Shown here in pieces: positions 1-64,000 of a DNA stretch of 64,000 nt. Positions within the stretch are counted from its first letter, which is position 1; each line of letters opens with the position of its first letter. The DNA is from Sulfurimonas sp. HSL-1716 (GTDB lineage: Bacteria; Campylobacterota; Campylobacteria; Campylobacterales; Sulfurimonadaceae), in NCBI RefSeq assembly GCF_039645975.1, contig NZ_CP147918.1:2108001-2172000 (forward strand), in the 5' to 3' direction. A model generated the notes under the pieces. The model was not told the origin of the DNA and did no database searches. It saw only the letters and a program-made list of their open reading frames with translations. The translations under genes were made by a program, and so were the position numbers.

Positions 1-1
1 G

Positions 2-940
2 CTGCTTGCATCGGCGCAGGGAAAAACGGAAGTAGCCCGCTATCTTCTGCAAAAGGGAGCTAAGCTGGACGCCAAAACATTCGACGGACAGATGCCGCTG
101 TACGTAGCTGCAAGATACGGGCATCTTGACCTTGTAAAACTCTTTTTGGATGAAGGTGCGGACATCGACAGCTTGAACTATAACGGAATGACGCCGCTGC
201 ATGTAGCGGCGATGATGGGCCAGACCGACGTGCTGAAGTATCTGCTTGAAAACGGAGCGAATCCCGATGCAAAAGATTTCCAAACAAAAACACCTATGGC
301 ATACGCCATACAAAACAAACACTCAAATCTCATCTCCTACATCCAAAATGCCAAGTACAACTATGCTTCGACAAAAGAGATAGCGAAGAAAAAAAGATTT
401 AAAAAACTTGAAGAAAAACTAAGAAAAAACGTCAATGAATATATTGCAAAAAATGATCTGCAGGGACTCAAAACATACACTGACAGACATCCAAACGCGG
501 TCAACTTCATCCCTGACGACACGTTGAGACTCGCTCTTACAGGACCAAAAGGGATGAAGGTCGGAGATATCCGCAAACTGATCCAAAGCGGAAAAAACGA
601 GAAACTTGTCATCTCTTTGATAAACAGGACAAAAACACCCTACAAAGAGTTCACTCTCAAAGAGATAGACATCCTCTCAAAAATGGGGATAAGCGACAAC
701 ATCATCTCGGCGATGATAGATATAACGACAAAACTGCAAAACGACGCCGATATGAAAGAGGAACAGAGAAAGTTTTTACAGGCGCAAAAAGATATAGCCA
801 AACAAAAATCCGAGACAAAAGTAATCTACCAAAACGCTCCTGTCCAAAAGGTCGGGACAAGAGAAGACCCTATGATGGAACAGCTGCAGCATGAGGTCAT
901 AAAGCAGGGAGTCAATAAACTTCTTGATCGTCTTTTTTAA
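2..940 (+). CDS. Ankyrin-repeat protein, 5' end outside window
   Basis: The frame is open from the window edge (first codon at base 2), so the true start is upstream and 312 residues are visible. The first 115 or so residues are ankyrin repeats: one partial, then two full ones with the signatures PLYVAARYGHLDLVKLFL and TPLHVAAMMGQTDVLKYLL, then a weak one (TPMAYAIQNKHSNL). The remaining 200 residues are charged and helical, with a Lys-rich stretch after the repeats and a Gln/Lys-rich tail; I recognise no second domain. Ankyrin repeats bind other proteins, so a scaffold role is likely, but the partner is unknown. No membrane segment is visible in this part. The ankyrin call is firm; function is not. 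Confidence 0.85.
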   Translation: MLASAQGKTEVARYLLQKGAKLDAKTFDGQMPLYVAARYGHLDLVKLFLDEGADIDSLNYNGMTPLHVAAMMGQTDVLKYLLENGANPDAKDFQTKTPMAYAIQNKHSNLISYIQNAKYNYASTKEIAKKKRFKKLEEKLRKNVNEYIAKNDLQGLKTYTDRHPNAVNFIPDDTLRLALTGPKGMKVGDIRKLIQSGKNEKLVISLINRTKTPYKEFTLKEIDILSKMGISDNIISAMIDITTKLQNDADMKEEQRKFLQAQKDIAKQKSETKVIYQNAPVQKVGTREDPMMEQLQHEVIKQGVNKLLDRLF

Positions 941-949
941 ACCACATCC

Positions 950-980
950 CGCTCACGCTCTTTTCGCAAGAGCGTGAGCG
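950..980. terminator. Perfect hairpin between convergent genes
   Basis: A 13-bp perfect stem (950-962 with 968-980, CGCTCACGCTCTT on the left) has a 5-base loop TTCGC. It lies between the ankyrin gene stop and the oppositely oriented gene ending at 996. There is no T-run on either side, so it is a terminator or 3'-end stabiliser by position rather than a textbook intrinsic terminator. Confidence 0.7.
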
Positions 981-995
981 ATCGCGCCGCCATAC

Positions 996-1337
996 TCAGC
1001 TCATCGTCTGATATTCGTGTTCGAGAACGGCCCTATACTCTTCATAGATGCTTTGTGAAGATCTGTTTTTATACATCTTCAAAATCTCTCTGGCAAAATC
1101 AAGCGGATAGTCTACGATCTGACCGACATCACGTTTGAACACCTCTTCAAGAACTGCATACATCTTTTCGTAGATCTCGGGGTTGTCGATTTTGAGCCTT
1201 TCAAGGTTCTCTTGAATTTTGATGAGCGAATCATCGTTGAATTCACCGCGCTCATGAATGGTCTTTCGTATCTCTACATACTCTCTCAAGTCTTTACGGT
1301 TGCGAATATAATCTGTAAACATCTCTATAAGTATCAT
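996..1337 (-). CDS. Conserved-looking hypothetical protein, 113 aa
   Basis: I do not recognise this family. The 113-residue product is highly charged and predicted all-helical, without Cys pairs, signal peptide or membrane segment. The ATG at 1337 is preceded by AGAGG at a good distance, and an extended -10 box lies at 1371-1379, so the gene looks real and separately transcribed. It converges on the ankyrin gene. Nothing in the sequence gives a function. Confidence 0.6.
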   Translation of the reverse strand: MILIEMFTDYIRNRKDLREYVEIRKTIHERGEFNDDSLIKIQENLERLKIDNPEIYEKMYAVLEEVFKRDVGQIVDYPLDFAREILKMYKNRSSQSIYEEYRAVLEHEYQTMS

Positions 1338-1370
1338 GAAACACCTCTTTATTCAATTTACTATACAGCC

Positions 1371-1379
1371 ATTGTAACA
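1371..1379 (-). promoter_or_regulatory. Extended -10 promoter of the 996-1337 gene
   Basis: On the minus strand TGTTACAAT matches the TGnTATAAT extended -10 consensus. It would start transcription about 27 bases before the ATG at 1337, leaving room for the visible AGAGG ribosome site. Confidence 0.5.
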
Positions 1380-1422
1380 CTCTAACGATGCAATAGTGTA
1401 GCATTGAATAAGATTTTTTGTC

Positions 1423-2049
1423 TCAATCTATCAGTTTATTCTCTTTTAAAACCTCGATAAAAGCATCGGCCATCATCGCATAGCCTTTTTCGTTTGGATG
1501 TACATAATCGCTTTTGAACTCTCTGTGCAGTTCGATGCGGGTCAGTATCTTGTCTTCATAGATCACTCCCGTCTCTTTTGCGACCTCTTTATACAGAGGA
1601 AGGGTTCTAAATCCCAGCATATGAAAATCGGGAACACCTACCAGCATCACGACGGCACCGCTTTGTTTTATGAGTTTAATCATCTGTAAAAGATTGCTTT
1701 TGAGCTCTGCCAAAGAGCGTTTGCGCAGGATATCGTTGCCACCGTGGCAGAGAATGACAAGGTCGGGTTTTTTCTTTAAGAGCCCTTTTAGGCGCATAAG
1801 GCCCTCTCGGGACTCTTCACCTGGAATGCCCGCATTTATGACATGCAGTCCCGTCTTTTTTTCAAGCACGGCAGGATAGCTGAAGTCGATAGGAGCGCCA
1901 AAACCGTATGTAAGGCTATCGCCAAAAGCGAGCACGACGGCATTGTTCTTTAACGGAGGATAGGTCAAATGGTTTCTACTCTCCTTCATATATATCGAGA
2001 TCCCCATAACAAGAAACAGCAACATGGCTGCCAATGTAGTTTTATTCAT
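1423..2049 (-). CDS. SGNH/GDSL-family lipase or esterase (TesA-like)
   Basis: This is a serine hydrolase of the SGNH fold, resembling TesA arylesterase/lysophospholipase. Numbering from the ATG at 2049, the blocks are GDSLTYG (nucleophile Ser45), the block II Gly in NAGIPG, GGND at 103-106 and DYVHPN (catalytic Asp181 and His184). A hydrophobic N-terminus (about residues 7-20) is a signal peptide or anchor, so it acts in the periplasm or at the membrane. An in-frame TTG lies 6 bases upstream, but the ATG is preferred because a -10 box ends exactly 6 bases before it. It lies 64 bases downstream of the MFS gene on the same strand. The substrate cannot be told; release of acyl chains from lipids or thioesters is typical. 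Confidence 0.85.
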   Translation of the reverse strand: MNKTTLAAMLLFLVMGISIYMKESRNHLTYPPLKNNAVVLAFGDSLTYGFGAPIDFSYPAVLEKKTGLHVINAGIPGEESREGLMRLKGLLKKKPDLVILCHGGNDILRKRSLAELKSNLLQMIKLIKQSGAVVMLVGVPDFHMLGFRTLPLYKEVAKETGVIYEDKILTRIELHREFKSDYVHPNEKGYAMMADAFIEVLKENKLID

Positions 2050-2055
2050 CTTCAA

Positions 2056-2064
2056 AGTATAACA
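2056..2064 (-). promoter_or_regulatory. Extended -10 box 6 bases from the ATG (leaderless?)
   Basis: The minus strand shows TG-T-TATACT ending 6 bases before the hydrolase ATG at 2049, with no Shine-Dalgarno sequence between. The expected transcription start would coincide with the start codon. Confidence 0.45.
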
Positions 2065-2119
2065 AAAAAAGAAAGCTTTACTTAAACAAACTGTGTTTTT
2101 AGATAGAAGATCTTATTTT

Positions 2120-3265
2120 TCATCTTTCTTTTAGTTTTTTATATATCCCGGCAAACAAAACGATCGATCCCAGCGATACGCCCATGACCACAAAAAAATG
2201 CTGTACTCCGAAGTAGCTTACGACGGGATGCGAAACGATAGGGGAGAAAAACTGTCCCAAAAAAAGCGAACTCGTCAAATACCCCGAAGATTTCACGCGC
2301 TTCGTATGATGTACGAGGCTCAGCATCCATGCCGAGATGTTCGTCATAAGTATCCCGCCTCCAAAACCCATGATCGACGATGTGAAAAAAAACAGACGGA
2401 CATCACGGACAAGTCCGATGAGTACGAATCCTACACTGATGATCGCCATCCCCGTAATATAAACGGCCGCAAAAGAAAAATGTTTTTTAAGTCTGGCAAA
2501 CGTCAAAGCTCCAAGCCCATTGGAAACAAAAGCAATAGCAATGATAGCACCCGTCAAAGTACCGCTTGCCCCGAAATGGTTGACTATCAAAAAAGGCATC
2601 TGTGTCGGCAAAATGTAAAAGACAAGCATAAGTGCGAACGCCAGAAGATATATCTTAAAAATATTTGCATTGAGATCGACCTCTTCGTCCTCCTCTTTAT
2701 GCGCACCTGTCTCTTCCAAAAACCTTATCGCAAAAGGAAGCAGCACTATGCCGATAAGATAGATGCCAAACGGATATCTCCAGTCGATATCGGAAAGATA
2801 TCCTCCGCCAATCACAAAGAAAACTCCGCCCATAGAGATAAAAAGACTCTGTATTCCCATATATTTATGACGTGCTTCACCCTTAAAGTAATCGCCTATC
2901 AAAGAGGTAGTAACGATCATCAAAATCCCTATGGCAATCCCCAGCAAAAACCTTGATATCAAAAGCTCCTCGATGGTCTGCAGATACAGTCCCGCACTTC
3001 CGGCAGCACTAAACAGAACAAGTCCCGCAACGGCAGAGATATATTTTCCCGCCTTATACACCAGATGACCGATAAAGGGGGCCAGCAGAGCAATGGCCAA
3101 AGATGGAAGCGTTATCATCATGCGCGACAAAAATTCTATATCCGCTACATCGGTAAAATGGTTCTTCAGATGGGGAAGCATCGTCACAATGGCGACATTT
3201 GACATCATTGTGGTCATCGAAAGAAGGAGGAGCGTAAGCCTTGTGTATCTGCCTATTTTGTGCAC
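2120..3265 (-). CDS. MFS transporter, about 12 membrane segments
   Basis: A 381-residue major facilitator superfamily permease with about twelve hydrophobic segments across its length and a short charged loop near the middle (KEEDEEVDLN), typical of the two six-helix halves. After TM2 comes GHLVYKAGKYISAVAG, which resembles the MFS loop 2-3 signature. The gene starts with GTG at 3265, preceded by AAGAG, and a TATACT box at 3286-3291 is a likely promoter. The hydrolase gene follows on the same strand. Drug/H+ antiporters of this size are common, but nothing here fixes the substrate. Confidence 0.85.
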   Translation of the reverse strand: MHKIGRYTRLTLLLLSMTTMMSNVAIVTMLPHLKNHFTDVADIEFLSRMMITLPSLAIALLAPFIGHLVYKAGKYISAVAGLVLFSAAGSAGLYLQTIEELLISRFLLGIAIGILMIVTTSLIGDYFKGEARHKYMGIQSLFISMGGVFFVIGGGYLSDIDWRYPFGIYLIGIVLLPFAIRFLEETGAHKEEDEEVDLNANIFKIYLLAFALMLVFYILPTQMPFLIVNHFGASGTLTGAIIAIAFVSNGLGALTFARLKKHFSFAAVYITGMAIISVGFVLIGLVRDVRLFFFTSSIMGFGGGILMTNISAWMLSLVHHTKRVKSSGYLTSSLFLGQFFSPIVSHPVVSYFGVQHFFVVMGVSLGSIVLFAGIYKKLKER

Positions 3266-3313
3266 TTTTTAACTCTTTTTGTGTAAGTATACTATTTAAT
3301 AACAAAAATTTGT

Positions 3314-3342
3314 TTGCATTGTGTTAAATAAAAAGCTATAAT
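3314..3342 (+). promoter_or_regulatory. Sigma-70 promoter of the cold-shock gene
   Basis: TTGCAT (3314-3319) and a perfect TATAAT (3337-3342) are separated by 17 bases. This is the best -35/-10 pair in the window. Transcription should begin near 3349, about 140 bases before the cold-shock start codon. Confidence 0.75.
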
Positions 3343-3348
3343 GTTTTC

Positions 3349-3490
3349 GATGAAAGATGGGGTTCGAATTCATCTTTAGTGTGTTACGTTATATAATCTG
3401 CTAAAAGAATAGACTTTCCTCGACTTTGACTCCATTTCATAGATAGGTAGTGCTGTTTATGAATTGTATTTTCCCTACTAGAGGTATTTT
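3349..3490 (+). promoter_or_regulatory. Long 5' leader of the cold-shock gene
   Basis: About 140 bases separate the predicted transcription start from the ATG. A hairpin with 7-bp arms AAAGATG / CATCTTT (3353-3359 and 3371-3377) sits at the 5' end. Long structured leaders of cspA-type mRNAs are known to act as temperature-responsive elements; that this one does so is inference. Confidence 0.5.
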
Positions 3491-3709
3491 ATGGCAGAAT
3501 TGCTACATGGAACCGTTAAATGGTTCAACGAAGAAAAAGGTTATGGATTTATCCAACAAAATAACGGCGGTAATGATCTATTTGTTCACTTTCGTCAAGT
3601 AAACAGAACAGGTCCCGGTCGTGTTTCTCTAGCTGAAGGTCAAGCAGTGACATTCGAGGTTGGTGAAGGGCAAAAAGGTCCTCAAGCGGAAAACGTTACG
3701 CCGATGTAA
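3491..3709 (+). CDS. Cold-shock protein, CspA family
   Basis: A 72-residue single cold-shock domain that binds single-stranded RNA and DNA and acts as an RNA chaperone in the cytoplasm. The RNP1 motif KGYGFIQ (residues 18-24) and RNP2 motif DLFVHF (32-37) are both present, as is the N-terminal GTVKWFN. Length matches the family (about 65-75). GAGG lies 7-10 bases before the ATG. It is monocistronic, with its own strong promoter and a long leader, and a hairpin follows the stop. The C-terminal part [13 protein letters not shown] is slightly unusual in sequence, but the fold call is secure. Confidence 0.95.
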
Positions 3710-3714
3710 TTTAC

Positions 3715-3738
3715 ATGTATAGACTCCGGTCTATACAT
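3715..3738. terminator. Bidirectional hairpin after the cold-shock gene
   Basis: A 10-bp perfect stem ATGTATAGAC / GTCTATACAT with loop TCCG. It follows the cold-shock stop codon and also contains the stop codon (3731-3733) of the convergent minus-strand gene, so one hairpin serves both 3' ends. Confidence 0.65.
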
Positions 3739-4084
3739 CCTCATCCCAAACTACGGATACCCCGTACTCTCTATCCGCAACTATCCATTTAAAATACTCT
3801 TTTTTTGCATTTGCACTGTAAAGTCTTACTTTTACCTGCTGCTCTTTTAAAAGCGTTCTTATCTCGTTTTCACCGATAGCTTTTTTATTCCAGCGTCTTA
3901 ACTGATTTTGAAATATCCTGAAACCGCATGTGGAATCTGAAGTCAGCTCTGCAAAATCGCTCTCGTAATGCCAATGAGCGTTTGTGCAGGCATAAAGCTT
4001 CAACGGCGCACCTTGAACCTGTATCGCGCGTACTTCGACTCTGCCGTCTTTGCAATATGGACATTTTCCGAGTATTTTAGACAA
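3731..4084 (-). CDS. Small zinc-finger protein resembling a topoisomerase C-terminus
   Basis: This 117-residue product begins GKCPYC (Cys8, Cys11) with another Cys at about 32 (YACTN) and one at about 53, as in the small zinc-binding modules at the C-terminus of type IA topoisomerases. Residues 64-100 (KKAIGENEIRTLLKEQQVKVRL and onward) resemble the short repeat that follows those fingers. No catalytic topoisomerase domain is present, so it is a free-standing nucleic-acid-binding-like fragment or a small family of its own. The start is TTG at 4084, preceded by AAGGA. Function is unknown. Confidence 0.6.
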   Translation of the reverse strand: MSKILGKCPYCKDGRVEVRAIQVQGAPLKLYACTNAHWHYESDFAELTSDSTCGFRIFQNQLRRWNKKAIGENEIRTLLKEQQVKVRLYSANAKKEYFKWIVADREYGVSVVWDEDV

Positions 4085-4267
4085 AACGATCCTTTTTCGA
4101 CAATAATAACATCAAAAATTTCAGATTTATAAAAATATTTCAAAATGCCATCAACTCTAAATGGGTATAATTTGCAAAACAAAATGAAAAACTCTGGCAC
4201 TTTGGTGTCAAGCTTTAGCGGTCACGGGTTTCCTTCATTTTATGCAGTAAAATTAAGGAATTATATT

Positions 4268-5536
4268 ATGGGACAAACCATTACTGAAAAGATATTTTCC
4301 GGTCATGTCGGACACAAAGTCTACGCGGGTGAGATCATCCGTTCCAACATCGATATGGTCATAGGAAACGACATTACAACACCTATATCTATCAAAGCTT
4401 TTGAAGACAGCGGTGCGACCAAACTTGCAAATCCGGACGGATTTTCGATCGTACTCGATCACTTTATCCCTGCAAAGGACATAGCAAGTGCCAATCAGGC
4501 GAGAGTAAGCCGTGATTTTGCAAAAAAACACAACCTCAAAAACTTTTTTGATGAAAAAGATATGGGAATCGAACACGCGCTTTTACCTGAAAAAGGTCTT
4601 GTCGTTCCGGGCGATGTCATCATCGGTGCGGACAGCCACACTTGTACTCACGGTGCCTTGGGTGCTTTTTCGACGGGTATGGGTTCTACCGACCTGGCGT
4701 TTGCCATGATCACCGGAGGCAACTGGTTCAAAGTTCCTGAGTCGATAAAAGTCATCCTAAGCGGAAAACCGGGTAAATATACCACGGGTAAAGATATCAT
4801 TCTTGAGATCATCCGTATGATCGGAGTTGACGGTGCGCTTTACAGAACGTTAGAGTTCACGGGAAGCACGATCCCTTACCTTAGCATGGACGACAGATTC
4901 TCTATGTGTAACATGGCCATCGAAGCGGGTGCAAAAAGCGGAATAGTGGCATACGACGATATCACGAAAGAGTTCTTGGCGGACAAAACCCTAGCGCGTG
5001 AACCGAAAATATACCATTCCGATGAGGATGCCTCGTATGTACAGGTGCTTGAGATAGATGTTGCAGCGCTAGAGCCGGTTATTGCTTATCCGTTCCTGCC
5101 GTCTAACGGTCATTCCGTAACTCAAGCGGTAGCTGACCACATCAAAATAGACCAAGCATTTATCGGAAGCTGTACGAACGGCAGATTGAGTGACTTAAAG
5201 GTTGCAGCCGAGATATTAAAAGATAAAAAAGTTCATCCGGATGTGCGTCTGATCATCACTCCGGGTACGCAAAAGATCTTAAGAGAAGCGACAAAACTCG
5301 GTTATATCGATATCCTTATCGATGCGGGCGGAGTCGTGAGCAATCCGACTTGCGGGGCTTGCCTTGGAGGGTATATGGGAATATTGGGAGATAACGAAGT
5401 CGCAGTCTCTACGACAAACCGTAACTTTGTCGGCCGTATGGGAAGCAGAAGCTCCAAAGTCTATCTAGCAAACTCGGCAGTTGCTGCGGTATCGGCAATA
5501 ACGGGATATATAACGGACCCCAACAACCAAAACTAA
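4268..5536 (+). CDS. leuC: 3-isopropylmalate dehydratase large subunit
   Basis: LeuC carries the [4Fe-4S] cluster of isopropylmalate isomerase, which interconverts 2- and 3-isopropylmalate in leucine synthesis. The 422-residue length fits the shorter bacterial/archaeal-type LeuC. Cluster ligands are Cys302 (GSCTNGR), Cys362 and Cys365 (NPTCGACLGG); ADSHTCTHG (121-129) is the conserved substrate region. The frame is open upstream to 4145, but the ATG at 4268 is preferred because AAGGA lies 8 bases before it and homology begins there. The small subunit leuD is not adjacent; an OmpA-like gene follows after 10 bases. A TATAAT box occurs at 4166-4171. Confidence 0.95.
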   Translation: MGQTITEKIFSGHVGHKVYAGEIIRSNIDMVIGNDITTPISIKAFEDSGATKLANPDGFSIVLDHFIPAKDIASANQARVSRDFAKKHNLKNFFDEKDMGIEHALLPEKGLVVPGDVIIGADSHTCTHGALGAFSTGMGSTDLAFAMITGGNWFKVPESIKVILSGKPGKYTTGKDIILEIIRMIGVDGALYRTLEFTGSTIPYLSMDDRFSMCNMAIEAGAKSGIVAYDDITKEFLADKTLAREPKIYHSDEDASYVQVLEIDVAALEPVIAYPFLPSNGHSVTQAVADHIKIDQAFIGSCTNGRLSDLKVAAEILKDKKVHPDVRLIITPGTQKILREATKLGYIDILIDAGGVVSNPTCGACLGGYMGILGDNEVAVSTTNRNFVGRMGSRSSKVYLANSAVAAVSAITGYITDPNNQN

Positions 5537-5546
5537 AGGAGAGAAC

Positions 5547-6653
5547 ATGAAAAAACTGTTTGCCATTCCTGTGCTTTTAACATCGGCTCTGCTTTTGGCA
5601 CAGCAGTATGACTATGAAGTGACTCCGCTTATCGGCTACAATATAGCCGAAGGAAATCTAAACCTCAAAAACCACGCAGTTTTAGGCGGAGAGTTTCAAC
5701 TCAACAATATCGGCATGCCGGTAAGTCCTGAACTCTCCATCCTCTACTCCAATGCGGATTTTGACCCAAATTACGGTAGTACGAACATCTACCGTATCGC
5801 TTTAAACGGTGTCTATGAATATGAAAAGACTTCGCTTTTAACCCCGTTCGTAAAAGCCGGACTGGGCTATGAGACCATGAGCGAACACAAAACATCTCTG
5901 ACACACAATGACGATTCGGGTTTTGCCGATGTAGGCGTAGGTGCGAAAATTCCTTTTACAGATCATATATCTCTCAAACTCGAAGCCGTTTATATGCTTA
6001 AAGCCAACGACAACAGATGGGACAACAATCTGGCTCTGCTCGCCGGAGTGAACATAGCTTTCGGCCAAACAAGAGCGCAGCAGCACCAAGAGAATATAGT
6101 GGTCGAAGACTCTGCGGAAAAAGCGCACAAAACGGCCCAAGAGAAAGCGGCAAAAGAAAAAGCCGAAGCCGAGCGAAAAGCAGCCCAAGAGAAAGCCGAA
6201 GCCGAAGCAGCCGCACTGGCAAATGCGGACGATGACAATGATGGAGTGAAAAATTCTCTTGACAAATGTCCAAATACCCCAAAAGAGGTAACCGTAGTCG
6301 ATGCCGAGGGCTGTATGAAAGAGGTAAACCTTCATATCAATTTCGATAATGCTTCATACGATATCGATGAACCGTCACAGAAAAATATCCAAAAATTCGT
6401 GGATTTCTTAAATGCGGCACCCGTTTACAAAGCCGAGATCATCGGTTATACGGACAGCATCGGCAAAAAAACGGATAATCTCAAGCTTTCACTAAAAAGA
6501 GCCGAAGCCGTAAAATCGATGCTCGAGAAGAAAGGTGTTTCGTCCGAAAGAATCAAAGCCGTCGGTATGGGCGAAGAGAATCCCGTCGCAGATAATGCTA
6601 CTGCAAAGGGACGTGCTCAAAACCGCCGTATCGAAGCAAAGCTCATCAAATAA
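5547..6653 (+). CDS. OmpA-family outer-membrane protein
   Basis: A 368-residue outer-membrane protein with a signal peptide (about residues 1-19, ending LLLAQQ), an N-terminal beta-barrel region (about 20-175) with alternating aromatic strands, an Ala/Lys/Glu-rich linker built from repeats of the AQEKAEAE type (about 185-222), a calcium-binding thrombospondin-3-like segment (DDDNDGVKNSLDKCPN) and a C-terminal OmpA peptidoglycan-binding domain (about 258-368, including GYTDSIG and RAQNRRIE). It links the outer membrane to the cell wall. It follows leuC by 10 bases, and its stop overlaps the mobA start (TAATG), an odd partnership for an outer-membrane protein. Confidence 0.93.
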   Translation: MKKLFAIPVLLTSALLLAQQYDYEVTPLIGYNIAEGNLNLKNHAVLGGEFQLNNIGMPVSPELSILYSNADFDPNYGSTNIYRIALNGVYEYEKTSLLTPFVKAGLGYETMSEHKTSLTHNDDSGFADVGVGAKIPFTDHISLKLEAVYMLKANDNRWDNNLALLAGVNIAFGQTRAQQHQENIVVEDSAEKAHKTAQEKAAKEKAEAERKAAQEKAEAEAAALANADDDNDGVKNSLDKCPNTPKEVTVVDAEGCMKEVNLHINFDNASYDIDEPSQKNIQKFVDFLNAAPVYKAEIIGYTDSIGKKTDNLKLSLKRAEAVKSMLEKKGVSSERIKAVGMGEENPVADNATAKGRAQNRRIEAKLIK

Positions 6654-7243
6654 TGACAGATATCCCATGCGTCATCTTTGCCGGAGGAAAAAGCTCCCGC
6701 ATGGGCGAAGACAAAGCACTATTGCCTTTTGGAGGCTACCCCACCCTCATACAGTTTCAATACGAACGTCTCAAAAAGATATTTACGAATCTTTATATAT
6801 CCTGTAAATCATCCGACAAATTCGATTTTCTCAAAGAGAATGAAAAAGCGAATCTCATAGAAGATATAAAAACCGATGGCATCTATGCTCCTACCACGGG
6901 CTTTGTAGCTTTGTTTGATGCTTTACATACACAGCAGGTGTTCATTTTGAGCGTCGATGCTCCCTTTGTCGGCAAAACAGAGATAGAGGAAATTTTAAAG
7001 CATAAGGACGAGGGTTTTGACGCCGTTATCGCAAAAACTCCTCAAGGCATTCATCCTATGTGCGGTCTTTACAGCAAAAACCTGCATGCGGATTTTAAAG
7101 CGATGCTGACAAACAACGAACACAAACTCGGCAAGCTTTTAAAAGATTCACATACACTGTACGTGGATTTCAAAGATGAAGAAACATTTTTGAACCTGAA
7201 CAATAAAAACGAATATGCGGCGGCATTGAAGATATTGAGATGA
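6653..7243 (+). CDS. mobA: Molybdenum cofactor guanylyltransferase
   Basis: MobA joins GMP to molybdopterin to make the guanine dinucleotide form of the molybdenum cofactor. The N-terminal nucleotide-binding signature AGGKSSRMGEDKALLPF lies at residues 10-26 and the metal-binding Asp is in SVDAPFV (Asp102). Length (196) is normal. The start codon overlaps the stop of the OmpA-like gene (TAATG) and the stop overlaps the next regulator gene (ATGA), so translation is probably coupled. It fits with moaC at 12.3 kb and molybdenum enzymes encoded elsewhere in such genomes. Confidence 0.9.
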   Translation: MTDIPCVIFAGGKSSRMGEDKALLPFGGYPTLIQFQYERLKKIFTNLYISCKSSDKFDFLKENEKANLIEDIKTDGIYAPTTGFVALFDALHTQQVFILSVDAPFVGKTEIEEILKHKDEGFDAVIAKTPQGIHPMCGLYSKNLHADFKAMLTNNEHKLGKLLKDSHTLYVDFKDEETFLNLNNKNEYAAALKILR

Positions 7244-8001
7244 AAGGTTTACAGGAAAACAGAATAAAAGAAAAGATACAAAAACTTCGTCGATTGACGC
7301 AGAATATGAATATTTTGATGGCAGAAGATTATCCTGTACTCCATAAAAGCTTGAAAAAACTCTTTACATCCCTATTTAAACATGTCGATTCCGCATATGA
7401 CGGAACTGAAGCCCTGAATCTCTATAAGCAGCAACTTTCCGAAGGTCTGAAATACGATATTTTGCTCAGCGATATCGCTATGCCAAATATGGATGGAGTA
7501 ACGCTTACAAAACATATAAAACAGATAAATTCAAATCAGACGATCATAATCTTTTCGGCGTATCAGGATTCCAGTTATTTGTTGAACCTGATAAACCTTG
7601 GCGTTCGCCGTTTTATATCCAAACCCATTTCAGCCGCAAATCTCGTTGATGAACTTTTTATAGTCTGCGATACGCTGCATCAAGATGAAAATCTCTTAAA
7701 TACCGTTCATCTCTCTCAAGATATCCTTTACGATAAGGATCAAAACAGTATTTACGTCAAAGGCGAACTTTTGATACTTACGAATTACGAGCAGCTGATC
7801 GTCCGGCTGTTGGTATCAAAACTCAATCTGACCGTTTCAAACGATGAGATCGTCAGCTATCTTTTTTTTCACATGATCGACATTAAAATAGAAAATATCA
7901 GAAAGATCATGTATAAACTCAGAAAAAAACTTCCCAAAGAGATGATAACAAATATTCATTCCGTCGGTTATAGATTGGTCTCGAAGCAAAGCGACAAATA
8001 G
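7240..8001 (+). CDS. OmpR-type response regulator
   Basis: A receiver domain (about residues 24-140) has acidic pocket residues Glu29/Asp30, phosphoacceptor Asp78 (LLSDIAMPNMDG) and Lys128 (FISKP). It is followed by an OmpR/PhoB-like winged helix (about 155-250, ending NIRKIMYKLRKKLP and IHSVGYRL). It should bind DNA and regulate transcription after phosphorylation. The ATG overlaps the mobA stop (ATGA). A second Met at residue 23 (MNILMAEDYP) is a possible shorter start. The DNA-recognition part is diverged from the family but the helix pattern is kept. No kinase is immediately next to it; the nearest is at 9.8 kb. Confidence 0.85.
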   Translation: MKGLQENRIKEKIQKLRRLTQNMNILMAEDYPVLHKSLKKLFTSLFKHVDSAYDGTEALNLYKQQLSEGLKYDILLSDIAMPNMDGVTLTKHIKQINSNQTIIIFSAYQDSSYLLNLINLGVRRFISKPISAANLVDELFIVCDTLHQDENLLNTVHLSQDILYDKDQNSIYVKGELLILTNYEQLIVRLLVSKLNLTVSNDEIVSYLFFHMIDIKIENIRKIMYKLRKKLPKEMITNIHSVGYRLVSKQSDK

Positions 8002-8024
8002 GCGACATTTTTACCATACACTTT

Positions 8025-8033
8025 TGGCATAAT
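8025..8033 (+). promoter_or_regulatory. Extended -10 box before the REC-GGDEF-EAL gene
   Basis: TGG-CATAAT, close to the TGnTATAAT consensus, lies in the 50-base gap after the regulator and about 20 bases before the TTG start at 8052. Confidence 0.4.
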
Positions 8034-8051
8034 TGACAAAAGGTGTATATA

Positions 8052-9746
8052 TTGAATATTGATATGGTAAAACAGCTCTCTGTTTTAGGCAACTCTCTAA
8101 GCGTATTATATGTCGAAGACGATCCCGTCGTTATGGGGCAGATAAGCAAGATGCTTCGAAGAGTTTTCAATGATTTAGACACCATAGACGACAGTATCGA
8201 AGCCCTGCGAATGCATAAAGAAAAAAAATATGATCTTGTCTTGATGGACATTATGATGAAAAATATGGATGGGATAGAACTAAGCAGAAAACTGATAAAA
8301 GAAAATACAGAACAATCCATTATCATCATTTCCGCATATAAAAATGAGAACGAACTTCTCAAATTAATCGATCTCGGCATATCGGGATTCATCTCAAAAC
8401 CCATAGATCAAACTAAATTTCTTCATACGCTTCTTGTAAAAGTCAAAAAAATACATGCAGATAAAATGATGCATCACCACTACAATGAATTAAAATACCA
8501 AATAGATAAAAACAAAGACAATAATAAAAGAATTTACTATCAAGATACGCTGACCTCTGCATTTAATCAAAAATACCTTCATGATGTTTTGCAAAAAAAA
8601 AATGTACCCAAATCTGCTATTCTTATCAATATAAATGATTTCAAACTCATAAACAATTACTACTCGTATCTACACGGAAACGATCTTCTTTCTCAATTTG
8701 TCATACTGTTAAATACCTGTGAGACAAGTTCTCAATATGATGTTTTTAGAATGTCTGCGGATGAATTTATTTTGTTGTATAAAGATCAAGAAGATGATGA
8801 AAAGATAAGAAAAGATGCACAGTTTTTAACTACACATATAGAATCGAAAAGATTTAGCATTATAGGAGTAAAAGATATTAATATAACAGTCACGATGGGA
8901 ATCGTAAACAGTACGGAGAGGATCCTTGAAAAGCTCAGTCAGGCTCTTTTATACGCAAAAAAACATCATCTTAAATATGCTTTTTACGACGACGATCATC
9001 AGGTAAACTCACAGATGTATAACATAATTAAAACAAAAAATATCTTGCAAAAAAGTATTGAAAACAATCTTATTATCCCTGTATACCAGCCTATTCAAAC
9101 AAAAAGTGATCAACTTAACTATGAAGTCCTAATGAGAATAAAACATGATAATAATGAACTTTTATCACCTGACAAGTTTATGTCCGTCGCCAAAGAACAC
9201 AGCTACTATAATCAGATATCACAGATACTCGTATGTAAAGCTCTTGATGAAATCACAAAGAGCAAAAATATATTTTCTATAAACCTTACCTACCAAGATA
9301 TAAAAAACAACGATTTTATGAACAAACTCGAAGAAAAAATCATAAAAAACAAAATAGGGCAAAGACTGATCTTTGAAATAGTAGAAAGTGATCTTATAGA
9401 GGATATGGATATACTGGAATCTTTTTTAAAAAGATTCAAAGCACATGGTGTAAAGGTGGCCATTGACGATTTTGGAACCGGATATTCCAACTTTTTATAT
9501 ATCTTAAAGATCAATCCGGACTATATCAAACTAGACGGCAACCTGATCGTCAATATTGTCAACGACAAAGCCGCTTTCACTTTAGTACAGACTATCATCG
9601 GTTTTGCACATAAACTGAACATAGAGGTTATTGCAGAACATGTGAGCACAAAAGAGATATACGACATACTTAAAAAATTAGATGTGGATGCCGTACAGGG
9701 ATATTATATCGGCCGTCCGGATATCAATTATATTGAAAGCGCCTAA
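8052..9746 (+). CDS. Receiver-GGDEF(degenerate)-EAL protein
   Basis: Domains in order: receiver (about residues 10-130, phosphoacceptor Asp66 in LMDIMMKNMDG, Lys in FISKPID), GGDEF-like (about 165-320) whose catalytic signature is SADEF (235-239), and EAL (about 335-560) with E-V-L at 358-360, DDFGTGYSN and VQGYYIGRP. The cyclase is probably dead, while the EAL part keeps key acidic residues and may hydrolyse c-di-GMP under receiver control. Start TTG at 8052 is chosen because AAAAGG ends 8 bases before it; GTG at 8043 overlaps that site. It probably works with the kinase at 9804. Confidence 0.88.
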   Translation: MNIDMVKQLSVLGNSLSVLYVEDDPVVMGQISKMLRRVFNDLDTIDDSIEALRMHKEKKYDLVLMDIMMKNMDGIELSRKLIKENTEQSIIIISAYKNENELLKLIDLGISGFISKPIDQTKFLHTLLVKVKKIHADKMMHHHYNELKYQIDKNKDNNKRIYYQDTLTSAFNQKYLHDVLQKKNVPKSAILININDFKLINNYYSYLHGNDLLSQFVILLNTCETSSQYDVFRMSADEFILLYKDQEDDEKIRKDAQFLTTHIESKRFSIIGVKDINITVTMGIVNSTERILEKLSQALLYAKKHHLKYAFYDDDHQVNSQMYNIIKTKNILQKSIENNLIIPVYQPIQTKSDQLNYEVLMRIKHDNNELLSPDKFMSVAKEHSYYNQISQILVCKALDEITKSKNIFSINLTYQDIKNNDFMNKLEEKIIKNKIGQRLIFEIVESDLIEDMDILESFLKRFKAHGVKVAIDDFGTGYSNFLYILKINPDYIKLDGNLIVNIVNDKAAFTLVQTIIGFAHKLNIEVIAEHVSTKEIYDILKKLDVDAVQGYYIGRPDINYIESA

Positions 9747-9760
9747 GATACGCTTTTTGA

Positions 9761-9766
9761 TATAAT
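9761..9766 (+). promoter_or_regulatory. TATAAT box before the kinase gene
   Basis: A perfect TATAAT preceded by TTTTTGA lies in the gap between the EAL gene and the kinase, about 37 bases before the ATG at 9804. The kinase and the following receiver gene could therefore form their own transcript. Confidence 0.45.
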
Positions 9767-9803
9767 TTATGTATACTTATTAAAATTCATTTGCAGGTGA
9801 GGC

Positions 9804-10976
9804 ATGTCGATAAAACAATTAAATATGGCATATGATTGTTTAAACTCTATCGGTAATACACTTGATCTGGATACAATGGTCTCTGAGATCATCATAACCT
9901 TTACCCGTAAGACAAATGCGCTATCAGGTTCTTTTTATAAAAGATTCGAAGATAAAAAACCTTCCGTACATCTGGGAAAAGATATTATGGTTCGTTTTTC
10001 AAAATCAAAAATGCTGAATAAAAAATATATCGTTGAAGAACTTGACGATACAAAAGCAGTAATACTCCCCCTTAAACACAGTTATTTTATTTTTTCATAT
10101 GACAAAAAAAGAAAAGACATAGAAACCATAGCATCTGTTTTCGGTAATTTTCAAAACAAGATAAATATTGCCGTAAGCGCCTGTAACGGAGTCCAAAAAC
10201 TTGAAGAGTTTAACGAAGATTTGGAAAAAAAGATCCAAGAAGCCGTACAAAAGATAAGACAGCATGAGCAGATGCTGATACTCAAATCAAAACAAGCCAT
10301 AATGGGCGAAATGATAGAAATGATAGCTCACCAATGGCGCCAGCCGATAACTGCCATAGGTATGATAGCAAACAATATAGAACTGGATCTGGTCCTAAAT
10401 GAACTCAATACTGACGAGTTGATGATAGAACTGCAAAACATCAACAAGCAGGTCGAGTATCTGTCTCACACCATTGATGATTTTAGAGATTTTTTTAAAG
10501 AAAGTAAGATGAAAGAGAGTTTCAGCATCAATGAACTCATTGAAAAGACCGTTTCTCTGGTAGAAAAACAGCTGAAGAAAAAAGAGATATCGATAAAGAT
10601 ATCGGGCACATGCGATATCTCTATATATACGTTTAAAAATGAGTTGATCCAAGTTCTGCTGAACATAATCTCAAACTCTAAAGACGCATTTGAAGACAAA
10701 AAAACAGACAAGCCGTCCATCACGATAAAGTGTGAAAAAAACAACGAATCCATAAAAATAAAGCTAAAAGATAATGCCGGAGGAATAAATGACGATATTC
10801 TACAAAGGATATTTGAACCGTATTTTTCAACAAAAAAAGAAAAGAACGGCAGCGGTCTTGGTCTGTATATGTCTAAAATCATTGTAGACGAACACCTAAA
10901 CGGCGATATATTCGTGAAAAATATTAAGAACGGATGCGAATTTACCATTCAACTTCCGATCAATGAGGAATCATAA
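9804..10976 (+). CDS. Soluble sensor histidine kinase
   Basis: A 390-residue kinase with no membrane segment. Residues 1-130 form a small GAF-like sensory region, 130-160 a coiled coil, and then the H-box IAHQWRQPI with phosphorylatable His176. The ATPase domain shows an N-box (NIISNSKDAF), DNAGGI and GSGLGLYMSK. The AHQWRQP H-box is typical of Campylobacterota kinases. The ATG follows AGGTGAGG. The stop codon directly abuts the ATG of the next receiver gene, so that protein is the likely partner. The signal sensed is cytoplasmic and unknown. Confidence 0.9.
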   Translation: MSIKQLNMAYDCLNSIGNTLDLDTMVSEIIITFTRKTNALSGSFYKRFEDKKPSVHLGKDIMVRFSKSKMLNKKYIVEELDDTKAVILPLKHSYFIFSYDKKRKDIETIASVFGNFQNKINIAVSACNGVQKLEEFNEDLEKKIQEAVQKIRQHEQMLILKSKQAIMGEMIEMIAHQWRQPITAIGMIANNIELDLVLNELNTDELMIELQNINKQVEYLSHTIDDFRDFFKESKMKESFSINELIEKTVSLVEKQLKKKEISIKISGTCDISIYTFKNELIQVLLNIISNSKDAFEDKKTDKPSITIKCEKNNESIKIKLKDNAGGINDDILQRIFEPYFSTKKEKNGSGLGLYMSKIIVDEHLNGDIFVKNIKNGCEFTIQLPINEES

Positions 10977-12251
10977 ATGACAAAAAACTTAATATTGAAC
11001 CTGCAAAAAATAGCCAAAGACATCCATCTCCTTTATGTCGAAGACGATCTGTTGATATCGTCTGAAGTAAAAAAGTTGTTGCAAAAGATCTTTTCACACG
11101 TCGATACTGCACAAAACGGAAAAGAGGGACTGGAGCTTTATAAAAAAAAGCCATATGACATAGTCGTCACCGATATCACGATGCCGGAAATGAACGGTAT
11201 CGAAATGACCAAAGAGATCAAAAAGATAAATGACAACCAGACGATCATCATCACGTCTGCATACAACGACTCGAAATATTTGATCGAGATGATCGAAATA
11301 GGCGTGGATAAGTTCATAATGAAACCTCTGGACATAAAAAAATTTTTTGTGACCATCTCTAAAATAGTGGTAAACCTCCATAACGAAAAGAAAAAAGCCG
11401 CTCTTGAACATCAGTTGTCCGAAGAATTGAAGATAAAGGATATTCTTTTAGAAAAGCTCTCCTTACCTGTCATTATTTTAGACGGACCCGATATTTTATA
11501 TGCAAATGCAAAATTTATAGAGTATTTTCGAATCAAAGACTCTAAAAACAGCCTTAAAGAGTTTCCTTTAAAAACCATCTTTAAAGACAAAGATCTCTCA
11601 TCATCGGACAACCTGACGATTTCCGATATATTAAGAAAAGATAACGGCTCAACAAGAACGTTAATAATGGGAGATACAGAAAAAACACAAAGGTACACCA
11701 TCAACGTAACGTCCGTACAGGGAACAAACAAGACACTCTTATGTTTTTTCAACGTTGAAGAGATGAGCGTAGAACTCGATAAATTGAAAAATATCAACAA
11801 CAGCAATTTTACAGGTCTGTTTACCAGAGAATCTTTTGTAAAAGATATCCGTCCCCTTATAAACATGGATAACGAAGATGAATACACCATCATCTGTTTC
11901 GGGCTCAAACATATTGAAAAGTTCATTCAACGATTTGGAGCGGTCAATTTACATGACATCTACCAGACTATCGCCAAGAAACTCCTGAGCTCATTTCAAG
12001 AAGAATTGCAAAACGATACTTTGAAAATATATTATTTTACCTCGAATCACTATGTCGCCATTGCAAAAAACGACATAAGCGAATCTGTAAAAGAGAGAAT
12101 AAAGGAGTTTTATAGAACAAATAACTATACACAACTCTTTACAAGCGAACCCATAACCCTCGATTTTATTTCCATTTCTTTAGATAAAAAATCAGAGGTT
12201 AGTAAAATTTTGGCGGATATAGAAAATAAATTGTATATGCTTCTAAAATAA
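10977..12251 (+). CDS. Receiver-PAS-like-degenerate GGDEF protein
   Basis: A 424-residue output protein: receiver (about 15-130, phosphoacceptor Asp66 in VVTDITMPEMNG, Lys116 in FIMKPLD), a PAS-like middle (about 150-260, LPVIILDGPDILYANAKF) and a C-terminal region with the GGDEF fold pattern (about 270-424), starting GLFTRESFVKDI. Where GGDEF should stand the sequence is YYFTSNHYVAIA, so catalytic and metal-binding residues are gone. The gene abuts the kinase gene with no gap. I infer a phosphorylation-controlled protein-interaction output rather than an enzyme. Confidence 0.8.
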   Translation: MTKNLILNLQKIAKDIHLLYVEDDLLISSEVKKLLQKIFSHVDTAQNGKEGLELYKKKPYDIVVTDITMPEMNGIEMTKEIKKINDNQTIIITSAYNDSKYLIEMIEIGVDKFIMKPLDIKKFFVTISKIVVNLHNEKKKAALEHQLSEELKIKDILLEKLSLPVIILDGPDILYANAKFIEYFRIKDSKNSLKEFPLKTIFKDKDLSSSDNLTISDILRKDNGSTRTLIMGDTEKTQRYTINVTSVQGTNKTLLCFFNVEEMSVELDKLKNINNSNFTGLFTRESFVKDIRPLINMDNEDEYTIICFGLKHIEKFIQRFGAVNLHDIYQTIAKKLLSSFQEELQNDTLKIYYFTSNHYVAIAKNDISESVKERIKEFYRTNNYTQLFTSEPITLDFISISLDKKSEVSKILADIENKLYMLLK

Positions 12252-12275
12252 GTTTTTATTTATTAATATCCCGTC

Positions 12276-12284
12276 TGCTATAAT
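12276..12284 (+). promoter_or_regulatory. Extended -10 promoter of moaC
   Basis: TG-C-TATAAT matches the extended -10 consensus exactly, 23 bases before the moaC ATG at 12308. It separates moaC from the signalling block. Confidence 0.6.
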
Positions 12285-12307
12285 ATTAAAAAACGAAAAG
12301 AAAAAAA

Positions 12308-12778
12308 ATGAACTTAACGCACCTAGATGAAAAAGACAGACCGAAAATGGTCGACGTTTCGGATAAAAACCAAACTACAAGGATCGCCGTCGCAAGCGGG
12401 ATCATACAGATGAGCCAAGATGCTTATGACGCCATAGTGAATGAAAAAGCGAAAAAAGGTCCCGTCTTACAAACTGCGGTGATCGCCGCCATCATGGGAA
12501 CGAAAAAAACAAGCGATCTCATCCCTATGTGTCACCCTCTCAATCTAAGCGGAATAAACTGCGACGTCGAAGAACTGCCGCAGCTTCCGGGATTTAAACT
12601 GATACTTACCGCAAAACTGACAGGACAAACAGGTGTGGAGATGGAAGCCCTTACGGGTGTGAGCATCGGCCTTTTGACGATCTACGATATGGTCAAGGCT
12701 ATCGACAAAGGGATGGTGATAAAAAATGTCCAGCTTGAATCCAAAGAGGGAGGAAAAAGTGGAAATTATAAACGATAG
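12308..12778 (+). CDS. moaC: Cyclic pyranopterin monophosphate synthase
   Basis: MoaC converts the MoaA product to cyclic pyranopterin monophosphate, the first stable intermediate of molybdenum cofactor synthesis. The 156-residue length and motifs [19 protein letters not shown] and [10 protein letters not shown] (active-site Asp and Lys region) identify it. It has its own extended -10 promoter. The last 20 bases overlap the next gene, whose GTG start lies inside moaC. Its product would feed the mobA gene upstream and the SoxC molybdoenzyme downstream. Confidence 0.95.
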
Positions 12779-13028
12779 CAAGGAAAAACTTGTCCTTGAA
12801 TACCCTTGCAGCTGGTGTTATAAAGTGATCGGAGAGCATGAGGAGCATATCCAAATAGCAGTCAAGGAGATCATTTTGGAAAAGCCGCATATCCTTAAAC
12901 TCTCAAATACAAGCAAAAAAGGAAAGTATGTCAGTATGAACCTCGATCTTGTTATCAACAACGAAGATGAGAGGACTTTTATATATGAAGCATTAAAAAA
13001 TCATCAGCATATCAAGATGGTCTTATAA
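12759..13028 (+). CDS. DUF493 (YbeD-like) small protein
   Basis: An 89-residue protein of the DUF493/YbeD type, a small alpha-beta fold with an ACT-like topology and no established enzyme activity. The C-terminal half ([18 protein letters not shown], then [14 protein letters not shown]) gives the match. A frame-extended ATG exists at 12726, but GTG at 12759 is the better start: GGGAGG ends 5 bases before it. It overlaps moaC by 20 bases, suggesting translational coupling. It contains CSWC near its N-terminus. Confidence 0.75.
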
Positions 13029-13048
13029 ATATAGAATAAGGAACGGGT

Positions 13049-14107
13049 ATGAACATCGAACAGTTTGAAAGAGACATCAAAGCCAGTTATAAAAACATAG
13101 AAAGTTCATCGCTGCAAGAACGCATCCAAAAACTTTTAGAACATGTAGAACAGGAATGGAACATCGATGCAAAGAAACTGACTCTGCATGAACTCAAGAT
13201 CATCACCTCCACGGTGATCGATACCGAAACACTGTATCTGCATGACGAAGTAGAGGAACTGCTTGCAAAAAAAGAGCAGATACAAAGACGCATAGATAAA
13301 AAATCGCACGAGCTTCAAACTTCCAAACATGATCTGTTTAACAGTATCGAGGAAGCCTTAAACGGTGCACCCAAACAGACCATATCAAAACTTCATCAGA
13401 TAAAACTGCAGTCGATCGATCTTTTTGACATGCTTAACGAAATGGTAGAATCCGCGATACTCACTGCTTTGGAAAAGAACGACAACGATACCGAAGACAC
13501 CATTGAAGAGGTCATAAAAGAGATAACATACGAAACCATAAACGAAGGCCCCTTAAACAGTATAAGGATCAGAAAAATACTTTCCAATATAATCCAAACG
13601 GCCGTAGATGTAGCTGAAGCAACACCGAATCAGGCAGGTATCATACTCAAATCGACTCTCATGGGAACGAAATCGGGCCTGATCAAATCGATCTATCGAT
13701 TTAAACAGCAGCTGCTTTATATGCCCGACGAGGTCAAAGCTATTCTTATAAGCGATTACGACAACACCTACGATGAACTGATCCATACCGACGCCGTTTT
13801 CACTCAAGTCCTCAGCAGTATCTCTTTTGCAAACTCGATCCAAACGAAAAAGATAATCGAAGAGGTCGCAAGCAGCATGAAATACGACCTCGAAGAGCTT
13901 GTCCATATCTCAAAAGAGACCGTGGAGGTTATGAAAGACAAATTCAGCGCCATTAAAAAAGATGCTATTCAAAGAGGTTCGAAAGTCTTAAAATCGGGAC
14001 GAGCACAAGAAGCCAAAAGAATGGGTATCCAAGCCTGGGGCGTAGCAAGATCGGCACTGGAGAATGCTATCAAATCAGCTAAAAATGTGATTGATAAAAA
14101 AGATTAA
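13049..14107 (+). CDS. Unrecognised 352-aa helical protein
   Basis: I do not recognise the family with confidence. The product is acidic in its N-terminal half and predicted helical throughout, with a coiled-coil stretch at about 70-105 (LLAKKEQIQRRIDKKSHELQ) and a Lys/Ala-rich amphipathic tail (about 300-352) that could bind membrane or nucleic acid. Pro-rich and Cys motifs are absent. AAGGAA precedes the ATG. It follows the DUF493 gene by 20 bases and ends before the DUF2231 gene, which has its own -10 box. It may be a genus-level protein. Confidence 0.7.
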   Translation: MNIEQFERDIKASYKNIESSSLQERIQKLLEHVEQEWNIDAKKLTLHELKIITSTVIDTETLYLHDEVEELLAKKEQIQRRIDKKSHELQTSKHDLFNSIEEALNGAPKQTISKLHQIKLQSIDLFDMLNEMVESAILTALEKNDNDTEDTIEEVIKEITYETINEGPLNSIRIRKILSNIIQTAVDVAEATPNQAGIILKSTLMGTKSGLIKSIYRFKQQLLYMPDEVKAILISDYDNTYDELIHTDAVFTQVLSSISFANSIQTKKIIEEVASSMKYDLEELVHISKETVEVMKDKFSAIKKDAIQRGSKVLKSGRAQEAKRMGIQAWGVARSALENAIKSAKNVIDKKD

Positions 14108-14141
14108 AAATAAGATTAAGTTATCTCATATTTTTTTGTCA

Positions 14142-14147
14142 TATAAT
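14142..14147 (+). promoter_or_regulatory. TATAAT box before the DUF2231 gene
   Basis: A perfect TATAAT is centred about 40 bases before the ATG at 14185, in a T-rich context. No good -35 box is visible. Confidence 0.4.
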
Positions 14148-14184
14148 ATCCTGAAACTTAAAATAAACGACGTAGGAGTTATTT

Positions 14185-14778
14185 ATGATGTTACATCCAG
14201 CAACTGTACACTTTGCAATCATTCTGCCGCTTGTCGCTTCGGTATTCGGAGTCATCTATCTTTTTACCAAAACAGAAGGAATGTCAAAGATATCTTCCCG
14301 CGCTACGCTGATAGCGGCTTTAGCCGTCATTGGAGTCTGGTATACCGGGACACATGCGGGACCGCTGATCTATGACTATCTAAGTCCCGAAGGAAAAAAA
14401 GAGCTTTTAGAGCATAAAGCGCTTGGAGGGTACCTTGCTATAGCGATGGGTGTCATTGCACTCTTAAAACTGCTCGGATGTAAATTGAAAAAGTTCGGGC
14501 TTGAAGCCTTAGCCGTTCTTTTACTGCTTGGGGCAACGGGTACCGTATTTTTACAAGGCAAAGACGGCGGAGAGATCGTATATGAATACGGACAGCCGTT
14601 TCAGATGTATCAGCTTACGAATTACGTAAACAACAACGACGACCTCCAGATGGCGGACGATGCGGAAGCGGCTATCGGTCTTGTCAAGAAGAAGATAAGC
14701 GCTATTTCCAAAGAAACACCGGCAAAGATCCAAAATTTAAAACCTTCAGAAAAAAAAGCTGACGCAGATAGTGATTAA
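14185..14778 (+). CDS. DUF2231-type membrane protein
   Basis: A 197-residue inner-membrane protein with about four hydrophobic segments in the first 130 residues. LHPATVHFAIILP at the start and the late GKDGGEIVYEYG are hallmarks of DUF2231 proteins, whose conserved His residues suggest haem or metal binding; function is not established. The C-terminal 60 residues are charged and soluble. AGGAG lies 6 bases before the ATG. It precedes the toxin-antitoxin pair and may contribute to electron transfer at the membrane, which is inference. Confidence 0.8.
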   Translation: MMLHPATVHFAIILPLVASVFGVIYLFTKTEGMSKISSRATLIAALAVIGVWYTGTHAGPLIYDYLSPEGKKELLEHKALGGYLAIAMGVIALLKLLGCKLKKFGLEALAVLLLLGATGTVFLQGKDGGEIVYEYGQPFQMYQLTNYVNNNDDLQMADDAEAAIGLVKKKISAISKETPAKIQNLKPSEKKADADSD

Positions 14779-14817
14779 TTTCACTATCTCCCGACTACAC
14801 TGACATAAAAGAACACT

Positions 14818-14985
14818 ATGCAAAATAAAGATCAAGAAACACCCCAAAACAAATTTTTTCTCGATATGCAGAAGAAACTGCAAAGAGAGTTGAAAAACTA
14901 TACCGAAGGAAAATCGGAGTTCACTCCATATGTCCAAACCATAAAAAGAACAAACCAATGGCTGGCTTACGGAGACAAAAAATGA
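14818..14985 (+). CDS. Antitoxin of a RelE/ParE-type pair, 55 aa
   Basis: A 55-codon gene from ATG at 14818 to TGA at 14985. The product is small and charged, with FFLDMQKKLQRELKNY and a later QTIKRTNQWL. This layout matches the short antitoxins that accompany ParE-like toxins in Sulfurimonas-type genomes as I recall them. It would neutralise the toxin by direct binding and often represses the operon. The stop overlaps the toxin start (ATGA), the usual coupled arrangement. The ribosome site (AAAGAA) is weak. Confidence 0.75.
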   Translation: MQNKDQETPQNKFFLDMQKKLQRELKNYTEGKSEFTPYVQTIKRTNQWLAYGDKK

Positions 14986-15263
14986 AGATACTTAGTTCAC
15001 AACTGTACGAGGAGCAATTAAAAGCCATACTCGACTCTTATTTCGGCAGTGATATACAGGCTGCAAAAAGTTTTAAACTTTATCTCGACACGATAATCAT
15101 AAATATGCCGACAAAAGTAAAGAAATACAAGCAGTCTATCTACTTTGACGATGAGAATATCAAAGATATAGAAAACCAAGGATTTACCATACCTTTTTTT
15201 ATAGATAATATAAACAATACTTATATCATCCTCGGGATAGTAGACAATAAAAACTATAATTAA
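14982..15263 (+). CDS. RelE/ParE-family toxin
   Basis: A 93-residue toxin of the RelE/ParE superfamily. The order YEEQLKAILDSY (helix 1), AAKSFKLYLDTIIINMP, KYKQSIYFDDENIKDI and the closing strand NNTYIILGIVDNK fits the compact beta-sheet fold of this family. Members either cut mRNA on the ribosome or block gyrase; which one applies cannot be told. An in-frame ATG at 14958 lies inside the antitoxin gene; 14982 is preferred for the ATGA overlap. The pair lies directly upstream of the sox promoter region on the same strand. Confidence 0.8.
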   Translation: MKILSSQLYEEQLKAILDSYFGSDIQAAKSFKLYLDTIIINMPTKVKKYKQSIYFDDENIKDIENQGFTIPFFIDNINNTYIILGIVDNKNYN

Positions 15264-15353
15264 TAAAAAAAATCAATAAACAATATGCTTTAAATTGAAT
15301 AAGTTTTACTAATGTGTTGTTTAGTAACAAAACTTTTTGAAATCTCAAAAATT

Positions 15354-15409
15354 TATCACATAAATATTCAAATTATTGTATCATTTGATGTGATATAATT
15401 GTGATACAA
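15354..15409 (+). promoter_or_regulatory. sox promoter with flanking inverted repeats
   Basis: A TATAAT box (15394-15399) is flanked by a perfect 8-bp inverted repeat, TTGTATCA (15376-15383) and TGATACAA (15402-15409). TGTGATA occurs twice exactly 11 bases apart (15389 and 15400), and its complement TATCACA occurs at 15354. This spacing of one helical turn suggests a regulator site over the -10 region. The rest of the 260-base gap before soxC (15264-15523) is AT-rich with no other gene. Confidence 0.6.
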
Positions 15410-15523
15410 ACAAATAAGTTACATAAAACCGACAATCATATTGCGTTTTAGATAGTGGTTCAACTCTTTAGTTATCACTTTTGACTGAATTGGTTATATC
15501 TAGAAGCTTATAAAGGAAGAAAC

Positions 15524-16852
15524 ATGAAAGATATAAATTCTCAAGAAAATCAAGAATCTTTATCTAATGATATGCAGCATACATTAGATAGACGAGATTT
15601 CTTTAGAAAATCGGCAGCGCTTTCCGCTACTGCTCTTGCTGGAACCAGCATATTTGCAGGCACGAAAGCACTGGCTGATGATCCGGCAATCATAAACGAT
15701 GTACCTTGGGGTATAAAGTTTGGCGATCCCGTTACAAAAAATCGTTACGGAATGCCATCCGAGTATGAGCACAACAACATCAGAAGGAACACAAAGCTAT
15801 TATCTTCGGGTAACTGGTATGCTTCAATCGCTATGTGTCCTATTCATGAATCAGAAGGCATAATAACTCCAAACGGCTTGTTCTTCAGCAGAGCTCACGG
15901 CGGTGTTGCCCATGTAGATCCAAATGAATTTCGTTTGATGATTCACGGTCTTGTCGAGAAACCTTTAGTTCTTACTCTGGACCAGCTTAAACGATATCCG
16001 AGCGTCAGCCGTATTCACTTTATCGAATGTCCTGCAAACGGCGGACCGGAGTGGAGAGGGCCTCAATTCAACTCTATCCAATTCGCAAAAGGTATGATGA
16101 GCTGTGCGCAATGGACCGGTGTTTACATCAAAACCATCCTTGAAGATCTCGGACTTAAACCCGAAGCGCAATGGATGCTTGCAGAGGGATCGGACAACTC
16201 GGAAATGGGACGTACCGTACCGATAGACAAAGTACTTGACGATGCGATGATAGTATGGGGACAAAACGGCGAAGCGCTTCGTCCGGAACAAGGGTATCCC
16301 GTACGTTTGCTTCTTCCTGGCTGGGAAGGCAACATGTGTGTCAAATGGCTAAAACGCTTAGAGTTCTCCTCTGAACCGTTCTACTGTAAAGAGGAAACGG
16401 CAAAATATACGGCGCTTAAACCAAGCGGAAAAGCTGTTCAACACTTCTACGCAAATGAAGTGAATTCGGTCATCACTTCGCCATGTCCTGAAAAACCGTG
16501 GACCGATCTGAAAGTCGGCGATCTTGTCGAGATCGAAGGTTTGGCTTGGAGCGGATACGGCACGATAACAGGTGTTGATATCACATTTGACGGCTGTAAG
16601 AACTGGACTCCTGCAAAACTAAAAGGTTTGGTTCTTCCAAAAGCCTGGACAAGATTCAGCTTCATGTACAGATACGAAGGAAAACCTCTTGTTATCGGAA
16701 GCCGCGCTATGGACGATGCCGGACGTATGCAGCCTACTATTGCTCAAGAAGTAGCCTATATGGGTGTCGAATCGGTTTATCATAGAAACAGTATCGCTAC
16801 TTGGGAAGTAACGGCAAACGGGGAGGTAAACAATGTTCAAATTAGATCGTAA
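15524..16852 (+). CDS. soxC: Sulfane dehydrogenase molybdopterin subunit
   Basis: SoxC is the molybdenum subunit of sulfane (sulfur) dehydrogenase SoxCD, a sulfite-oxidase-family enzyme that takes six electrons from sulfane sulfur on SoxY in the periplasm. A Tat signal with twin Arg23-Arg24 (DRRDFFRKS) precedes the mature part. The Mo-coordinating Cys is Cys169 (HFIECPANGG). Length 442 is normal. AAGGAAG precedes the ATG. It heads soxCDYZ and overlaps soxD by 20 bases. Its cofactor depends on Mo-cofactor genes such as moaC upstream. Confidence 0.95.
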   Translation: MKDINSQENQESLSNDMQHTLDRRDFFRKSAALSATALAGTSIFAGTKALADDPAIINDVPWGIKFGDPVTKNRYGMPSEYEHNNIRRNTKLLSSGNWYASIAMCPIHESEGIITPNGLFFSRAHGGVAHVDPNEFRLMIHGLVEKPLVLTLDQLKRYPSVSRIHFIECPANGGPEWRGPQFNSIQFAKGMMSCAQWTGVYIKTILEDLGLKPEAQWMLAEGSDNSEMGRTVPIDKVLDDAMIVWGQNGEALRPEQGYPVRLLLPGWEGNMCVKWLKRLEFSSEPFYCKEETAKYTALKPSGKAVQHFYANEVNSVITSPCPEKPWTDLKVGDLVEIEGLAWSGYGTITGVDITFDGCKNWTPAKLKGLVLPKAWTRFSFMYRYEGKPLVIGSRAMDDAGRMQPTIAQEVAYMGVESVYHRNSIATWEVTANGEVNNVQIRS

Positions 16853-18005
16853 ATCGTTAGCATCAATCTCACTTATTGCTGCAGTGTCAATCGGATTGAC
16901 AGCTTGTTTTGGAGAAGCGGCTCCTAGCTCGAATACTGCCGCAAATGCAAGCGTGTCGCATGTATACGCAAACGGAAAAGCTGTTATTGACGGCGGGGTC
17001 ACATATCCTGTCGTAAACGGCGAGACTTCTGTATACCGTGTCAATACGGATACTTTAAAAGGCGGATACACTTACGGACGCAAACCGACTAAAAACGAGT
17101 TGGACGCATGGGCAACATCCGTGACTCCGTTTGCCCCTCCTCCTGAAGGAAGCGGGTCGGTTTCTGACGGAAGTGATCTTTATGATGCAAAATGTGTTAT
17201 GTGCCATGGAGATTTCGGCTCAGGCGGAGGCGGATATCCCGCTCTTGCTAAAGGAAATGCTTACAAAGGGCAAAAAACACTTAAAAACCAAAGAACCGAA
17301 CCTGGAATGGAAGGTCCGCAGCGTGTTTTTGGAACATACTGGCCGCAGGCAAGCACTCTTTGGTGGTACATTAAAGAGGGTATGCCTCATCCGGCTCCAA
17401 AAAGCTTGACCGATGATGAAGTGTATGCTCTTGTAGCTTATATCTTAAATATAAACGAAATGAAGATCGACGGCAAGCCTGTTGATGACGATTATGTTTT
17501 AGACAGAGAAAAGTTTATGAAGATCGTTATGCCTAATCAGGACGGTTTCGTGCCTAAGATCGACGGACCGCATGGAACGGACAACGCTCGCGCGTTCTTT
17601 AACGATCCGAAAAATATCGGTGCACAAACTGTTGCCAACCGCTGTATGAAAGATTGTATTAAAGGTGATAATAAAGTTACTCATATTAAAATAGAGACGA
17701 AAGACTTTTTACCGCCTATGTCAGTCGCAAGAGATTTGCCTGCACAGGAGAGTAAAGGCGACGCAAACGCGGCAGCTAAAAAAGCCTATGAAGAGTCTTG
17801 TAAAATGTGTCATGGTGCAGACGGAATGGGAGCACCGGTATTCGGTAATAAAAAAGAGTGGGCACCTTTCTTGGTCAAAGGTATAAAAGAAGTTTATAAA
17901 AACGGTATCAACGGTATCAACGGTATGCCTCCAAAAGGCGGAACAAGTTTGTCGGACAAAGAGTTTGAAGCTGTAGTCGACTATATGGTTAACGCCAGCA
18001 AGTAA
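16833..18005 (+). CDS. soxD: Dihaem cytochrome c subunit of sulfane dehydrogenase
   Basis: SoxD accepts electrons from SoxC. Two haem-binding motifs are visible, CVMCH (121-125) and CKMCH (323-327), each in its own cytochrome c domain, with Met ligands likely in GMPHPAP and GMPPKGG. A further CMKDC pair lies at 271-275. The N-terminus has a lipoprotein signal, LTAC with Cys25 as the lipidated residue, so this SoxD is probably membrane-anchored. GGGGAGG precedes the ATG inside the end of soxC. Length 390 is normal for dihaem SoxD. Confidence 0.93.
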   Translation: MFKLDRKSLASISLIAAVSIGLTACFGEAAPSSNTAANASVSHVYANGKAVIDGGVTYPVVNGETSVYRVNTDTLKGGYTYGRKPTKNELDAWATSVTPFAPPPEGSGSVSDGSDLYDAKCVMCHGDFGSGGGGYPALAKGNAYKGQKTLKNQRTEPGMEGPQRVFGTYWPQASTLWWYIKEGMPHPAPKSLTDDEVYALVAYILNINEMKIDGKPVDDDYVLDREKFMKIVMPNQDGFVPKIDGPHGTDNARAFFNDPKNIGAQTVANRCMKDCIKGDNKVTHIKIETKDFLPPMSVARDLPAQESKGDANAAAKKAYEESCKMCHGADGMGAPVFGNKKEWAPFLVKGIKEVYKNGINGINGMPPKGGTSLSDKEFEAVVDYMVNASK

Positions 18006-18025
18006 ATCAAAAAAAAGGAAAAAGA

Positions 18026-18478
18026 ATGCAAAGAAGAAAATTTTTAAGTCTAGGTGCTTTGGCTGCTGTTGCCGCTACCGTACCTGCAACTCTTAGTGCT
18101 GAGGATTTCAGAAAATCTAAACCGGATGTATGGACAGCAAAAACTGTTGAAGACGCTATCGCAAAGTTATACGGAAAAAATGCAACTAAAAGCGATGCAG
18201 TAAAACTTACTACTCCCGATGTTGCAAGCAACGGCGGTCAGATCCCTGTAAGTTTTAAAACGGATATCGATGCAAAAACTGTTGCAGTATTCCAAAACGT
18301 CAACCCTGAAAGCGCCGTCATAGTTTATACAATCTATCCAGATAGCGTTATCGATTATTCGATCAAAATGAAAATGAAAAAAAGTGGAACTATTACTGTA
18401 GTCGTTGAAGGCAAAGACGGAAATCTTTATTCAACCAGCAAAACACTTAGTGTTGCTCTTGGCGGTTGTGAAGGCTGA
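18026..18478 (+). CDS. soxY: Sulfur carrier protein SoxY
   Basis: SoxY carries sulfur intermediates on a C-terminal Cys while bound to SoxZ. A Tat-type signal (RRKFLSLG, residues 3-10) precedes the mature part, followed by the SoxY beta-sandwich region. The carrier Cys is Cys148, but the tail reads GGCEG where the family motif is GGCGG. The 150-residue length fits. It follows soxD by 20 bases and precedes soxZ by 47. GGCGG in the gene end can pair with CCGCC just after the stop, a small hairpin. Confidence 0.92.
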   Translation: MQRRKFLSLGALAAVAATVPATLSAEDFRKSKPDVWTAKTVEDAIAKLYGKNATKSDAVKLTTPDVASNGGQIPVSFKTDIDAKTVAVFQNVNPESAVIVYTIYPDSVIDYSIKMKMKKSGTITVVVEGKDGNLYSTSKTLSVALGGCEG

Positions 18479-18525
18479 TCCGCCTTTACAGCAAATATGA
18501 AAACTATAAAGATAAAGGAATATTT

Positions 18526-18828
18526 ATGAAAATTAAAGCAAAACTAAAAGGTGATGTTATTGACGTTAAAGCTCTGGCTAAACATGAAATGATGACATAC
18601 GATGTAGCAAAGAAAAAAACAGGCGACAGAAACAATGCGAACTTCATTACTCATATCGATGCAAAAGTGAACGGCAAAGTAGTGTTCGAAGCGTCTACAA
18701 GTCAATTCTTATCAAAAAACCCTATCTTTAAATTCGCTTTTAAAGGTGCAAAAAAAGGTGACGAACTGGTAATGAGCTGGGTTGACCTAAAAGGCAATAC
18801 GGTCACAAAGACTGAAAAGATCAAATAA
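18526..18828 (+). CDS. soxZ: SoxZ, partner of the sulfur carrier
   Basis: SoxZ is a 100-residue immunoglobulin-like protein that forms the SoxYZ dimer and presents the SoxY arm to Sox enzymes. MKIKAKLKGDVIDVKALAKH, GDRNNANFITHI and the Lys-rich middle fit the family. It has no signal peptide; SoxZ is exported together with SoxY through the Tat signal of SoxY. AAAGGA precedes the ATG. A 12-bp hairpin follows its stop. Confidence 0.93.
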   Translation: MKIKAKLKGDVIDVKALAKHEMMTYDVAKKKTGDRNNANFITHIDAKVNGKVVFEASTSQFLSKNPIFKFAFKGAKKGDELVMSWVDLKGNTVTKTEKIK

Positions 18829-18834
18829 CAAAAA

Positions 18835-18862
18835 AGATACGGAAACTGCGGTTTTCGTATCT
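18835..18862 (+). terminator. Hairpin after soxZ
   Basis: A 12-bp stem (18835-18846 with 18851-18862, one G-T pair) with loop TGCG follows the soxZ stop by 6 bases. There is no strong T-run, so it may give partial termination or protect the soxCDYZ message ahead of the next gene. Confidence 0.6.
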
Positions 18863-18887
18863 CTTCACCATTAACAGAGGTAGAAAC

Positions 18888-19376
18888 TTGTATAAATCAA
18901 TATTCAAAGCTTTTTTGCTTCTAACAACACTTCATCTATCACTTTTTTCAAGAGATATCAATATTGACGATATCGTAAAAAAAGCAAATCAGTCCCATAA
19001 ACATCTCTTTCTCTATCTGCATAGAAAAGATTGTGTGTACTGTGAAGAGATGCTTACCTTTACAATAAATGATGATGAAGTAAAAAAGATTTTAGGCAAT
19101 AAGTTCATCTATGAGCACATTGATATCTTAGACAAAGATCATGTTGTATACAAGAGTTTCAAAGGCAACGGTAAAGAGTTTGCAAGGCTTATAGGATACG
19201 ACATGTATCCGACTTCGATCTTTTTTGATAAGAACGAAAAGATCGTTTATGCTCAGCCGGGAGTGATCGATAAAAACAGATTCATTCTCCTGCTCCAATA
19301 TATAAGCGGCAATCTTTTCAAAACCATCGATTTTGAAGATTATGTCGGCAAAATCGGACATAAAGAGAAAAAATAA
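18888..19376 (+). CDS. Periplasmic thioredoxin-fold protein (SoxW-like)
   Basis: A 162-residue thioredoxin-fold protein with a signal peptide (about 1-21) and a CVYC redox pair (Cys49, Cys52) in the context LYLHRKDCVYCEEM; the cis-Pro region is MYPTSIFF. It would act in the periplasm as a thiol reductant or oxidant. Its position behind soxZ suggests keeping SoxYZ or a Sox cytochrome in the right redox state, as SoxW does elsewhere; that is inference. The start is TTG at 18888, preceded by AGAGG. The stop directly abuts the next ATG. Confidence 0.82.
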   Translation: MYKSIFKAFLLLTTLHLSLFSRDINIDDIVKKANQSHKHLFLYLHRKDCVYCEEMLTFTINDDEVKKILGNKFIYEHIDILDKDHVVYKSFKGNGKEFARLIGYDMYPTSIFFDKNEKIVYAQPGVIDKNRFILLLQYISGNLFKTIDFEDYVGKIGHKEKK

Positions 19377-19820
19377 ATGTTAACGACAACGAATACTTTG
19401 GCCAAAGTGGTGAGTTTATATATCTCCAGGGCTTCTGAACCTTCCAGATTGAACAAAAATGAGCTGATCTTGGACGACAGCGGTGTACTCGGTGACAAGT
19501 TTTACGGCAAAGATATCTGCCGTGCGATACTAGTAACATCTCTTGATGCATACAGACTGGCAAAAGATGCCGGCATAGATATCGATTACGGCGCTTTGGG
19601 AGAAAATATACTCATAGACGGAAACATAAAAGATATGGATCTTGGTGAAACATTCAAAATCGGCGATCTTGTTTTTGAGATAACCCAGCACTGCACCTTA
19701 TGCAACGGACTCTCTAAAATCGATCCTAAACTGCCTAAGCTTCTAAAAGACGACAGAGGTATATTTATAAAAGCCGTCAATGCCGGAAGTATAAAAACAG
19801 ACGATATGCTATATGTCTGA
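19377..19820 (+). CDS. MOSC-domain protein
   Basis: A 147-residue stand-alone MOSC domain, the sulfur-carrier fold of molybdenum cofactor sulfurase C-termini and YiiM/YuaD-type proteins. GVLGDKFYGKD, the G-E-N motif in YGALGENILI and the HCTLCNG pair (Cys106, Cys109) are visible. Family members carry sulfur or bind molybdenum cofactor. Its ATG abuts the thioredoxin gene, so the two are co-translated. Being behind soxCDYZ, it may service the SoxC cofactor or move sulfur, which is inference. Confidence 0.85.
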   Translation: MLTTTNTLAKVVSLYISRASEPSRLNKNELILDDSGVLGDKFYGKDICRAILVTSLDAYRLAKDAGIDIDYGALGENILIDGNIKDMDLGETFKIGDLVFEITQHCTLCNGLSKIDPKLPKLLKDDRGIFIKAVNAGSIKTDDMLYV

Positions 19821-19840
19821 TCTGTTTGCAGATCTATGAT

Positions 19841-19893
19841 CTCTTGTTTTGGGTTCTTTCTTATTAAAGATAAAATAGAATCCAAAACAAGAG
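19841..19893 (+). terminator. 17-bp hairpin after the MOSC gene
   Basis: CTCTTGTTTTGGGTTCT (19841-19857) pairs with 19877-19893, with one G-T pair and a 19-base loop. A second small hairpin AGAAGC/GCTTCT (19902-19919) followed by TTT lies just downstream. Together they probably end the sox transcript before the DUF4395 gene. Confidence 0.6.
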
Positions 19894-19962
19894 CCTTTAC
19901 GAGAAGCATATAAGCTTCTTTAAACAAAATAGACGAGATAATAAAGTAACAAAAGGATATTT

Positions 19963-20697
19963 TTGAGCTTACAAAGTTTTTTATGGGATTATGGAGAAAA
20001 GGTTCCCGGGTATGACATTACAGTCGTAAACGAGAGAGAAGCCAGAGCTGCAGCAGGAATACTCGGAGTAATGGGGACCATCATTATCTTTGTCGGTATA
20101 GGATTCAACCATACGATGGTAGCAAGGATATATCTGGCATTTTTGTGGGTCGACTTTACGCTAAGAATGATAAGTCCAAAATATGTTCCCTCTTTGCTTT
20201 TGGGAAGATTTTTCGTACAAAATCAAAAACCTGAATATGTAGGCGGATTGCAAAAACGCTTTGCATGGACCATAGGCTGGTTTATCTCGCTGCCCATGGT
20301 CTGGTGGTTCGTTCTTCACTGGGAGATCACTTTTTATAAAGTCCTGATCTGTGTGCTCTGCGCTTCGTTGATGTTCTTGGAAAGCGCTTTTTCCATATGT
20401 GTAGGCTGTATGATATACAAAGTCATCACAAGAAAGAATGCGGAATATTGTCCCGGAGGGGTATGCGAACTGCGCAAAAAGGATCCTGTGCAGACTTTCA
20501 ATCCACTGCAAAAAGTGATCACTGCTTTAGCGATGCTTGGACTTATCGTGGGAACTTACGTCTTTTTGGCTTACGAACAGCCTAAAACTTTCTTCGGTGA
20601 ATTTCTCCATGAAGCGGTTTTGACAAAAGCACAGCTTAAAAAAGAGAAAGATGAAGCGTACCAGAAGCAGCTGGAAAAAGAGTTCGGAGACGACTGA
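19963..20697 (+). CDS. DUF4395 membrane protein
   Basis: A 244-residue inner-membrane protein of the DUF4395 type: VNEREARAAAG near the start, four or five membrane segments, ICVGCMIY in the third part, CPGGVCE at about 166-172, another membrane segment and a charged C-terminal tail. The paired Cys motifs suggest thiol chemistry; DUF4395 proteins often occur with thioredoxin-like or rhodanese genes. The start is TTG at 19963 with AAAGGA 7 bases upstream. It lies downstream of the sox genes but behind two hairpins. Confidence 0.8.
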   Translation: MSLQSFLWDYGEKVPGYDITVVNEREARAAAGILGVMGTIIIFVGIGFNHTMVARIYLAFLWVDFTLRMISPKYVPSLLLGRFFVQNQKPEYVGGLQKRFAWTIGWFISLPMVWWFVLHWEITFYKVLICVLCASLMFLESAFSICVGCMIYKVITRKNAEYCPGGVCELRKKDPVQTFNPLQKVITALAMLGLIVGTYVFLAYEQPKTFFGEFLHEAVLTKAQLKKEKDEAYQKQLEKEFGDD

Positions 20698-20717
20698 TCT
20701 GCGAAACTCTTTATCCG

Positions 20718-21182
20718 CTAATATATAAAAAGCAGATAGTAGATAACGATTCCCATTGAAGAGCTTACCGTCATTCCCAAAAAGACGTACCGTCCGATTC
20801 TGGGATGTGATGCCGGCACCCCTTTTGCCTCTACTTTATAATTTTTTACGGCACTGTAGATAAGTGCCGACCACAATACGACACTGACAATAGCTATGCC
20901 CACATGTACGATCAAAAAGGTCATCATAAATCCGTAAGAAACACCTGACGTCTTCATAAACTCCATAATACCGCCTGACATTCTCATACCGACCTCAAAT
21001 ATCGCAACGACGACCAGCGTTACTGCAAAAAGGATAGATTGACAGATGAAATGTCTGTCATATTTTTTCTTGATCGCAAACGAGATACACAAAAACATCA
21101 AAAACGGCAGTATCGCAAAATAGAGGGTAACAATATCCAGATATAACGGTGCTGCCGTACCTAAAAAACCTGAGCTGAACAT
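20718..21182 (-). CDS. DUF420-like membrane protein
   Basis: A 154-residue protein with about five membrane segments. Conserved His residues in TFLIVHVGIAI and SHPRIGRYVF resemble DUF420/YozB proteins, small membrane proteins linked in other bacteria to cytochrome oxidase or copper handling. The match is moderate. It converges on the DUF4395 gene and is followed by the DUF488 gene upstream on the same strand after 32 bases. Function is unknown. Confidence 0.65.
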   Translation of the reverse strand: MFSSGFLGTAAPLYLDIVTLYFAILPFLMFLCISFAIKKKYDRHFICQSILFAVTLVVVAIFEVGMRMSGGIMEFMKTSGVSYGFMMTFLIVHVGIAIVSVVLWSALIYSAVKNYKVEAKGVPASHPRIGRYVFLGMTVSSSMGIVIYYLLFIY

Positions 21183-21214
21183 ATTTTATTCCTTTGTATC
21201 TATTTAAAAAAACA

Positions 21215-21568
21215 TCAATTGATTTTATTTTCTATATACTCTTTTAAGATTATCGCATGTGTATGCAGCGTGTCTTTTGCACCGAATACAAAGGTGACTC
21301 TGTCATGCTGCAGATATTTTATGAACTCTTCTACGGCTTTTGGATTATCGTCGAGCTCGTTGATATAACGCCTTTTAAACTCATCCCATTTTAAAGGATC
21401 ATGCGAAAACCATTTTCTAAGAGACGTACTTGGCGTGACGTCTTTAGCCCAAAAATCGATATGCGCAAAATCTTTGGACACCCCTCTTGGCCAGATTCTG
21501 TCTACAAGGATACGAAAGCCGTCATTTTGCTCCGGCGTCTCATATGCGCGCTTAAGTAAGATAACCAT
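21215..21568 (-). CDS. DUF488-family protein
   Basis: A 117-residue protein of the DUF488 (YeaO-like) type, recognised by KRAYETPEQNDGFRILVDRIWPRGVSK and the late HTHAIILKEYI. The family has no settled biochemical role. The frame extends upstream to 21637, but ATG at 21568 is preferred because GGGAGG lies 6-7 bases before it; the extension would also overlap the end of the upstream GGDEF gene. It probably forms a transcript with the DUF420-like gene. Confidence 0.82.
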   Translation of the reverse strand: MVILLKRAYETPEQNDGFRILVDRIWPRGVSKDFAHIDFWAKDVTPSTSLRKWFSHDPLKWDEFKRRYINELDDNPKAVEEFIKYLQHDRVTFVFGAKDTLHTHAIILKEYIENKIN

Positions 21569-21611
21569 AGACACCCTCCCTTTATTATAAACAAATACGT
21601 TTATGCAAGAC

Positions 21612-23912
21612 TCAGCTTCCTGTTTTTTTTGTTTCATTTAAAATAATATATTTGTTTTTACCGGACATTTTCGCTTTGTACATGGCTTGATCGGCCTGTT
21701 TGATAATTTGATCGGCTTGCAATTTATCTTTTTGCGGATACAATGTAACTCCAATACTTGCTGAAACATTGATAGGGCAATTTTCAATACTGACCGGCTC
21801 TGCTATAGTATTTATAAGTCTGGTTAAAAAAGGAGCAACACTTTCTTCATCTTGAATATCAACGAACAAAGCTATAAACTCATCCCCGCCTATGCGAGAA
21901 ACTGTATCGCTTTGGCGAAGCAGACTTGTCATTTTTTCAGCCAACAAAATAAGCAGTTTATCTCCAATAGTATGACCGTATGTATCATTTACCGCTTTAA
22001 ACCCATCGATATCGATGTATGCGACGGCTATCATCTGCTTTCTGCGAATTGCCTGAGAAATCGCCTGTTTCATTCTATCGGCAAACAGCATACGGTTGGG
22101 TAGATTTGTCAAAGCATCATAATGAGCACTGCGTTCAAGTTCTAGCTGCTGTAGTTTTTGTTGTGTTATATCCGTGAAAATGGAAATATAGTTTTGCACC
22201 GCTTTGTTATCATCATAAACGACGCTGATCGTAGCACTTTCAACATATTCTTCTCCATCCTTTTTACGATTCCACAACTCCCCTTTCCATACACCCTCTT
22301 TATGCAAAGTTGCCCAAAGTTTTGAGTAAAACGCTTGATCGTTACGACCGGATTTAAGGATATTTGGTTTTTTACCGAGAACGTCGGTGCGTGAGTAACC
22401 CGTTATAGTCGTAAATGCTTCATTTACATCCATGATGATATTATCTTTATCTGTAATAATAATACCCTCATGCGTATTGGTAAATACACTTGCTGAGAGC
22501 TTAAGCTTCTCTTCTGAACGTTTGCGTTCTGTTATATCGCTAATAAAGGCAAGAAGATATCCGCTTCCCCTGTATTTAATATAAGTCAGATTGATTTCGA
22601 CTGGAAAGACGGTTCCGTTTTTGTTTTGATGCATCGTAAAAACTATTTTCGAACCTTTTTGTTTGAGCTCATTCCAAAGGATTGGCAGCCGAGACTCAGG
22701 AAATTCAGGATCAATGTCAGGTATTCTCATTGATCTTAGCTCTTGTTTTGTATAGCCGAGTTGACGAACGGAACCATCGTTCACATATTTGAAAAATCCA
22801 TTTTCATCGGTCAAATACACTGCTTCATCTACTTGATCAAGGGCATATTGCATAAGTTTGAGTTCTTCTTCCGATTCTTTATCCTGCGTAATATCTCTGG
22901 CAAAGCCTACTGTTCCAAAAAGAGTTCCGGCTTTGTTCAAAATAGGGGCTTTATAGGTCTGATACCACTTTCTTTCCCCTTGCCCTTCTATAAGCTCCTC
23001 TAACTCTTTTTTTTGCAATGATGCCATAACCTCTTTATCATCGGCACGATAGGCATCTGCTAGATCTTTTGGAAAATAATCCAAATCATTTTTACCGATG
23101 AGCTCTGACGTACTTTTGACCCCGGCTGCGTTGGCAAAAGATTTATTTACAGCTAAAAAATTGCTGTTTGTATCTTTTAGCCAAATAAGAAACGGAAAAC
23201 TATCCAAAAGCGCACGCTGATAACTTTCGCTTTTTTTGAGTTCTTCTTCATCATGTCTTGATTTTGTAATGTCCGTCCCCGAGGACAAGATACCTTCTAT
23301 ATTTCCATCACTGTCTTTGACATGCTCATTATGCCACTCAATAAGTCTGATGCTTCCGTCTTTTTGCAGCAGTTTCGTTTCATATGTTCTGTAAGGTTCG
23401 ATATTCCCGCGCATAACATCTGCACACGATTCCTTGATCGATACCTGATCTTCTATAGGAATAGTTTCTTCTATCCAATTTTTACCCAGTAACTCATTTT
23501 CCGATTCGTATCCAAGAGCTTTACACAGTTCATTGTTAGCTAAGAGAATGTTAGCGTCGGTATCCAGTGCTACGATCAACGTTCCGGTAATATTCAGATA
23601 GCGAAGGGCGCGTTTTTGTGCATAATCAAGGTTGGTCTCCGTATCTTTTTGAAGAACCGTTATCCTGTTCTTTTCACTTTCCACTTCACGAAGATGACGC
23701 AACAAGAAGGCTATTAATCCAAAAACAATAAATCCGGTAATAGCAGGGATGGTAAATCCGACAATAAACAGGTTCTCATCAAAAAATACGCCGGTCAGTA
23801 TATAACTGTGAAGCGCTACCAGCAGCTCTGAAATAACGAGCGCCAATGATGTGAACAGTATGACGAATGACCAAAATCCAAGCTTGGCTAAAAAGGTAAT
23901 AATTGCATTCAT
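21612..23912 (-). CDS. Membrane PAS-GGDEF diguanylate cyclase
   Basis: A 766-residue sensor with two N-terminal membrane segments (about 10-35 and 48-70), a short coiled coil, four PAS domains (roughly 105-225, 235-345, 355-475 and 485-600, several with GSI..EWHNEHV- or YLLAFISDITER-type PAC ends) and a C-terminal GGDEF domain with intact RIGGDEF. It should make c-di-GMP in response to redox or small-molecule signals; no haem or flavin Cys is obvious. A -35/-10 promoter ends 6 bases before the ATG and there is no ribosome site, so the message may be leaderless. Confidence 0.92.
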   Translation of the reverse strand: MNAIITFLAKLGFWSFVILFTSLALVISELLVALHSYILTGVFFDENLFIVGFTIPAITGFIVFGLIAFLLRHLREVESEKNRITVLQKDTETNLDYAQKRALRYLNITGTLIVALDTDANILLANNELCKALGYESENELLGKNWIEETIPIEDQVSIKESCADVMRGNIEPYRTYETKLLQKDGSIRLIEWHNEHVKDSDGNIEGILSSGTDITKSRHDEEELKKSESYQRALLDSFPFLIWLKDTNSNFLAVNKSFANAAGVKSTSELIGKNDLDYFPKDLADAYRADDKEVMASLQKKELEELIEGQGERKWYQTYKAPILNKAGTLFGTVGFARDITQDKESEEELKLMQYALDQVDEAVYLTDENGFFKYVNDGSVRQLGYTKQELRSMRIPDIDPEFPESRLPILWNELKQKGSKIVFTMHQNKNGTVFPVEINLTYIKYRGSGYLLAFISDITERKRSEEKLKLSASVFTNTHEGIIITDKDNIIMDVNEAFTTITGYSRTDVLGKKPNILKSGRNDQAFYSKLWATLHKEGVWKGELWNRKKDGEEYVESATISVVYDDNKAVQNYISIFTDITQQKLQQLELERSAHYDALTNLPNRMLFADRMKQAISQAIRRKQMIAVAYIDIDGFKAVNDTYGHTIGDKLLILLAEKMTSLLRQSDTVSRIGGDEFIALFVDIQDEESVAPFLTRLINTIAEPVSIENCPINVSASIGVTLYPQKDKLQADQIIKQADQAMYKAKMSGKNKYIILNETKKTGS

Positions 23913-23918
23913 TGTTAC

Positions 23919-23946
23919 ATTATATTATTTCTAGTCTTAAACACAA
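23919..23946 (-). promoter_or_regulatory. Promoter 6 bases from the PAS-GGDEF start codon
   Basis: On the minus strand TTGTGT (23946-23941), a 16-base spacer and TATAAT (23924-23919) are followed by 6 bases and the ATG. Transcription would start on the A of ATG. No Shine-Dalgarno sequence is present. Confidence 0.6.
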
Positions 23947-24077
23947 GATTCTCGTCATTTTTCATTGCGTCGGTCATATGCTGTGATCGTCCCGCTAAAT
24001 CAATCAACTTGAGAAATATTATCGGAGGAAAAAAGAAAATTAAATTGTAATCAAATAGAGTATATATTTGCTGAAAG

Positions 24078-24153
24078 TGGTGCTCACAACTGGACTCGAA
24101 CCAGTGACTCTTACCTTGTCGAGGTAATACTCTACCAACTGAGTTATGCGAGC
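24078..24153 (-). tRNA. tRNA-Val (anticodon GAC), with C at position 33
   Basis: The minus strand folds into a full cloverleaf: 7-bp acceptor stem (GCTCGCA with TGTGAGC), D arm ACTC/GAGT with AGTTGGTA loop, 5-bp anticodon stem TTACC/GGTAA, T arm ACTGG-TTCGAGT-CCAGT, discriminator A and an encoded CCA. The anticodon loop reads TCGACAA, so the anticodon is GAC (valine codons GUC/GUU). Position 33, almost always U, is C here. All other parts look functional. Confidence 0.92.
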
Positions 24154-24220
24154 ACTTCATTAGAAGACTGAAATAATATTATATTACTACTTAAATTAAG
24201 CAAAAGCAAACAGCAATTTA

Positions 24221-24228
24221 TGTAAAAT
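24221..24228 (+). promoter_or_regulatory. -10 box 6 bases from the orphan gene ATG
   Basis: TGTAAAAT (TAAAAT at 24223-24228) ends 6 bases before the ATG at 24235, again without a ribosome site. No -35 box is clear. Confidence 0.35.
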
Positions 24229-24234
24229 CTTTGT

Positions 24235-24702
24235 ATGTCACATCTACCGAATACTTTAAACTCTTATTGGTTATGGCGGGAAGTCCGTGAAAAGCTTCAT
24301 GTATCCAATCCTGTATATAAATATTGGAAAGATACACCAAACATAAAACTGAACAATAAGTACGTATTTGTGCAGAAAAACACTCTTCCCAAAAAGTACG
24401 AGCATATAGAACCGATACTCACCGATCTCTCCGGTTATCTTCCGATAAAATATGCTTCAGACCGGCTGCATATCAATGAACATGTGTTTAGCTACGAGAA
24501 GATGAGACTCTACAAAGAGTTCGAATATAAATACGTTCAGGATATAAAATTCGTGAACATCAGAAAGTTTTTCATAGAGTACGGCATAAAAGTCGATAAG
24601 AACTCTCTGCTTCATCTGGGGCGCATAAAAGACTTGGAGATAACAAGCAGCTCCACTTTTTACAATCTCAAGGACGATTACGGACTAGTCGTATACAACT
24701 AG
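24235..24702 (+). CDS. Unrecognised 155-aa protein
   Basis: I do not recognise this family. The product is rich in Tyr, Lys and aromatic residues, without signal peptide, membrane segment or Cys. Residues 60-115 (LPIKYASDRLHINEHVFSYE and onward to FFIEYGI) look like a helix-strand region with a helix-turn-helix flavour but no certain match. Codon use is like the neighbours. It stands alone between the tRNA and nifS, and its ATG sits 6 bases behind a -10 box, so it may be leaderless. Confidence 0.6.
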   Translation: MSHLPNTLNSYWLWREVREKLHVSNPVYKYWKDTPNIKLNNKYVFVQKNTLPKKYEHIEPILTDLSGYLPIKYASDRLHINEHVFSYEKMRLYKEFEYKYVQDIKFVNIRKFFIEYGIKVDKNSLLHLGRIKDLEITSSSTFYNLKDDYGLVVYN

Positions 24703-24799
24703 CTTTTAATTTTACTTCTGCAATGTTAACGGTAAATATATAGTTTTTACGTCAAAACATCTCATAGAGTATCCATTTAAACCGTTTTTATGAAATTAT

Positions 24800-24845
24800 A
24801 GCTTAAACTATGTTAAACCTTAATACCATTTAAGCTTATTTAAAT
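24800..24845 (+). promoter_or_regulatory. Inverted repeats upstream of nifS
   Basis: AGCTTAAA (24800-24807) and TTTAAGCT (24829-24836) form a perfect 8-bp inverted repeat with 21 bases between. A second perfect one, ATTTAA-GCTTAT-TTAAAT, spans 24828-24845. TTAAAC also occurs twice. The elements lie 80-130 bases before nifS in the 225-base gap and may be an operator; no gene is visible in that gap. Confidence 0.4.
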
Positions 24846-24909
24846 GAGGAAGGTATTATCATCTCATTAGCAAAAAGAGGACAATTTTACTCTTCTTTAA
24901 TTTTTATGA

Positions 24910-26157
<1,248 letters not shown>

Positions 26158-26173
26158 AAAGCACATAAAGTGC

Positions 26174-26262
26174 AAAGGGCATCACGCCGAGTGAAGCACA
26201 GCGCTAGCGCAGTCAAAGCGATAAACTCACTTTGACGTATCACAAAAAATGTGGTTCCCTTT
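26174..26262 (+). ncRNA. Structured spacer between nifS and nifU
   Basis: An outer pair AAAGGG (26174-26179) / CCCTTT (26257-26262) encloses three local elements: GCGCTAGCGC (26201-26210), GTCAAAG/CTTTGAC (26212-26218 with 26230-26236) and CACA/TGTG (26241-26253). Such nesting looks like a folded RNA, perhaps a processing or stability element that sets the NifS:NifU ratio. No known riboswitch is recognised. The call is tentative. Confidence 0.35.
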
Positions 26263-26294
26263 AATTTTATAAAATAAGATAAAAGGAAAATATT

Positions 26295-27269
26295 ATGGCA
26301 AAAAATGATTTAATCGGCGAATCTTTATGGGATGCTTATTCCGATAAAGTTACCCGTCTTATGAATAATCCTGAACATCAGGGCGAGATTACCGAAGAGG
26401 AAGCTGCCCAGCACGGCAACAAACTTATCGTTGCCGACTTTGGAGCGGAAAGCTGCGGCGATGCCGTACGTCTTTACTGGGAAGTTGACCCTAAAACAGA
26501 TATAATCGTGAACTCCAAATTTAGAAGCTTCGGATGCGGTACGGCAATAGCGAGCAGCGACGTTATGACAGAGCTTTGTATCGGCAAAACCGTACAAGAA
26601 GCGGTAAAGATCACGAATATCGACGTTGAGTTCGCTCTGCGCGATACGCCTGATGTTCCTGCAGTTCCGCCTCAAAAGATGCACTGCTCGGTCATGGCAT
26701 ATGATGTCATCAAAAAAGCGGCAGGATTATACCTCGGTGTCGATGCTGAAAGCTTTGAAGAGGAGATTATCGTCTGTGAATGTGCGCGCGTATCTCTTAA
26801 AACTCTCAAAGAGGTCATCAGACTCAACGATCTAAAAACGATCGAACAGATAACGGACTATACGAAAGCCGGCGGTTTTTGTAAGAGCTGTATAAAACCG
26901 GGCGGTCATGAAGAGCGTGAATACTATCTTGTAGATATCTTGGCAGACACACGCCGCGAGATGGATGAAGAGAAGATGAAAGCAGCTGCCGATGCCGGTG
27001 TAGAAGGTGATTTTGCTTCTATGACGCTTGTTCAAAAGATCAAAGCTATCGATACCATCATAGACGAGAACGTCCGCCAGTTTTTGATCATGGACGGAGG
27101 GAACATGGAAGTTATCGATATTAAAGAGGGCGGCGACAACATCGATGTCTACATCAGATACATAGGTGCTTGTAACGGATGTGCAAGTTCTACCACGGGA
27201 ACCCTTTACGCGATCGAGAGCACTTTAAAAGACAAACTCTCAAGTAAAATACGTGTTCTTCCTATCTAA
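26295..27269 (+). CDS. nifU: Fe-S cluster scaffold NifU
   Basis: A modular 324-residue scaffold. The N-terminal IscU-like domain has Cys54, Cys81 and Cys131; the central [2Fe-2S] ferredoxin-like domain has Cys161, Cys163, Cys196 and Cys199; the C-terminal NFU domain has CNGC (Cys293, Cys296). All nine Cys expected from Azotobacter NifU are present. It assembles clusters from NifS-derived sulfur and hands them to apoproteins. AAGGAAA precedes the ATG. Its stop codon lies inside the perfect hairpin shared with the convergent gene. Confidence 0.96.
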   Translation: MAKNDLIGESLWDAYSDKVTRLMNNPEHQGEITEEEAAQHGNKLIVADFGAESCGDAVRLYWEVDPKTDIIVNSKFRSFGCGTAIASSDVMTELCIGKTVQEAVKITNIDVEFALRDTPDVPAVPPQKMHCSVMAYDVIKKAAGLYLGVDAESFEEEIIVCECARVSLKTLKEVIRLNDLKTIEQITDYTKAGGFCKSCIKPGGHEEREYYLVDILADTRREMDEEKMKAAADAGVEGDFASMTLVQKIKAIDTIIDENVRQFLIMDGGNMEVIDIKEGGDNIDVYIRYIGACNGCASSTTGTLYAIESTLKDKLSSKIRVLPI

Positions 27270-27292
27270 AAGAGATACGCTCTTTTAGATAG
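27262..27292. terminator. Perfect hairpin containing both convergent stops
   Basis: A 13-bp perfect stem CTATCTAAAAGAG (27262-27274) / CTCTTTTAGATAG (27280-27292) with loop ATACG. The TAA of nifU and the TAA of the minus-strand cyclase gene lie at mirror positions inside the stem, and both proteins end in Ile encoded by the same ATC. It probably terminates both transcripts. Confidence 0.75.
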
Positions 27293-28643
27293 ACGATCTG
27301 CTTTTATACATCTCGACCCTGTTTCTCCCGTTAGTTTTTGCCTGGTAAAGCGCTATATCCGCACACTCTATGATCTGCTTGCATGTAAGCGGAGAGTTAT
27401 CACAGCTTACACCGAAACTGCACGTAAGATTTTCCACAGGAGGGAAGCTGGTCTCCTCTATCATTTTACGAAGTTTTTCAGCTAGCTGCAGCGCATCGGC
27501 TTTTGACGTACGTTCCAATACGATCGCAAACTCCTCTCCGCCGTATCTCGCCAGCGTATCAGTCGCTCTGAGCCCTTCCTTTACTGTTTTGACGACCTTT
27601 ATCAGAACTTCATCGCCTATGAGATGCCCGTAAGTATCGTTTACCGATTTAAAATGATCGACGTCAAACATTATGTAGGTAAACTCTTTTTTTGCTTCAC
27701 ACATGTTTTTCAATAAAATATCGAGATATGATCTTGAAAAACATGGGGTAAGAACATCCATATCCGCACGTCTTGCATAGGATTCCTTCTGCTTTTCAAG
27801 TTTTTTGGTGTACTCAAGCTCTTTGGTTACGTCTTGGATGATGACAAGATACTGGTCAAGCTCCGCCAAATAGCTCATGGAGATGGATACGTCCATACTG
27901 ACTCCGGATCTGTTTCTAAAATGGTGGGGAAGTCTTTGTATGTTATGTTCGTTCTTTACCGTTTTTAAAAGGGTCGGAAACGATTCGCTGTCGCTAAAGA
28001 GAGGTTGTAATCCCAGCTGCTTTAAATAATCCTCATTATAATCAAGCATGGTCTGAAGCGATTTGTTCGTGTAAGTGGCTTCGCCATCTCCCGTTAAGAT
28101 TGCAATGCCGTTTACTGCCATATCGAACGTTTTTTTGAAGTTGGTCTCTTGTTCTCTCAGTGATTTTTTCAGATGTTCCAGTTCGTTTGCCAGCTCTTCG
28201 AATTTTGCCTGATGCTCTTCATAGCATGAAAGATCCTGCAGTTCAAAAAGGATATACGTTCCGATCTTCGTGTAGTTTAACAGATACGGTCTTGCTTTTT
28301 GATCGGCTTCGATAATGTGAATAAAAAGATCGTTATCGTCCTGTTTATAAATAAGATTTTTAAATTTTGATTTTTCTTCATTGGGTACTATTTTTTCATA
28401 CCAGATTTTATGGAGGATATTCTGCTCTTTTTCACCGAGTATCTGCAGCATGGCCAGATTTAAATAAACGATGAAGTCATCGTCATCGACCACGAAACAG
28501 GCCCTTACCGAACCGTGAAGGATAGATTTCAGGTGCGCATTTTGTTCAAAAAGTTCATTATTTCGTTTATATAAAACAAACAGTAAAAAGAAAAAAACAA
28601 AGAACAGAACGAGCAACAAAAATAACAATAAATTATTTTGCAA
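27285..28643 (-). CDS. Membrane-anchored PAS-GGEEF diguanylate cyclase
   Basis: A 452-residue cyclase: one N-terminal membrane anchor (about residues 4-28), two PAS-like domains (about 40-165 and 185-300) joined by a coiled coil, and a GGDEF domain with intact RYGGEEF, which should make c-di-GMP. The frame runs upstream to TTG at 28688, but that stretch contains an extended -10 box, so the start is placed at TTG 28643, 9 bases behind GAGG; the protein then begins directly with its anchor. It converges on nifU. Confidence 0.88.
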   Translation of the reverse strand: MQNNLLLFLLLVLFFVFFFLLFVLYKRNNELFEQNAHLKSILHGSVRACFVVDDDDFIVYLNLAMLQILGEKEQNILHKIWYEKIVPNEEKSKFKNLIYKQDDNDLFIHIIEADQKARPYLLNYTKIGTYILFELQDLSCYEEHQAKFEELANELEHLKKSLREQETNFKKTFDMAVNGIAILTGDGEATYTNKSLQTMLDYNEDYLKQLGLQPLFSDSESFPTLLKTVKNEHNIQRLPHHFRNRSGVSMDVSISMSYLAELDQYLVIIQDVTKELEYTKKLEKQKESYARRADMDVLTPCFSRSYLDILLKNMCEAKKEFTYIMFDVDHFKSVNDTYGHLIGDEVLIKVVKTVKEGLRATDTLARYGGEEFAIVLERTSKADALQLAEKLRKMIEETSFPPVENLTCSFGVSCDNSPLTCKQIIECADIALYQAKTNGRNRVEMYKSRSSI

Positions 28644-28671
28644 AACGGTGTACCTCACTTCATTTGAATCG

Positions 28672-28680
28672 ATTATATCA
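28672..28680 (-). promoter_or_regulatory. Extended -10 promoter of the GGEEF gene
   Basis: TG-A-TATAAT on the minus strand matches the extended -10 consensus and would start transcription near 28665. This rules out the longer open frame as the coding start. Confidence 0.55.
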
Positions 28681-28742
28681 TATTTCAAAACAAATTGTCA
28701 TATTTTTGTGATTTTTTTTAAAAATAATATAGACTTGTTATC

Positions 28743-30014
28743 ATGAAAATACATATAGATCTAGACTGTTTTTTTGTTTCTGCCGAATGCACGAAAGACG
28801 CATCACTTTTGCATAAACCCGTTGCCATAGGCGGAAGAAGCGATATTCAGATATTTTCGCATAAAAACAGGAACCAGAATGTGAATCTGACGAATTCAGG
28901 ATCCTTTGTTTCAACCTTTTATCAGGAATACGACAAAAGGGATGATGACCTGCAAAATTTCTTGGACAAAGACGGAAGAGTCCGGGGAATACTGACAACG
29001 GCAAGCTACGAAGCCAGAAAATACGGTATCAAAACCGCAATGAGCATCAGCGAAGCGCTCCGTCTTTGCCCGCATCTCATCATAAAAGCACCGAATATGT
29101 CCTTGTATCAGGAACTTTCGCACAAACTTCATCTCTATCTGCAAGAGAAGATTCCCTTGGTGGAACAAGCGAGCATAGACGAGTTTTACTGCGACGTAAC
29201 GGGATGGATAGCAGATGAAGACGTTCCAAAGTTCATAGATTCGCTTCGCCACGATATCAAAAAAAATCTCGATCTTCCCGTATCCATAGGCGCTTCATAT
29301 ACAAGATACATAGCAAAGCTCGCAACCGGCGAAGCAAAACCTTTTGGCTGCAAGACGATATACAAAAAAGATTTTGACGCTTTTATTGATCCCATTCATG
29401 TCAGCAGGTTCTCCGGCATCGGAAAAGCCATGATGCGAAAACTTGAAGAAGCGCAGATATTTACGCTGGGAGAGCTAAGACGCAGACGCGGCACGATAGA
29501 GTCCTGGGGTCCTTATGCAAAAGAGCTTTATAAAAAAGTAAACGGAGAGACAGATACCCCAATCAGCACAAAAAGCGTGCGAAAATCGATCGGTATATCA
29601 AGGAGTTTTGATCCGGTATTTGACAGGACAGAGCTTAAAAGACGCGTCGTCATTCTTTCGCGTCATCTTATCTTCGCCATACAGAGGTTAAAAGTGATAC
29701 CCACGGTATTTTCGCTTTCGATCAGATATGAACTCAATCAAAAATCACATAGCAGTATCACGAAAAGAAAAGAGCTGAGCGAAAAGGAGTTCAAAGACCT
29801 ATGTTTGTCTCTTTTTATGCAGACCGACAATCAAAAACGTCTGCATATCGTGCATCTGGCCATAACTTCTTCGGAGTTTACGCATATCTGCAGACGCGAA
29901 CTCTCCCTTTTGGAGATGGATGACGACAATAGACAAAAAGAGCTGACAAAACAGGCTCATAAAGTAAGAGAGAAGTATGGCCTCGGCTCCCTTCGGTGGG
30001 GAAGCGAGATATAG
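28743..30014 (+). CDS. Y-family DNA polymerase (DinB/UmuC-like)
   Basis: A 423-residue translesion polymerase. Catalytic acidic residues are in HIDLDCFF (Asp6, Asp8) and ASIDEFY (Asp146, Glu147); TTASYEARKYGIKTAMS (85-101) is the finger motif, and RFSGIGKAMMRKL is the helix-hairpin-helix of the thumb. Between AIGG and RGILTTA, where DinB proteins have only a few residues, about 48 residues are present, rich in Asn and Asp. The C-terminal little-finger domain is complete. The start ATG has no strong ribosome site. It converges on purM with 2 bases between stops. Confidence 0.88.
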   Translation: MKIHIDLDCFFVSAECTKDASLLHKPVAIGGRSDIQIFSHKNRNQNVNLTNSGSFVSTFYQEYDKRDDDLQNFLDKDGRVRGILTTASYEARKYGIKTAMSISEALRLCPHLIIKAPNMSLYQELSHKLHLYLQEKIPLVEQASIDEFYCDVTGWIADEDVPKFIDSLRHDIKKNLDLPVSIGASYTRYIAKLATGEAKPFGCKTIYKKDFDAFIDPIHVSRFSGIGKAMMRKLEEAQIFTLGELRRRRGTIESWGPYAKELYKKVNGETDTPISTKSVRKSIGISRSFDPVFDRTELKRRVVILSRHLIFAIQRLKVIPTVFSLSIRYELNQKSHSSITKRKELSEKEFKDLCLSLFMQTDNQKRLHIVHLAITSSEFTHICRRELSLLEMDDDNRQKELTKQAHKVREKYGLGSLRWGSEI

Positions 30015-30016
30015 GT

Positions 30017-31015
30017 TTAGACCATCACCGCTTTTCTGGTACCGGATTTTATCTCGCCGATATGGTAGCTCCCCTCTGCCGCAGCTAAAACAGCGTCTAC
30101 GTTCTCCGGACGTACCACAAGTATCATCCCTACTCCCATGTTAAACGCTCTGAACATCTCGTCGCGCGCAACATGCTCGCCGATAAGATCAAAGATAGGA
30201 AGCGTTCTTATGCTGCTCTCTTTTACTTCGGCCATCAGGTTTTCAGGTAAAGCACGGGGAAGATTTTCGACAATCCCGCCGCCCGTGATATGGGCAAGCG
30301 CTACGATCTTCTCTTTTAATGCTTTAAAAGTCTTTACATAGATATTCGTCGGAGTCAAAAGAGTTTCTATAAGCGGCTTGCCGTTAAAATCTGCTCTAAA
30401 ATCAAGATTCATCTTCTCGAACAAGACTTTACGCGCAAGCGAAAAACCGTTCGAGTGAAGACCCGAACTCGGGAGCGCTATAAGCTGGTCACCCTCTTGA
30501 ACCATGCTCACGCGGTCCATCTCTGCCTTTTCCGCGACACCGACCGCAAAACCCGCAAGATCGTAATCGTCTTGGCTGTACATCCCGGGCATTTCGGCAG
30601 TTTCGCCGCCGATAAGCGCACATTCTGCTTCCACACACCCCGCAGCGATACCGCTTACTACCGAAGTAGCTACATCCACTTCAAGTTTGCCCGTCGCATA
30701 GTAATCCAAAAAGAACGACGGCGTACCGAAGTTACAAATAAGATCGTTCACACACATAGCAACAAGGTCGATCCCGACAGTGTTGTGTATCCCTGAATCA
30801 ATAGCAAGCTTTAGTTTTGTTCCCACTCCGTCTGTAGCTGCGAGCATTACGGGTTCATTGTAACCCTTAGGAAGTTCAAAAGCACCTGCAAATGAACCTA
30901 TCCCGCCTATAACGCCCGGTATCTTCGTAGATTTGACTAACGGCTTGATATTCTCGACAAAACTGTTTCCCGCATCGATATCGACACCGGCGTCTTTGTA
31001 GCTTATTTGACTCAT
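30017..31015 (-). CDS. purM: Phosphoribosylformylglycinamidine cyclo-ligase
   Basis: PurM (AIR synthetase) closes the imidazole ring in purine synthesis, using ATP. The 332-residue product has the N-terminal [11 protein letters not shown], the glycine-rich [19 protein letters not shown] and [11 protein letters not shown] motifs of the family, and [13 protein letters not shown] late. AGGA lies 7 bases before the ATG. An extended -10 box precedes it at 31043-31051. It shares a neighbourhood with coaE and dapF on the other strand, as in other Campylobacterota. Confidence 0.96.
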
Positions 31016-31042
31016 AAATTTTCCTATGTAAAAAGTAACGTG

Positions 31043-31051
31043 ATTATACCA
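31043..31051 (-). promoter_or_regulatory. Extended -10 promoter of purM
   Basis: TGG-TATAAT on the minus strand, an exact extended -10, ends 27 bases before the purM ATG. Confidence 0.6.
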
Positions 31052-31066
31052 AAGAGGTATTTAGTT

Positions 31067-31249
31067 TTAGTTGATGTCGCACTTTTTGGTTATCATACAA
31101 AGGGGACAGAAATTCGTGATTCCCGCGATAAGAGGAATAACCCCCAGATAAAACCAGTAAATGCCCGTGTAAGCACCGATAGCGATTAAAATAATTCCGA
31201 GAAGAATACGAAATACCCTACAAAACTTTCTTACTTTATTTAAATCCAT
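31067..31249 (-). CDS. Small DUF2892-type membrane protein
   Basis: A 60-residue protein with two membrane segments (about 11-30 and 31-50) and the closing NFCPLCMITKKC, typical of DUF2892/YgaP-tail-like proteins, small inner-membrane proteins of unknown role often seen near rhodanese or sulfur genes. Three ATG codons stand in a row; the third (31249) is chosen because AAGGG lies 7 bases before it. It is upstream of purM on the same strand, but a promoter separates them. Confidence 0.75.
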   Translation of the reverse strand: MDLNKVRKFCRVFRILLGIILIAIGAYTGIYWFYLGVIPLIAGITNFCPLCMITKKCDIN

Positions 31250-31403
31250 CATCATACCCTTGATTTTTTTAATGAAATTATATCCATAATTTTTTTTAGT
31301 TATAATTAGAGATAAAATTAATCGTTATCCATAGGGGTAACTTTTTAATATTTTTTAAATCTAATCTGATACAATCGCGAAAACTTAAAAACTAGGAAAA
31401 ATT

Positions 31404-31949
31404 TTGAAAGATTTTATATACCCGGAAATGATGATACATGTGCCGCTTTGTACACATAAAGAACCAAAGAACATCCTTGTACTGAGCGACGATGCGATGA
31501 AGCTTCAGCTTGAGATCTCACGTCATGACGATATGAGCGCTACAACGGTTCCCGCATCATTGGAAAGTCTTAGAAACGCCGGCGACGCATCGTTTGAAAT
31601 AATTCTATCCGAAGCAGCATGCGACGCAGCCAATATCGCCCATATGAGCAGAGCATTGACGGATGACGGCCTTTTGGTCACTGTACACCCGTCACTGGAC
31701 AATGTGGAAGAGAACAAGATCATTATGCAGGTTATGGCAAACTATTTCAAGATCATCATGCCTTACCGTTTAGAAAACGGGGAGAGTCTGCTTTTAGCTT
31801 CAAAAGCGTACCATCCGACAGCGGATCTGATCTTGCAGCGTGCAGATATGCTTGACGGCCTTAGCTACTACAACAGCGACATCCATCCGGCGGCTTTTGC
31901 TATGGGCAACTATATCCGCAAAGAATATCTCGGAATCATAAGAAACTAA
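31404..31949 (+). CDS. Spermidine synthase-like protein lacking the N-terminal domain
   Basis: The 181-residue product matches the C-terminal two-thirds of SpeE from Campylobacter and Helicobacter as I recall it, including the closing YYNSDIHPAAFAM. The N-terminal beta domain (about 80 residues) is absent, and the methyltransferase-type nucleotide motif (ILVLSDDAMKLQLEISRH) lacks the usual G-x-G. It is probably not a working aminopropyltransferase; it may have another role. The start is TTG at 31404 behind AGGAAAA. The stop overlaps the coaE start. Confidence 0.7.
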   Translation: MKDFIYPEMMIHVPLCTHKEPKNILVLSDDAMKLQLEISRHDDMSATTVPASLESLRNAGDASFEIILSEAACDAANIAHMSRALTDDGLLVTVHPSLDNVEENKIIMQVMANYFKIIMPYRLENGESLLLASKAYHPTADLILQRADMLDGLSYYNSDIHPAAFAMGNYIRKEYLGIIRN

Positions 31950-32542
31950 TGGCGTTTAAGTATGCTATCGCGCTCACCGGTTCGATCGCCACGGGCAAGA
32001 GTACCGTCGCTTCGCTGATGGCGCTTAACGGCATGCGCGTCATAGATGCGGACAGCATAAGTCATGAGATATTAGAAGCAAATGCACAGTGGGTCAAAGA
32101 AAATTTCGGCGAAGAGTTTGTCAAAAACTCCAAAGTGGACAGACCAGCTCTTGGAAAGCTGATATTTTCAAACAAAGATGCCAAAAAGAAATTAGAAGCG
32201 TTCCTGCATCCGCTCATACGCCAAGAGATCGAAGCGAGATCGGAGAAACAGGACAGTTTTAAGTTTCCCTATCTCATAGACATCCCTCTGTTTTTTGAGA
32301 GTCAGGCGTACCCCATCAAAGACAGCGTCGTCGTCTATACTCCGCCCGAGCTTCAGCTTGAGCGTTTTATGAAGAGAAACGGCTACTCAAAAGAGGAATC
32401 TCTAAAACGTATCGCGAGCCAGATGCCGATAGATGAGAAAAAAAAACGTGCAACCTGGGTGATAGACAACTCAAAAGACCTGCCGCACCTTCAAGATGAG
32501 GTAGAAAAGTTCGTAAATACCATAAAGGAAAAATACCTATGA
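31949..32542 (+). CDS. coaE: Dephospho-CoA kinase
   Basis: CoaE phosphorylates dephospho-CoA in the last step of coenzyme A synthesis. The P-loop GSIATGKSTV lies at residues 11-20, DADSISHEIL carries the conserved DAD motif, and HPLIRQEI plus PLFFES follow. Length 197 is normal. The ATG overlaps the stop of the SpeE-like gene, and the stop overlaps dapF (ATGA). The three genes form one operon. Confidence 0.96.
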   Translation: MAFKYAIALTGSIATGKSTVASLMALNGMRVIDADSISHEILEANAQWVKENFGEEFVKNSKVDRPALGKLIFSNKDAKKKLEAFLHPLIRQEIEARSEKQDSFKFPYLIDIPLFFESQAYPIKDSVVVYTPPELQLERFMKRNGYSKEESLKRIASQMPIDEKKKRATWVIDNSKDLPHLQDEVEKFVNTIKEKYL

Positions 32543-33282
32543 ATGTAACTAAATACAGTGCAAACGGAAACGATTTTGTTATTTTTCACACTTTTTTAAA
32601 AAAAGACCGCTCCGCTCTGGCAAAAGAGATCTGCGACCGCCAAAACGGTGTGGGTGCCGACGGACTTATTGTCTTGATTCCTCATGAAACATACGACTTT
32701 GAGTGGGAGTTTTATAACTCCGACGGAAGTACGGCGGAGATGTGCGGAAACGGCAGTCGTGCATGTGCACATTATGCCTTTACAAACGGTCTTGCTCCCG
32801 CATCAATGCGCTTTTTAACACAGGCAGGCGTTATCGGAGCGGAAGTAAACGGCACTCTTGTAACAAGCGAGCTTACTCCTCCGAATATTCTTGACAAAGA
32901 GATAGTAGAGAATAAAAAATCCTGGTGGAAAATAGATACGGGCGTACCTCATCTCATTACTTTTGACGCGGATATAGAGAACTTCGACATCAAAGAAGCA
33001 AGAGAGCTTAGATACAAATATAACGCAAACGTAAATATCGCTGCCGTAAAAGAGAACGGGTTATATGTAAGAACTTACGAGCGCGGTGTCGAAGATGAGA
33101 CATTAGCCTGCGGTACGGGCATGGCATCCGCATTTTACAGAGCTTACCAGGAGAGTCTTGTTGCAGACAATACAAAAGTATTTCCAAAAAGCGGAGATAC
33201 TCTCTACCTGGCAGCAAAAGGAGATACTATCACTTTTGCCGGAGAGGTCAAAGCCGTATTTACGACCGACTACAACGTCTAG
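32539..33282 (+). CDS. dapF: Diaminopimelate epimerase
   Basis: DapF converts LL- to meso-diaminopimelate for lysine and peptidoglycan synthesis. The two catalytic Cys are Cys69 (EMCGNGSRA) and Cys191 (LACGTGMAS). The N-terminal YSANGNDFVIF and NSDGSTAEM are typical. The 247-residue length is slightly short but complete. It overlaps coaE by 4 bases, and its TAG stop shares a CTAG with the stop of the convergent glucosaminidase gene. Confidence 0.96.
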   Translation: MNVTKYSANGNDFVIFHTFLKKDRSALAKEICDRQNGVGADGLIVLIPHETYDFEWEFYNSDGSTAEMCGNGSRACAHYAFTNGLAPASMRFLTQAGVIGAEVNGTLVTSELTPPNILDKEIVENKKSWWKIDTGVPHLITFDADIENFDIKEARELRYKYNANVNIAAVKENGLYVRTYERGVEDETLACGTGMASAFYRAYQESLVADNTKVFPKSGDTLYLAAKGDTITFAGEVKAVFTTDYNV

Positions 33283-33290
33283 TCGTCGTA
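33261..33290. terminator. Hairpin around overlapping convergent stop codons
   Basis: TACGAC-c-GACTA (33261-33272) pairs with TAGTC-GTCGTA (33280-33290), 11 bp with one bulged C and a 7-base loop. The shared CTAG (33279-33282) that holds both TAG stops lies at the loop edge. There is no intergenic space at all, so the coding ends double as a terminator-like structure. Confidence 0.5.
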
Positions 33291-33956
33291 CTTTGTCAAG
33301 TTGTTGTGATTGATGACTTGAGAAAGCTGCTTGGCATAAGTATCTCCGATCTCAGAGTATCTGTCAAGGGCTTTGACCAAAAGATGAGGATCGTCCGTTT
33401 GTAACCGTACGGCTCTGAACTTTTTAAATGCTTTTGAGATAGACATCGTCCTGTAATAAGCTCTCACCGAATCATTGATACTTTTGAACTTTGTCAGCCA
33501 AACCGTTCTTTTTCCGTTTTTTTCACCCGCGGCGATTCTCGGTTCTTTAGGGTCGATACTGTGAACTCCGAAGATGTTGTTGGCTTCCACAAAGAATCTG
33601 GACGTCCCCCAAGAGCTTTCCATCGCCGCTTGGGCTATAACTATGCTTTGAGGGTGCGGCTTTAATGCTTCTAGCAGCGCGACATCGCTTTTAACCTGAT
33701 AAAGAGCCTTTAATCTGTTAACCTCTTTCAAGTTTTTACCCTCTTTTATATCCCTGTCTATTCTTTTATATCTATTCATTAAAAGATTATGAACTTTTTT
33801 CACCGCAGGTACGACCAGATAAAAGAACCTCTCTTTTTTTTCCTGGATCGTCATGTTCTTCGGTACTACGTTCGCGACATATTTCGCTTTTTTATGAGCA
33901 TGCGTATCTCCAAAGACGGATATGCCTAATACCAGTAGTAAATAAAGATATTTCAA
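33279..33956 (-). CDS. Bax-like glucosaminidase-domain protein
   Basis: A 225-residue exported protein with a signal peptide (about 1-17) and a glucosaminidase/Bax-type domain (about 85-220): QSIVIAQAAMESSWGTSRFF carries the likely catalytic Glu, followed by ANNIFGVHS and the late DRYSEIGDTYAKQLSQVI. It should cut glycan strands of peptidoglycan in the periplasm. The start is TTG at 33956 behind AGAGGA. The stop overlaps that of dapF within CTAG. Confidence 0.85.
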   Translation of the reverse strand: MKYLYLLLVLGISVFGDTHAHKKAKYVANVVPKNMTIQEKKERFFYLVVPAVKKVHNLLMNRYKRIDRDIKEGKNLKEVNRLKALYQVKSDVALLEALKPHPQSIVIAQAAMESSWGTSRFFVEANNIFGVHSIDPKEPRIAAGEKNGKRTVWLTKFKSINDSVRAYYRTMSISKAFKKFRAVRLQTDDPHLLVKALDRYSEIGDTYAKQLSQVINHNNLTKYDD

Positions 33957-33993
33957 AAAATCCTCTCCTTTTTTAAAAAAATGAAATCAAACA

Positions 33994-35163
33994 TCAATAA
34001 TAGATGGCAATTATAGTAAACGCGAAGAAAAACATCAAGTGTGATATTCCCTCAAAATAGTTCGTATGCCCTTCATCGGTAGTTTTCCACGCCAGAATAA
34101 TGGTCAATATCAAAGCCCCTATCTCAAGCGGATTAAAATCCAAGGTCAAGCGGATATCGCTTACGTAGGCTAAAAAGACCAAAACGGGTACGGTAAACAA
34201 GATGGAGACCGTCGACGCTCCCATGGCGATGTTTACCACACGCTGTATCTCGTCGTTCTTAGCCGCTTTAATGGCCGTAGCTATCTCTGGGGAGACGGAA
34301 ACTATCGCGATGATAAGTCCAGCTATACCCGAAGATATTCCATACTCTTTTGCTATTTTAACGCCTTCGGTGGCAAATACTTCTGCACCGAATGCTATGA
34401 TAGCAATAAATAAAAAGATGGCCCCTATAAGCGAGATATTGTTGAACTTTTCAAAGATATAATCATCCTCCTGATCCTCAACGTTTTCCTTATTCTCTTT
34501 TGCCATCTTCCTTTTTAGCCTGAATATTCTGCTTTTAGCGGTCTGCTTGAAAAAATGCGTATGCGTTCTTGTCTGAAATACAAGAATGAACATATAAAAA
34601 ACGAACAAAAGAGTCGCAATGGCTTTGGAAGCGTTTTCAATGGTCGTCACTGAATGCGACACATGATTTAAAAGACCGGGAACAAGCAACGCAATACCCG
34701 CTACGAACAAGATGGTAGTATAGGCGCTGGAGGTTTCCTTGTTATGTTTTTGCTCGGTAAATTTCAATCCGCCCAAAAAAACAGCAAGCCCCAGAAGAAC
34801 GTTCATATCGACTATCACCGCCGAGACGATACCGCCTTTGACGGTTTTTACGACATCAGGATCATGATATGCCTGCAGCAAGACTATATATAAAAGTATT
34901 ATCTCGACGACAACCGCGCTCAAAGTGAGAATAAAACTTCCGTAAGGTTCTTGAAACCTCTCCGAAAGTATCTCTGCGATCTCAGAAACGCTGAGCGAAA
35001 GTGCGCCTATGCCGATAGCCGCAGCTAAGGTTGCCATGACCTCAAACCCGAGATCATGAAAATAAAACGAAATCCCAATAGACACAACGCCTACGACGAT
35101 ATCCCAATAATCGTCTACAAAATACTTTAACCTACTGTCGCCTTCGCTACTCGAAGAGTCCAT
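33994..35163 (-). CDS. chaA: Ca2+(Na+)/H+ antiporter of the ChaA type
   Basis: A 389-residue cation antiporter of the CaCA superfamily with ten or eleven membrane segments. The first alpha repeat is in SEIAEILSERFQEPYGSFIL and the second in GIAGLIIAIVSVSPEIATAI; each holds the ion-binding Glu. A charged cytoplasmic loop (about 205-240, KRKMAKENKENVEDQEDDY) separates the halves. EPYGSFILTLS matches ChaA closely. AGGAG precedes the ATG. It follows mgtE by 8 bases on the same strand, so Mg2+ uptake and cation efflux are co-expressed. Confidence 0.88.
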   Translation of the reverse strand: MDSSSSEGDSRLKYFVDDYWDIVVGVVSIGISFYFHDLGFEVMATLAAAIGIGALSLSVSEIAEILSERFQEPYGSFILTLSAVVVEIILLYIVLLQAYHDPDVVKTVKGGIVSAVIVDMNVLLGLAVFLGGLKFTEQKHNKETSSAYTTILFVAGIALLVPGLLNHVSHSVTTIENASKAIATLLFVFYMFILVFQTRTHTHFFKQTAKSRIFRLKRKMAKENKENVEDQEDDYIFEKFNNISLIGAIFLFIAIIAFGAEVFATEGVKIAKEYGISSGIAGLIIAIVSVSPEIATAIKAAKNDEIQRVVNIAMGASTVSILFTVPVLVFLAYVSDIRLTLDFNPLEIGALILTIILAWKTTDEGHTNYFEGISHLMFFFAFTIIAIYY

Positions 35164-35171
35164 CTATTCTC

Positions 35172-36551
35172 CTATAATAATATAACGCTCGCCAGCCCGA
35201 GAAAACTGAAAAAGCCCACTACGTCGGTAACGGTCGTGAGCAGCACCGTACTCCCGATGGCAGGATCGATATCCGCTTTTCTTAAAAGCAAAGGGATAAC
35301 GCTTCCGAAAAAACCTGCACTTAAAAGGTTTATGATCATTGAAAGTGCAATTACCACTCCAAGAAGCGGTATATGAAACCAAAAATACGCCACGACCCCT
35401 ATAACAAAAGCAAACAGAAAACCGTTTGCCAGCGATACAAGGATCTCTTTGTATATCGTTTTTCTGGCATCCGAGCCTTCGATCTCACCCAGCGCCATTT
35501 TACGTACGGTAACCGTCAGTGTCTGTGTTCCCGCATTGCCGCCCATAGAAGCGACGATCGGCATCAAAACCGCAAGAGCCACGATCGATTGGATGGTATG
35601 GTCAAAAAGACCGATGACAAGTGAAGCGGCTATCGCCGTTACAAGGTTGATACCCAGCCATATCGCCCTACTCTTACCGATCTCGTAGATATCCTCCTCC
35701 TGTTCGATCTCGTCATTGACCCCGGCAAGATTATATATCTGCTCGGTTGCACTCTCTTCGATAATATCGTAGATATCATCAGATGTTATCCTTCCGATGA
35801 GTTTGTTATGATCATCGACGACCGCGATCGCGTTGAGGTTGTAGTTGGTAACCATCTCTACCACGTCTTGAATATCCGTTTTATGGTAAACACTAAACGT
35901 CGTATGCTTCTCTTTTGGTATGTCTGAAAACTTCAGCTCATGTTCGAAGATTATGAGATCCTCCAAACTCACCGCACCGAGATATTTATGCTGGTTGTCA
36001 AGAAGGTATGCCTGCCAGACGTTATCTATCTCGTTTTCCTCTTTAAGCCTTTTAAGCCTTTTAATGGCCGTACCGATATTCTCGTTTATATGAGCGCTGA
36101 AAAGCTCCGTCTGCATATAGGCACCGGCCTCATCCTCTTCATACGAAATAAGTTTTTGGATCAGTACCTGATCTTCGTCATCGAAATTTTCAAGGATCTC
36201 CTGAGCCGTATCTTCATGCTCCTCTTGAATATTTTGGATAAACGTCGCGGCATCGTCGGTATCCATGTTCGATGCGATATCGGCAAGCTTTTTGGTGCTT
36301 AAGAGTTCAGCTACCTCCTCTTGGACATAATCGGGAAACTCGGAGAGGATATCCGCGAAAAGCTCATGAGGAATGATCTTGATGATAGAGAGATACTCTT
36401 CATCGCTTATATCCCTCAGCTCAAGGAGTTGTTCGGCGATATCGTATGGATGGACGGTGGTATTGTTCTCTTTATATTGCTCTATCTCTAAATTGATTGT
36501 ATTTTTAAGGGCAGTGAGCTCTTCTTGACTTGCTTCCATCAACAATTCCAT
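35172..36551 (-). CDS. mgtE: Magnesium transporter MgtE
   Basis: A 459-residue Mg2+ channel: N-terminal superhelical MgtE domain (about 20-135), a CBS pair (about 140-265, including GRITSDDIYDIIEE) that senses cytoplasmic Mg2+, a connecting helix, and five C-terminal membrane segments with the selectivity region PIVASMGGNAGTQTL. The ATG at 36551 lacks a ribosome site; the Met at residue 5 (36539) is a possible start. It is the first gene of mgtE-chaA and diverges from the mscS gene across about 100 AT-rich bases. Confidence 0.94.
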   Translation of the reverse strand: MELLMEASQEELTALKNTINLEIEQYKENNTTVHPYDIAEQLLELRDISDEEYLSIIKIIPHELFADILSEFPDYVQEEVAELLSTKKLADIASNMDTDDAATFIQNIQEEHEDTAQEILENFDDEDQVLIQKLISYEEDEAGAYMQTELFSAHINENIGTAIKRLKRLKEENEIDNVWQAYLLDNQHKYLGAVSLEDLIIFEHELKFSDIPKEKHTTFSVYHKTDIQDVVEMVTNYNLNAIAVVDDHNKLIGRITSDDIYDIIEESATEQIYNLAGVNDEIEQEEDIYEIGKSRAIWLGINLVTAIAASLVIGLFDHTIQSIVALAVLMPIVASMGGNAGTQTLTVTVRKMALGEIEGSDARKTIYKEILVSLANGFLFAFVIGVVAYFWFHIPLLGVVIALSMIINLLSAGFFGSVIPLLLRKADIDPAIGSTVLLTTVTDVVGFFSFLGLASVILL

Positions 36552-36652
36552 TTTTAAAATTAAATAAATATAATGTTTTATTAAAACTGCTATTCTATTT
36601 CGATATTATAACATTTATAAAGGCATATCATTTTAAAGATTAAAGGAAAGAT

Positions 36653-37627
36653 ATGAGATTGAAAATATTCGGATCTGCAGCCGTTTTGCTGCTCGCATGT
36701 AACTCCTTATTTGCCCAAAGTGCCCATGAATCGGTCTTAAGTACCGAAGTCAAAAATCTTGCCGTCAGTTTTATGAGTATTCTTATGAAACCTATCTTTA
36801 CGATCAACAACGTCGAAGTAAGCTCTTTAAAGATCTTTGTCTCCGTACTTGTCTTTGTTTTTGGTTTTTTTGTCGGGGGATACTACAAAGTCCACATCCA
36901 AAGGATAAATGCAAAAAAACATTCCATCAGTTCATCTACAAAAACCATTTTGGCAAATTTGGGATACTATACGATCCTTATCATCTCGTTTTTGATAGCG
37001 CTCAATATCATAGGCATCAATCTCTCCTCCATCGCCCTTGTCGCAGGTGCACTTTCGGTAGGTATCGGTTTTGGTCTGCAAAACATAGTGTCCAACTTCG
37101 TTTCCGGATTGATCCTGATGTTTGAGAGAAGCGTAAAGGTCGGAGATTACGTCGAGCTTTCCGAAACGCTCCGTGGACATATCGTTGATATACGTATGCG
37201 TTCGACCGTCTTAAATACAAATGCCAACATCGACGTTATCGTCCCGAATCAGAACTTTATCCAAAACAGCGTAATAAACTGGACCATGAACGACAACATA
37301 AAACGATTCGATATCCCTTTTGGCGTCGCATACGGAACCAGAGCGCAGCTTGTGATGGATGTCGTTTTAAAAGCCGTCGAAGATGCCGCTTTTAACGATG
37401 TATATATCACCGATGAAAAACGCACGAGAGTCATTATGACGGGGATGGGCAACAGCAGCGTGAACTTTGAGCTCATGGTATGGATACAGGGAGAAAACAT
37501 CTTTCGTCCCAGAAGAACGACATCGAGATTTTTGGTGCTTATCTATGAAGCTCTTTATGCAAACGGTATCGAAATACCCTTTCCGCAGCTTGATCTGCAT
37601 ATTAAAAACAACGCAAAAGAGGATTAG
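36653..37627 (+). CDS. mscS: Small mechanosensitive channel, MscS family
   Basis: A 324-residue channel with a signal-like N-terminus, three membrane segments (about 60-80, 95-120 and 125-150) and a cytoplasmic beta domain. The pore helix ALVAGALSVGIGFGLQNIVS has the Gly/Ala spacing of MscS, and the next helix region NFVSGLILMFERSVKVGD is family-typical. It opens under membrane tension and relieves osmotic shock. AAAGGAAAG precedes the ATG. The stop directly abuts the start of the DUF389 gene. Confidence 0.92.
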   Translation: MRLKIFGSAAVLLLACNSLFAQSAHESVLSTEVKNLAVSFMSILMKPIFTINNVEVSSLKIFVSVLVFVFGFFVGGYYKVHIQRINAKKHSISSSTKTILANLGYYTILIISFLIALNIIGINLSSIALVAGALSVGIGFGLQNIVSNFVSGLILMFERSVKVGDYVELSETLRGHIVDIRMRSTVLNTNANIDVIVPNQNFIQNSVINWTMNDNIKRFDIPFGVAYGTRAQLVMDVVLKAVEDAAFNDVYITDEKRTRVIMTGMGNSSVNFELMVWIQGENIFRPRRTTSRFLVLIYEALYANGIEIPFPQLDLHIKNNAKED

Positions 37628-39538
37628 ATGCAAGACCAGATCCACATCGTAGCCGACAGTCTCAAGGGATCGGAAAACTTTTCTGCCGTTATTAAATATT
37701 TCAAGACCCGCTACGAACTTGACCCGGTGATCTGCGGGCCTTTGGAGGAGTGCGGCGAGGACACAGAATCCAAACTCTTCTTTTTATATCTCACCGATAA
37801 AGAGATAAAGCCGTTTTTACAAAACCACATCCGAAAAAATGTCGATATCGTTATACTGCCAAACGACGGCTGCAAATACGCCATAAGAAGTTACGGTATT
37901 TCAAAAGATATCTTTGAAGCGGTCGATGACGGATTTAACGAAAAGCTTCTAAGCAAGATGGATATCCTTCTGTGTAACGGACTTGTAGTATTAAGCAGCG
38001 TCGTTATAGGAGATATGCATGGCCTTTACAAGCTCAACCTGGAAAAAAATACAAAGATCGGTAAAATAAAAATACTGCTCGAACATCTTAAAAGGATCAG
38101 GTTTAAAAGCTATACTCTCACTACGGCAAAAGAGCAAAAGATACTTACGGCGGCTTCGGGCATAACCGTCGTCGAACAGTCGATCGCAAACGAGCGCTCG
38201 GCGATAAGCGACGAACTTTCAATACATGACGGAAAACTAAATGCCTTTATTCTGGCACCTACCTCGCTTCTATCTTATTTGGGCTACCTTGTCTCCATAT
38301 TCTTCTATCAAAGGATCTCCATCCTCGCTCTTCCGAAAAGTCTTGGTTATATAAAGACTTCAAAGCTCGTTATCGAATCTGCAAAACCTATGGATTATAT
38401 GATCGACGACGATCTGCTCAGCTCCAAAGAGATCATTCTTGAAGTCGTACAAGACGGCTTGAGCATCTGCCTTGGCAGAGGATTGGAAGAAAAGGTCAAA
38501 AGCGATACGAATATCATCGAAGAGAAAGACACCGTCAAGATCAACTCCCTTCCAAAAGGAGAGATCGGAAACATTCTCATAAACAGCGAAAGGCTTCCGT
38601 TTTTCAAAAAAGCCGGGGAAGAGGATTTTAAAGATCTGTTTGTTAGCCTGAGAAACAGTGCAGGTTTTTCATACATATACGTAACGCTTATGATACTGAG
38701 CACACTGCTTGCAACCACGGGGCTCTTTGCAAATTCGACGCCCGTCGTCATAGGCGCGATGATCCTTTCTCCCCTTATGTCTCCGATAGTTTCGCTCTCT
38801 ATGGGTATCATACGTTCAGACAGGTCTCTGCTTGAACAGAGCACCAAAACATTGATGACGGGTATCGTCATAACACTTCTTTTTTCATCGTTTTTTACTG
38901 TTTTGATCCCTCTGCACCAGATAACTTCCGAGATGCAGGGACGTCTCAATCCAAATCTTCTTGATCTCATGGTTGCCGTATTTTCAGGTATCGCCGGAGC
39001 GTACGCGACGGCCAAAGAGGAGGTCGCCAAATCTCTTGCGGGTGTCGCTATCGCCGTCGCGCTTGTACCTCCGCTGAGCGTTACCGGGATCGGCATAGGG
39101 CTGGGCGATCTTGATATCATGTACGGCTCTTTTTTACTTTTTATCACCAATCTTGTGGGCATAATGCTCAGTGCATCTTTGACTTTCATAGTTTTGGGTT
39201 ACGCTCCCGTGACAAGAGCAAAAAAAGGCATCTTTTTTACTGCGGTCCTACTGGTCTTTATCACGATCCCCCTTGTTCTTTCGTTTGCCCACATAGTCGA
39301 AACAAGCAATTATCTTACGAAATTAAAAACCATCACTACGACAAAAATAGATAGCGAAGCACTGACTCTTAATATAAAAAGTCTGGATACGAAGGATGAA
39401 ACGATATTCATAGAAATGGAAGTTGTCTCGAACCGTTCGCTCACTCATATAGAGCTTGAGCAGATCAAGTCGAAGATTCAGAAATATTTTAAAAAAAGGA
39501 TCGTACTTAACATATCTATGAAAATAATTATAAACTAA
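37628..39538 (+). CDS. DUF389 membrane protein with kinase-like N-terminus
   Basis: A 636-residue protein whose residues about 345-560 form the DUF389/TIGR00341 hydrophobic domain (five or six membrane segments, with NSTPVVIGAMILSPLMSPIV as its signature). The first 300 residues are soluble and resemble the diacylglycerol-kinase-like fold in outline (VDIVILPNDGCKYAI where GGDGT-type motifs stand), but the catalytic glycines are missing. Function is unknown; DUF389 proteins are thought to be transport-related. Abutting mscS suggests a role in ion or osmotic balance. Confidence 0.8.
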   Translation: MQDQIHIVADSLKGSENFSAVIKYFKTRYELDPVICGPLEECGEDTESKLFFLYLTDKEIKPFLQNHIRKNVDIVILPNDGCKYAIRSYGISKDIFEAVDDGFNEKLLSKMDILLCNGLVVLSSVVIGDMHGLYKLNLEKNTKIGKIKILLEHLKRIRFKSYTLTTAKEQKILTAASGITVVEQSIANERSAISDELSIHDGKLNAFILAPTSLLSYLGYLVSIFFYQRISILALPKSLGYIKTSKLVIESAKPMDYMIDDDLLSSKEIILEVVQDGLSICLGRGLEEKVKSDTNIIEEKDTVKINSLPKGEIGNILINSERLPFFKKAGEEDFKDLFVSLRNSAGFSYIYVTLMILSTLLATTGLFANSTPVVIGAMILSPLMSPIVSLSMGIIRSDRSLLEQSTKTLMTGIVITLLFSSFFTVLIPLHQITSEMQGRLNPNLLDLMVAVFSGIAGAYATAKEEVAKSLAGVAIAVALVPPLSVTGIGIGLGDLDIMYGSFLLFITNLVGIMLSASLTFIVLGYAPVTRAKKGIFFTAVLLVFITIPLVLSFAHIVETSNYLTKLKTITTTKIDSEALTLNIKSLDTKDETIFIEMEVVSNRSLTHIELEQIKSKIQKYFKKRIVLNISMKIIIN

Positions 39539-39582
39539 AATTAACCGTTTTAGGTCGTTTTTATTTTTTATCGAAGATTATG

Positions 39583-39591
39583 TGCTAGAAT
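39583..39591 (+). promoter_or_regulatory. Extended -10 promoter of the second EAL gene
   Basis: TG-C-TAGAAT lies 55 bases before the ATG at 39647, in a T-rich gap after the DUF389 gene. Confidence 0.5.
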
Positions 39592-39646
39592 ACTCGCTAT
39601 TATTTCTTTTCTGGATATCATATAACTTTATATTTAGGACACCATT

Positions 39647-41656
39647 ATGATAGATCTCAAGGTCATGCTCGTAGAAGATGATACAGTTTTAAGGGAGCGG
39701 CTCTCAAGCATCCTCTCCCGTGAAATAAAAGAGTTAAAAAGTTATTCCGACGCGTCTGCTGCGATCGCCGATTTTAAAGAGTATGATCCCGATTTGATCA
39801 TAACGGATATAAAAATGCCCAATATGACCGGACTCGAGATGATCTCCGTTATGAAAAAAGATGCTCCTGATATTCCCGTTATCATAGCTTCGGCGTTTAA
39901 CGATACGAACCTTTTTTTAGATGCTATAAAACTCAAAGTCGACAACTTTATCATAAAACCCGTAGATGTCGACGAACTGCTTAAGATCATAAGCGGTATC
40001 GCGGAGAAAATCAATCTGAATAAAGAGCTTCTGGAAAAAAACACGCTTCTCAACCAATACAAACATATAGTCGACCTGAGCTCTTATATAACCGTTACGG
40101 ACAAAAAAGGGAACATAACATACGCAAACGATAAGTTCTGCGCACTTTCCGGATACGACTGCGAGGAGATCATAGGTTCGCCTCACAATATCGTAAGGCA
40201 TCCCGATGTGGACAAGAGTTTTTTTAAGGAGATGTGGCAGACCATTCTTGACAGAAAAGTCTGGCAGGGAGTCGTCAAAAACAGAAAAAAAGACGGCACG
40301 AGCTATTATGTCGATACGACGATCTCACCTATATTCGATTCAAGCGGAGAGATCAAAGAGTTTATCTCCATAAAAAAAGATATCACCGATATGATACTTA
40401 ACCGCCTTCAACTGGAAAGAGATATCATAACAGACAGGCTGACGGATCTTCCAAACAGAATGAGCCTTCAAACGGCGTTAAAAAATCCGCACAGAAATAC
40501 GCAGATAATGCTGTTGGACATAGACCGTTTCAAAGATATCAATATGCTTTTCGGTATCCATTTTGGAGACAATGTCTTGATGTATTTTGCACAGACGATG
40601 CAAAAACTCTCGCCCTCAAAGGATTTTGAGTTTTTTCGCATCGCAGCCGATGAGTTTATTGTCCTGTATAAAGGCAATGAACAAAATGCTCTTGAAAAGT
40701 ATGCCGGCGACCTGAAGCACTATATCCACTCCTATCCTTTCACTTTTCAGGATATCTCCTTTGAAATAGATTTCACTTCCGTCATAGTCTCCTGTAAAGA
40801 GTCGCACTGTACCTCTTTGGAAAACCTTCAAAGAGTCATGGAAGAGGCCAAACACAAGCGTAAGCCTATAAACGTCTATGAAAGCATCGAGGACAATGAT
40901 AAAACATATAAATATAATTTTACTTGGACGCAGAAGATAAAAAAAGCTATAAGCGAGAACCGATTGGAACTGTTCTATCAGCCGATTTATGACGTAGAAA
41001 AAGAGTGCATCACAAAATATGAATCCCTTATAAGACTTATCGAACCTGACGGAACCGTCGTAACTCCGGAGTTCTTTTTAAAAGTTGCCAAACTCTCCAG
41101 AAGCTACAGGGATTTGACGAAAATCGTCATCACGCAGGCATTTCAAAAAGCTTCCGAAACGGGTTTTCAGTTCTCTATCAACCTTTCCATCGAAGATTTG
41201 ACGGATGAAGACACCATCTCCTTTTTAATAGAAAAGATCCAAGAACACGATCTTAAAGACAAGATCATCGTAGAGGTCCTCGAATCAGAGGGGATCGAGA
41301 ACTTCGAACTTATAAAATCCGTCTTTAAAAGGCTGAAAAACGCCGGTTTTGAAATCGCAATAGATGATTTTGGAAGCGGATATTCGAACTTCTATTATCT
41401 TGCGAGCCTCTCCATCGATATACTTAAGATCGACGGTTCTCTTATCAAAAATATCGTGACCGATTACAGTTCAAGGATCATCGTGCAGTCCATCGTTATG
41501 TTTGCCCGCCAGCTTGATATCAAATGCGTTGCGGAGTTCGTCTCGGATAAAGAGATCTTCGACGCCGTTAAAGAACTTGGTGTAGATCTGATACAAGGCT
41601 ATTATATCGCACGGCCTTCAAGAGATATAGACCTGCATCCGCCGCAAGAACCGTAA
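39647..41656 (+). CDS. Receiver-PAS-GGDEF(degenerate)-EAL protein
   Basis: A 669-residue response regulator: receiver (about 1-120; Asp54 in IITDIKMPNMTG, Lys104 in FIIKPVD), PAS (about 140-255), GGDEF-like domain with AADEF at 333-337 (probably no cyclase activity) and EAL domain (about 430-660) with E-S-L at 459-461, IDDFGSGYSN and IQGYYIARP. It may be a phosphodiesterase gated by phosphorylation. AGGA lies 8 bases before the ATG. The kinase gene begins 1 base after its stop, so the two form a pair like that at 8-12 kb. Confidence 0.9.
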   Translation: MIDLKVMLVEDDTVLRERLSSILSREIKELKSYSDASAAIADFKEYDPDLIITDIKMPNMTGLEMISVMKKDAPDIPVIIASAFNDTNLFLDAIKLKVDNFIIKPVDVDELLKIISGIAEKINLNKELLEKNTLLNQYKHIVDLSSYITVTDKKGNITYANDKFCALSGYDCEEIIGSPHNIVRHPDVDKSFFKEMWQTILDRKVWQGVVKNRKKDGTSYYVDTTISPIFDSSGEIKEFISIKKDITDMILNRLQLERDIITDRLTDLPNRMSLQTALKNPHRNTQIMLLDIDRFKDINMLFGIHFGDNVLMYFAQTMQKLSPSKDFEFFRIAADEFIVLYKGNEQNALEKYAGDLKHYIHSYPFTFQDISFEIDFTSVIVSCKESHCTSLENLQRVMEEAKHKRKPINVYESIEDNDKTYKYNFTWTQKIKKAISENRLELFYQPIYDVEKECITKYESLIRLIEPDGTVVTPEFFLKVAKLSRSYRDLTKIVITQAFQKASETGFQFSINLSIEDLTDEDTISFLIEKIQEHDLKDKIIVEVLESEGIENFELIKSVFKRLKNAGFEIAIDDFGSGYSNFYYLASLSIDILKIDGSLIKNIVTDYSSRIIVQSIVMFARQLDIKCVAEFVSDKEIFDAVKELGVDLIQGYYIARPSRDIDLHPPQEP

Positions 41657-41657
41657 A

Positions 41658-43826
41658 ATGAAAAAATACTGGATCATACTCGTTGTAAATATCTTCCTTT
41701 CGTTTTTTCTCCTTTTCTTTGTCACGAACCTCGTAGATAGCGATATCAAAGAGAACATACTTCAAAACGTTTCATCGCAGCATGATTTTATAAAGTTCGA
41801 GATAAACAGTTTTAAGAAAAACGAACGCTCTCTTTTAAAAATGCTCTCAGAAAACCCCACCGTATCGGATTGCTTGGAGCATAAAAAATGTTCGCTCGGT
41901 GACAGCAAACTCTTTTACGATCTTGCTCAAAGCAAACAAGATATCATACAGTTGCGACTGATAGATAAAAACGGTATCGAACGTATCAGAGTAGACAGGG
42001 ATGACAAAGGGGATCTGAGGCAACTCGCGCAAAAAGAACTTCAAAATAGAAGCGACAGAGACTATTTTAAGGATTTTATGGCTTTGAATCCTAAAGAAAC
42101 GGCATTTTCAAAGCTTGATCTCAATACAAAAATAAATGACAAAAAAGATCCGTTTAATCCTATACTGCGCTCCGGCACCGCTGTTTTTATAAACGGCAAA
42201 AAAGAGGGTATCGTCGTTATAGACTACTCTATGCATGAATGGCTGAACATGCTTGAAAGAAACTCCAATATCAATTTGTACCTCATAGATAAAGAGGGCT
42301 ATTTTCTGCTTCACAACGACCCGGCTTGGGCATGGTCAAGATATCAGAATCCTCCGAGAAAGAGCAAAGGTTTTTTTGGTTTTTCCCTGAATTTCGATCA
42401 ACTCTCTAAACTGAATCGTCTGGTGTGGATATCGGACAAAATGATAGCATCGCCTCTTCGCCTCTTTAGCAACGACCTCATCGCCGTATACGAACCAAAA
42501 GTTGATCAAAACAGGCTTGTTTTTTCAAAAATTATCGAGTTTGTCACGGTTATGCTCATTGTTCTGCTTCTGCTTTTTGCGCCCATAATAAAGATCTTGC
42601 ATCTTCTGTATAAAAAGATGCTCTTTGAAAAGAATCTCTCCGAAAAAAACGCAACCTATCTAAACGCTATGTTTGACAGCAGTTTCGATGCCGTGATAGT
42701 CATCGACAAAAAAGGGATTATCCAAAAAATAAATGCTGTAGTATGCGAAATATTCGGATACGGACCTGACGAACTGATCGGAAAGAACGTCAATATTATG
42801 GTCCCCGAACCGCACCGCTCTTTACACGATGATTACGTCAAAAACTATCACAGCAATGCCAAAAAAATAATAGACCATGACAGAAATTTAAATGCCATAA
42901 AAAAAGACGGAACCCTGTTTCCGGTATCTTTGGTCGTCACGCAGATGGTACTCGATCATGAGATATATTTTATAGGCACGCTGCGCGATCTGACAAATAT
43001 CAAAAAACTCAAAGATATGCAAAAAGAGAAAGAGAGTATGCTGCTTCATCAGTCGAAACTGGCATCGATGGGCGAAATGCTCGGTGCGATCGCTCACCAA
43101 TGGAGACAGCCGCTGAACTCGATAGGGCTTATTGTCCAGGATCTCTTATCGGCCTATAAACACAACGATCTGGATGAAGCTTACTTTCAAAAATCGAAAA
43201 AAGACGTTTTTGAACAGTTGAACTTCATGTCAAATACAATAGACCAGTTCAGAAAGTTTTTTACCGACGATATGAAGTTCGAGACCGTCAACATCATACA
43301 TCTGATCGATGATATTTACAATCTCTACTGGGCTCAGCTAAAAGAGCATCATATAAAACTTGAAGTCTATTGCAAAGACAGAAGAGACGGCCAGATACTC
43401 TGCGACATCTCCGATAAAAACAACATCGATATCGATATGTACAATATAGACAGCATATCATCGGATATAAAACAGCTGATACTAAACCTTATAACCAATG
43501 CAAAAGACGCCATAGACGTGATAAAAAATGCCGACGATGATCAAAGAAAGATAACTATCAACCTTCTTCCAGAAAAAGACAGGTTTCTCATAATTGTAAA
43601 AGATCTGGCCGGAGGAATACCAAAAGAGATTCGAGACAGGATCTTTGAACCATACTTTACGACCAAGGATATGGGAACGGGACTGGGTCTTTTTATTGCG
43701 CAGACTTTAGCGACAAACAGGCTAAAAGGGAAGCTGGAACTCAACACGCAAGAGTATGAGGTCAAGAACAAAAAATATGAAGGCACGACGTTTACGCTGA
43801 CGCTCTTTAAGACGCCTGACGCATAA
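41658..43826 (+). CDS. Membrane sensor histidine kinase with periplasmic sensor
   Basis: A 722-residue kinase: membrane segment at about 5-25, periplasmic Cache-like sensor (about 28-285), second membrane segment (about 293-315), PAS (about 335-448), then H-box AIAHQWRQPLN with His480, N-box NLITNAKDAI and GTGLGLFIAQ in the ATPase domain. It senses an extracellular ligand or metabolite and should phosphorylate the preceding receiver-EAL protein. It converges on corA with only 5 bases between the stops. Confidence 0.92.
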   Translation: MKKYWIILVVNIFLSFFLLFFVTNLVDSDIKENILQNVSSQHDFIKFEINSFKKNERSLLKMLSENPTVSDCLEHKKCSLGDSKLFYDLAQSKQDIIQLRLIDKNGIERIRVDRDDKGDLRQLAQKELQNRSDRDYFKDFMALNPKETAFSKLDLNTKINDKKDPFNPILRSGTAVFINGKKEGIVVIDYSMHEWLNMLERNSNINLYLIDKEGYFLLHNDPAWAWSRYQNPPRKSKGFFGFSLNFDQLSKLNRLVWISDKMIASPLRLFSNDLIAVYEPKVDQNRLVFSKIIEFVTVMLIVLLLLFAPIIKILHLLYKKMLFEKNLSEKNATYLNAMFDSSFDAVIVIDKKGIIQKINAVVCEIFGYGPDELIGKNVNIMVPEPHRSLHDDYVKNYHSNAKKIIDHDRNLNAIKKDGTLFPVSLVVTQMVLDHEIYFIGTLRDLTNIKKLKDMQKEKESMLLHQSKLASMGEMLGAIAHQWRQPLNSIGLIVQDLLSAYKHNDLDEAYFQKSKKDVFEQLNFMSNTIDQFRKFFTDDMKFETVNIIHLIDDIYNLYWAQLKEHHIKLEVYCKDRRDGQILCDISDKNNIDIDMYNIDSISSDIKQLILNLITNAKDAIDVIKNADDDQRKITINLLPEKDRFLIIVKDLAGGIPKEIRDRIFEPYFTTKDMGTGLGLFIAQTLATNRLKGKLELNTQEYEVKNKKYEGTTFTLTLFKTPDA

Positions 43827-43831
43827 ACTCG

Positions 43832-44884
43832 CTAAAACCATTTTCGAAATTTGAAATAAATCAATAAAAACACGGGAATTATGATCATCAGTATATTTGA
43901 AAAGTAGTATGCATCCTGTGATTCGAAGATCGTCTCGTACTTAAAGTTCATCCCGAAATATCCCGTTAAAAACGAAAGAGGAATAAATATCGTAGCGATG
44001 ATGGAAAGCGTTTTCATGATCTCGTTCATGCGATTGCTGAGTGTCGAAAGGTAGATATCCAAAAAACTCGACACGCTGTCTCTGTATCCTTCGATGATAT
44101 CGATGATGTTTATAACATGATCGTACGTGTCTTTAAAATAGATATGATACTGCTGTTTCACGCCGTCGGAGATTAAAAGAGCGTTCAGCAGTTCACGCAG
44201 CGGCCATACGGATTTTTTAAGTTCTACCAGCGTCCGCTTTAGGTCATGAACATTTTGTATGCTCTGTCTTGTAGGGTTGTTCAGTATTTCGTCTTCGATA
44301 TCTTCTATCTTCTCGCCTATCTTTTCCAGTACGATAAAATATTGATCTACAAGATAATCGATAAGTGCAAAGAAGAGATATTCATTCCCCTCTCTCCTCA
44401 TTCGAGAATCTTTTTTTGCGATCCTTTTTTTGATTATCTCAAATCTTTGAGGCGAATCGTCGGCAAAAGTTATCAAAAAGTCCTCTTTTAAGACAAACGA
44501 GATCTGAGAAAATTTCAGTTCCTCTCCGACATACTCGATATATTTGAGTATCACGAATATGTAGTTTTCAAACTCTTCTATCTTCGGCCTGTGAGCTACA
44601 GAAAGGATATCTTCTGCGACTAGTGAATGGATATTAAAACTCCCGCACAGCTTCGCAATACTCTCTTGATCGCTTATAGGCTCGATATGAACCCAGGTCG
44701 GCATACTCTTTTCGGAGCGCTTTAAAAGCGTTTCTATGCACTCCAAACTATCGCACTCCTGCGTAAGCACTTCGTTTAGATCATATTTTATAATCGTGAT
44801 CTCCGGTTTCTTGATCTCTACGTCACCCGTATAGATAGCAGTACCGGGAGAGAGCCCTACTTTTTCCGTCATTTTTATATCCAT
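43832..44884 (-). CDS. corA: Magnesium/cobalt transporter CorA
   Basis: A 350-residue CorA-family channel: a large cytoplasmic N-terminal domain (about 1-285) and two C-terminal membrane helices. The GMN signature is in TGYFGMNFKYE at the end of the first helix, the Mg2+ selectivity entrance. An extended -10 box is at 44902-44910. ATG at 44884 would leave a leader of about 10 bases; the Met at residue 5 (44872), with TGGAT before it, is an alternative start. It is the third divalent cation gene of this region besides mgtE and chaA. Confidence 0.94.
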   Translation of the reverse strand: MDIKMTEKVGLSPGTAIYTGDVEIKKPEITIIKYDLNEVLTQECDSLECIETLLKRSEKSMPTWVHIEPISDQESIAKLCGSFNIHSLVAEDILSVAHRPKIEEFENYIFVILKYIEYVGEELKFSQISFVLKEDFLITFADDSPQRFEIIKKRIAKKDSRMRREGNEYLFFALIDYLVDQYFIVLEKIGEKIEDIEDEILNNPTRQSIQNVHDLKRTLVELKKSVWPLRELLNALLISDGVKQQYHIYFKDTYDHVINIIDIIEGYRDSVSSFLDIYLSTLSNRMNEIMKTLSIIATIFIPLSFLTGYFGMNFKYETIFESQDAYYFSNILMIIIPVFLLIYFKFRKWF

Positions 44885-44901
44885 ATTTTGCAGTTAGGAA
44901 T

Positions 44902-44910
44902 ATTGTAGCA
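44902..44910 (-). promoter_or_regulatory. Extended -10 promoter of corA
   Basis: TG-C-TACAAT on the minus strand, ending 17 bases before the first ATG of corA. The leader would be only about 10 bases, or about 22 if the Met at residue 5 is used. Confidence 0.55.
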
Positions 44911-44979
44911 AAGAAATTATTAATATTTATCGGAAATTTAAAGAGGCTGCATGCAAGAACTGTCTCACATGCAAAGGTC

Positions 44980-46047
44980 TTACAGACCTGCGGATTCTAC
45001 AATCTTAGCCTGATGGTCGGCTATCAGCGGTTCTATGACCTCATCGAGCAGCCCGCCGTCCATGATCTCGTTAAGCCTGTAAAGAGTCAGACCTATACGG
45101 TGGTCGGATATACGGTTTTGAGGATAATTGTATGTACGGATACGTCCGCTCCTGTCCCCCGTACCTACCTGCATTGCACGGGCCTCGCTGTCTTTGGCCT
45201 GGAGTTCTTGCATCTGCATATCGTACAGACGCGCTTTAAGAACCTTCATCGCTTTTTCTTTATTCTTGTGCTGAGATTTCTGATCCTGATTCGTCACGAC
45301 TATACCCGTAGGTATATGCGTGATACGTACGGCGGAATCGGTGGTGTTGACACTCTGCCCGCCGCATCCGCTGGAGCGCATGACGTCGATCTTAAGATCG
45401 TTCTCGTTTATCTGGATCTCAACATCATCAACCTCGGCCATAACGGCAACGGTGATCGCCGACGTGTGGACACGCCCTTGAGATTCTGTCGCGGGAACGC
45501 GCTGAACACGGTGTGTCCCGCCTTCAAATTTCAATCTGCTATAGACCTGTTCACCCTTGACAAGGGCGATAACCTCTTTATATCCGCCCGATTCGGACGG
45601 AGACGTGCTCATCAGTTCGACTTTCCAATTGCGGTTTTCGGCATAACGAAGATATGCATCAAAAAGATCTCCGACAAAGATGGCGGCTTCATCACCGCCC
45701 GCTCCTGCACGAAGTTCTATAATGGTGTTTCTATCGTCGTTAGGATCTTTTGGCAGAAGAAGAAGTTTTATCTCCTCTTCGAGTTCATCGACACGAGGCT
45801 CGAGTTCTTTGAGCTCCTCTTTTGCCATATCCGACATCTCAGGATCGTAAAGCATGGATTTCGCGTCTTCGATCTGTGAAAGTACGGCTTTATACTCGTT
45901 TGCTTTTTCAACGATGTCTGAAAGTGAAGATTGTTCTTTGGAGAGTTCTGTCATCCTTTTGATGTCAGAGGTTATATCGGGCGAACTAAGCAGTCTGCTT
46001 AGCTCATTATAGCGATTGATAAACGGATTTAGTTTATCTGACAGCAT
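44980..46047 (-). CDS. prfA: Peptide chain release factor 1
   Basis: RF1 recognises UAA and UAG stop codons and releases the protein from the ribosome. The 355-residue product has the catalytic GGQ (229-231 in [10 protein letters not shown]) and the stop-codon-reading PAT (185-187 in RVPATESQG), which marks it as RF1 rather than RF2. RAGAGGDEA is also conserved. It follows rpsT by 15 bases on the same strand; the pair rpsT-prfA is common in Campylobacterota. Confidence 0.97.
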
Positions 46048-46062
46048 TGAAACCCTAATAAA

Positions 46063-46323
46063 TTATATAGCGTTTACAGCTCTATGTAGACGACTTACTT
46101 TTCTTGCAGCAGTCTCTTTTTTCAAGATACCTTTGCTTACGAATGTGTGAAGTTGTTTATTTGCAACTTTAAAAGCAGCTTCTGCTTCTGTTTTATTTCC
46201 CGCTTCAATAGCAGAACGGACATCTTTAACGATGTTTTTTAAACGTGTACGGTAGAAACGGTTACGCTCTGTACGAACGATAGTTTGGCGGATACGTTTC
46301 AAAGATGACTTATGATTTGCCAT
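46063..46323 (-). CDS. rpsT: 30S ribosomal protein S20
   Basis: S20 binds 16S rRNA early in 30S assembly. The 86-residue, Lys/Arg-rich protein begins [12 protein letters not shown] and ends [12 protein letters not shown], as the family does. The frame extends 6 codons upstream to 46341, but ATG at 46323 is the start because AAGGA lies before it at the right distance and homology begins there. It heads rpsT-prfA and diverges from glmM. Confidence 0.97.
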
Positions 46324-46421
46324 ATAATGAGTCCTTCTCATAAAATTTAGTGTCGAATATTACCTTAAATATAATTAAATTTAAGTTAAAGCTAAAGAAA
46401 ACTATATTTTTTAATCTAATA

Positions 46422-46430
46422 TGTTAAAAT
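46422..46430 (+). promoter_or_regulatory. Extended -10 promoter of glmM
   Basis: TG-T-TAAAAT ends 29 bases before the glmM ATG at 46460. Confidence 0.5.
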
Positions 46431-46459
46431 ACCGCCAATTGATATTGACAGGACGATTT

Positions 46460-47800
46460 ATGAGACTTTTTGGAACTGACGGAGTACGCGGACAAGCCGG
46501 AAGTGTTTTGACGGCTTCTTTAGCTATGCGGCTGGCTCAAGCCGCGGGTGTTTATTTTAAAAAACAGGCCAGAACAAGACGCATTCTTGTTGGAAAAGAT
46601 ACCAGAAGAAGCGGCTATATGATAGAAAACGCTATAGTCAGCGGATTGACGTCGGTGGGATACGACGTGATCCAGATAGGTCCTATGCCTACGCCTGCCA
46701 TCGCATTTTTAACGGAAAATATGCGATGCGACGCCGGCATCATGATCAGCGCCTCGCATAATCCTTATGACGATAACGGTATCAAATTCTTCGATAAACA
46801 TGGCGATAAACTCTCAAAAGAGGTCGAGCAGGAGATAGAAGCCATATATTTTGATGATTCCAAAGTAGAAGAAGCCTGCGTTATCGGCAAAAACATCGGC
46901 CAGGCAAAACGTATAGACGACGTAATCGGGCGTTATATCATTCAGCTTAAAAACTCTTTTCCTACCGAACTCACCCTGCAGGATATGAGGATTGTTCTCG
47001 ATACCGCCAACGGGGCAGGATACAAGGTCGGTCCGACGGTCTTAGAAGAGCTTGGCGCGGAGGTCATCGTTTTGCATGACAAGCCCGACGGTTTTAACAT
47101 CAACGAAGGGTGCGGAGCACTGCATACCAAAGAGCTGTGCGCAGCCGTAAAAAAATACAGAGCCGATCTGGGAATAGCCCTTGACGGAGATGCGGACAGA
47201 GTCGTCATAGTGGACGAGAACGGAGAGGTGGTCGACGGGGACCAGCTTCTCGGCGCACTCGGGCTTTATCTTCATCACAATAACAGACTCAAAGGCGACG
47301 GCATCGTCGCTACGGTGATGAGCAATCAGGCTCTTGAAGACGCTCTGGCTCAAGACGGACTAAAGCTTTACCGCAGCGACGTGGGAGACAAAAACGTCTT
47401 GGACATAATGAACAAACATGGGATGAACTTCGGCGGTGAACAAAGCGGACATATCATCATCCATGATTACGCGAAAACAGGCGACGGGCTTGTAAGCGCT
47501 CTGCAGGTCTTGGCGCTGATCATCTCAAGAAAAGCTTCCGCTTCCGCAGTTTTACGCCCTTTTACTCTTTATCCTCAAGAACTTGTGAATATAAACATCA
47601 AACATAAAAAGCCGCTTGAGGAGATAGAGGGGCTTGAAAAAATACTAGAGACTCTTGAAGAGGAGCATATACGCCATCTCATCAGATATTCGGGAACGGA
47701 GAACAAACTGCGCATCTTGCTTGAAGCAAAAGATGAAAAGAAGATAAACAGCGCTATGAAAATGATAGTAGACTTTTTAAGCACGAAGCTCAATGCTTAA
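46460..47800 (+). CDS. glmM: Phosphoglucosamine mutase
   Basis: GlmM converts glucosamine-6-phosphate to glucosamine-1-phosphate for peptidoglycan and lipopolysaccharide precursors. The phosphorylated Ser is Ser99 ([13 protein letters not shown]), the metal loop is DGDADR, and the sugar and phosphate loops GGEQSGH and [10 protein letters not shown] are present. ATG at 46460 (AGGA 6 bases before) is preferred to the frame-extended ATG at 46421. Length 446 is normal. It overlaps lspA by 8 bases. Confidence 0.97.
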
Positions 47801-48296
47801 GCCGACCTATAAACTGCTGCTGCCGCTGATTCTTTCGATCATAGGTATCTTTATGATCGATCAAGGCATAAAAGAGTTTTTTATCCTAAAAGCGATGGAT
47901 ATGTACGGTGTTCCGCAGGATTATCTTTATACCCGCGCTCTTGATATCTACCAGACAAGCTGTATAAATCTGCGTCTTGTTTTTAACTACGGCGTGGCTT
48001 TTTCGATGTTCGCTTTTTTAGAAGATTCTCTCAAATGGATACAGCTTCTGCTTATCTCGGGAGCATTTGTCTATGTCGTCAACCTAAAAAAAAGCTGTTA
48101 CACACTTCCTGCAGGTATACTCATAGGAGCCGGCTTTTCAAACATATACGACAGGTTTGTTCACGGCGGAGTCGTCGATTATGTCTACTGGCACTGCGGT
48201 TTTGATTTTGCGATATTCAATTTTGCGGATGTTATGATAGATCTGGCCGTACTATGGCTGCTGCTGTTAAATTTTAAACCTCGGCTTTGCAAATAA
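47793..48296 (+). CDS. lspA: Lipoprotein signal peptidase II
   Basis: LspA cuts the signal peptide of diacylglyceryl-modified lipoproteins in the inner membrane. The 167-residue protein has four membrane segments. The catalytic aspartates are Asp129 ([11 protein letters not shown]) and Asp146 (FNFADVMID), and [10 protein letters not shown] is the conserved substrate region. It overlaps the end of glmM. SoxD, with its lipobox, would be one client. Confidence 0.95.
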
Positions 48297-48316
48297 TATA
48301 TGTTAAAGAACTTTTT

Positions 48317-48325
48317 TGGTATTAT
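48317..48325 (+). promoter_or_regulatory. Extended -10 promoter of tig
   Basis: TG-G-TATTAT lies 56 bases before the trigger factor ATG at 48382, after the lspA stop. Confidence 0.45.
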
Positions 48326-48381
48326 TGCTCAAAATTATCACAATAGAAGACCTATGCCAAAATAGGAAATAAAGGAAATTG

Positions 48382-49683
48382 ATGGATATCAAAGCAAACA
48401 AAATCGATACGGCGAATGCCAATATTAAAGCTACGATCTCAAACGATGTGATCCAGGCAAATGTCGATAAAATCGCTAAACAGCTTAGCAAAACAGCCAA
48501 TATTGCCGGCTTTAGAAAAGGCAAAGTACCTTTGAGCGCGGTAAAAAAACAGTACGGAGCAAAATTATTAGAAGATGCCGAAACACAATCTCTACGCGAT
48601 GTACTTGATGCTGGTTTAAAACAGATAGAGGTCGCTGCCGAAAGTCTTATAGGCGATCCGCAGGTAGTCAAGTTTGATAAAAGCGATGAGAAAATAGAAG
48701 TAGAAGTCAAAATTGCAATGCGTCCCGAGATCGATCTTGGAGAGTACGCTTCTTTGATAGATACTTTTGAAAAACCGGAAGTGACGGACGAAGAGGTCAT
48801 GTCCCGTATAAAAGAGCTTGCCGAATCTCAGGCTCCGCTCAAAAACAGCAAAAGTGCGCGCAAGCTTAAAAAAGGCGATACCGTGAGCATCGACTTTGAA
48901 GGTTTTCTCGACGGTGTAGCATTTGAAGGCGGAAAAGCCGAAGCATTCTCGCTGCAGCTCGGTTCAGGTCAATTCATCCCGGGATTTGAAGACCAGGTTA
49001 TCGGTATGAAAAAAGGCGAAGAGAAAACTATTACAGTTACTTTCCCTGCGGATTACGGCAGTGAGAAACTAGCGGGCAAAGAGACCGAATTCAAAGTAAA
49101 AGTAAATGCCATCCAAGAAAAAGAGGAAGTGGCACTCGATGACGAACTGGCTAAAAAAATGCTTCCGGGCGAAGATGATGCCAGCTTTGAAAAGCTGAAA
49201 GAACAGGTAAAAACCCAACTGGAAAACGAAAAGCTTTCACAACTTTACAACTCTGAACTAAAACCTAAATTGCTGGAAACTTTCGTAGCCAAAATCGAAT
49301 TTGCTCTGCCGGAATTTGTGGTCGATCAAGAGATAGATATGGCTATCAACAAAAAAGCTCAGACAATGAGCGAAGATGAATTAAAAGAGCTAAGAGAAAA
49401 TGCCGATAAAGTAACTGAACTTCGCGAAACGTTCCGCGAAGATGCAGCAAACAGCGTAAAAGCGACATTCATCATCGATGCTTTGGCAAAAGCCGAAAAT
49501 ATCTCTGTAACGGAGCAGGAATTGATGCAGACTATCTATTTTGAAGCTATGCAGATGGGACAAGATCCTCAACAAACATACACTCACTATCAAAATTCAG
49601 GATATCTGCCGGCTATTCAAATGGCTATGGTCGAAGATAAAGTCCTTAACAAACTTTTAAATGCAAAGATAAAAGACGCATAA
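48382..49683 (+). CDS. tig: Trigger factor chaperone
   Basis: Trigger factor binds the ribosome exit and folds nascent chains. The 433-residue product has an N-terminal ribosome-binding domain with the signature [17 protein letters not shown] (about 43-60), a central FKBP-type prolyl isomerase (about 155-245, [16 protein letters not shown]) and a helical C-terminal cradle. TTG at 48379 is in frame, but ATG at 48382 has AAGGA at a better distance. It is followed by clpP after 1 base, the usual tig-clpP order. Confidence 0.96.
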
Positions 49684-49684
49684 T

Positions 49685-50278
49685 ATGAGTTATATCCCGT
49701 ATGTAGTAGAAAAATCCGGTCGTGGTGAGCGTTCGTATGATATCTACTCCCGTCTTTTAAAAGATCGTATCGTCATGTTGAGCGGTGAAGTCAACGATGC
49801 CGTCGCTTCGACCATCGTTGCACAGTTTCTGTTTTTGGAAGCGGAAGATCCGGAGAAAGATATCTATTTTTACATCAACTCTCCTGGAGGCGTCGTAACA
49901 TCGGGTATGGCAATATTTGACACAATGAACTATATTCGTCCCGACGTCGCTACGATCTGTATAGGTCAAGCGGCATCCATGGGTTCGTTTCTGCTAAGTT
50001 CGGGTACAAAAGGCAAGCGTTACGCTCTTCCTCATGCCAGAATCATGATACACCAGCCTCTAGGCGGTGCGCAGGGGCAAGCTTCTGATATAGCGATTCA
50101 AGCAGAGGAGATACTCAGAATGAAATCCGAGTTAAACTCCATCCTTGCAAAAAATACCGGACAAAATATTAAAAAACTCGAAAAAGACACCGACAGAGAC
50201 CACTTTATGAGTGCTACAGAAGCTAAAAACTATGGTATAATCGATGAAGTTTTAATCAAAAAAGAAAAAGAAGAGTAG
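49685..50278 (+). CDS. clpP: ATP-dependent Clp protease proteolytic subunit
   Basis: ClpP is the barrel protease fed by ClpX or ClpA. The catalytic triad is Ser98 (AASMGSF), His123 (MIHQPLGG) and Asp172 ([10 protein letters not shown]). Length 197 is normal. It starts 1 base after tig and is followed 8 bases later by a GGDEF-like gene, then def. The operon links protein folding, turnover and N-terminal processing. Confidence 0.97.
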
Positions 50279-50286
50279 GATGGACA

Positions 50287-51339
50287 ATGGCTAAATCATT
50301 AAGAAAAAGACGAGATATTACAAATGTATCTCTTGAAGATGATGAAAGTTTAAACGACACGATCTCGTCAAGCTTTAATGATCCGAGCAATGACGTCGAA
50401 CTCTACTCGAAAGAGGTTTTGGATTCTCTTTTAAAAGACAATCTTCCACCGACTCCCAACAACTTTTCGCTCTATTTCGACAGGCTGCTCGAAGATAAAA
50501 GCGATACTCTCCGCAAGCAGATAAAAGCCATCTTGCAGCTGGAAGAGACAAACAACGATGAAGCAACGATCGAACTGGAAAGAACGCTCAAACATGGATT
50601 TGTCTCGGTTAAAAGCATCCTTTCCGTTTCGGCAGGCTTATATAAGAACATGACTCTTATGACCAAGATCCTGGCAAAAAGAAAAGATGAAATATCGCAG
50701 AACAAAGATTCTAAAAATGTTCTAAGCGTCATCTCCTCTCTCGAAACCGATCTCGGCAAACTCGATGAGATATTGAAAAAACAGATTTCAAACCTAAAAT
50801 CTTTGTACGACCATACTGCAACGATAGTCAAGAATGTCGAGAACGAAACCATTTTTGATAATAAATACGGAATATACAATAAACGATACCTATTAAACAA
50901 AGTGGAACAGGAGATCCAGCTCATCAAAGAGTTCAAACACAAAAGTACTATTATCATGATAGAACTTTCCAACGAACTCGTAAAAGAGATCATAAACGAA
51001 AAAGCCCTTATGCTTATGACCAGAACCATTGCACGACTTCTGATGAAAACATCCAGAAGAAGCGATACCGTCGCTCATTACGGAAACGGCGTATTTTCTA
51101 TGCTCTTAAAGCACACCGATATCGACAGTGCAATAAAAGCAGCACAGAGACTCAGTGAACTTGTTCAAAACAGCAATTTCTTCTTGGCGGACAAAGAGAT
51201 AGAACTAAAGGTCTCCATCGGGATCACTCCGATACTCCATACCTCAACAACAGACGAGATCATCGTCAATGCTCTAAAAGCTATGGAAACGGCATATAAG
51301 GATCCGACAATTACCTACATTGTACTTAACGACCAATAA
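50287..51339 (+). CDS. GGDEF-fold protein with lost catalytic signature
   Basis: A 350-residue cytoplasmic protein. Residues 1-180 are helical with a long coiled coil (about 140-185); residues about 190-345 follow the GGDEF fold, with YGIYNKRYLLNKVEQEI where cyclases have the substrate-binding helix. The signature is HYGNGVFSML, that is GNGVF for GGDEF, so it is unlikely to make c-di-GMP. Its place between clpP and def (8 and 21 bases) implies co-expression with housekeeping genes. AGGATG precedes the ATG. Confidence 0.82.
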   Translation: MAKSLRKRRDITNVSLEDDESLNDTISSSFNDPSNDVELYSKEVLDSLLKDNLPPTPNNFSLYFDRLLEDKSDTLRKQIKAILQLEETNNDEATIELERTLKHGFVSVKSILSVSAGLYKNMTLMTKILAKRKDEISQNKDSKNVLSVISSLETDLGKLDEILKKQISNLKSLYDHTATIVKNVENETIFDNKYGIYNKRYLLNKVEQEIQLIKEFKHKSTIIMIELSNELVKEIINEKALMLMTRTIARLLMKTSRRSDTVAHYGNGVFSMLLKHTDIDSAIKAAQRLSELVQNSNFFLADKEIELKVSIGITPILHTSTTDEIIVNALKAMETAYKDPTITYIVLNDQ

Positions 51340-51360
51340 CAATGAAAGATCAAAATAAAA

Positions 51361-51879
51361 ATGAACCTTACAATTCTGACATATCCGGATAAACGACTAA
51401 AACAAAAATCAAAAAACGTAACCAAATTTGACGAAAACATACACAAACTCTTAGATGCCATGAATGAGACTATGCTTCTGTCAAATGGTATAGGACTGGC
51501 TGCCATACAGGTGAACCACCCCTTGAACATATTGATCTTGAATATTCCCGACAGCGAAGGAAATCAGCCCACGGAGAATCTCATGGAGATCATAAACCCT
51601 ATTCTTATAAAAAAAGAGGGATCGACCGTTTATCAGGAGGGTTGTCTAAGCGTCCCCGGATTTTACGAAGATATCGAACGCTATGAGACGATAACGATAA
51701 ATTATCAAGACAGAGACGGAAATACCAAAACTTTAGACGCAGACGGTTTGCTGAGTATCGCGATTCAGCATGAGATGGATCATCTGACGGGAAATCTTTT
51801 CATTGAAAAACTCTCATATGCAAGACGCAAAAAATTTGAAAAAGAGTATAAAAAAGCGATAAAAGAGAAAAGACTCTGA
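51361..51879 (+). CDS. def: Peptide deformylase
   Basis: Def removes the formyl group from the N-terminal Met of new proteins, using an Fe2+ site. Metal ligands are Cys95 (EGCLSVPG), His137 and His141 (QHEMDH) with catalytic Glu138; GIGLAAIQV (43-51) is the third motif. Length 172 is normal. No strong ribosome site precedes the ATG, so it may depend on translation of the GGDEF-like gene 21 bases upstream. Confidence 0.97.
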   Translation: MNLTILTYPDKRLKQKSKNVTKFDENIHKLLDAMNETMLLSNGIGLAAIQVNHPLNILILNIPDSEGNQPTENLMEIINPILIKKEGSTVYQEGCLSVPGFYEDIERYETITINYQDRDGNTKTLDADGLLSIAIQHEMDHLTGNLFIEKLSYARRKKFEKEYKKAIKEKRL

Positions 51880-51940
51880 TCTTTTCTTAAAAAATATTTC
51901 ATTCTGCAATAAAACAAGCATCGCTGCTTCTCTTTGCTAT

Positions 51941-51954
51941 CCTTACATGTAAGG
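51941..51954 (+). promoter_or_regulatory. 14-bp palindrome covering the comM ribosome site
   Basis: CCTTACATGTAAGG is a perfect palindrome whose right half includes the AAGGA that precedes the comM ATG at 51963. It could pair with itself in the mRNA and hide the ribosome site, or be bound by a dimeric regulator. Confidence 0.45.
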
Positions 51955-51962
51955 AATCAAAG

Positions 51963-53468
51963 ATGAAACAGGTAAACTGCGCAACGTATGAAGGGATAGA
52001 AGCCAAGGTAGTTCAAGTAGAATCCAGTCTGACAAAAGGACTGCCCTCTTTTAACATCGTGGGAATTGCTTCTACTTCTATCAACGAATCCAAAGAACGT
52101 GTCAAATCCGCGCTGCTTAGCAACGGCTTTTCGTTTCCTCCCAAAAGATTCATTATAAACCTTAGCCCAAGCGACCTAAAAAAAGAGGGAAGCCATTTTG
52201 ATCTAAGTATTGCACTACTGCTGCTTATGGACGATCAGGAAACCGATATCTCCGATTGGTTCGTATTTGGAGAACTGGGACTCGACGGACAGATAAAAGA
52301 GAACAAATATCTCTATCCCCTTATTTTATCCCTCGCCAACCAAAATCTTATAAAAAAAGCTATCGTACCAAAAGAGAGTCTGAAAAAACTTACAAAAATA
52401 GCAAAAGTGGAGTTTTACGGTGCAGCGCACATAAAAGACGCCTTGAACCTGCTAAAAAGCGATGACCATACGATATTGCCGAGTCCGTCGACGGCTATTG
52501 AATACGACTTTATATCCGCTCAGGAAAAGCTGTACTATTTAAATGAATACAGATATGACTTTAAAGACGTAAAAGGCCAAAAGATCGCAAAACGTGCGGC
52601 GCTCATAGCAGCTGCAGGATTTCACAACATAATACTTGAAGGCAGTCCGGGATGCGGAAAATCGATGATCGCACAGAGATTAAGATATATCCTTCCTCCT
52701 ATGAACTCTGCAGATATATTGGAAGTCGCCAAACTTCAAGCCCTGGACGGATGCGAACCGGATTTTAAGCCGATCCGCCCTTTTCGTTCTCCTCACCACA
52801 CTTCGACACAGGCAAGTATTTTCGGAGGTGGATCATATACTGCAAAAATAGGCGAAGTGGGACTCAGTCATTCCGGGATCCTCTTTTTTGACGAGCTTCC
52901 GCACTATTCCAAAAATATTCTTGAAGCACTGAGAGAGCCTTTGCAAGACGATAAGATACGTATCTCCAGAGTCAACTCGAAAGTACAATACCCGGCAGCT
53001 TTTCTTTTTGTTGCAGCAATGAATCCTTGTCCATGCGGCAATCTTTTAAATCCGGCAAAAGAGTGCAGATGCAATGAACTTGATATTAAAAAATACAAAA
53101 ACAGGCTTTCCGATCCTTTTTTAGACCGTATAGATATCGCTGTAACAATGCAGAATATATCTGCTGCTGATCGAAGTGACGTGACTTCAAAACAACTGCA
53201 TGAAAAAGTACTTCAAACAACGGAGTTTATCTCCAAACGCGGGCAAAACAGCTTTAACGGAAAACTCTCGGATGAGGAGATAGAGAGATTTTGTGTCTTA
53301 AACGATGAAGCAAAAGATATTTTAGATAATGCGGTACTTCGGTTTTCACTCTCCTTTAGAGCCATAAAAAAAGTGCAAAAAGTAGCCCGTACGATCGCCG
53401 ATCTGGAACAACGGGAACTTATCGGGAAAAAAGATATTCTTGAAGCGCTTAGTTATAGAAGAAGATAA
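51963..53468 (+). CDS. comM: YifB/ComM-type AAA+ ATPase (Mg-chelatase-like)
   Basis: A 501-residue AAA+ helicase-like protein. An N-terminal Lon-protease-like domain (about 1-165) precedes the ATPase domain with Walker A GSPGCGKS (227-234), Walker B ILFFDELP and the CPCG Cys motif of the YifB family; a C-terminal Mg-chelatase-like helical domain closes it. ComM is known to extend branch migration of incoming DNA in natural transformation. It is preceded by a 14-bp palindrome at its ribosome site. Confidence 0.93.
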   Translation: MKQVNCATYEGIEAKVVQVESSLTKGLPSFNIVGIASTSINESKERVKSALLSNGFSFPPKRFIINLSPSDLKKEGSHFDLSIALLLLMDDQETDISDWFVFGELGLDGQIKENKYLYPLILSLANQNLIKKAIVPKESLKKLTKIAKVEFYGAAHIKDALNLLKSDDHTILPSPSTAIEYDFISAQEKLYYLNEYRYDFKDVKGQKIAKRAALIAAAGFHNIILEGSPGCGKSMIAQRLRYILPPMNSADILEVAKLQALDGCEPDFKPIRPFRSPHHTSTQASIFGGGSYTAKIGEVGLSHSGILFFDELPHYSKNILEALREPLQDDKIRISRVNSKVQYPAAFLFVAAMNPCPCGNLLNPAKECRCNELDIKKYKNRLSDPFLDRIDIAVTMQNISAADRSDVTSKQLHEKVLQTTEFISKRGQNSFNGKLSDEEIERFCVLNDEAKDILDNAVLRFSLSFRAIKKVQKVARTIADLEQRELIGKKDILEALSYRRR

Positions 53469-53493
53469 AGGCATGCAGATATATGCATACCTT
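53468..53493. terminator. Hairpin between comM and yeiH
   Basis: AAGG-c-ATGCA (53468-53477) pairs with TGCAT-a-CCTT (53484-53493), 9 of 10 positions, loop GATATA. It begins at the last base of the comM stop and lies just before the stop of the convergent yeiH gene. Confidence 0.55.
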
Positions 53494-53497
53494 AGAT

Positions 53498-54598
53498 TTA
53501 GACAACGGAAGTAATAAACTTAGTTACCAAAAAGCCGCCTACTACCAACCATGCAAACATTCCGAGTGCCGTATAAATAGGCGCAAGTCCCAAACCTTTG
53601 AACTTTGCAAAACGGGTCCCCATACCAAGTGCGGTCATCGCCATCGTAAGTAAAAAAGTATCGATTACGTTGATCTTTCCTATTAAGGTATGCACGGTAT
53701 CTGCTATTGCGGCACCGCCGCCTTGAAGATACATCTCGATAAGAGAGTTTACTCCCGCCATTCCTATGAAATAAACTGCAAACCAAGGGATAACAAGCTT
53801 AACGGCTCCTGCAACCGCACCCGTTTTTTTGGCTTGATACGAAAGGTAAAGACCCAGTACAATGAGCATAGGAGCGATCAAAATAACTCTGGTCATCTTA
53901 ACGATAACGGCGCTGTTAGACATCTCTACCGGAGCTCCGGGAATCGACGCCGGAACCGCCACAACCTGTGCAACTTCATGAATAGTACCGCCCGTATATA
54001 TCCCAAATTGCTGCGGCGTCATATGCAAAAATCCTGATGCAGGTTCGATAATGGCAGCATAAAGAACAGGATACAAGAACATAGAGATAGTTCCAAACAA
54101 TACGACCATACTAACCGCAACCGCAGCTTTATGACCTTCAGCCTTTAAGACCGGTTCTGTCGCAAGTACTGCTGCCGCTCCGCAAACAGAAGCTCCCGAA
54201 GCAGTAAGCATAGAAGTATCACGGTCGAGCTTAAAGAATTTCTGCCCTATCCATGTTCCAAGAACAAAAGTCGTAGCCAGCATGGTTAAAGAAACTAAAA
54301 ATCCTTCCAATCCGACTGCCGCTATCTGTTGAAACGTAAGACGAAACCCGTAAAACACGATAGCAAAGCGCAATATCTTTTTACCTGAAAATACGATACC
54401 CGTTTCCCATGTTTTTGGAAAATGATTGTGAAGAGTATTTGCGTAAAAAATACCAATAACGATACCCACGACAAGCGGAGATATTCCAAGATGTTTGATC
54501 GGTCCGAGCGCTGCAATGTATGTAGCCGAAGCAGCTACCAATGCAACGAAGATGATACCGCTGACGGTACCCTTGCGATTCTCTTTAGAAAATGCCAT
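53498..54598 (-). CDS. yeiH: YeiH-family putative sulfate exporter
   Basis: A 366-residue inner-membrane protein with about ten membrane segments, of the YeiH/UPF0324 family annotated as putative sulfate exporters. GIVIGIFYANTL, SGASVCGAAAVLATEPVLKA and GTIHEVAQVVAV are the conserved loops. For a sulfur oxidiser that makes sulfate in the cell or periplasm, such an exporter is plausible, but transport has not been firmly shown for the family. AAGGGG precedes the ATG, and an inverted repeat lies just upstream. Confidence 0.88.
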   Translation of the reverse strand: MAFSKENRKGTVSGIIFVALVAASATYIAALGPIKHLGISPLVVGIVIGIFYANTLHNHFPKTWETGIVFSGKKILRFAIVFYGFRLTFQQIAAVGLEGFLVSLTMLATTFVLGTWIGQKFFKLDRDTSMLTASGASVCGAAAVLATEPVLKAEGHKAAVAVSMVVLFGTISMFLYPVLYAAIIEPASGFLHMTPQQFGIYTGGTIHEVAQVVAVPASIPGAPVEMSNSAVIVKMTRVILIAPMLIVLGLYLSYQAKKTGAVAGAVKLVIPWFAVYFIGMAGVNSLIEMYLQGGGAAIADTVHTLIGKINVIDTFLLTMAMTALGMGTRFAKFKGLGLAPIYTALGMFAWLVVGGFLVTKFITSVV

Positions 54599-54615
54599 AT
54601 TAGCCCCTTAAATAT

Positions 54616-54638
54616 AATTACAGAAGTATATTGTAATT
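54616..54638 (-). promoter_or_regulatory. Inverted repeat upstream of yeiH
   Basis: AATTACA (54616-54622) and TGTAATT (54632-54638) form a perfect 7-bp inverted repeat with a 9-base spacer, 18 bases before the yeiH ATG. Its size and position fit an operator, for example of a LysR-type regulator, but no such gene is near. Confidence 0.4.
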
Positions 54639-54682
54639 TTTTAGATAAGCCAAATAAAATATTTTTTATTTTTTATTCAAAA

Positions 54683-57600
54683 TTATTTAACATTTACGTC
54701 GAGTTTTGTTTTGATCCATTTATCGGTTATCTCTGTTTGTTTTATTGCATCGAATTTGACCCTTGTTTCGTCAAGATGATGATTTATAATGAGATAATCA
54801 CGAATCGTTTTTGCTCTCGCGTCAGCCAGTTTTTTTACGTCGTCTTCACTTACGGTCATAAACGAACTGTCGATATCTACCAGCCGTGACAAATACTTCT
54901 GTTTAAACTGTTCTTTATCCGTATACTCTTTTTCCAGCTTACTTCTTATCTCATCGAGTTTATCCTCTTTTACATATTTCTTATAGATATCTTCGAGCAT
55001 CTCTGCGGTAAGGGCATTTCTTTTTTCATCTTCGTTCGTTATACCGCTTTTTTTGACGACCTGCTCTATCAATTTCGCTACTTGCAGCGCTTTTTTGTCG
55101 GCAGCATCGTCATATGTTCCGCTAATCATCAAACGCAGTTTCGAACGTTTGTTTAGCGCTTTTGCCAGATTGTCAAGTTTTTCTCTCTCCGGCGGCAGTA
55201 AAACGGTTTTCCCCGCTTCAAAATCTATCGCTTCTAGTTTTTCTCCGTCTATACCAAGCATAGAACCAAGCAGTCTAAACGGTGCCGTTACGGCTTTTGT
55301 GATAAGTCCTCCCAGAGTTTTCCATACCAAAGCGCCGTATTTAAAGTCCGGATTGTTCATATCCCCTTTTATAGGCATATCGATATCTATGACACCATCG
55401 TTGTCTTCAAGCAGGGCAATGGCGAATCCCAAAGGAAGCACCGTGATCTTATCATCCTTTATGGTATCGCCCAGTTTTATTTTTTTGATGATTATGCTGT
55501 TTGAAGCATCCAGTTTGGAGTTGTCTATCTTATACCCAAGATCCAAAAACAGTTTTCCTTCATCTATCTTGTAACCGGCAAAGTTGGCGGAATACGGAGA
55601 AAGATTACTGAGATCGAGATTTCTGAATACGACGCTCATATCCGTAAAAAGCTTAGGGTTCGCAGCATTTATCGAACCGTTGATCTTTGCCGAACCGTAA
55701 GCGTCCACGATCCCATCAAGATCTATATAGCTTGTCTCGACCAACTGGTTCGAGATGCCGTACACTTTGCCGTTTAGATCATGAATGTTGGTCTGGAACT
55801 TTAAAGGCAGGGACAAGTCGGCAAATTTTGCACTTCCGTTTTTTATCGTCACGTCCATGATCCTGATCGGAAAACTGTTTTTTTGTGTCTGATTCGTGTC
55901 ATTTTTCACGCTCAGATTTTCATCACTCGGTTTTACTTTAGAAAGCTTGGCAAAATTTATCGTTTTGTTCTGGTCTATAACGGCATCTACATAAAAAGAA
56001 TCGAGGACGGCTTTATCCACATACAGCCTGTCGGGGGCGTATTCAAAAGTATATGCGGGGATGGAAAGTTTATTAAAAGAGATAAGACTGCTGTTATTTT
56101 GCGTATCGTTGATAAAAAGCTCATCTATGCTGAGCGATCCGTTTACAACCAGATCGGCCGATTTTTTTGACGGCGAGAATCTCTCTTTTGCTTTGAAACC
56201 AAAATATCCGTCATCAAGTTTCATATATGTATATTCGTCGATATAGGGGTTTAAAAACTTCAATGAAAGTTTCGCGATATCGATGCTTCCTCTTTGTTTT
56301 AAAGGCGTATGACGGAGCTTGCCGTTTGCTTTTATTCTGCCGCTGTTATTTATTTTCGCGCTAAGATCATAATTGAGCCAGCTCCATTTCTTCGAATCGA
56401 TGTTTCCTGCGTGAAAATATATTTTATCTACCGAAGTCTTTGCCGGCTTCGCAAGCGTTTTATCTTCAAACCTGACATTTGCATCTTTTATATCAAAGCC
56501 CTTTACCAGGACTCTCCAATCTTTTTGCACTCCATGATCTTTTTTCTTTGCCTGCTTCACCGCTTTTGGCACGACGATTTTGTCTATATTGACAATGCCG
56601 TTTTTATATCGGGACAGAAATATCTTCGGTTCTATGATCGAAGAGGAAGCAATTTCGATACTACTTTTATCCGTATCTGCAGATATATTTTTTAAATTGA
56701 ACTCATGTAAAGAGAACAGCCGTTCACCAGTCGTTTTTTTCGAAATTCCCAACGATTTCAATGCAAAATCGGCATCGGATATCTTTACATTTACGGATGA
56801 ATTTTCATCTTTGACATCTACTTTCGAGTCAAAATTCACAACAGCACTGTCCAGTTTCAGATCATACTTTTTGAGGGATTTTTTTGCGGCATCGTCTATA
56901 TACGGTCTAAACTGCACCAAATTCAGACCGCTGCAGTTGAGGGATGAAAAAAGATCCAGCTTTTTCATGGTCAAAGAACCCTCAGCCGTACAATCAAACC
57001 CGTTATTGATCTGTGTGATAAGCTGATATTGTAACGGGGTAGTACCCAGCGTCGTTGCGTTTTTGATGTGCAGATAAAACTTGTCAAGAGTCGTTGTCAC
57101 GTTTGGAATGATATACTTGTCTTGCAGGCTTACTTTGAAATCTTTTATATCTATATCGTCAATTGTAAGGTCAAAAGGCGACGCAGTGCTCTCTTTTTTA
57201 TTCTCGCCGGCCGTTTGGTTGTTATCGCCACTATATTTTAAATAATCCTGCCAGTCTATCTTTGCCTCACCGATCCTTTGTAGCTTTGCATTCAAACCCG
57301 AAAGAGAGAGACTGGATATATGCGCTTTTTGTTTTAAAGGCATAGCAGAGATACCTTCTATTTTCAGGCTCTTCACATTCAAAATGTCGAAGTTTTCATT
57401 TTTTGGTTTTACCCTTAGTTTCGAGACATTCACTGCCGCATCGTATATCTTTAGATCCGTCAGGTCATCAAGATCAACATGATACTTCGAACCGATACTG
57501 ACCTTGCCGTCCGCTACCTCGATATTTAATTTGTCTTTTAGATATTTCCACTGCGTGTACAGCCTGCTCGCTTCAAACTCAAAACTGCCGTCCGCCACAA

Positions 57601-58240
57601 AAGGAGAGATCGATTTGATGCTGTTGGTTATTTTGATGTAAGCGCCGTCATTGAGTTCTGCTCTAAAAACGGATGTGGACGTACTTTTGTTTGTGGAGTT
57701 ATTATCACCGGTGTCAATATCCCTGATAACAAACTGCAGATCGTTCACCGAAACATCGTAAGGTGCCGAACCGGTATAATCCTCATACCGTACAGATCCG
57801 TCGGTTATCGATATTTTATCGAGCATTATCCTCGGAGGTTTCGAAGATGGTGAGGATGTTTTCTTATCCGGTCCTTTCGCTATGCTTAAAAGATTCAATT
57901 TTTTCTCTTTTGTATAGACGACATCCAGCCTAGGGGTATTGATCTCTATATCCCTAAAATGTATATTGCCCATTAACAACGAGTACAATTCTATATTCGC
58001 ACTGAATTTTTCCACCGAAAAGATGGTTTTATTTTTCGGAGAAATTAGTTTCAAGTCGTTTAAAGTAAGACGGAAACTATAGGGGTTGAAGTATGCGGAT
58101 CTTAACTCGATATGACCGTTTATCTGCTTATCGGCGATCCCTATAACTTTTGTTTTGATCAAATAGGGAACTATCAAAAAGCCCGCTATACTGTAGACGA
58201 TCACCGCACTAAAAAAGATTTTTTTTAAAATAGTTTTCAT
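54683..58240 (-). CDS. Large AsmA-like/DUF748 envelope protein
   Basis: A 1185-residue protein with one N-terminal membrane anchor (about 5-25) and a very long periplasmic part of beta-rich AsmA/DUF748 repeats, each with aligned segments of the type DISINDGSVRYED or IKNGSAKFADLS. The C-terminal third has the DUF748 hallmark (PLGFAIALLEDNDGVIDIDM, then PFRLLGSMLG) and a final OmpA-like segment. AsmA-like proteins form long grooves thought to move lipids between membranes. ATG at 58240 (AAGGGG 6 bases before) is preferred to the frame-extended ATG at 58270. Confidence 0.85.
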   Translation of the reverse strand: MKTILKKIFFSAVIVYSIAGFLIVPYLIKTKVIGIADKQINGHIELRSAYFNPYSFRLTLNDLKLISPKNKTIFSVEKFSANIELYSLLMGNIHFRDIEINTPRLDVVYTKEKKLNLLSIAKGPDKKTSSPSSKPPRIMLDKISITDGSVRYEDYTGSAPYDVSVNDLQFVIRDIDTGDNNSTNKSTSTSVFRAELNDGAYIKITNSIKSISPFVADGSFEFEASRLYTQWKYLKDKLNIEVADGKVSIGSKYHVDLDDLTDLKIYDAAVNVSKLRVKPKNENFDILNVKSLKIEGISAMPLKQKAHISSLSLSGLNAKLQRIGEAKIDWQDYLKYSGDNNQTAGENKKESTASPFDLTIDDIDIKDFKVSLQDKYIIPNVTTTLDKFYLHIKNATTLGTTPLQYQLITQINNGFDCTAEGSLTMKKLDLFSSLNCSGLNLVQFRPYIDDAAKKSLKKYDLKLDSAVVNFDSKVDVKDENSSVNVKISDADFALKSLGISKKTTGERLFSLHEFNLKNISADTDKSSIEIASSSIIEPKIFLSRYKNGIVNIDKIVVPKAVKQAKKKDHGVQKDWRVLVKGFDIKDANVRFEDKTLAKPAKTSVDKIYFHAGNIDSKKWSWLNYDLSAKINNSGRIKANGKLRHTPLKQRGSIDIAKLSLKFLNPYIDEYTYMKLDDGYFGFKAKERFSPSKKSADLVVNGSLSIDELFINDTQNNSSLISFNKLSIPAYTFEYAPDRLYVDKAVLDSFYVDAVIDQNKTINFAKLSKVKPSDENLSVKNDTNQTQKNSFPIRIMDVTIKNGSAKFADLSLPLKFQTNIHDLNGKVYGISNQLVETSYIDLDGIVDAYGSAKINGSINAANPKLFTDMSVVFRNLDLSNLSPYSANFAGYKIDEGKLFLDLGYKIDNSKLDASNSIIIKKIKLGDTIKDDKITVLPLGFAIALLEDNDGVIDIDMPIKGDMNNPDFKYGALVWKTLGGLITKAVTAPFRLLGSMLGIDGEKLEAIDFEAGKTVLLPPEREKLDNLAKALNKRSKLRLMISGTYDDAADKKALQVAKLIEQVVKKSGITNEDEKRNALTAEMLEDIYKKYVKEDKLDEIRSKLEKEYTDKEQFKQKYLSRLVDIDSSFMTVSEDDVKKLADARAKTIRDYLIINHHLDETRVKFDAIKQTEITDKWIKTKLDVNVK

Positions 58241-58350
58241 ACGCCACCCCTTAAGTAGAGATGTAACCATTCTACCATATTATATGTGTTTTTTACGTAA
58301 AAAAGATTTTTCCGGCGGGGCTTTTTTTGTTTAGAAAAGAGTGAAGCATA

Positions 58351-58379
58351 AAGAATTCAAAGGCTTCCTTTGAATTCTT
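58351..58379 (-). terminator. Perfect hairpin after infC
   Basis: AAGAATTCAAAGG (58351-58363) pairs perfectly with 58367-58379 over 13 bp, loop of 3 bases. It follows the infC stop by 12 bases in the direction of transcription, and an outer AGAGT/ACTCT pair extends it. It should end the thrS-infC transcript before the DUF748 gene. Confidence 0.65.
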
Positions 58380-58391
58380 ACTCTATAATAT

Positions 58392-58910
58392 TTATTTGTT
58401 AGGCACCAGGTACATATTGTAGTAGCGACCCTCGAACACAGGCGGTTTTTCCATTGTAGAGACATCTTCAAGCATTGGCCAGACGCGCAGCAAAACCTCT
58501 TTTGCTGCTTCTGGATGAGCCATCTCGCGACCGCGCAGGAAAACACGGAATTTTACATGCTTGCCTTGAGCTAAAAACTCTCTCGCATGTTTTACCTTAT
58601 AATTGATGTCGTTATCGGCTATTTTTACAGAGAGCTTTATCTCTTTTACGTCGATCTTCGTTTGATTTTTACGCTGTTCTTTGAGTTTTTTCTCTTCTTG
58701 ATACTTATACTTACCGTAATCCATGATCTTTGCGACAGGCGGTTTTGCTGTAGGAGCGATCAAGACTAAATCCAGTCCCATCTCATTTGCCTTTTCCATA
58801 GCCTCATCTGTCGATATGATACCTAATGACTCTCCACCATCTACGTTACAGCGTACTTCAGGAACTCTGATATCGTCATTCATTATGACACGGTCTTGTT
58901 TTTTATTCAA
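58392..58910 (-). CDS. infC: Translation initiation factor IF-3
   Basis: IF-3 keeps 30S subunits free and checks start codons. The 172-residue product has the N-terminal [20 protein letters not shown] region, the linker [15 protein letters not shown] and the C-terminal domain with [20 protein letters not shown]. The start is TTG at 58910, behind GAGG, and overlaps the thrS stop (TTGA). A non-ATG start is notable since IF-3 itself proofreads start codons; in E. coli infC begins with AUU and is autoregulated. Confidence 0.95.
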
Positions 58911-60730
58911 AAATTTACCTCATTGATCTTGGTTTGTATAAGTGAAATAAACTCTTTTTCACTTAGGTTATATTGTTCGCGCGTTCTACGGTCTCTTATC
59001 GCTATAGTTTTGTTAGCGACCTCTTCGTCGCCTAGGACTATGATCATAGGAACACGAGCCTTTTCTGCCGTACGGATACGTTTGTTGAGACTTTCGTTTT
59101 TAGAATAGATCTCGCTGTCCGCACCGATATCAAGCAATTTATCTGCCAACTCTTTTGCATATGCGTTGTGAGTTTCGGCAATCGGAACTATCGCAACCTG
59201 CGTCGGAGCGACGAACATCGGAAACTCTCCAGCATAATGTTCCGTCAATATACCAACAAAACGCTCAAAAGAACCTAAAATCGCTCTATGGATCATGACG
59301 GGCTGAATCTTCTCATTGCCTTCACCATTGTACTCTAACTCAAATCTGCTTGGCAAGTTTAAGTCCAGCTGAACGGTTCCGCACTGCCATTCCCTACCGA
59401 TAGCATCGGTAATCTTGATATCTATCTTTGGTCCGTAAAATGCACCGTCTCCCGCTTCGATCTCAAAAGGCATATTGTTTCTTTCAAGTGCATTTTTTAA
59501 CGCACCTTCGGCTATATCCCAAACTTCCGTATTACCAACGGCTTTATCCGGGCGTGTCGAAAGCTTCATATCATACGTAAATTCAAATGTTTTCATGATC
59601 TTATCGACAAAATCAAGTACTTCAAGTATCTGTTCTTCTACTTGTCCCATCGTACAAAAAATATGCGCATCATCCTGAGTGAATTCACGGACTCTAAAAA
59701 GTCCGTGAAGCGCACCCGTCATCTCGTGGCGGTGGACAACACCATATTCGAAGAACTTAAGCGGCAGGTCTCTGTATGAACGAAGTTCATGTTCATATAC
59801 TTTGATATGCCCGACACAGTTCATAGGTTTGATACCGAACTCTATATGTTTATCTTCTGACTCTTCAATATGTGTAAAATACATGTTTTCGCCATAGTTC
59901 TGGTAGTGCCCTGATACCTTCCAAAGATCGCTTTTAAGCATTTCCGGACCGCGAACAGGCTCATAGCCTCTTTTACGATGCGCTTTAAAAAGAAGTTGTT
60001 CTAAACGGGAACGAAGACGTGCACCAGCCGGAAGCCATAATGCAAAGCCCGAACCGACCTCTTCACGGAATGCAAAAAGATTCATCTCGGCTCCAACTTT
60101 TCTATGGTCGCGTTTTTCCGCTTCCGCCATCATGTCAAGATAGTTTTTCAGCGATTCTTTGTCCGCAAACGCAATACCGTAGATACGGGTAAGCATTTCG
60201 TTTTTAGAATCTCCTCCGAGATATGCACCCGCGATCTTCATAAGTTTAAAATACCTTATAAATCCGATATTAGGCAGATGGGGACCGCGGCAAAGATCTT
60301 CGAAATCTCCCTGCTTATAGATAGAGACCGTGTTGCTCGGGATATTTTGCAAAACAGCCAGCTTCAGATGATCGTTTGCAAATTTTATCTTTGCCTCATC
60401 CATAGAGATATCGTATTTTTCTATCTCCGTTTTTTTCTTGGCAAGATTGAGCATCTCTTTTTCTATCGTTTTCAGATCGCTTTCACCGATAGTCGCAGAG
60501 GTTTTAAAATCGTAATAAAATCCCTCTTTTACTACCGGTCCGACATAAAATTCCGCATCGGGATATAATGATTTGATAGCTTGAGCCATAAGATGGGCCG
60601 TCGAATGGCGCAAGACTTCAAGAGAATCTTTGGAGTTGTCCAATTCTATTGCCTGACCTTCGATGCCAAGTGCTTTTGCAGTTTGCAAGTCAACAATTTC
60701 ATCATTGTACTTCAGTGCGATTGTATTCAA
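58907..60730 (-). CDS. thrS: Threonyl-tRNA synthetase
   Basis: A class II synthetase that charges tRNA-Thr. The editing domain has HSTAH (His42, His46) and CRGPH (Cys147, His151); the catalytic core has the Zn ligand Cys304 (PMNCVGH) and motif 2 [10 protein letters not shown]. At 607 residues it is about 35 shorter than the E. coli enzyme because the N-terminal TGS domain is reduced. The start is TTG at 60730 behind AGGA. infC follows with a 4-base overlap. A hairpin in the leader may regulate it. Confidence 0.96.
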
Positions 60731-60750
60731 TATATATTATCCTGTTGTTA

Positions 60751-60772
60751 TGTGCCCTAAAAAGACGGCACA
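60751..60772 (-). promoter_or_regulatory. Hairpin in the thrS leader
   Basis: TGTGCC (60751-60756) and GGCACA (60767-60772) pair with a 10-base loop between a likely -10 box (CATAAT at 60798-60793, minus strand) and the thrS start. It could be an attenuation or operator hairpin; a T-box, which would be much longer, is not present. Confidence 0.35.
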
Positions 60773-60837
60773 CCATTTTTTAAAATGTTTGCATTATGCC
60801 TAAAAATTACTTTATATTGTATGAATTTTTCTACGAA

Positions 60838-60863
60838 AATGCGCGATTTTAATTTCACGCATT
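60838..60863 (-). terminator. Weak hairpin after aroC
   Basis: On the minus strand AATGCG pairs with CGCATT over 6 bp with a 14-base loop, followed by TT. It lies 29 bases after the aroC stop, before the thrS promoter, so it may end the lapB-rnhA-rnc-aroC transcript. Confidence 0.35.
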
Positions 60864-60891
60864 CCGTAATTGCCGCAGGAAAGTAAAAAGA

Positions 60892-61965
60892 TTATTTGTA
60901 GTAGTTCTTTACGCCGTTCATTGTTCTACCCATGTTGAGCAAGACCATATCGGCTACGACGAGTGCCGCCATCGCTTCGCACACTATCGTGCCCCTTATC
61001 GCGACACACGGGTCATGACGTCCTTTGAGCGAGAAGTCGACCTCGTCATTGTCTTTTGTGATTGTATGCTGTTCTTGAAAGATAGAAGGTGTCGGTTTGA
61101 AATAGACGTCTAAGACGATCTCTTCTGCGTTGGTGATACCGCCTAAAATGCCTCCTGCATGATTGCTCATAAATCCGTTTGCACGGATCGGATCATTGTT
61201 TTGTGAGCCTCGCAGCGACGCACTGCCGATGCCGTCGCCGATCTCTACGGCTTTTACCGCATTTATGCCCATCATCGCATCGGCAAGTACGGCGTCCATC
61301 TTATAATAAAGCGGCTCTCCAAGACCCACGGGAGCGCCTTTTATTACGACGCGGGAAACACCGCCGACGGAATCATGCACCTCTTTTGCTTTCATGACAG
61401 CATCTTTTTGCGCCTCTTCGACGGACGGGTCAAGCGCGTAGATGATGCTTTCTTTTGCATATTCGTAATCAAACTCATTTGATTTGATACCGTCGATCTC
61501 GCATATTCCGCTTAGTACCTCTATATCAAGCTGTTTTAACATCAGTTTTGCGACGGCTCCCGCCGCAACGCGTGCTGCCGTTTCTCTGGCAGACGAACGC
61601 CCGCCGCCGCGATAATCACGGATACCGTATTTGTGAAAATAGGTAAAATCGGCATGTCCCGGGCGAAATACGTCTTTGATGTTGGAGTAGTCTTTTGATT
61701 TTTGATTCGTATTGTAGATGATCATCGCAATAGGCGTTCCCGTGCTCAAACCCTCGAACACGCCGCTGAGTATCTCCACCTTGTCATCCTCTTGGCGAGC
61801 CGTTTCGAATTTGCTTTTACCGGGTTTTCTGCGGTCGAGTTCGCTTTGAATAAACGCTTCGTCTATAAGAAGTCCGGCAGGGACCCCGTCGACTAAACAG
61901 CCGAGCGCTTTTCCGTGAGACTCGCCAAACGTGCTAAAGCTAAATCTTTGTCCAAAACGGTTCAT
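60892..61965 (-). CDS. aroC: Chorismate synthase
   Basis: AroC makes chorismate from EPSP using reduced FMN, the last shared step of aromatic synthesis. The 357-residue product has the signatures [14 protein letters not shown] (15-28), [15 protein letters not shown] and [25 protein letters not shown] precedes the ATG, and the start overlaps the rnc stop (ATGA). It is the last gene of the run lapB-like, rnhA, rnc, aroC. Confidence 0.97.
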
Positions 61966-62633
61966 GAAAGTTCCTTGTTTAAAATCTCTATGGCTATGAA
62001 AGCAGCTTCCTGCTGCGCTATCTTTTTGCTCTTGCCTACGGCTTTTGCATACTCTTTGTCTTCTATCATAACGGCCACTTCAAACTCTTTTTTATGATCC
62101 GGTCCGCGGCTTCCGACAAGACGGTAATCCGGCGTTACGCCAAAATGTGCCTGTGTCAGTTCCTGAAGCGTCGTCTTGTAATCGCGAAACAGCGAATCAA
62201 GCGATATCTCTTCGTAGTTCGCTTCTATGAGCCCGATCGTGATCTTTTGAACTTTTTCAAGACCCGCTTCAAGATATATCGCCCCCATGACAGCTTCAAA
62301 CGCATTTGACAAAAGAGAAGGCTTTGTTCTGCCTTCGTTGTTCTCTTCGGCATTTGATAAAAATATATAATCACCGAGATTTAAAACATTGGCAAGCTTG
62401 TTAAATCCCTCTTCATTGACCAGTGATGCTCTTATCTTTGAAAGTTTTCCCTCATCGGATTTTGGAAACTTCTTATAAAGATATTCGCCGACCACCAGAT
62501 CAAGAACCGCATCTCCCAAAAATTCAAGACGCTCATTATCGTAGGGCTGCTTATAGCTTTTATGTGTCAGCGCTTCGATAAGGAGCTGTCTGTCTTTAAA
62601 CTTGTAGCCAAGTGTTTTTTCCAACGACTCCAT
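61962..62633 (-). CDS. rnc: Ribonuclease III
   Basis: RNase III cuts double-stranded RNA, including rRNA precursors. The catalytic signature [14 protein letters not shown] (about 35-48) and a second Glu/Asp pair in [10 protein letters not shown] are present; the C-terminal dsRNA-binding domain is about 150-220. The frame extends upstream to 62702, but ATG at 62633 is preferred because GGGAG lies before it and the 223-residue length is normal. It overlaps aroC by 4 bases and follows rnhA by 14 bases. Confidence 0.96.
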
Positions 62634-62647
62634 GGTACTCCCTAATT

Positions 62648-63079
62648 CTAATTTACCAGCCTTTTTTGTTTTTCGGCTTCCTCTTTTGCGATGCTGTCGC
62701 ACCTTTCGTTCTCGTCATGTCCGTTATGCCCGCGAACCCATACGGCTTTTATCTTGTGCTGTTTGGAGACCTCGATATACTCCTGCCAAAGGTCAGGATT
62801 CTTTACTTTTTTAAAATCTCTCGCTATCCAGCCCAAAAGCCACTCGTTTATCCCTTTTACCACATACGATGAATCAGAGATCACTTCGATTTCGCAAGGT
62901 TCTTTTAAAGCTTTTAAACCCTCTATGACACCCCTCAGCTCCATACGGTTGTTCGTTGTATGAAGCTCTCCGCCGCTTATGATCTTTTCATGGTCATTGT
63001 ACCGGAGTATCGTTCCAAAACCGCCGGGACCGGGGTTGCCAAGAGCACTGCCGTCACTGAAAAGAGTTATTTTTTTCAC
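62648..63079 (-). CDS. rnhA: Ribonuclease HI
   Basis: RNase HI degrades the RNA strand of RNA-DNA hybrids. The four metal-binding acidic residues are Asp9 ([11 protein letters not shown]), Glu47 (RMELRG), Asp69 (ISDSSY) and Asp128 ([10 protein letters not shown]), and GHNGHDENE holds the catalytic His. Length 143 is normal. The start is GTG at 63079 behind AGGGA. It overlaps the end of the TPR gene by 26 bases. Confidence 0.95.
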
Positions 63080-63998
63080 TATATTCCCTAGAGATGATCG
63101 GCTCGCTGAGCACGGAGTCTATAGAATGACAATTCGGACATCTGTGAAATGCAAACGGATAGATCTGTTTACAGTTTTTACATATATATTCAAATGTAAG
63201 CGCAGCGCCCCTATATCCGCTTTTTTTAAGGTTGATCAACAGATCAAACTCAAAAACGCTACTGCTGCGTTCCATATTTATAAAACCTTTTGCACTAAAA
63301 AGCTCTCGTAAATACACATTCTGTGAAATTATATCAAAATCGATAGAATCTTTATCAAGATTCCATAATAGGTCGCTTACTCTTTGGCATTGCGACTGGT
63401 CCAGATGCTGCCATGCCGATTTGGGATCTTTTCTAAAAAGATATTCAAAAATCAGGTATGTCAGTCTTTTGTGATCTTTGTATATCTCCAGAAGTTTTGC
63501 GATCTTTTCGTTCTCATCCAATGAAAAATCATTTAACAGCAAGATACATTCAAGATATACCTTGTCGCTTTTGACGTCTTCTCCAAGCTCATCGAGCGGT
63601 TCTAACACGTTAAGTGCAGACTTATAATCTTTTAAATGTTCATAGATAAGCAGAAGATAACGCAAAGCCTGAGGGGTTCTCGGATTGGCTTTTAATATCT
63701 CCAAAAAGACGTTTTTGCTTCTCTCCAAAAAACCCGCTTTAAAATAGGTCTTGCCCAGCAAGAACATTATCTCTTTTTTGTTCACGTCGTTCTCTTTGTT
63801 CGCCAAAAGCTCGTGATATATCTCTATACTCTTTTCGTATTCGCCGTTTTGCGAATACAGATCGGCTAAAAGCAGCCATGATTTTGATGATATGTTCGAT
63901 GAGGATATCAGCTCTTTGATCTCGGTTTGAGAAGGAGGTGTTTTGAACTGACTGAGAAACCGGTCAAGATGGCGATGATCGTCCTTTGCTTTAAAACG
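63054..63998 (-). CDS. LapB/YciM-like TPR protein, 5' end outside window
   Basis: The frame is open to the window edge, so the start lies beyond 64000; 314 residues are visible. TPR-type helices fill the first 200 residues (WLLLADLYSQNGEYEKSIEI, FLLGKTYFKAGFLERSKNVF). The C-terminus has a rubredoxin-like metal site, CKNCKQIYPFAFHRCPNC. TPR plus rubredoxin knuckle is the layout of LapB (YciM), which in E. coli controls LpxC turnover and LPS assembly. The N-terminal membrane anchor would be outside the window. It overlaps rnhA by 26 bases. Confidence 0.82.
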   Translation of the reverse strand, partial: RFKAKDDHRHLDRFLSQFKTPPSQTEIKELISSSNISSKSWLLLADLYSQNGEYEKSIEIYHELLANKENDVNKKEIMFLLGKTYFKAGFLERSKNVFLEILKANPRTPQALRYLLLIYEHLKDYKSALNVLEPLDELGEDVKSDKVYLECILLLNDFSLDENEKIAKLLEIYKDHKRLTYLIFEYLFRKDPKSAWQHLDQSQCQRVSDLLWNLDKDSIDFDIISQNVYLRELFSAKGFINMERSSSVFEFDLLINLKKSGYRGAALTFEYICKNCKQIYPFAFHRCPNCHSIDSVLSEPIISREYSEKNNSFQ

Positions 63999-64000
63999 CC

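Follow-up and report, generated by a model that had tools for sequence, protein, structure and literature searches.

The tRNA-Val(GAC) of Sulfurimonas sp. HSL-1716 carries a cytidine at position 33 of its anticodon loop, where U33, which makes the U-turn, is taught as invariant. From the sequences compared here, C33 in tRNA-Val(GAC) looks like a real alternative build of the anticodon loop that recurs across many bacterial phyla and is linked to the anticodon. We hold with moderate confidence that the host gene is the working and sole valine tRNA of the GUC/GUU type, and a fixed natural loop variant in which C33 keeps the loop open. An isoacceptor that has repeatedly lost U33, often with a change of base 38, is a natural experiment on the requirements at position 33, and the loops UUGACAU and UCGACAA make a pair for side-by-side testing. 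For annotators, C33 in Val(GAC) should not signal an error or a pseudogene.

ARAGORN identified a single tRNA in the window (the whole stretch of 64,000 nucleotides that was analysed), a complete tRNA-Val(GAC) on the minus strand (24078-24153) with an encoded CCA (24080-24078). The acceptor, D, anticodon and T stems all pair, and the discriminator base is A73. The anticodon arm (24111-24127, minus strand) reads TTACC-TCGACAA-GGTAA. Its seven-base loop (24116-24122, minus strand) is U32 C33 G34 A35 C36 A37 A38, with C33 at 24121 on the minus strand (G on the plus strand). The earlier note had described both the C33 in the loop TCGACAA and an intact gene with encoded CCA; the minus-strand sequence bears out the former and the paired stems the latter. 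Valine identity is set by A35, C36 and A73, and all three were read from the sequence of the host tRNA. The gene has the intact cloverleaf and the GAC anticodon of a functional bacterial tRNA-Val(GAC), and C33 in place of the U33 expected in elongator tRNAs. U33 is not defining for tRNA-Val(GAC), because C33 recurs within the same isoacceptor. None of the marks of a pseudogene (broken stems, a missing CCA, another intact copy) was found. A 33-base motif taken from the anticodon and T arms has a single occurrence in the window and is absent from all 100 shuffles. When the window was searched with the last 24 bases of the tRNA, allowing up to three mismatches, the gene itself was the only match.

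The host genome, a single contig of 2,257,566 bases, gave 45 tRNA hits. The list of tRNA-Val genes that the earlier note had called for includes two Val(UAC) genes, both with U33, and just one Val(GAC) gene, with no spare copy of it among the 45 hits. Position 33 is U in 36 of the 38 distinct host tRNA sequences and C in two, Val(GAC) and Glu(UUC). In the 36 long open reading frames (ORFs) of the window (≥200 codons, picked mechanically), the valine codons are GUC (33 %), GUA (30 %), GUU (23 %) and GUG (14 %). GUC is the commonest, and tRNA-Val(GAC) therefore serves common codons. The idea of a near-silent extra copy finds no support in a sole Val(GAC) gene facing 56 % of the window's valine codons (GUU plus GUC). 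A sequencing or assembly error, a pseudogene or a spare copy is a very unlikely account of the C33 gene. A block upstream of the gene, TTTTGCTTAATTTAAG (24190-24205, minus strand), is a possible promoter; it is identical in five other members of the genus and similar in the remaining two, and this conservation suggests that the tRNA is expressed. A scan for a sigma-70 consensus promoter and a terminator at the gene found no site.

C33 and A38 are present in the Val(GAC) gene of all eight genomes of the genus, and the seven relatives match the host gene at 72-74 of 76 bases. C33 is fixed genus-wide in an otherwise normal elongator tRNA, as is expected of a natural C33 elongator. In the anticodon arms of relatives, the stem changes in pairs with C33 and A38 unchanged. 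Within the host family, a pattern allowing either pyrimidine at position 33 matched 106 of 228 genomes, with C33 in 88 and only U33 in 18; these counts were read by eye, and the 88 include one genome (G181, 8 % contamination) that carries both C33 and U33. The misses are partly caused by the pattern, which genes with a D loop one base shorter escape. Ten intact genes of this shorter type were fetched from family genomes, nine with C33 and one with U33; the anticodon stem varies among them by paired changes around a constant TCGACAA. Judged from this conservation and from the paired stem changes in relatives, maintenance of the host-type tRNA-Val(GAC) by selection is well supported.

The neighbourhoods of these genes bear on how C33 arose. 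In other genera of the family, genes with U33 (L102, L103, L117) and genes with C33 (L104, L105, L109, L114, L116, L118) adjoin the same two ORFs, which align over approximately 335 and 145 residues; L110, a C33 gene on a shorter stretch, adjoins the second of them. C33 is therefore most simply read as a substitution in place, and not as the addition of a gene. In the host genus (L101), the ORFs within approximately 1.5 kb of Val(GAC) match none of the neighbours in the other genera (L102-L118).

A scan for C33 Val(GAC) with one genome per species returned at least 119 loci. All 119 listed loci were called as Val(GAC) with C33 by ARAGORN, and the 44 other tRNAs in these loci all have U33. Eighty listed record titles span over a dozen phyla, although many of the records are metagenome bins whose taxon labels may be wrong. 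They include Planctomycetota, Actinomycetota, Pseudomonadota, Spirochaetota, Bacillota, Chlamydiae, Chloroflexi (Anaerolineales), Verrucomicrobia, Elusimicrobia, Nitrospirae, Patescibacteria, Cyanobacteria, Aquificales and others. We also drew phylum samples evenly and searched them with a pattern admitting U or C at position 33; many genomes gave no match, and the fractions are valid for pattern-fitting genes only. The Bacillota (57 of 149 genomes matching, 61 rows) and the Pseudomonadota (29 of 140, 36 rows) had C33 in the seed genome only. In the Actinomycetota (28 of 139 genomes, 28 rows), C33 was found in 26 rows, one of them the seed, and U33 in two. The Planctomycetota (94 of 119 genomes, 100 rows) were divided between C33 (56, one of them the seed) and U33 (44). 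In the sample of the host phylum, 165 of 200 genomes matched the Val(GAC) pattern. Among the matches listed from outside the family, C33 was seen by eye in at least five (G454, G514, G419, G450, G495), and the remaining ones listed have TTGACAT. C33 is indeed unusual among tRNAs overall, but the earlier view that it is very rare does not hold for the GAC anticodon in several bacterial groups, the Bacillota and Pseudomonadota samples being the exceptions.

A separate difference was seen in the Planctomycetota at stem bases 30-31, which are GC or GG in 56 of 56 C33 genes and GC in 5 of 44 U33 genes. This may reflect shared ancestry or a further coupling.

Position 33 does not vary alone. We pooled the rows from the host family and the Bacillota, Planctomycetota, Pseudomonadota and Actinomycetota samples, excluding the four seeds and the host phylum sample. 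With U33 (n=160), base 38 is U in 150 rows, C in six, G in three and A in one. With C33 (n=170), it is A in 142, C in 25 and U in three. These counts were typed from the listings and are uncorrected for kinship, and 90 of the 170 C33 rows come from one family. A Fisher test on them likewise takes no account of kinship, and its value is not to be taken as a probability. Outside the host family (by subtraction), A38 accompanies C33 in 52 of 80 rows and U33 in 1 of 141. In the sequences sampled, bases 33 and 38 of Val(GAC) are coupled, and the main loop types are U33 with U38, or C33 with A38 or C38. Among the 119 listed scan loci, base 38 is A in 52, C in 52 and U in 15. Since C38 and U38 are also found with C33, C33 permits A38 but does not require it.

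The link to the anticodon was observed with a C33 pattern that left the anticodon free. In 40 genomes chosen as carriers of C33 Val(GAC), it gave 41 matches, all of them GAC, and the same pattern with U33 gave 441. The pattern covers one D-arm type and would miss tRNA-Glu(UUC), and the restriction to GAC holds among the tRNAs covered. As a control, the C33 pattern was run on viral contigs, where it gave at least 122 matches in 120 listed loci. These span 29 anticodon triplets, with GAC in 11 of 122, and ARAGORN agreed on the register in 79 of the first 82. The spread of the viral matches shows that GAC is not imposed by the pattern, and we rejected pattern bias as an explanation for finding GAC alone. 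The same matches count against C33 being confined to GAC everywhere. The commonest anticodon among the viral C33 tRNAs (L238-L357) is GAT, with 30 of the 122 listed matches; some of these contigs may hold cellular DNA.

The second C33 tRNA of the host genome lies outside the window. It is a tRNA-Glu(UUC) with the loop ACTTCAT and a four-base variable loop (G000:C1:1517117-1517192; L041:418-493), and its neighbours in the tRNA cluster are Lys, Asp and Val(UAC). We fetched 26 clusters of this kind from the family; the Glu gene is present in 24, and its loop is ACTTCAT in 24 of 24 (genera g1, g2, g10, g12 and g16). Pair 30-40 is U-G, U-A or C-G in these genes and is always paired. The host's other Glu(UUC) sequence has U33 with U32 and U38.

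We folded the 17-base anticodon arm with ViennaRNA, which models neither the U-turn nor base modifications. The predicted probability of pairing between bases 33 and 37 is 0.67 for UUGACAA, 0.00 for UCGACAA and 0.01 for UUGACAU. For the Glu(UUC) arm with A32-U38, it is 0.75 if base 33 is U and 0.00 with C33. From these predictions we infer a mechanism that we consider reasonable, with known counterexamples, in which C33 would act by keeping the loop open. Bulky modifications of A37 belong to tRNAs for codons starting with U or A and are expected to be absent from those reading G-initial codons, as both host C33 tRNAs do. A37 of tRNA-Val(GAC) is thus probably free of a bulky modification. If U32 and A38 were combined with U33, two extra pairs (32-38 and 33-37) could form and leave a three-base loop that would hide the anticodon. 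C33 would be unable to pair with A37; the loop would stay open and the anticodon presentable, presumably by a U-turn-like bend that C33 would support less strongly than U33. The proposed zipping of loops with U33 and A38 would explain why the loops found are mainly U33 with U38 or C33 with A38 or C38. Glu(UUC), with A32-U38 and C33, would be a second case that fits prevention of zipping.

The counterexamples come from the same genome. The host tRNA-Gly(GCC) (UUGCCAA) and tRNA-Ala(GGC) (CUGGCAG) both combine a Watson-Crick 32-38 pair with A37 and have predicted zipping probabilities of 0.67 and 0.81, respectively. Both are nevertheless U33 tRNAs, and on these predicted folds they plainly break the simple zip rule. 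The occurrence of C33 with C38 (25/170 pooled rows; 52/119 scan loci) or U38 (3/170; 15/119) also counts against the model, as such loops have no zipping to block. One could argue, in the spirit of tRNA tuning, that a weakened loop might suit the all-G/C anticodons of Gly(GCC) and Ala(GGC). Work from the Uhlenbeck laboratory is said to have found the loop bases of tRNA-Ala(GGC), with A32-U38, fitted to its anticodon. This tRNA would resemble the host Val(GAC) in having a Watson-Crick 32-38 pair matched to the anticodon, yet it retains U33. A wider proposal, which we put forward only tentatively, is that position 33 is an evolutionary switch. tRNAs that read G-initial codons without a bulky A37 modification could combine a Watson-Crick 32-38 pair with C33 to keep the loop open (Val GAC, Glu UUC), and those whose anticodon consists of G and C only (Ala GGC, Gly GCC) would keep U33 and a zipped loop that weakens decoding; C33 and U33 would have interchanged repeatedly in bacteria.

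A different account, possible but in our judgment rather unlikely, is relaxed constraint. Given a modified wobble U, tRNA-Val(UAC) would read most GUN codons, and the auxiliary Val(GAC) would drift from U33 to C and then at base 38. The host genome does contain two U33 tRNA-Val(UAC) genes, and laboratory U33C mutants in other systems retain some function. Against drift, other host G34 tRNAs whose codon box is also served by a U34 tRNA (Ala GGC, Thr GGT, Gly GCC) retain U33, the C33 found in the 40 genomes with one pattern is confined to GAC, and all eight members of the genus have kept it. Nor would drift be expected to leave U33 with A38 nearly absent.

Less likely still is tuning, in which C33 weakens or slows the decoding of GUC and GUU to a useful level. 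Uhlenbeck is reported to have described tRNAs as tuned through loop bases 32 and 38, and Saks and Conery (2007) are said to have found loop bases in bacteria that depend on the anticodon; the latter would favour this account. The impaired function of yeast U33C mutants, as given in the available parts of two papers (PMC3664417, PMC11096365), also speaks for it. However, GUC and GUU are common codons in the window, and tuning alone leaves the association of C33 with A38 unexplained.

Editing of C33 to U33 in the mature tRNA seems to us highly improbable. C-to-U editing of tRNAs occurs in other lineages, but we know of no such editing of bacterial tRNAs, and its product here, UUGACAA, has the combination seen in just 1 of 160 U33 rows. 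We give practically no credence to a dying gene or to the sequencing or assembly error raised by the earlier note, for which nothing was found in favour and against which stand C33 in all eight genus members and in records from many phyla, the ARAGORN calls at 119 of 119 listed loci and the paired anticodon-stem changes in relatives.

The variant preferred here, an open C33 loop in a working elongator, can be set beside known tRNAs. The ordinary bacterial tRNA-Val(GAC) (TTGACAT) has the same anticodon and cloverleaf, and the same locus in other genera of the family, but U33 and U38 in place of C33 and A38. According to the accessible part of PMC7668247, tRNA-Cys(GCA) of the Sulfolobales carries C33. 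It is likewise an elongator with a natural, lineage-specific C33; unlike the host gene, it is archaeal, restricted to one clade and of another anticodon, and that part of the source describes no coupling to base 38. The eukaryotic initiator tRNA-Met also has a natural, conserved C33 (PMC9023262, in the portion available), but it is an initiator and not an elongator. Further natural exceptions to U33 are tRNA-ProX with A33 and a mistranslating tRNA-Ser with G33 (PMC11415595, in the portion available), which have another base and are linked to mistranslating tRNAs. As far as the available excerpts go, U33C in yeast tRNA-Gln increased pseudohyphal growth (PMC3664417), and U33C in yeast SUP4 abolished ochre suppression, which was linked to Elongator modification of U34 (PMC11096365). 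Such impairment counts against the preferred reading, although the latter effect would not concern a G34 tRNA such as Val(GAC). Engineered tRNAs are treated in the accessible part of PMC11231383. Our literature search, in sources available in part, found no publication dealing with C33 in Val(GAC) or Glu(UUC) of bacteria; the likeliest survey, Saks and Conery 2007, was outside its scope, and we do not claim that the variant is unpublished.

Several further observations concern the surroundings of these genes. Downstream of the host tRNA, on the same strand, lies a multi-PAS diguanylate cyclase with a GGDEF domain (21612-23912). A NifS-like class-V aminotransferase (24928-26157) and a NifU-like protein (26295-27269; NifU_N, BFD and NifU domains) are encoded nearby, and are probably an iron-sulphur cluster pair. 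Copies of 50 bases from the 3' half of C33 Val(GAC) were found in five genomes (L394-L398, in G110, G143, G135, G104 and G105), preceded by similar AT-rich sequence; the copy in G143 lies approximately 10 kb from the full gene. These copies resemble attachment sites at which elements have integrated. At two of the five sites, ARAGORN calls chimeric Val(GAC) tRNAs.
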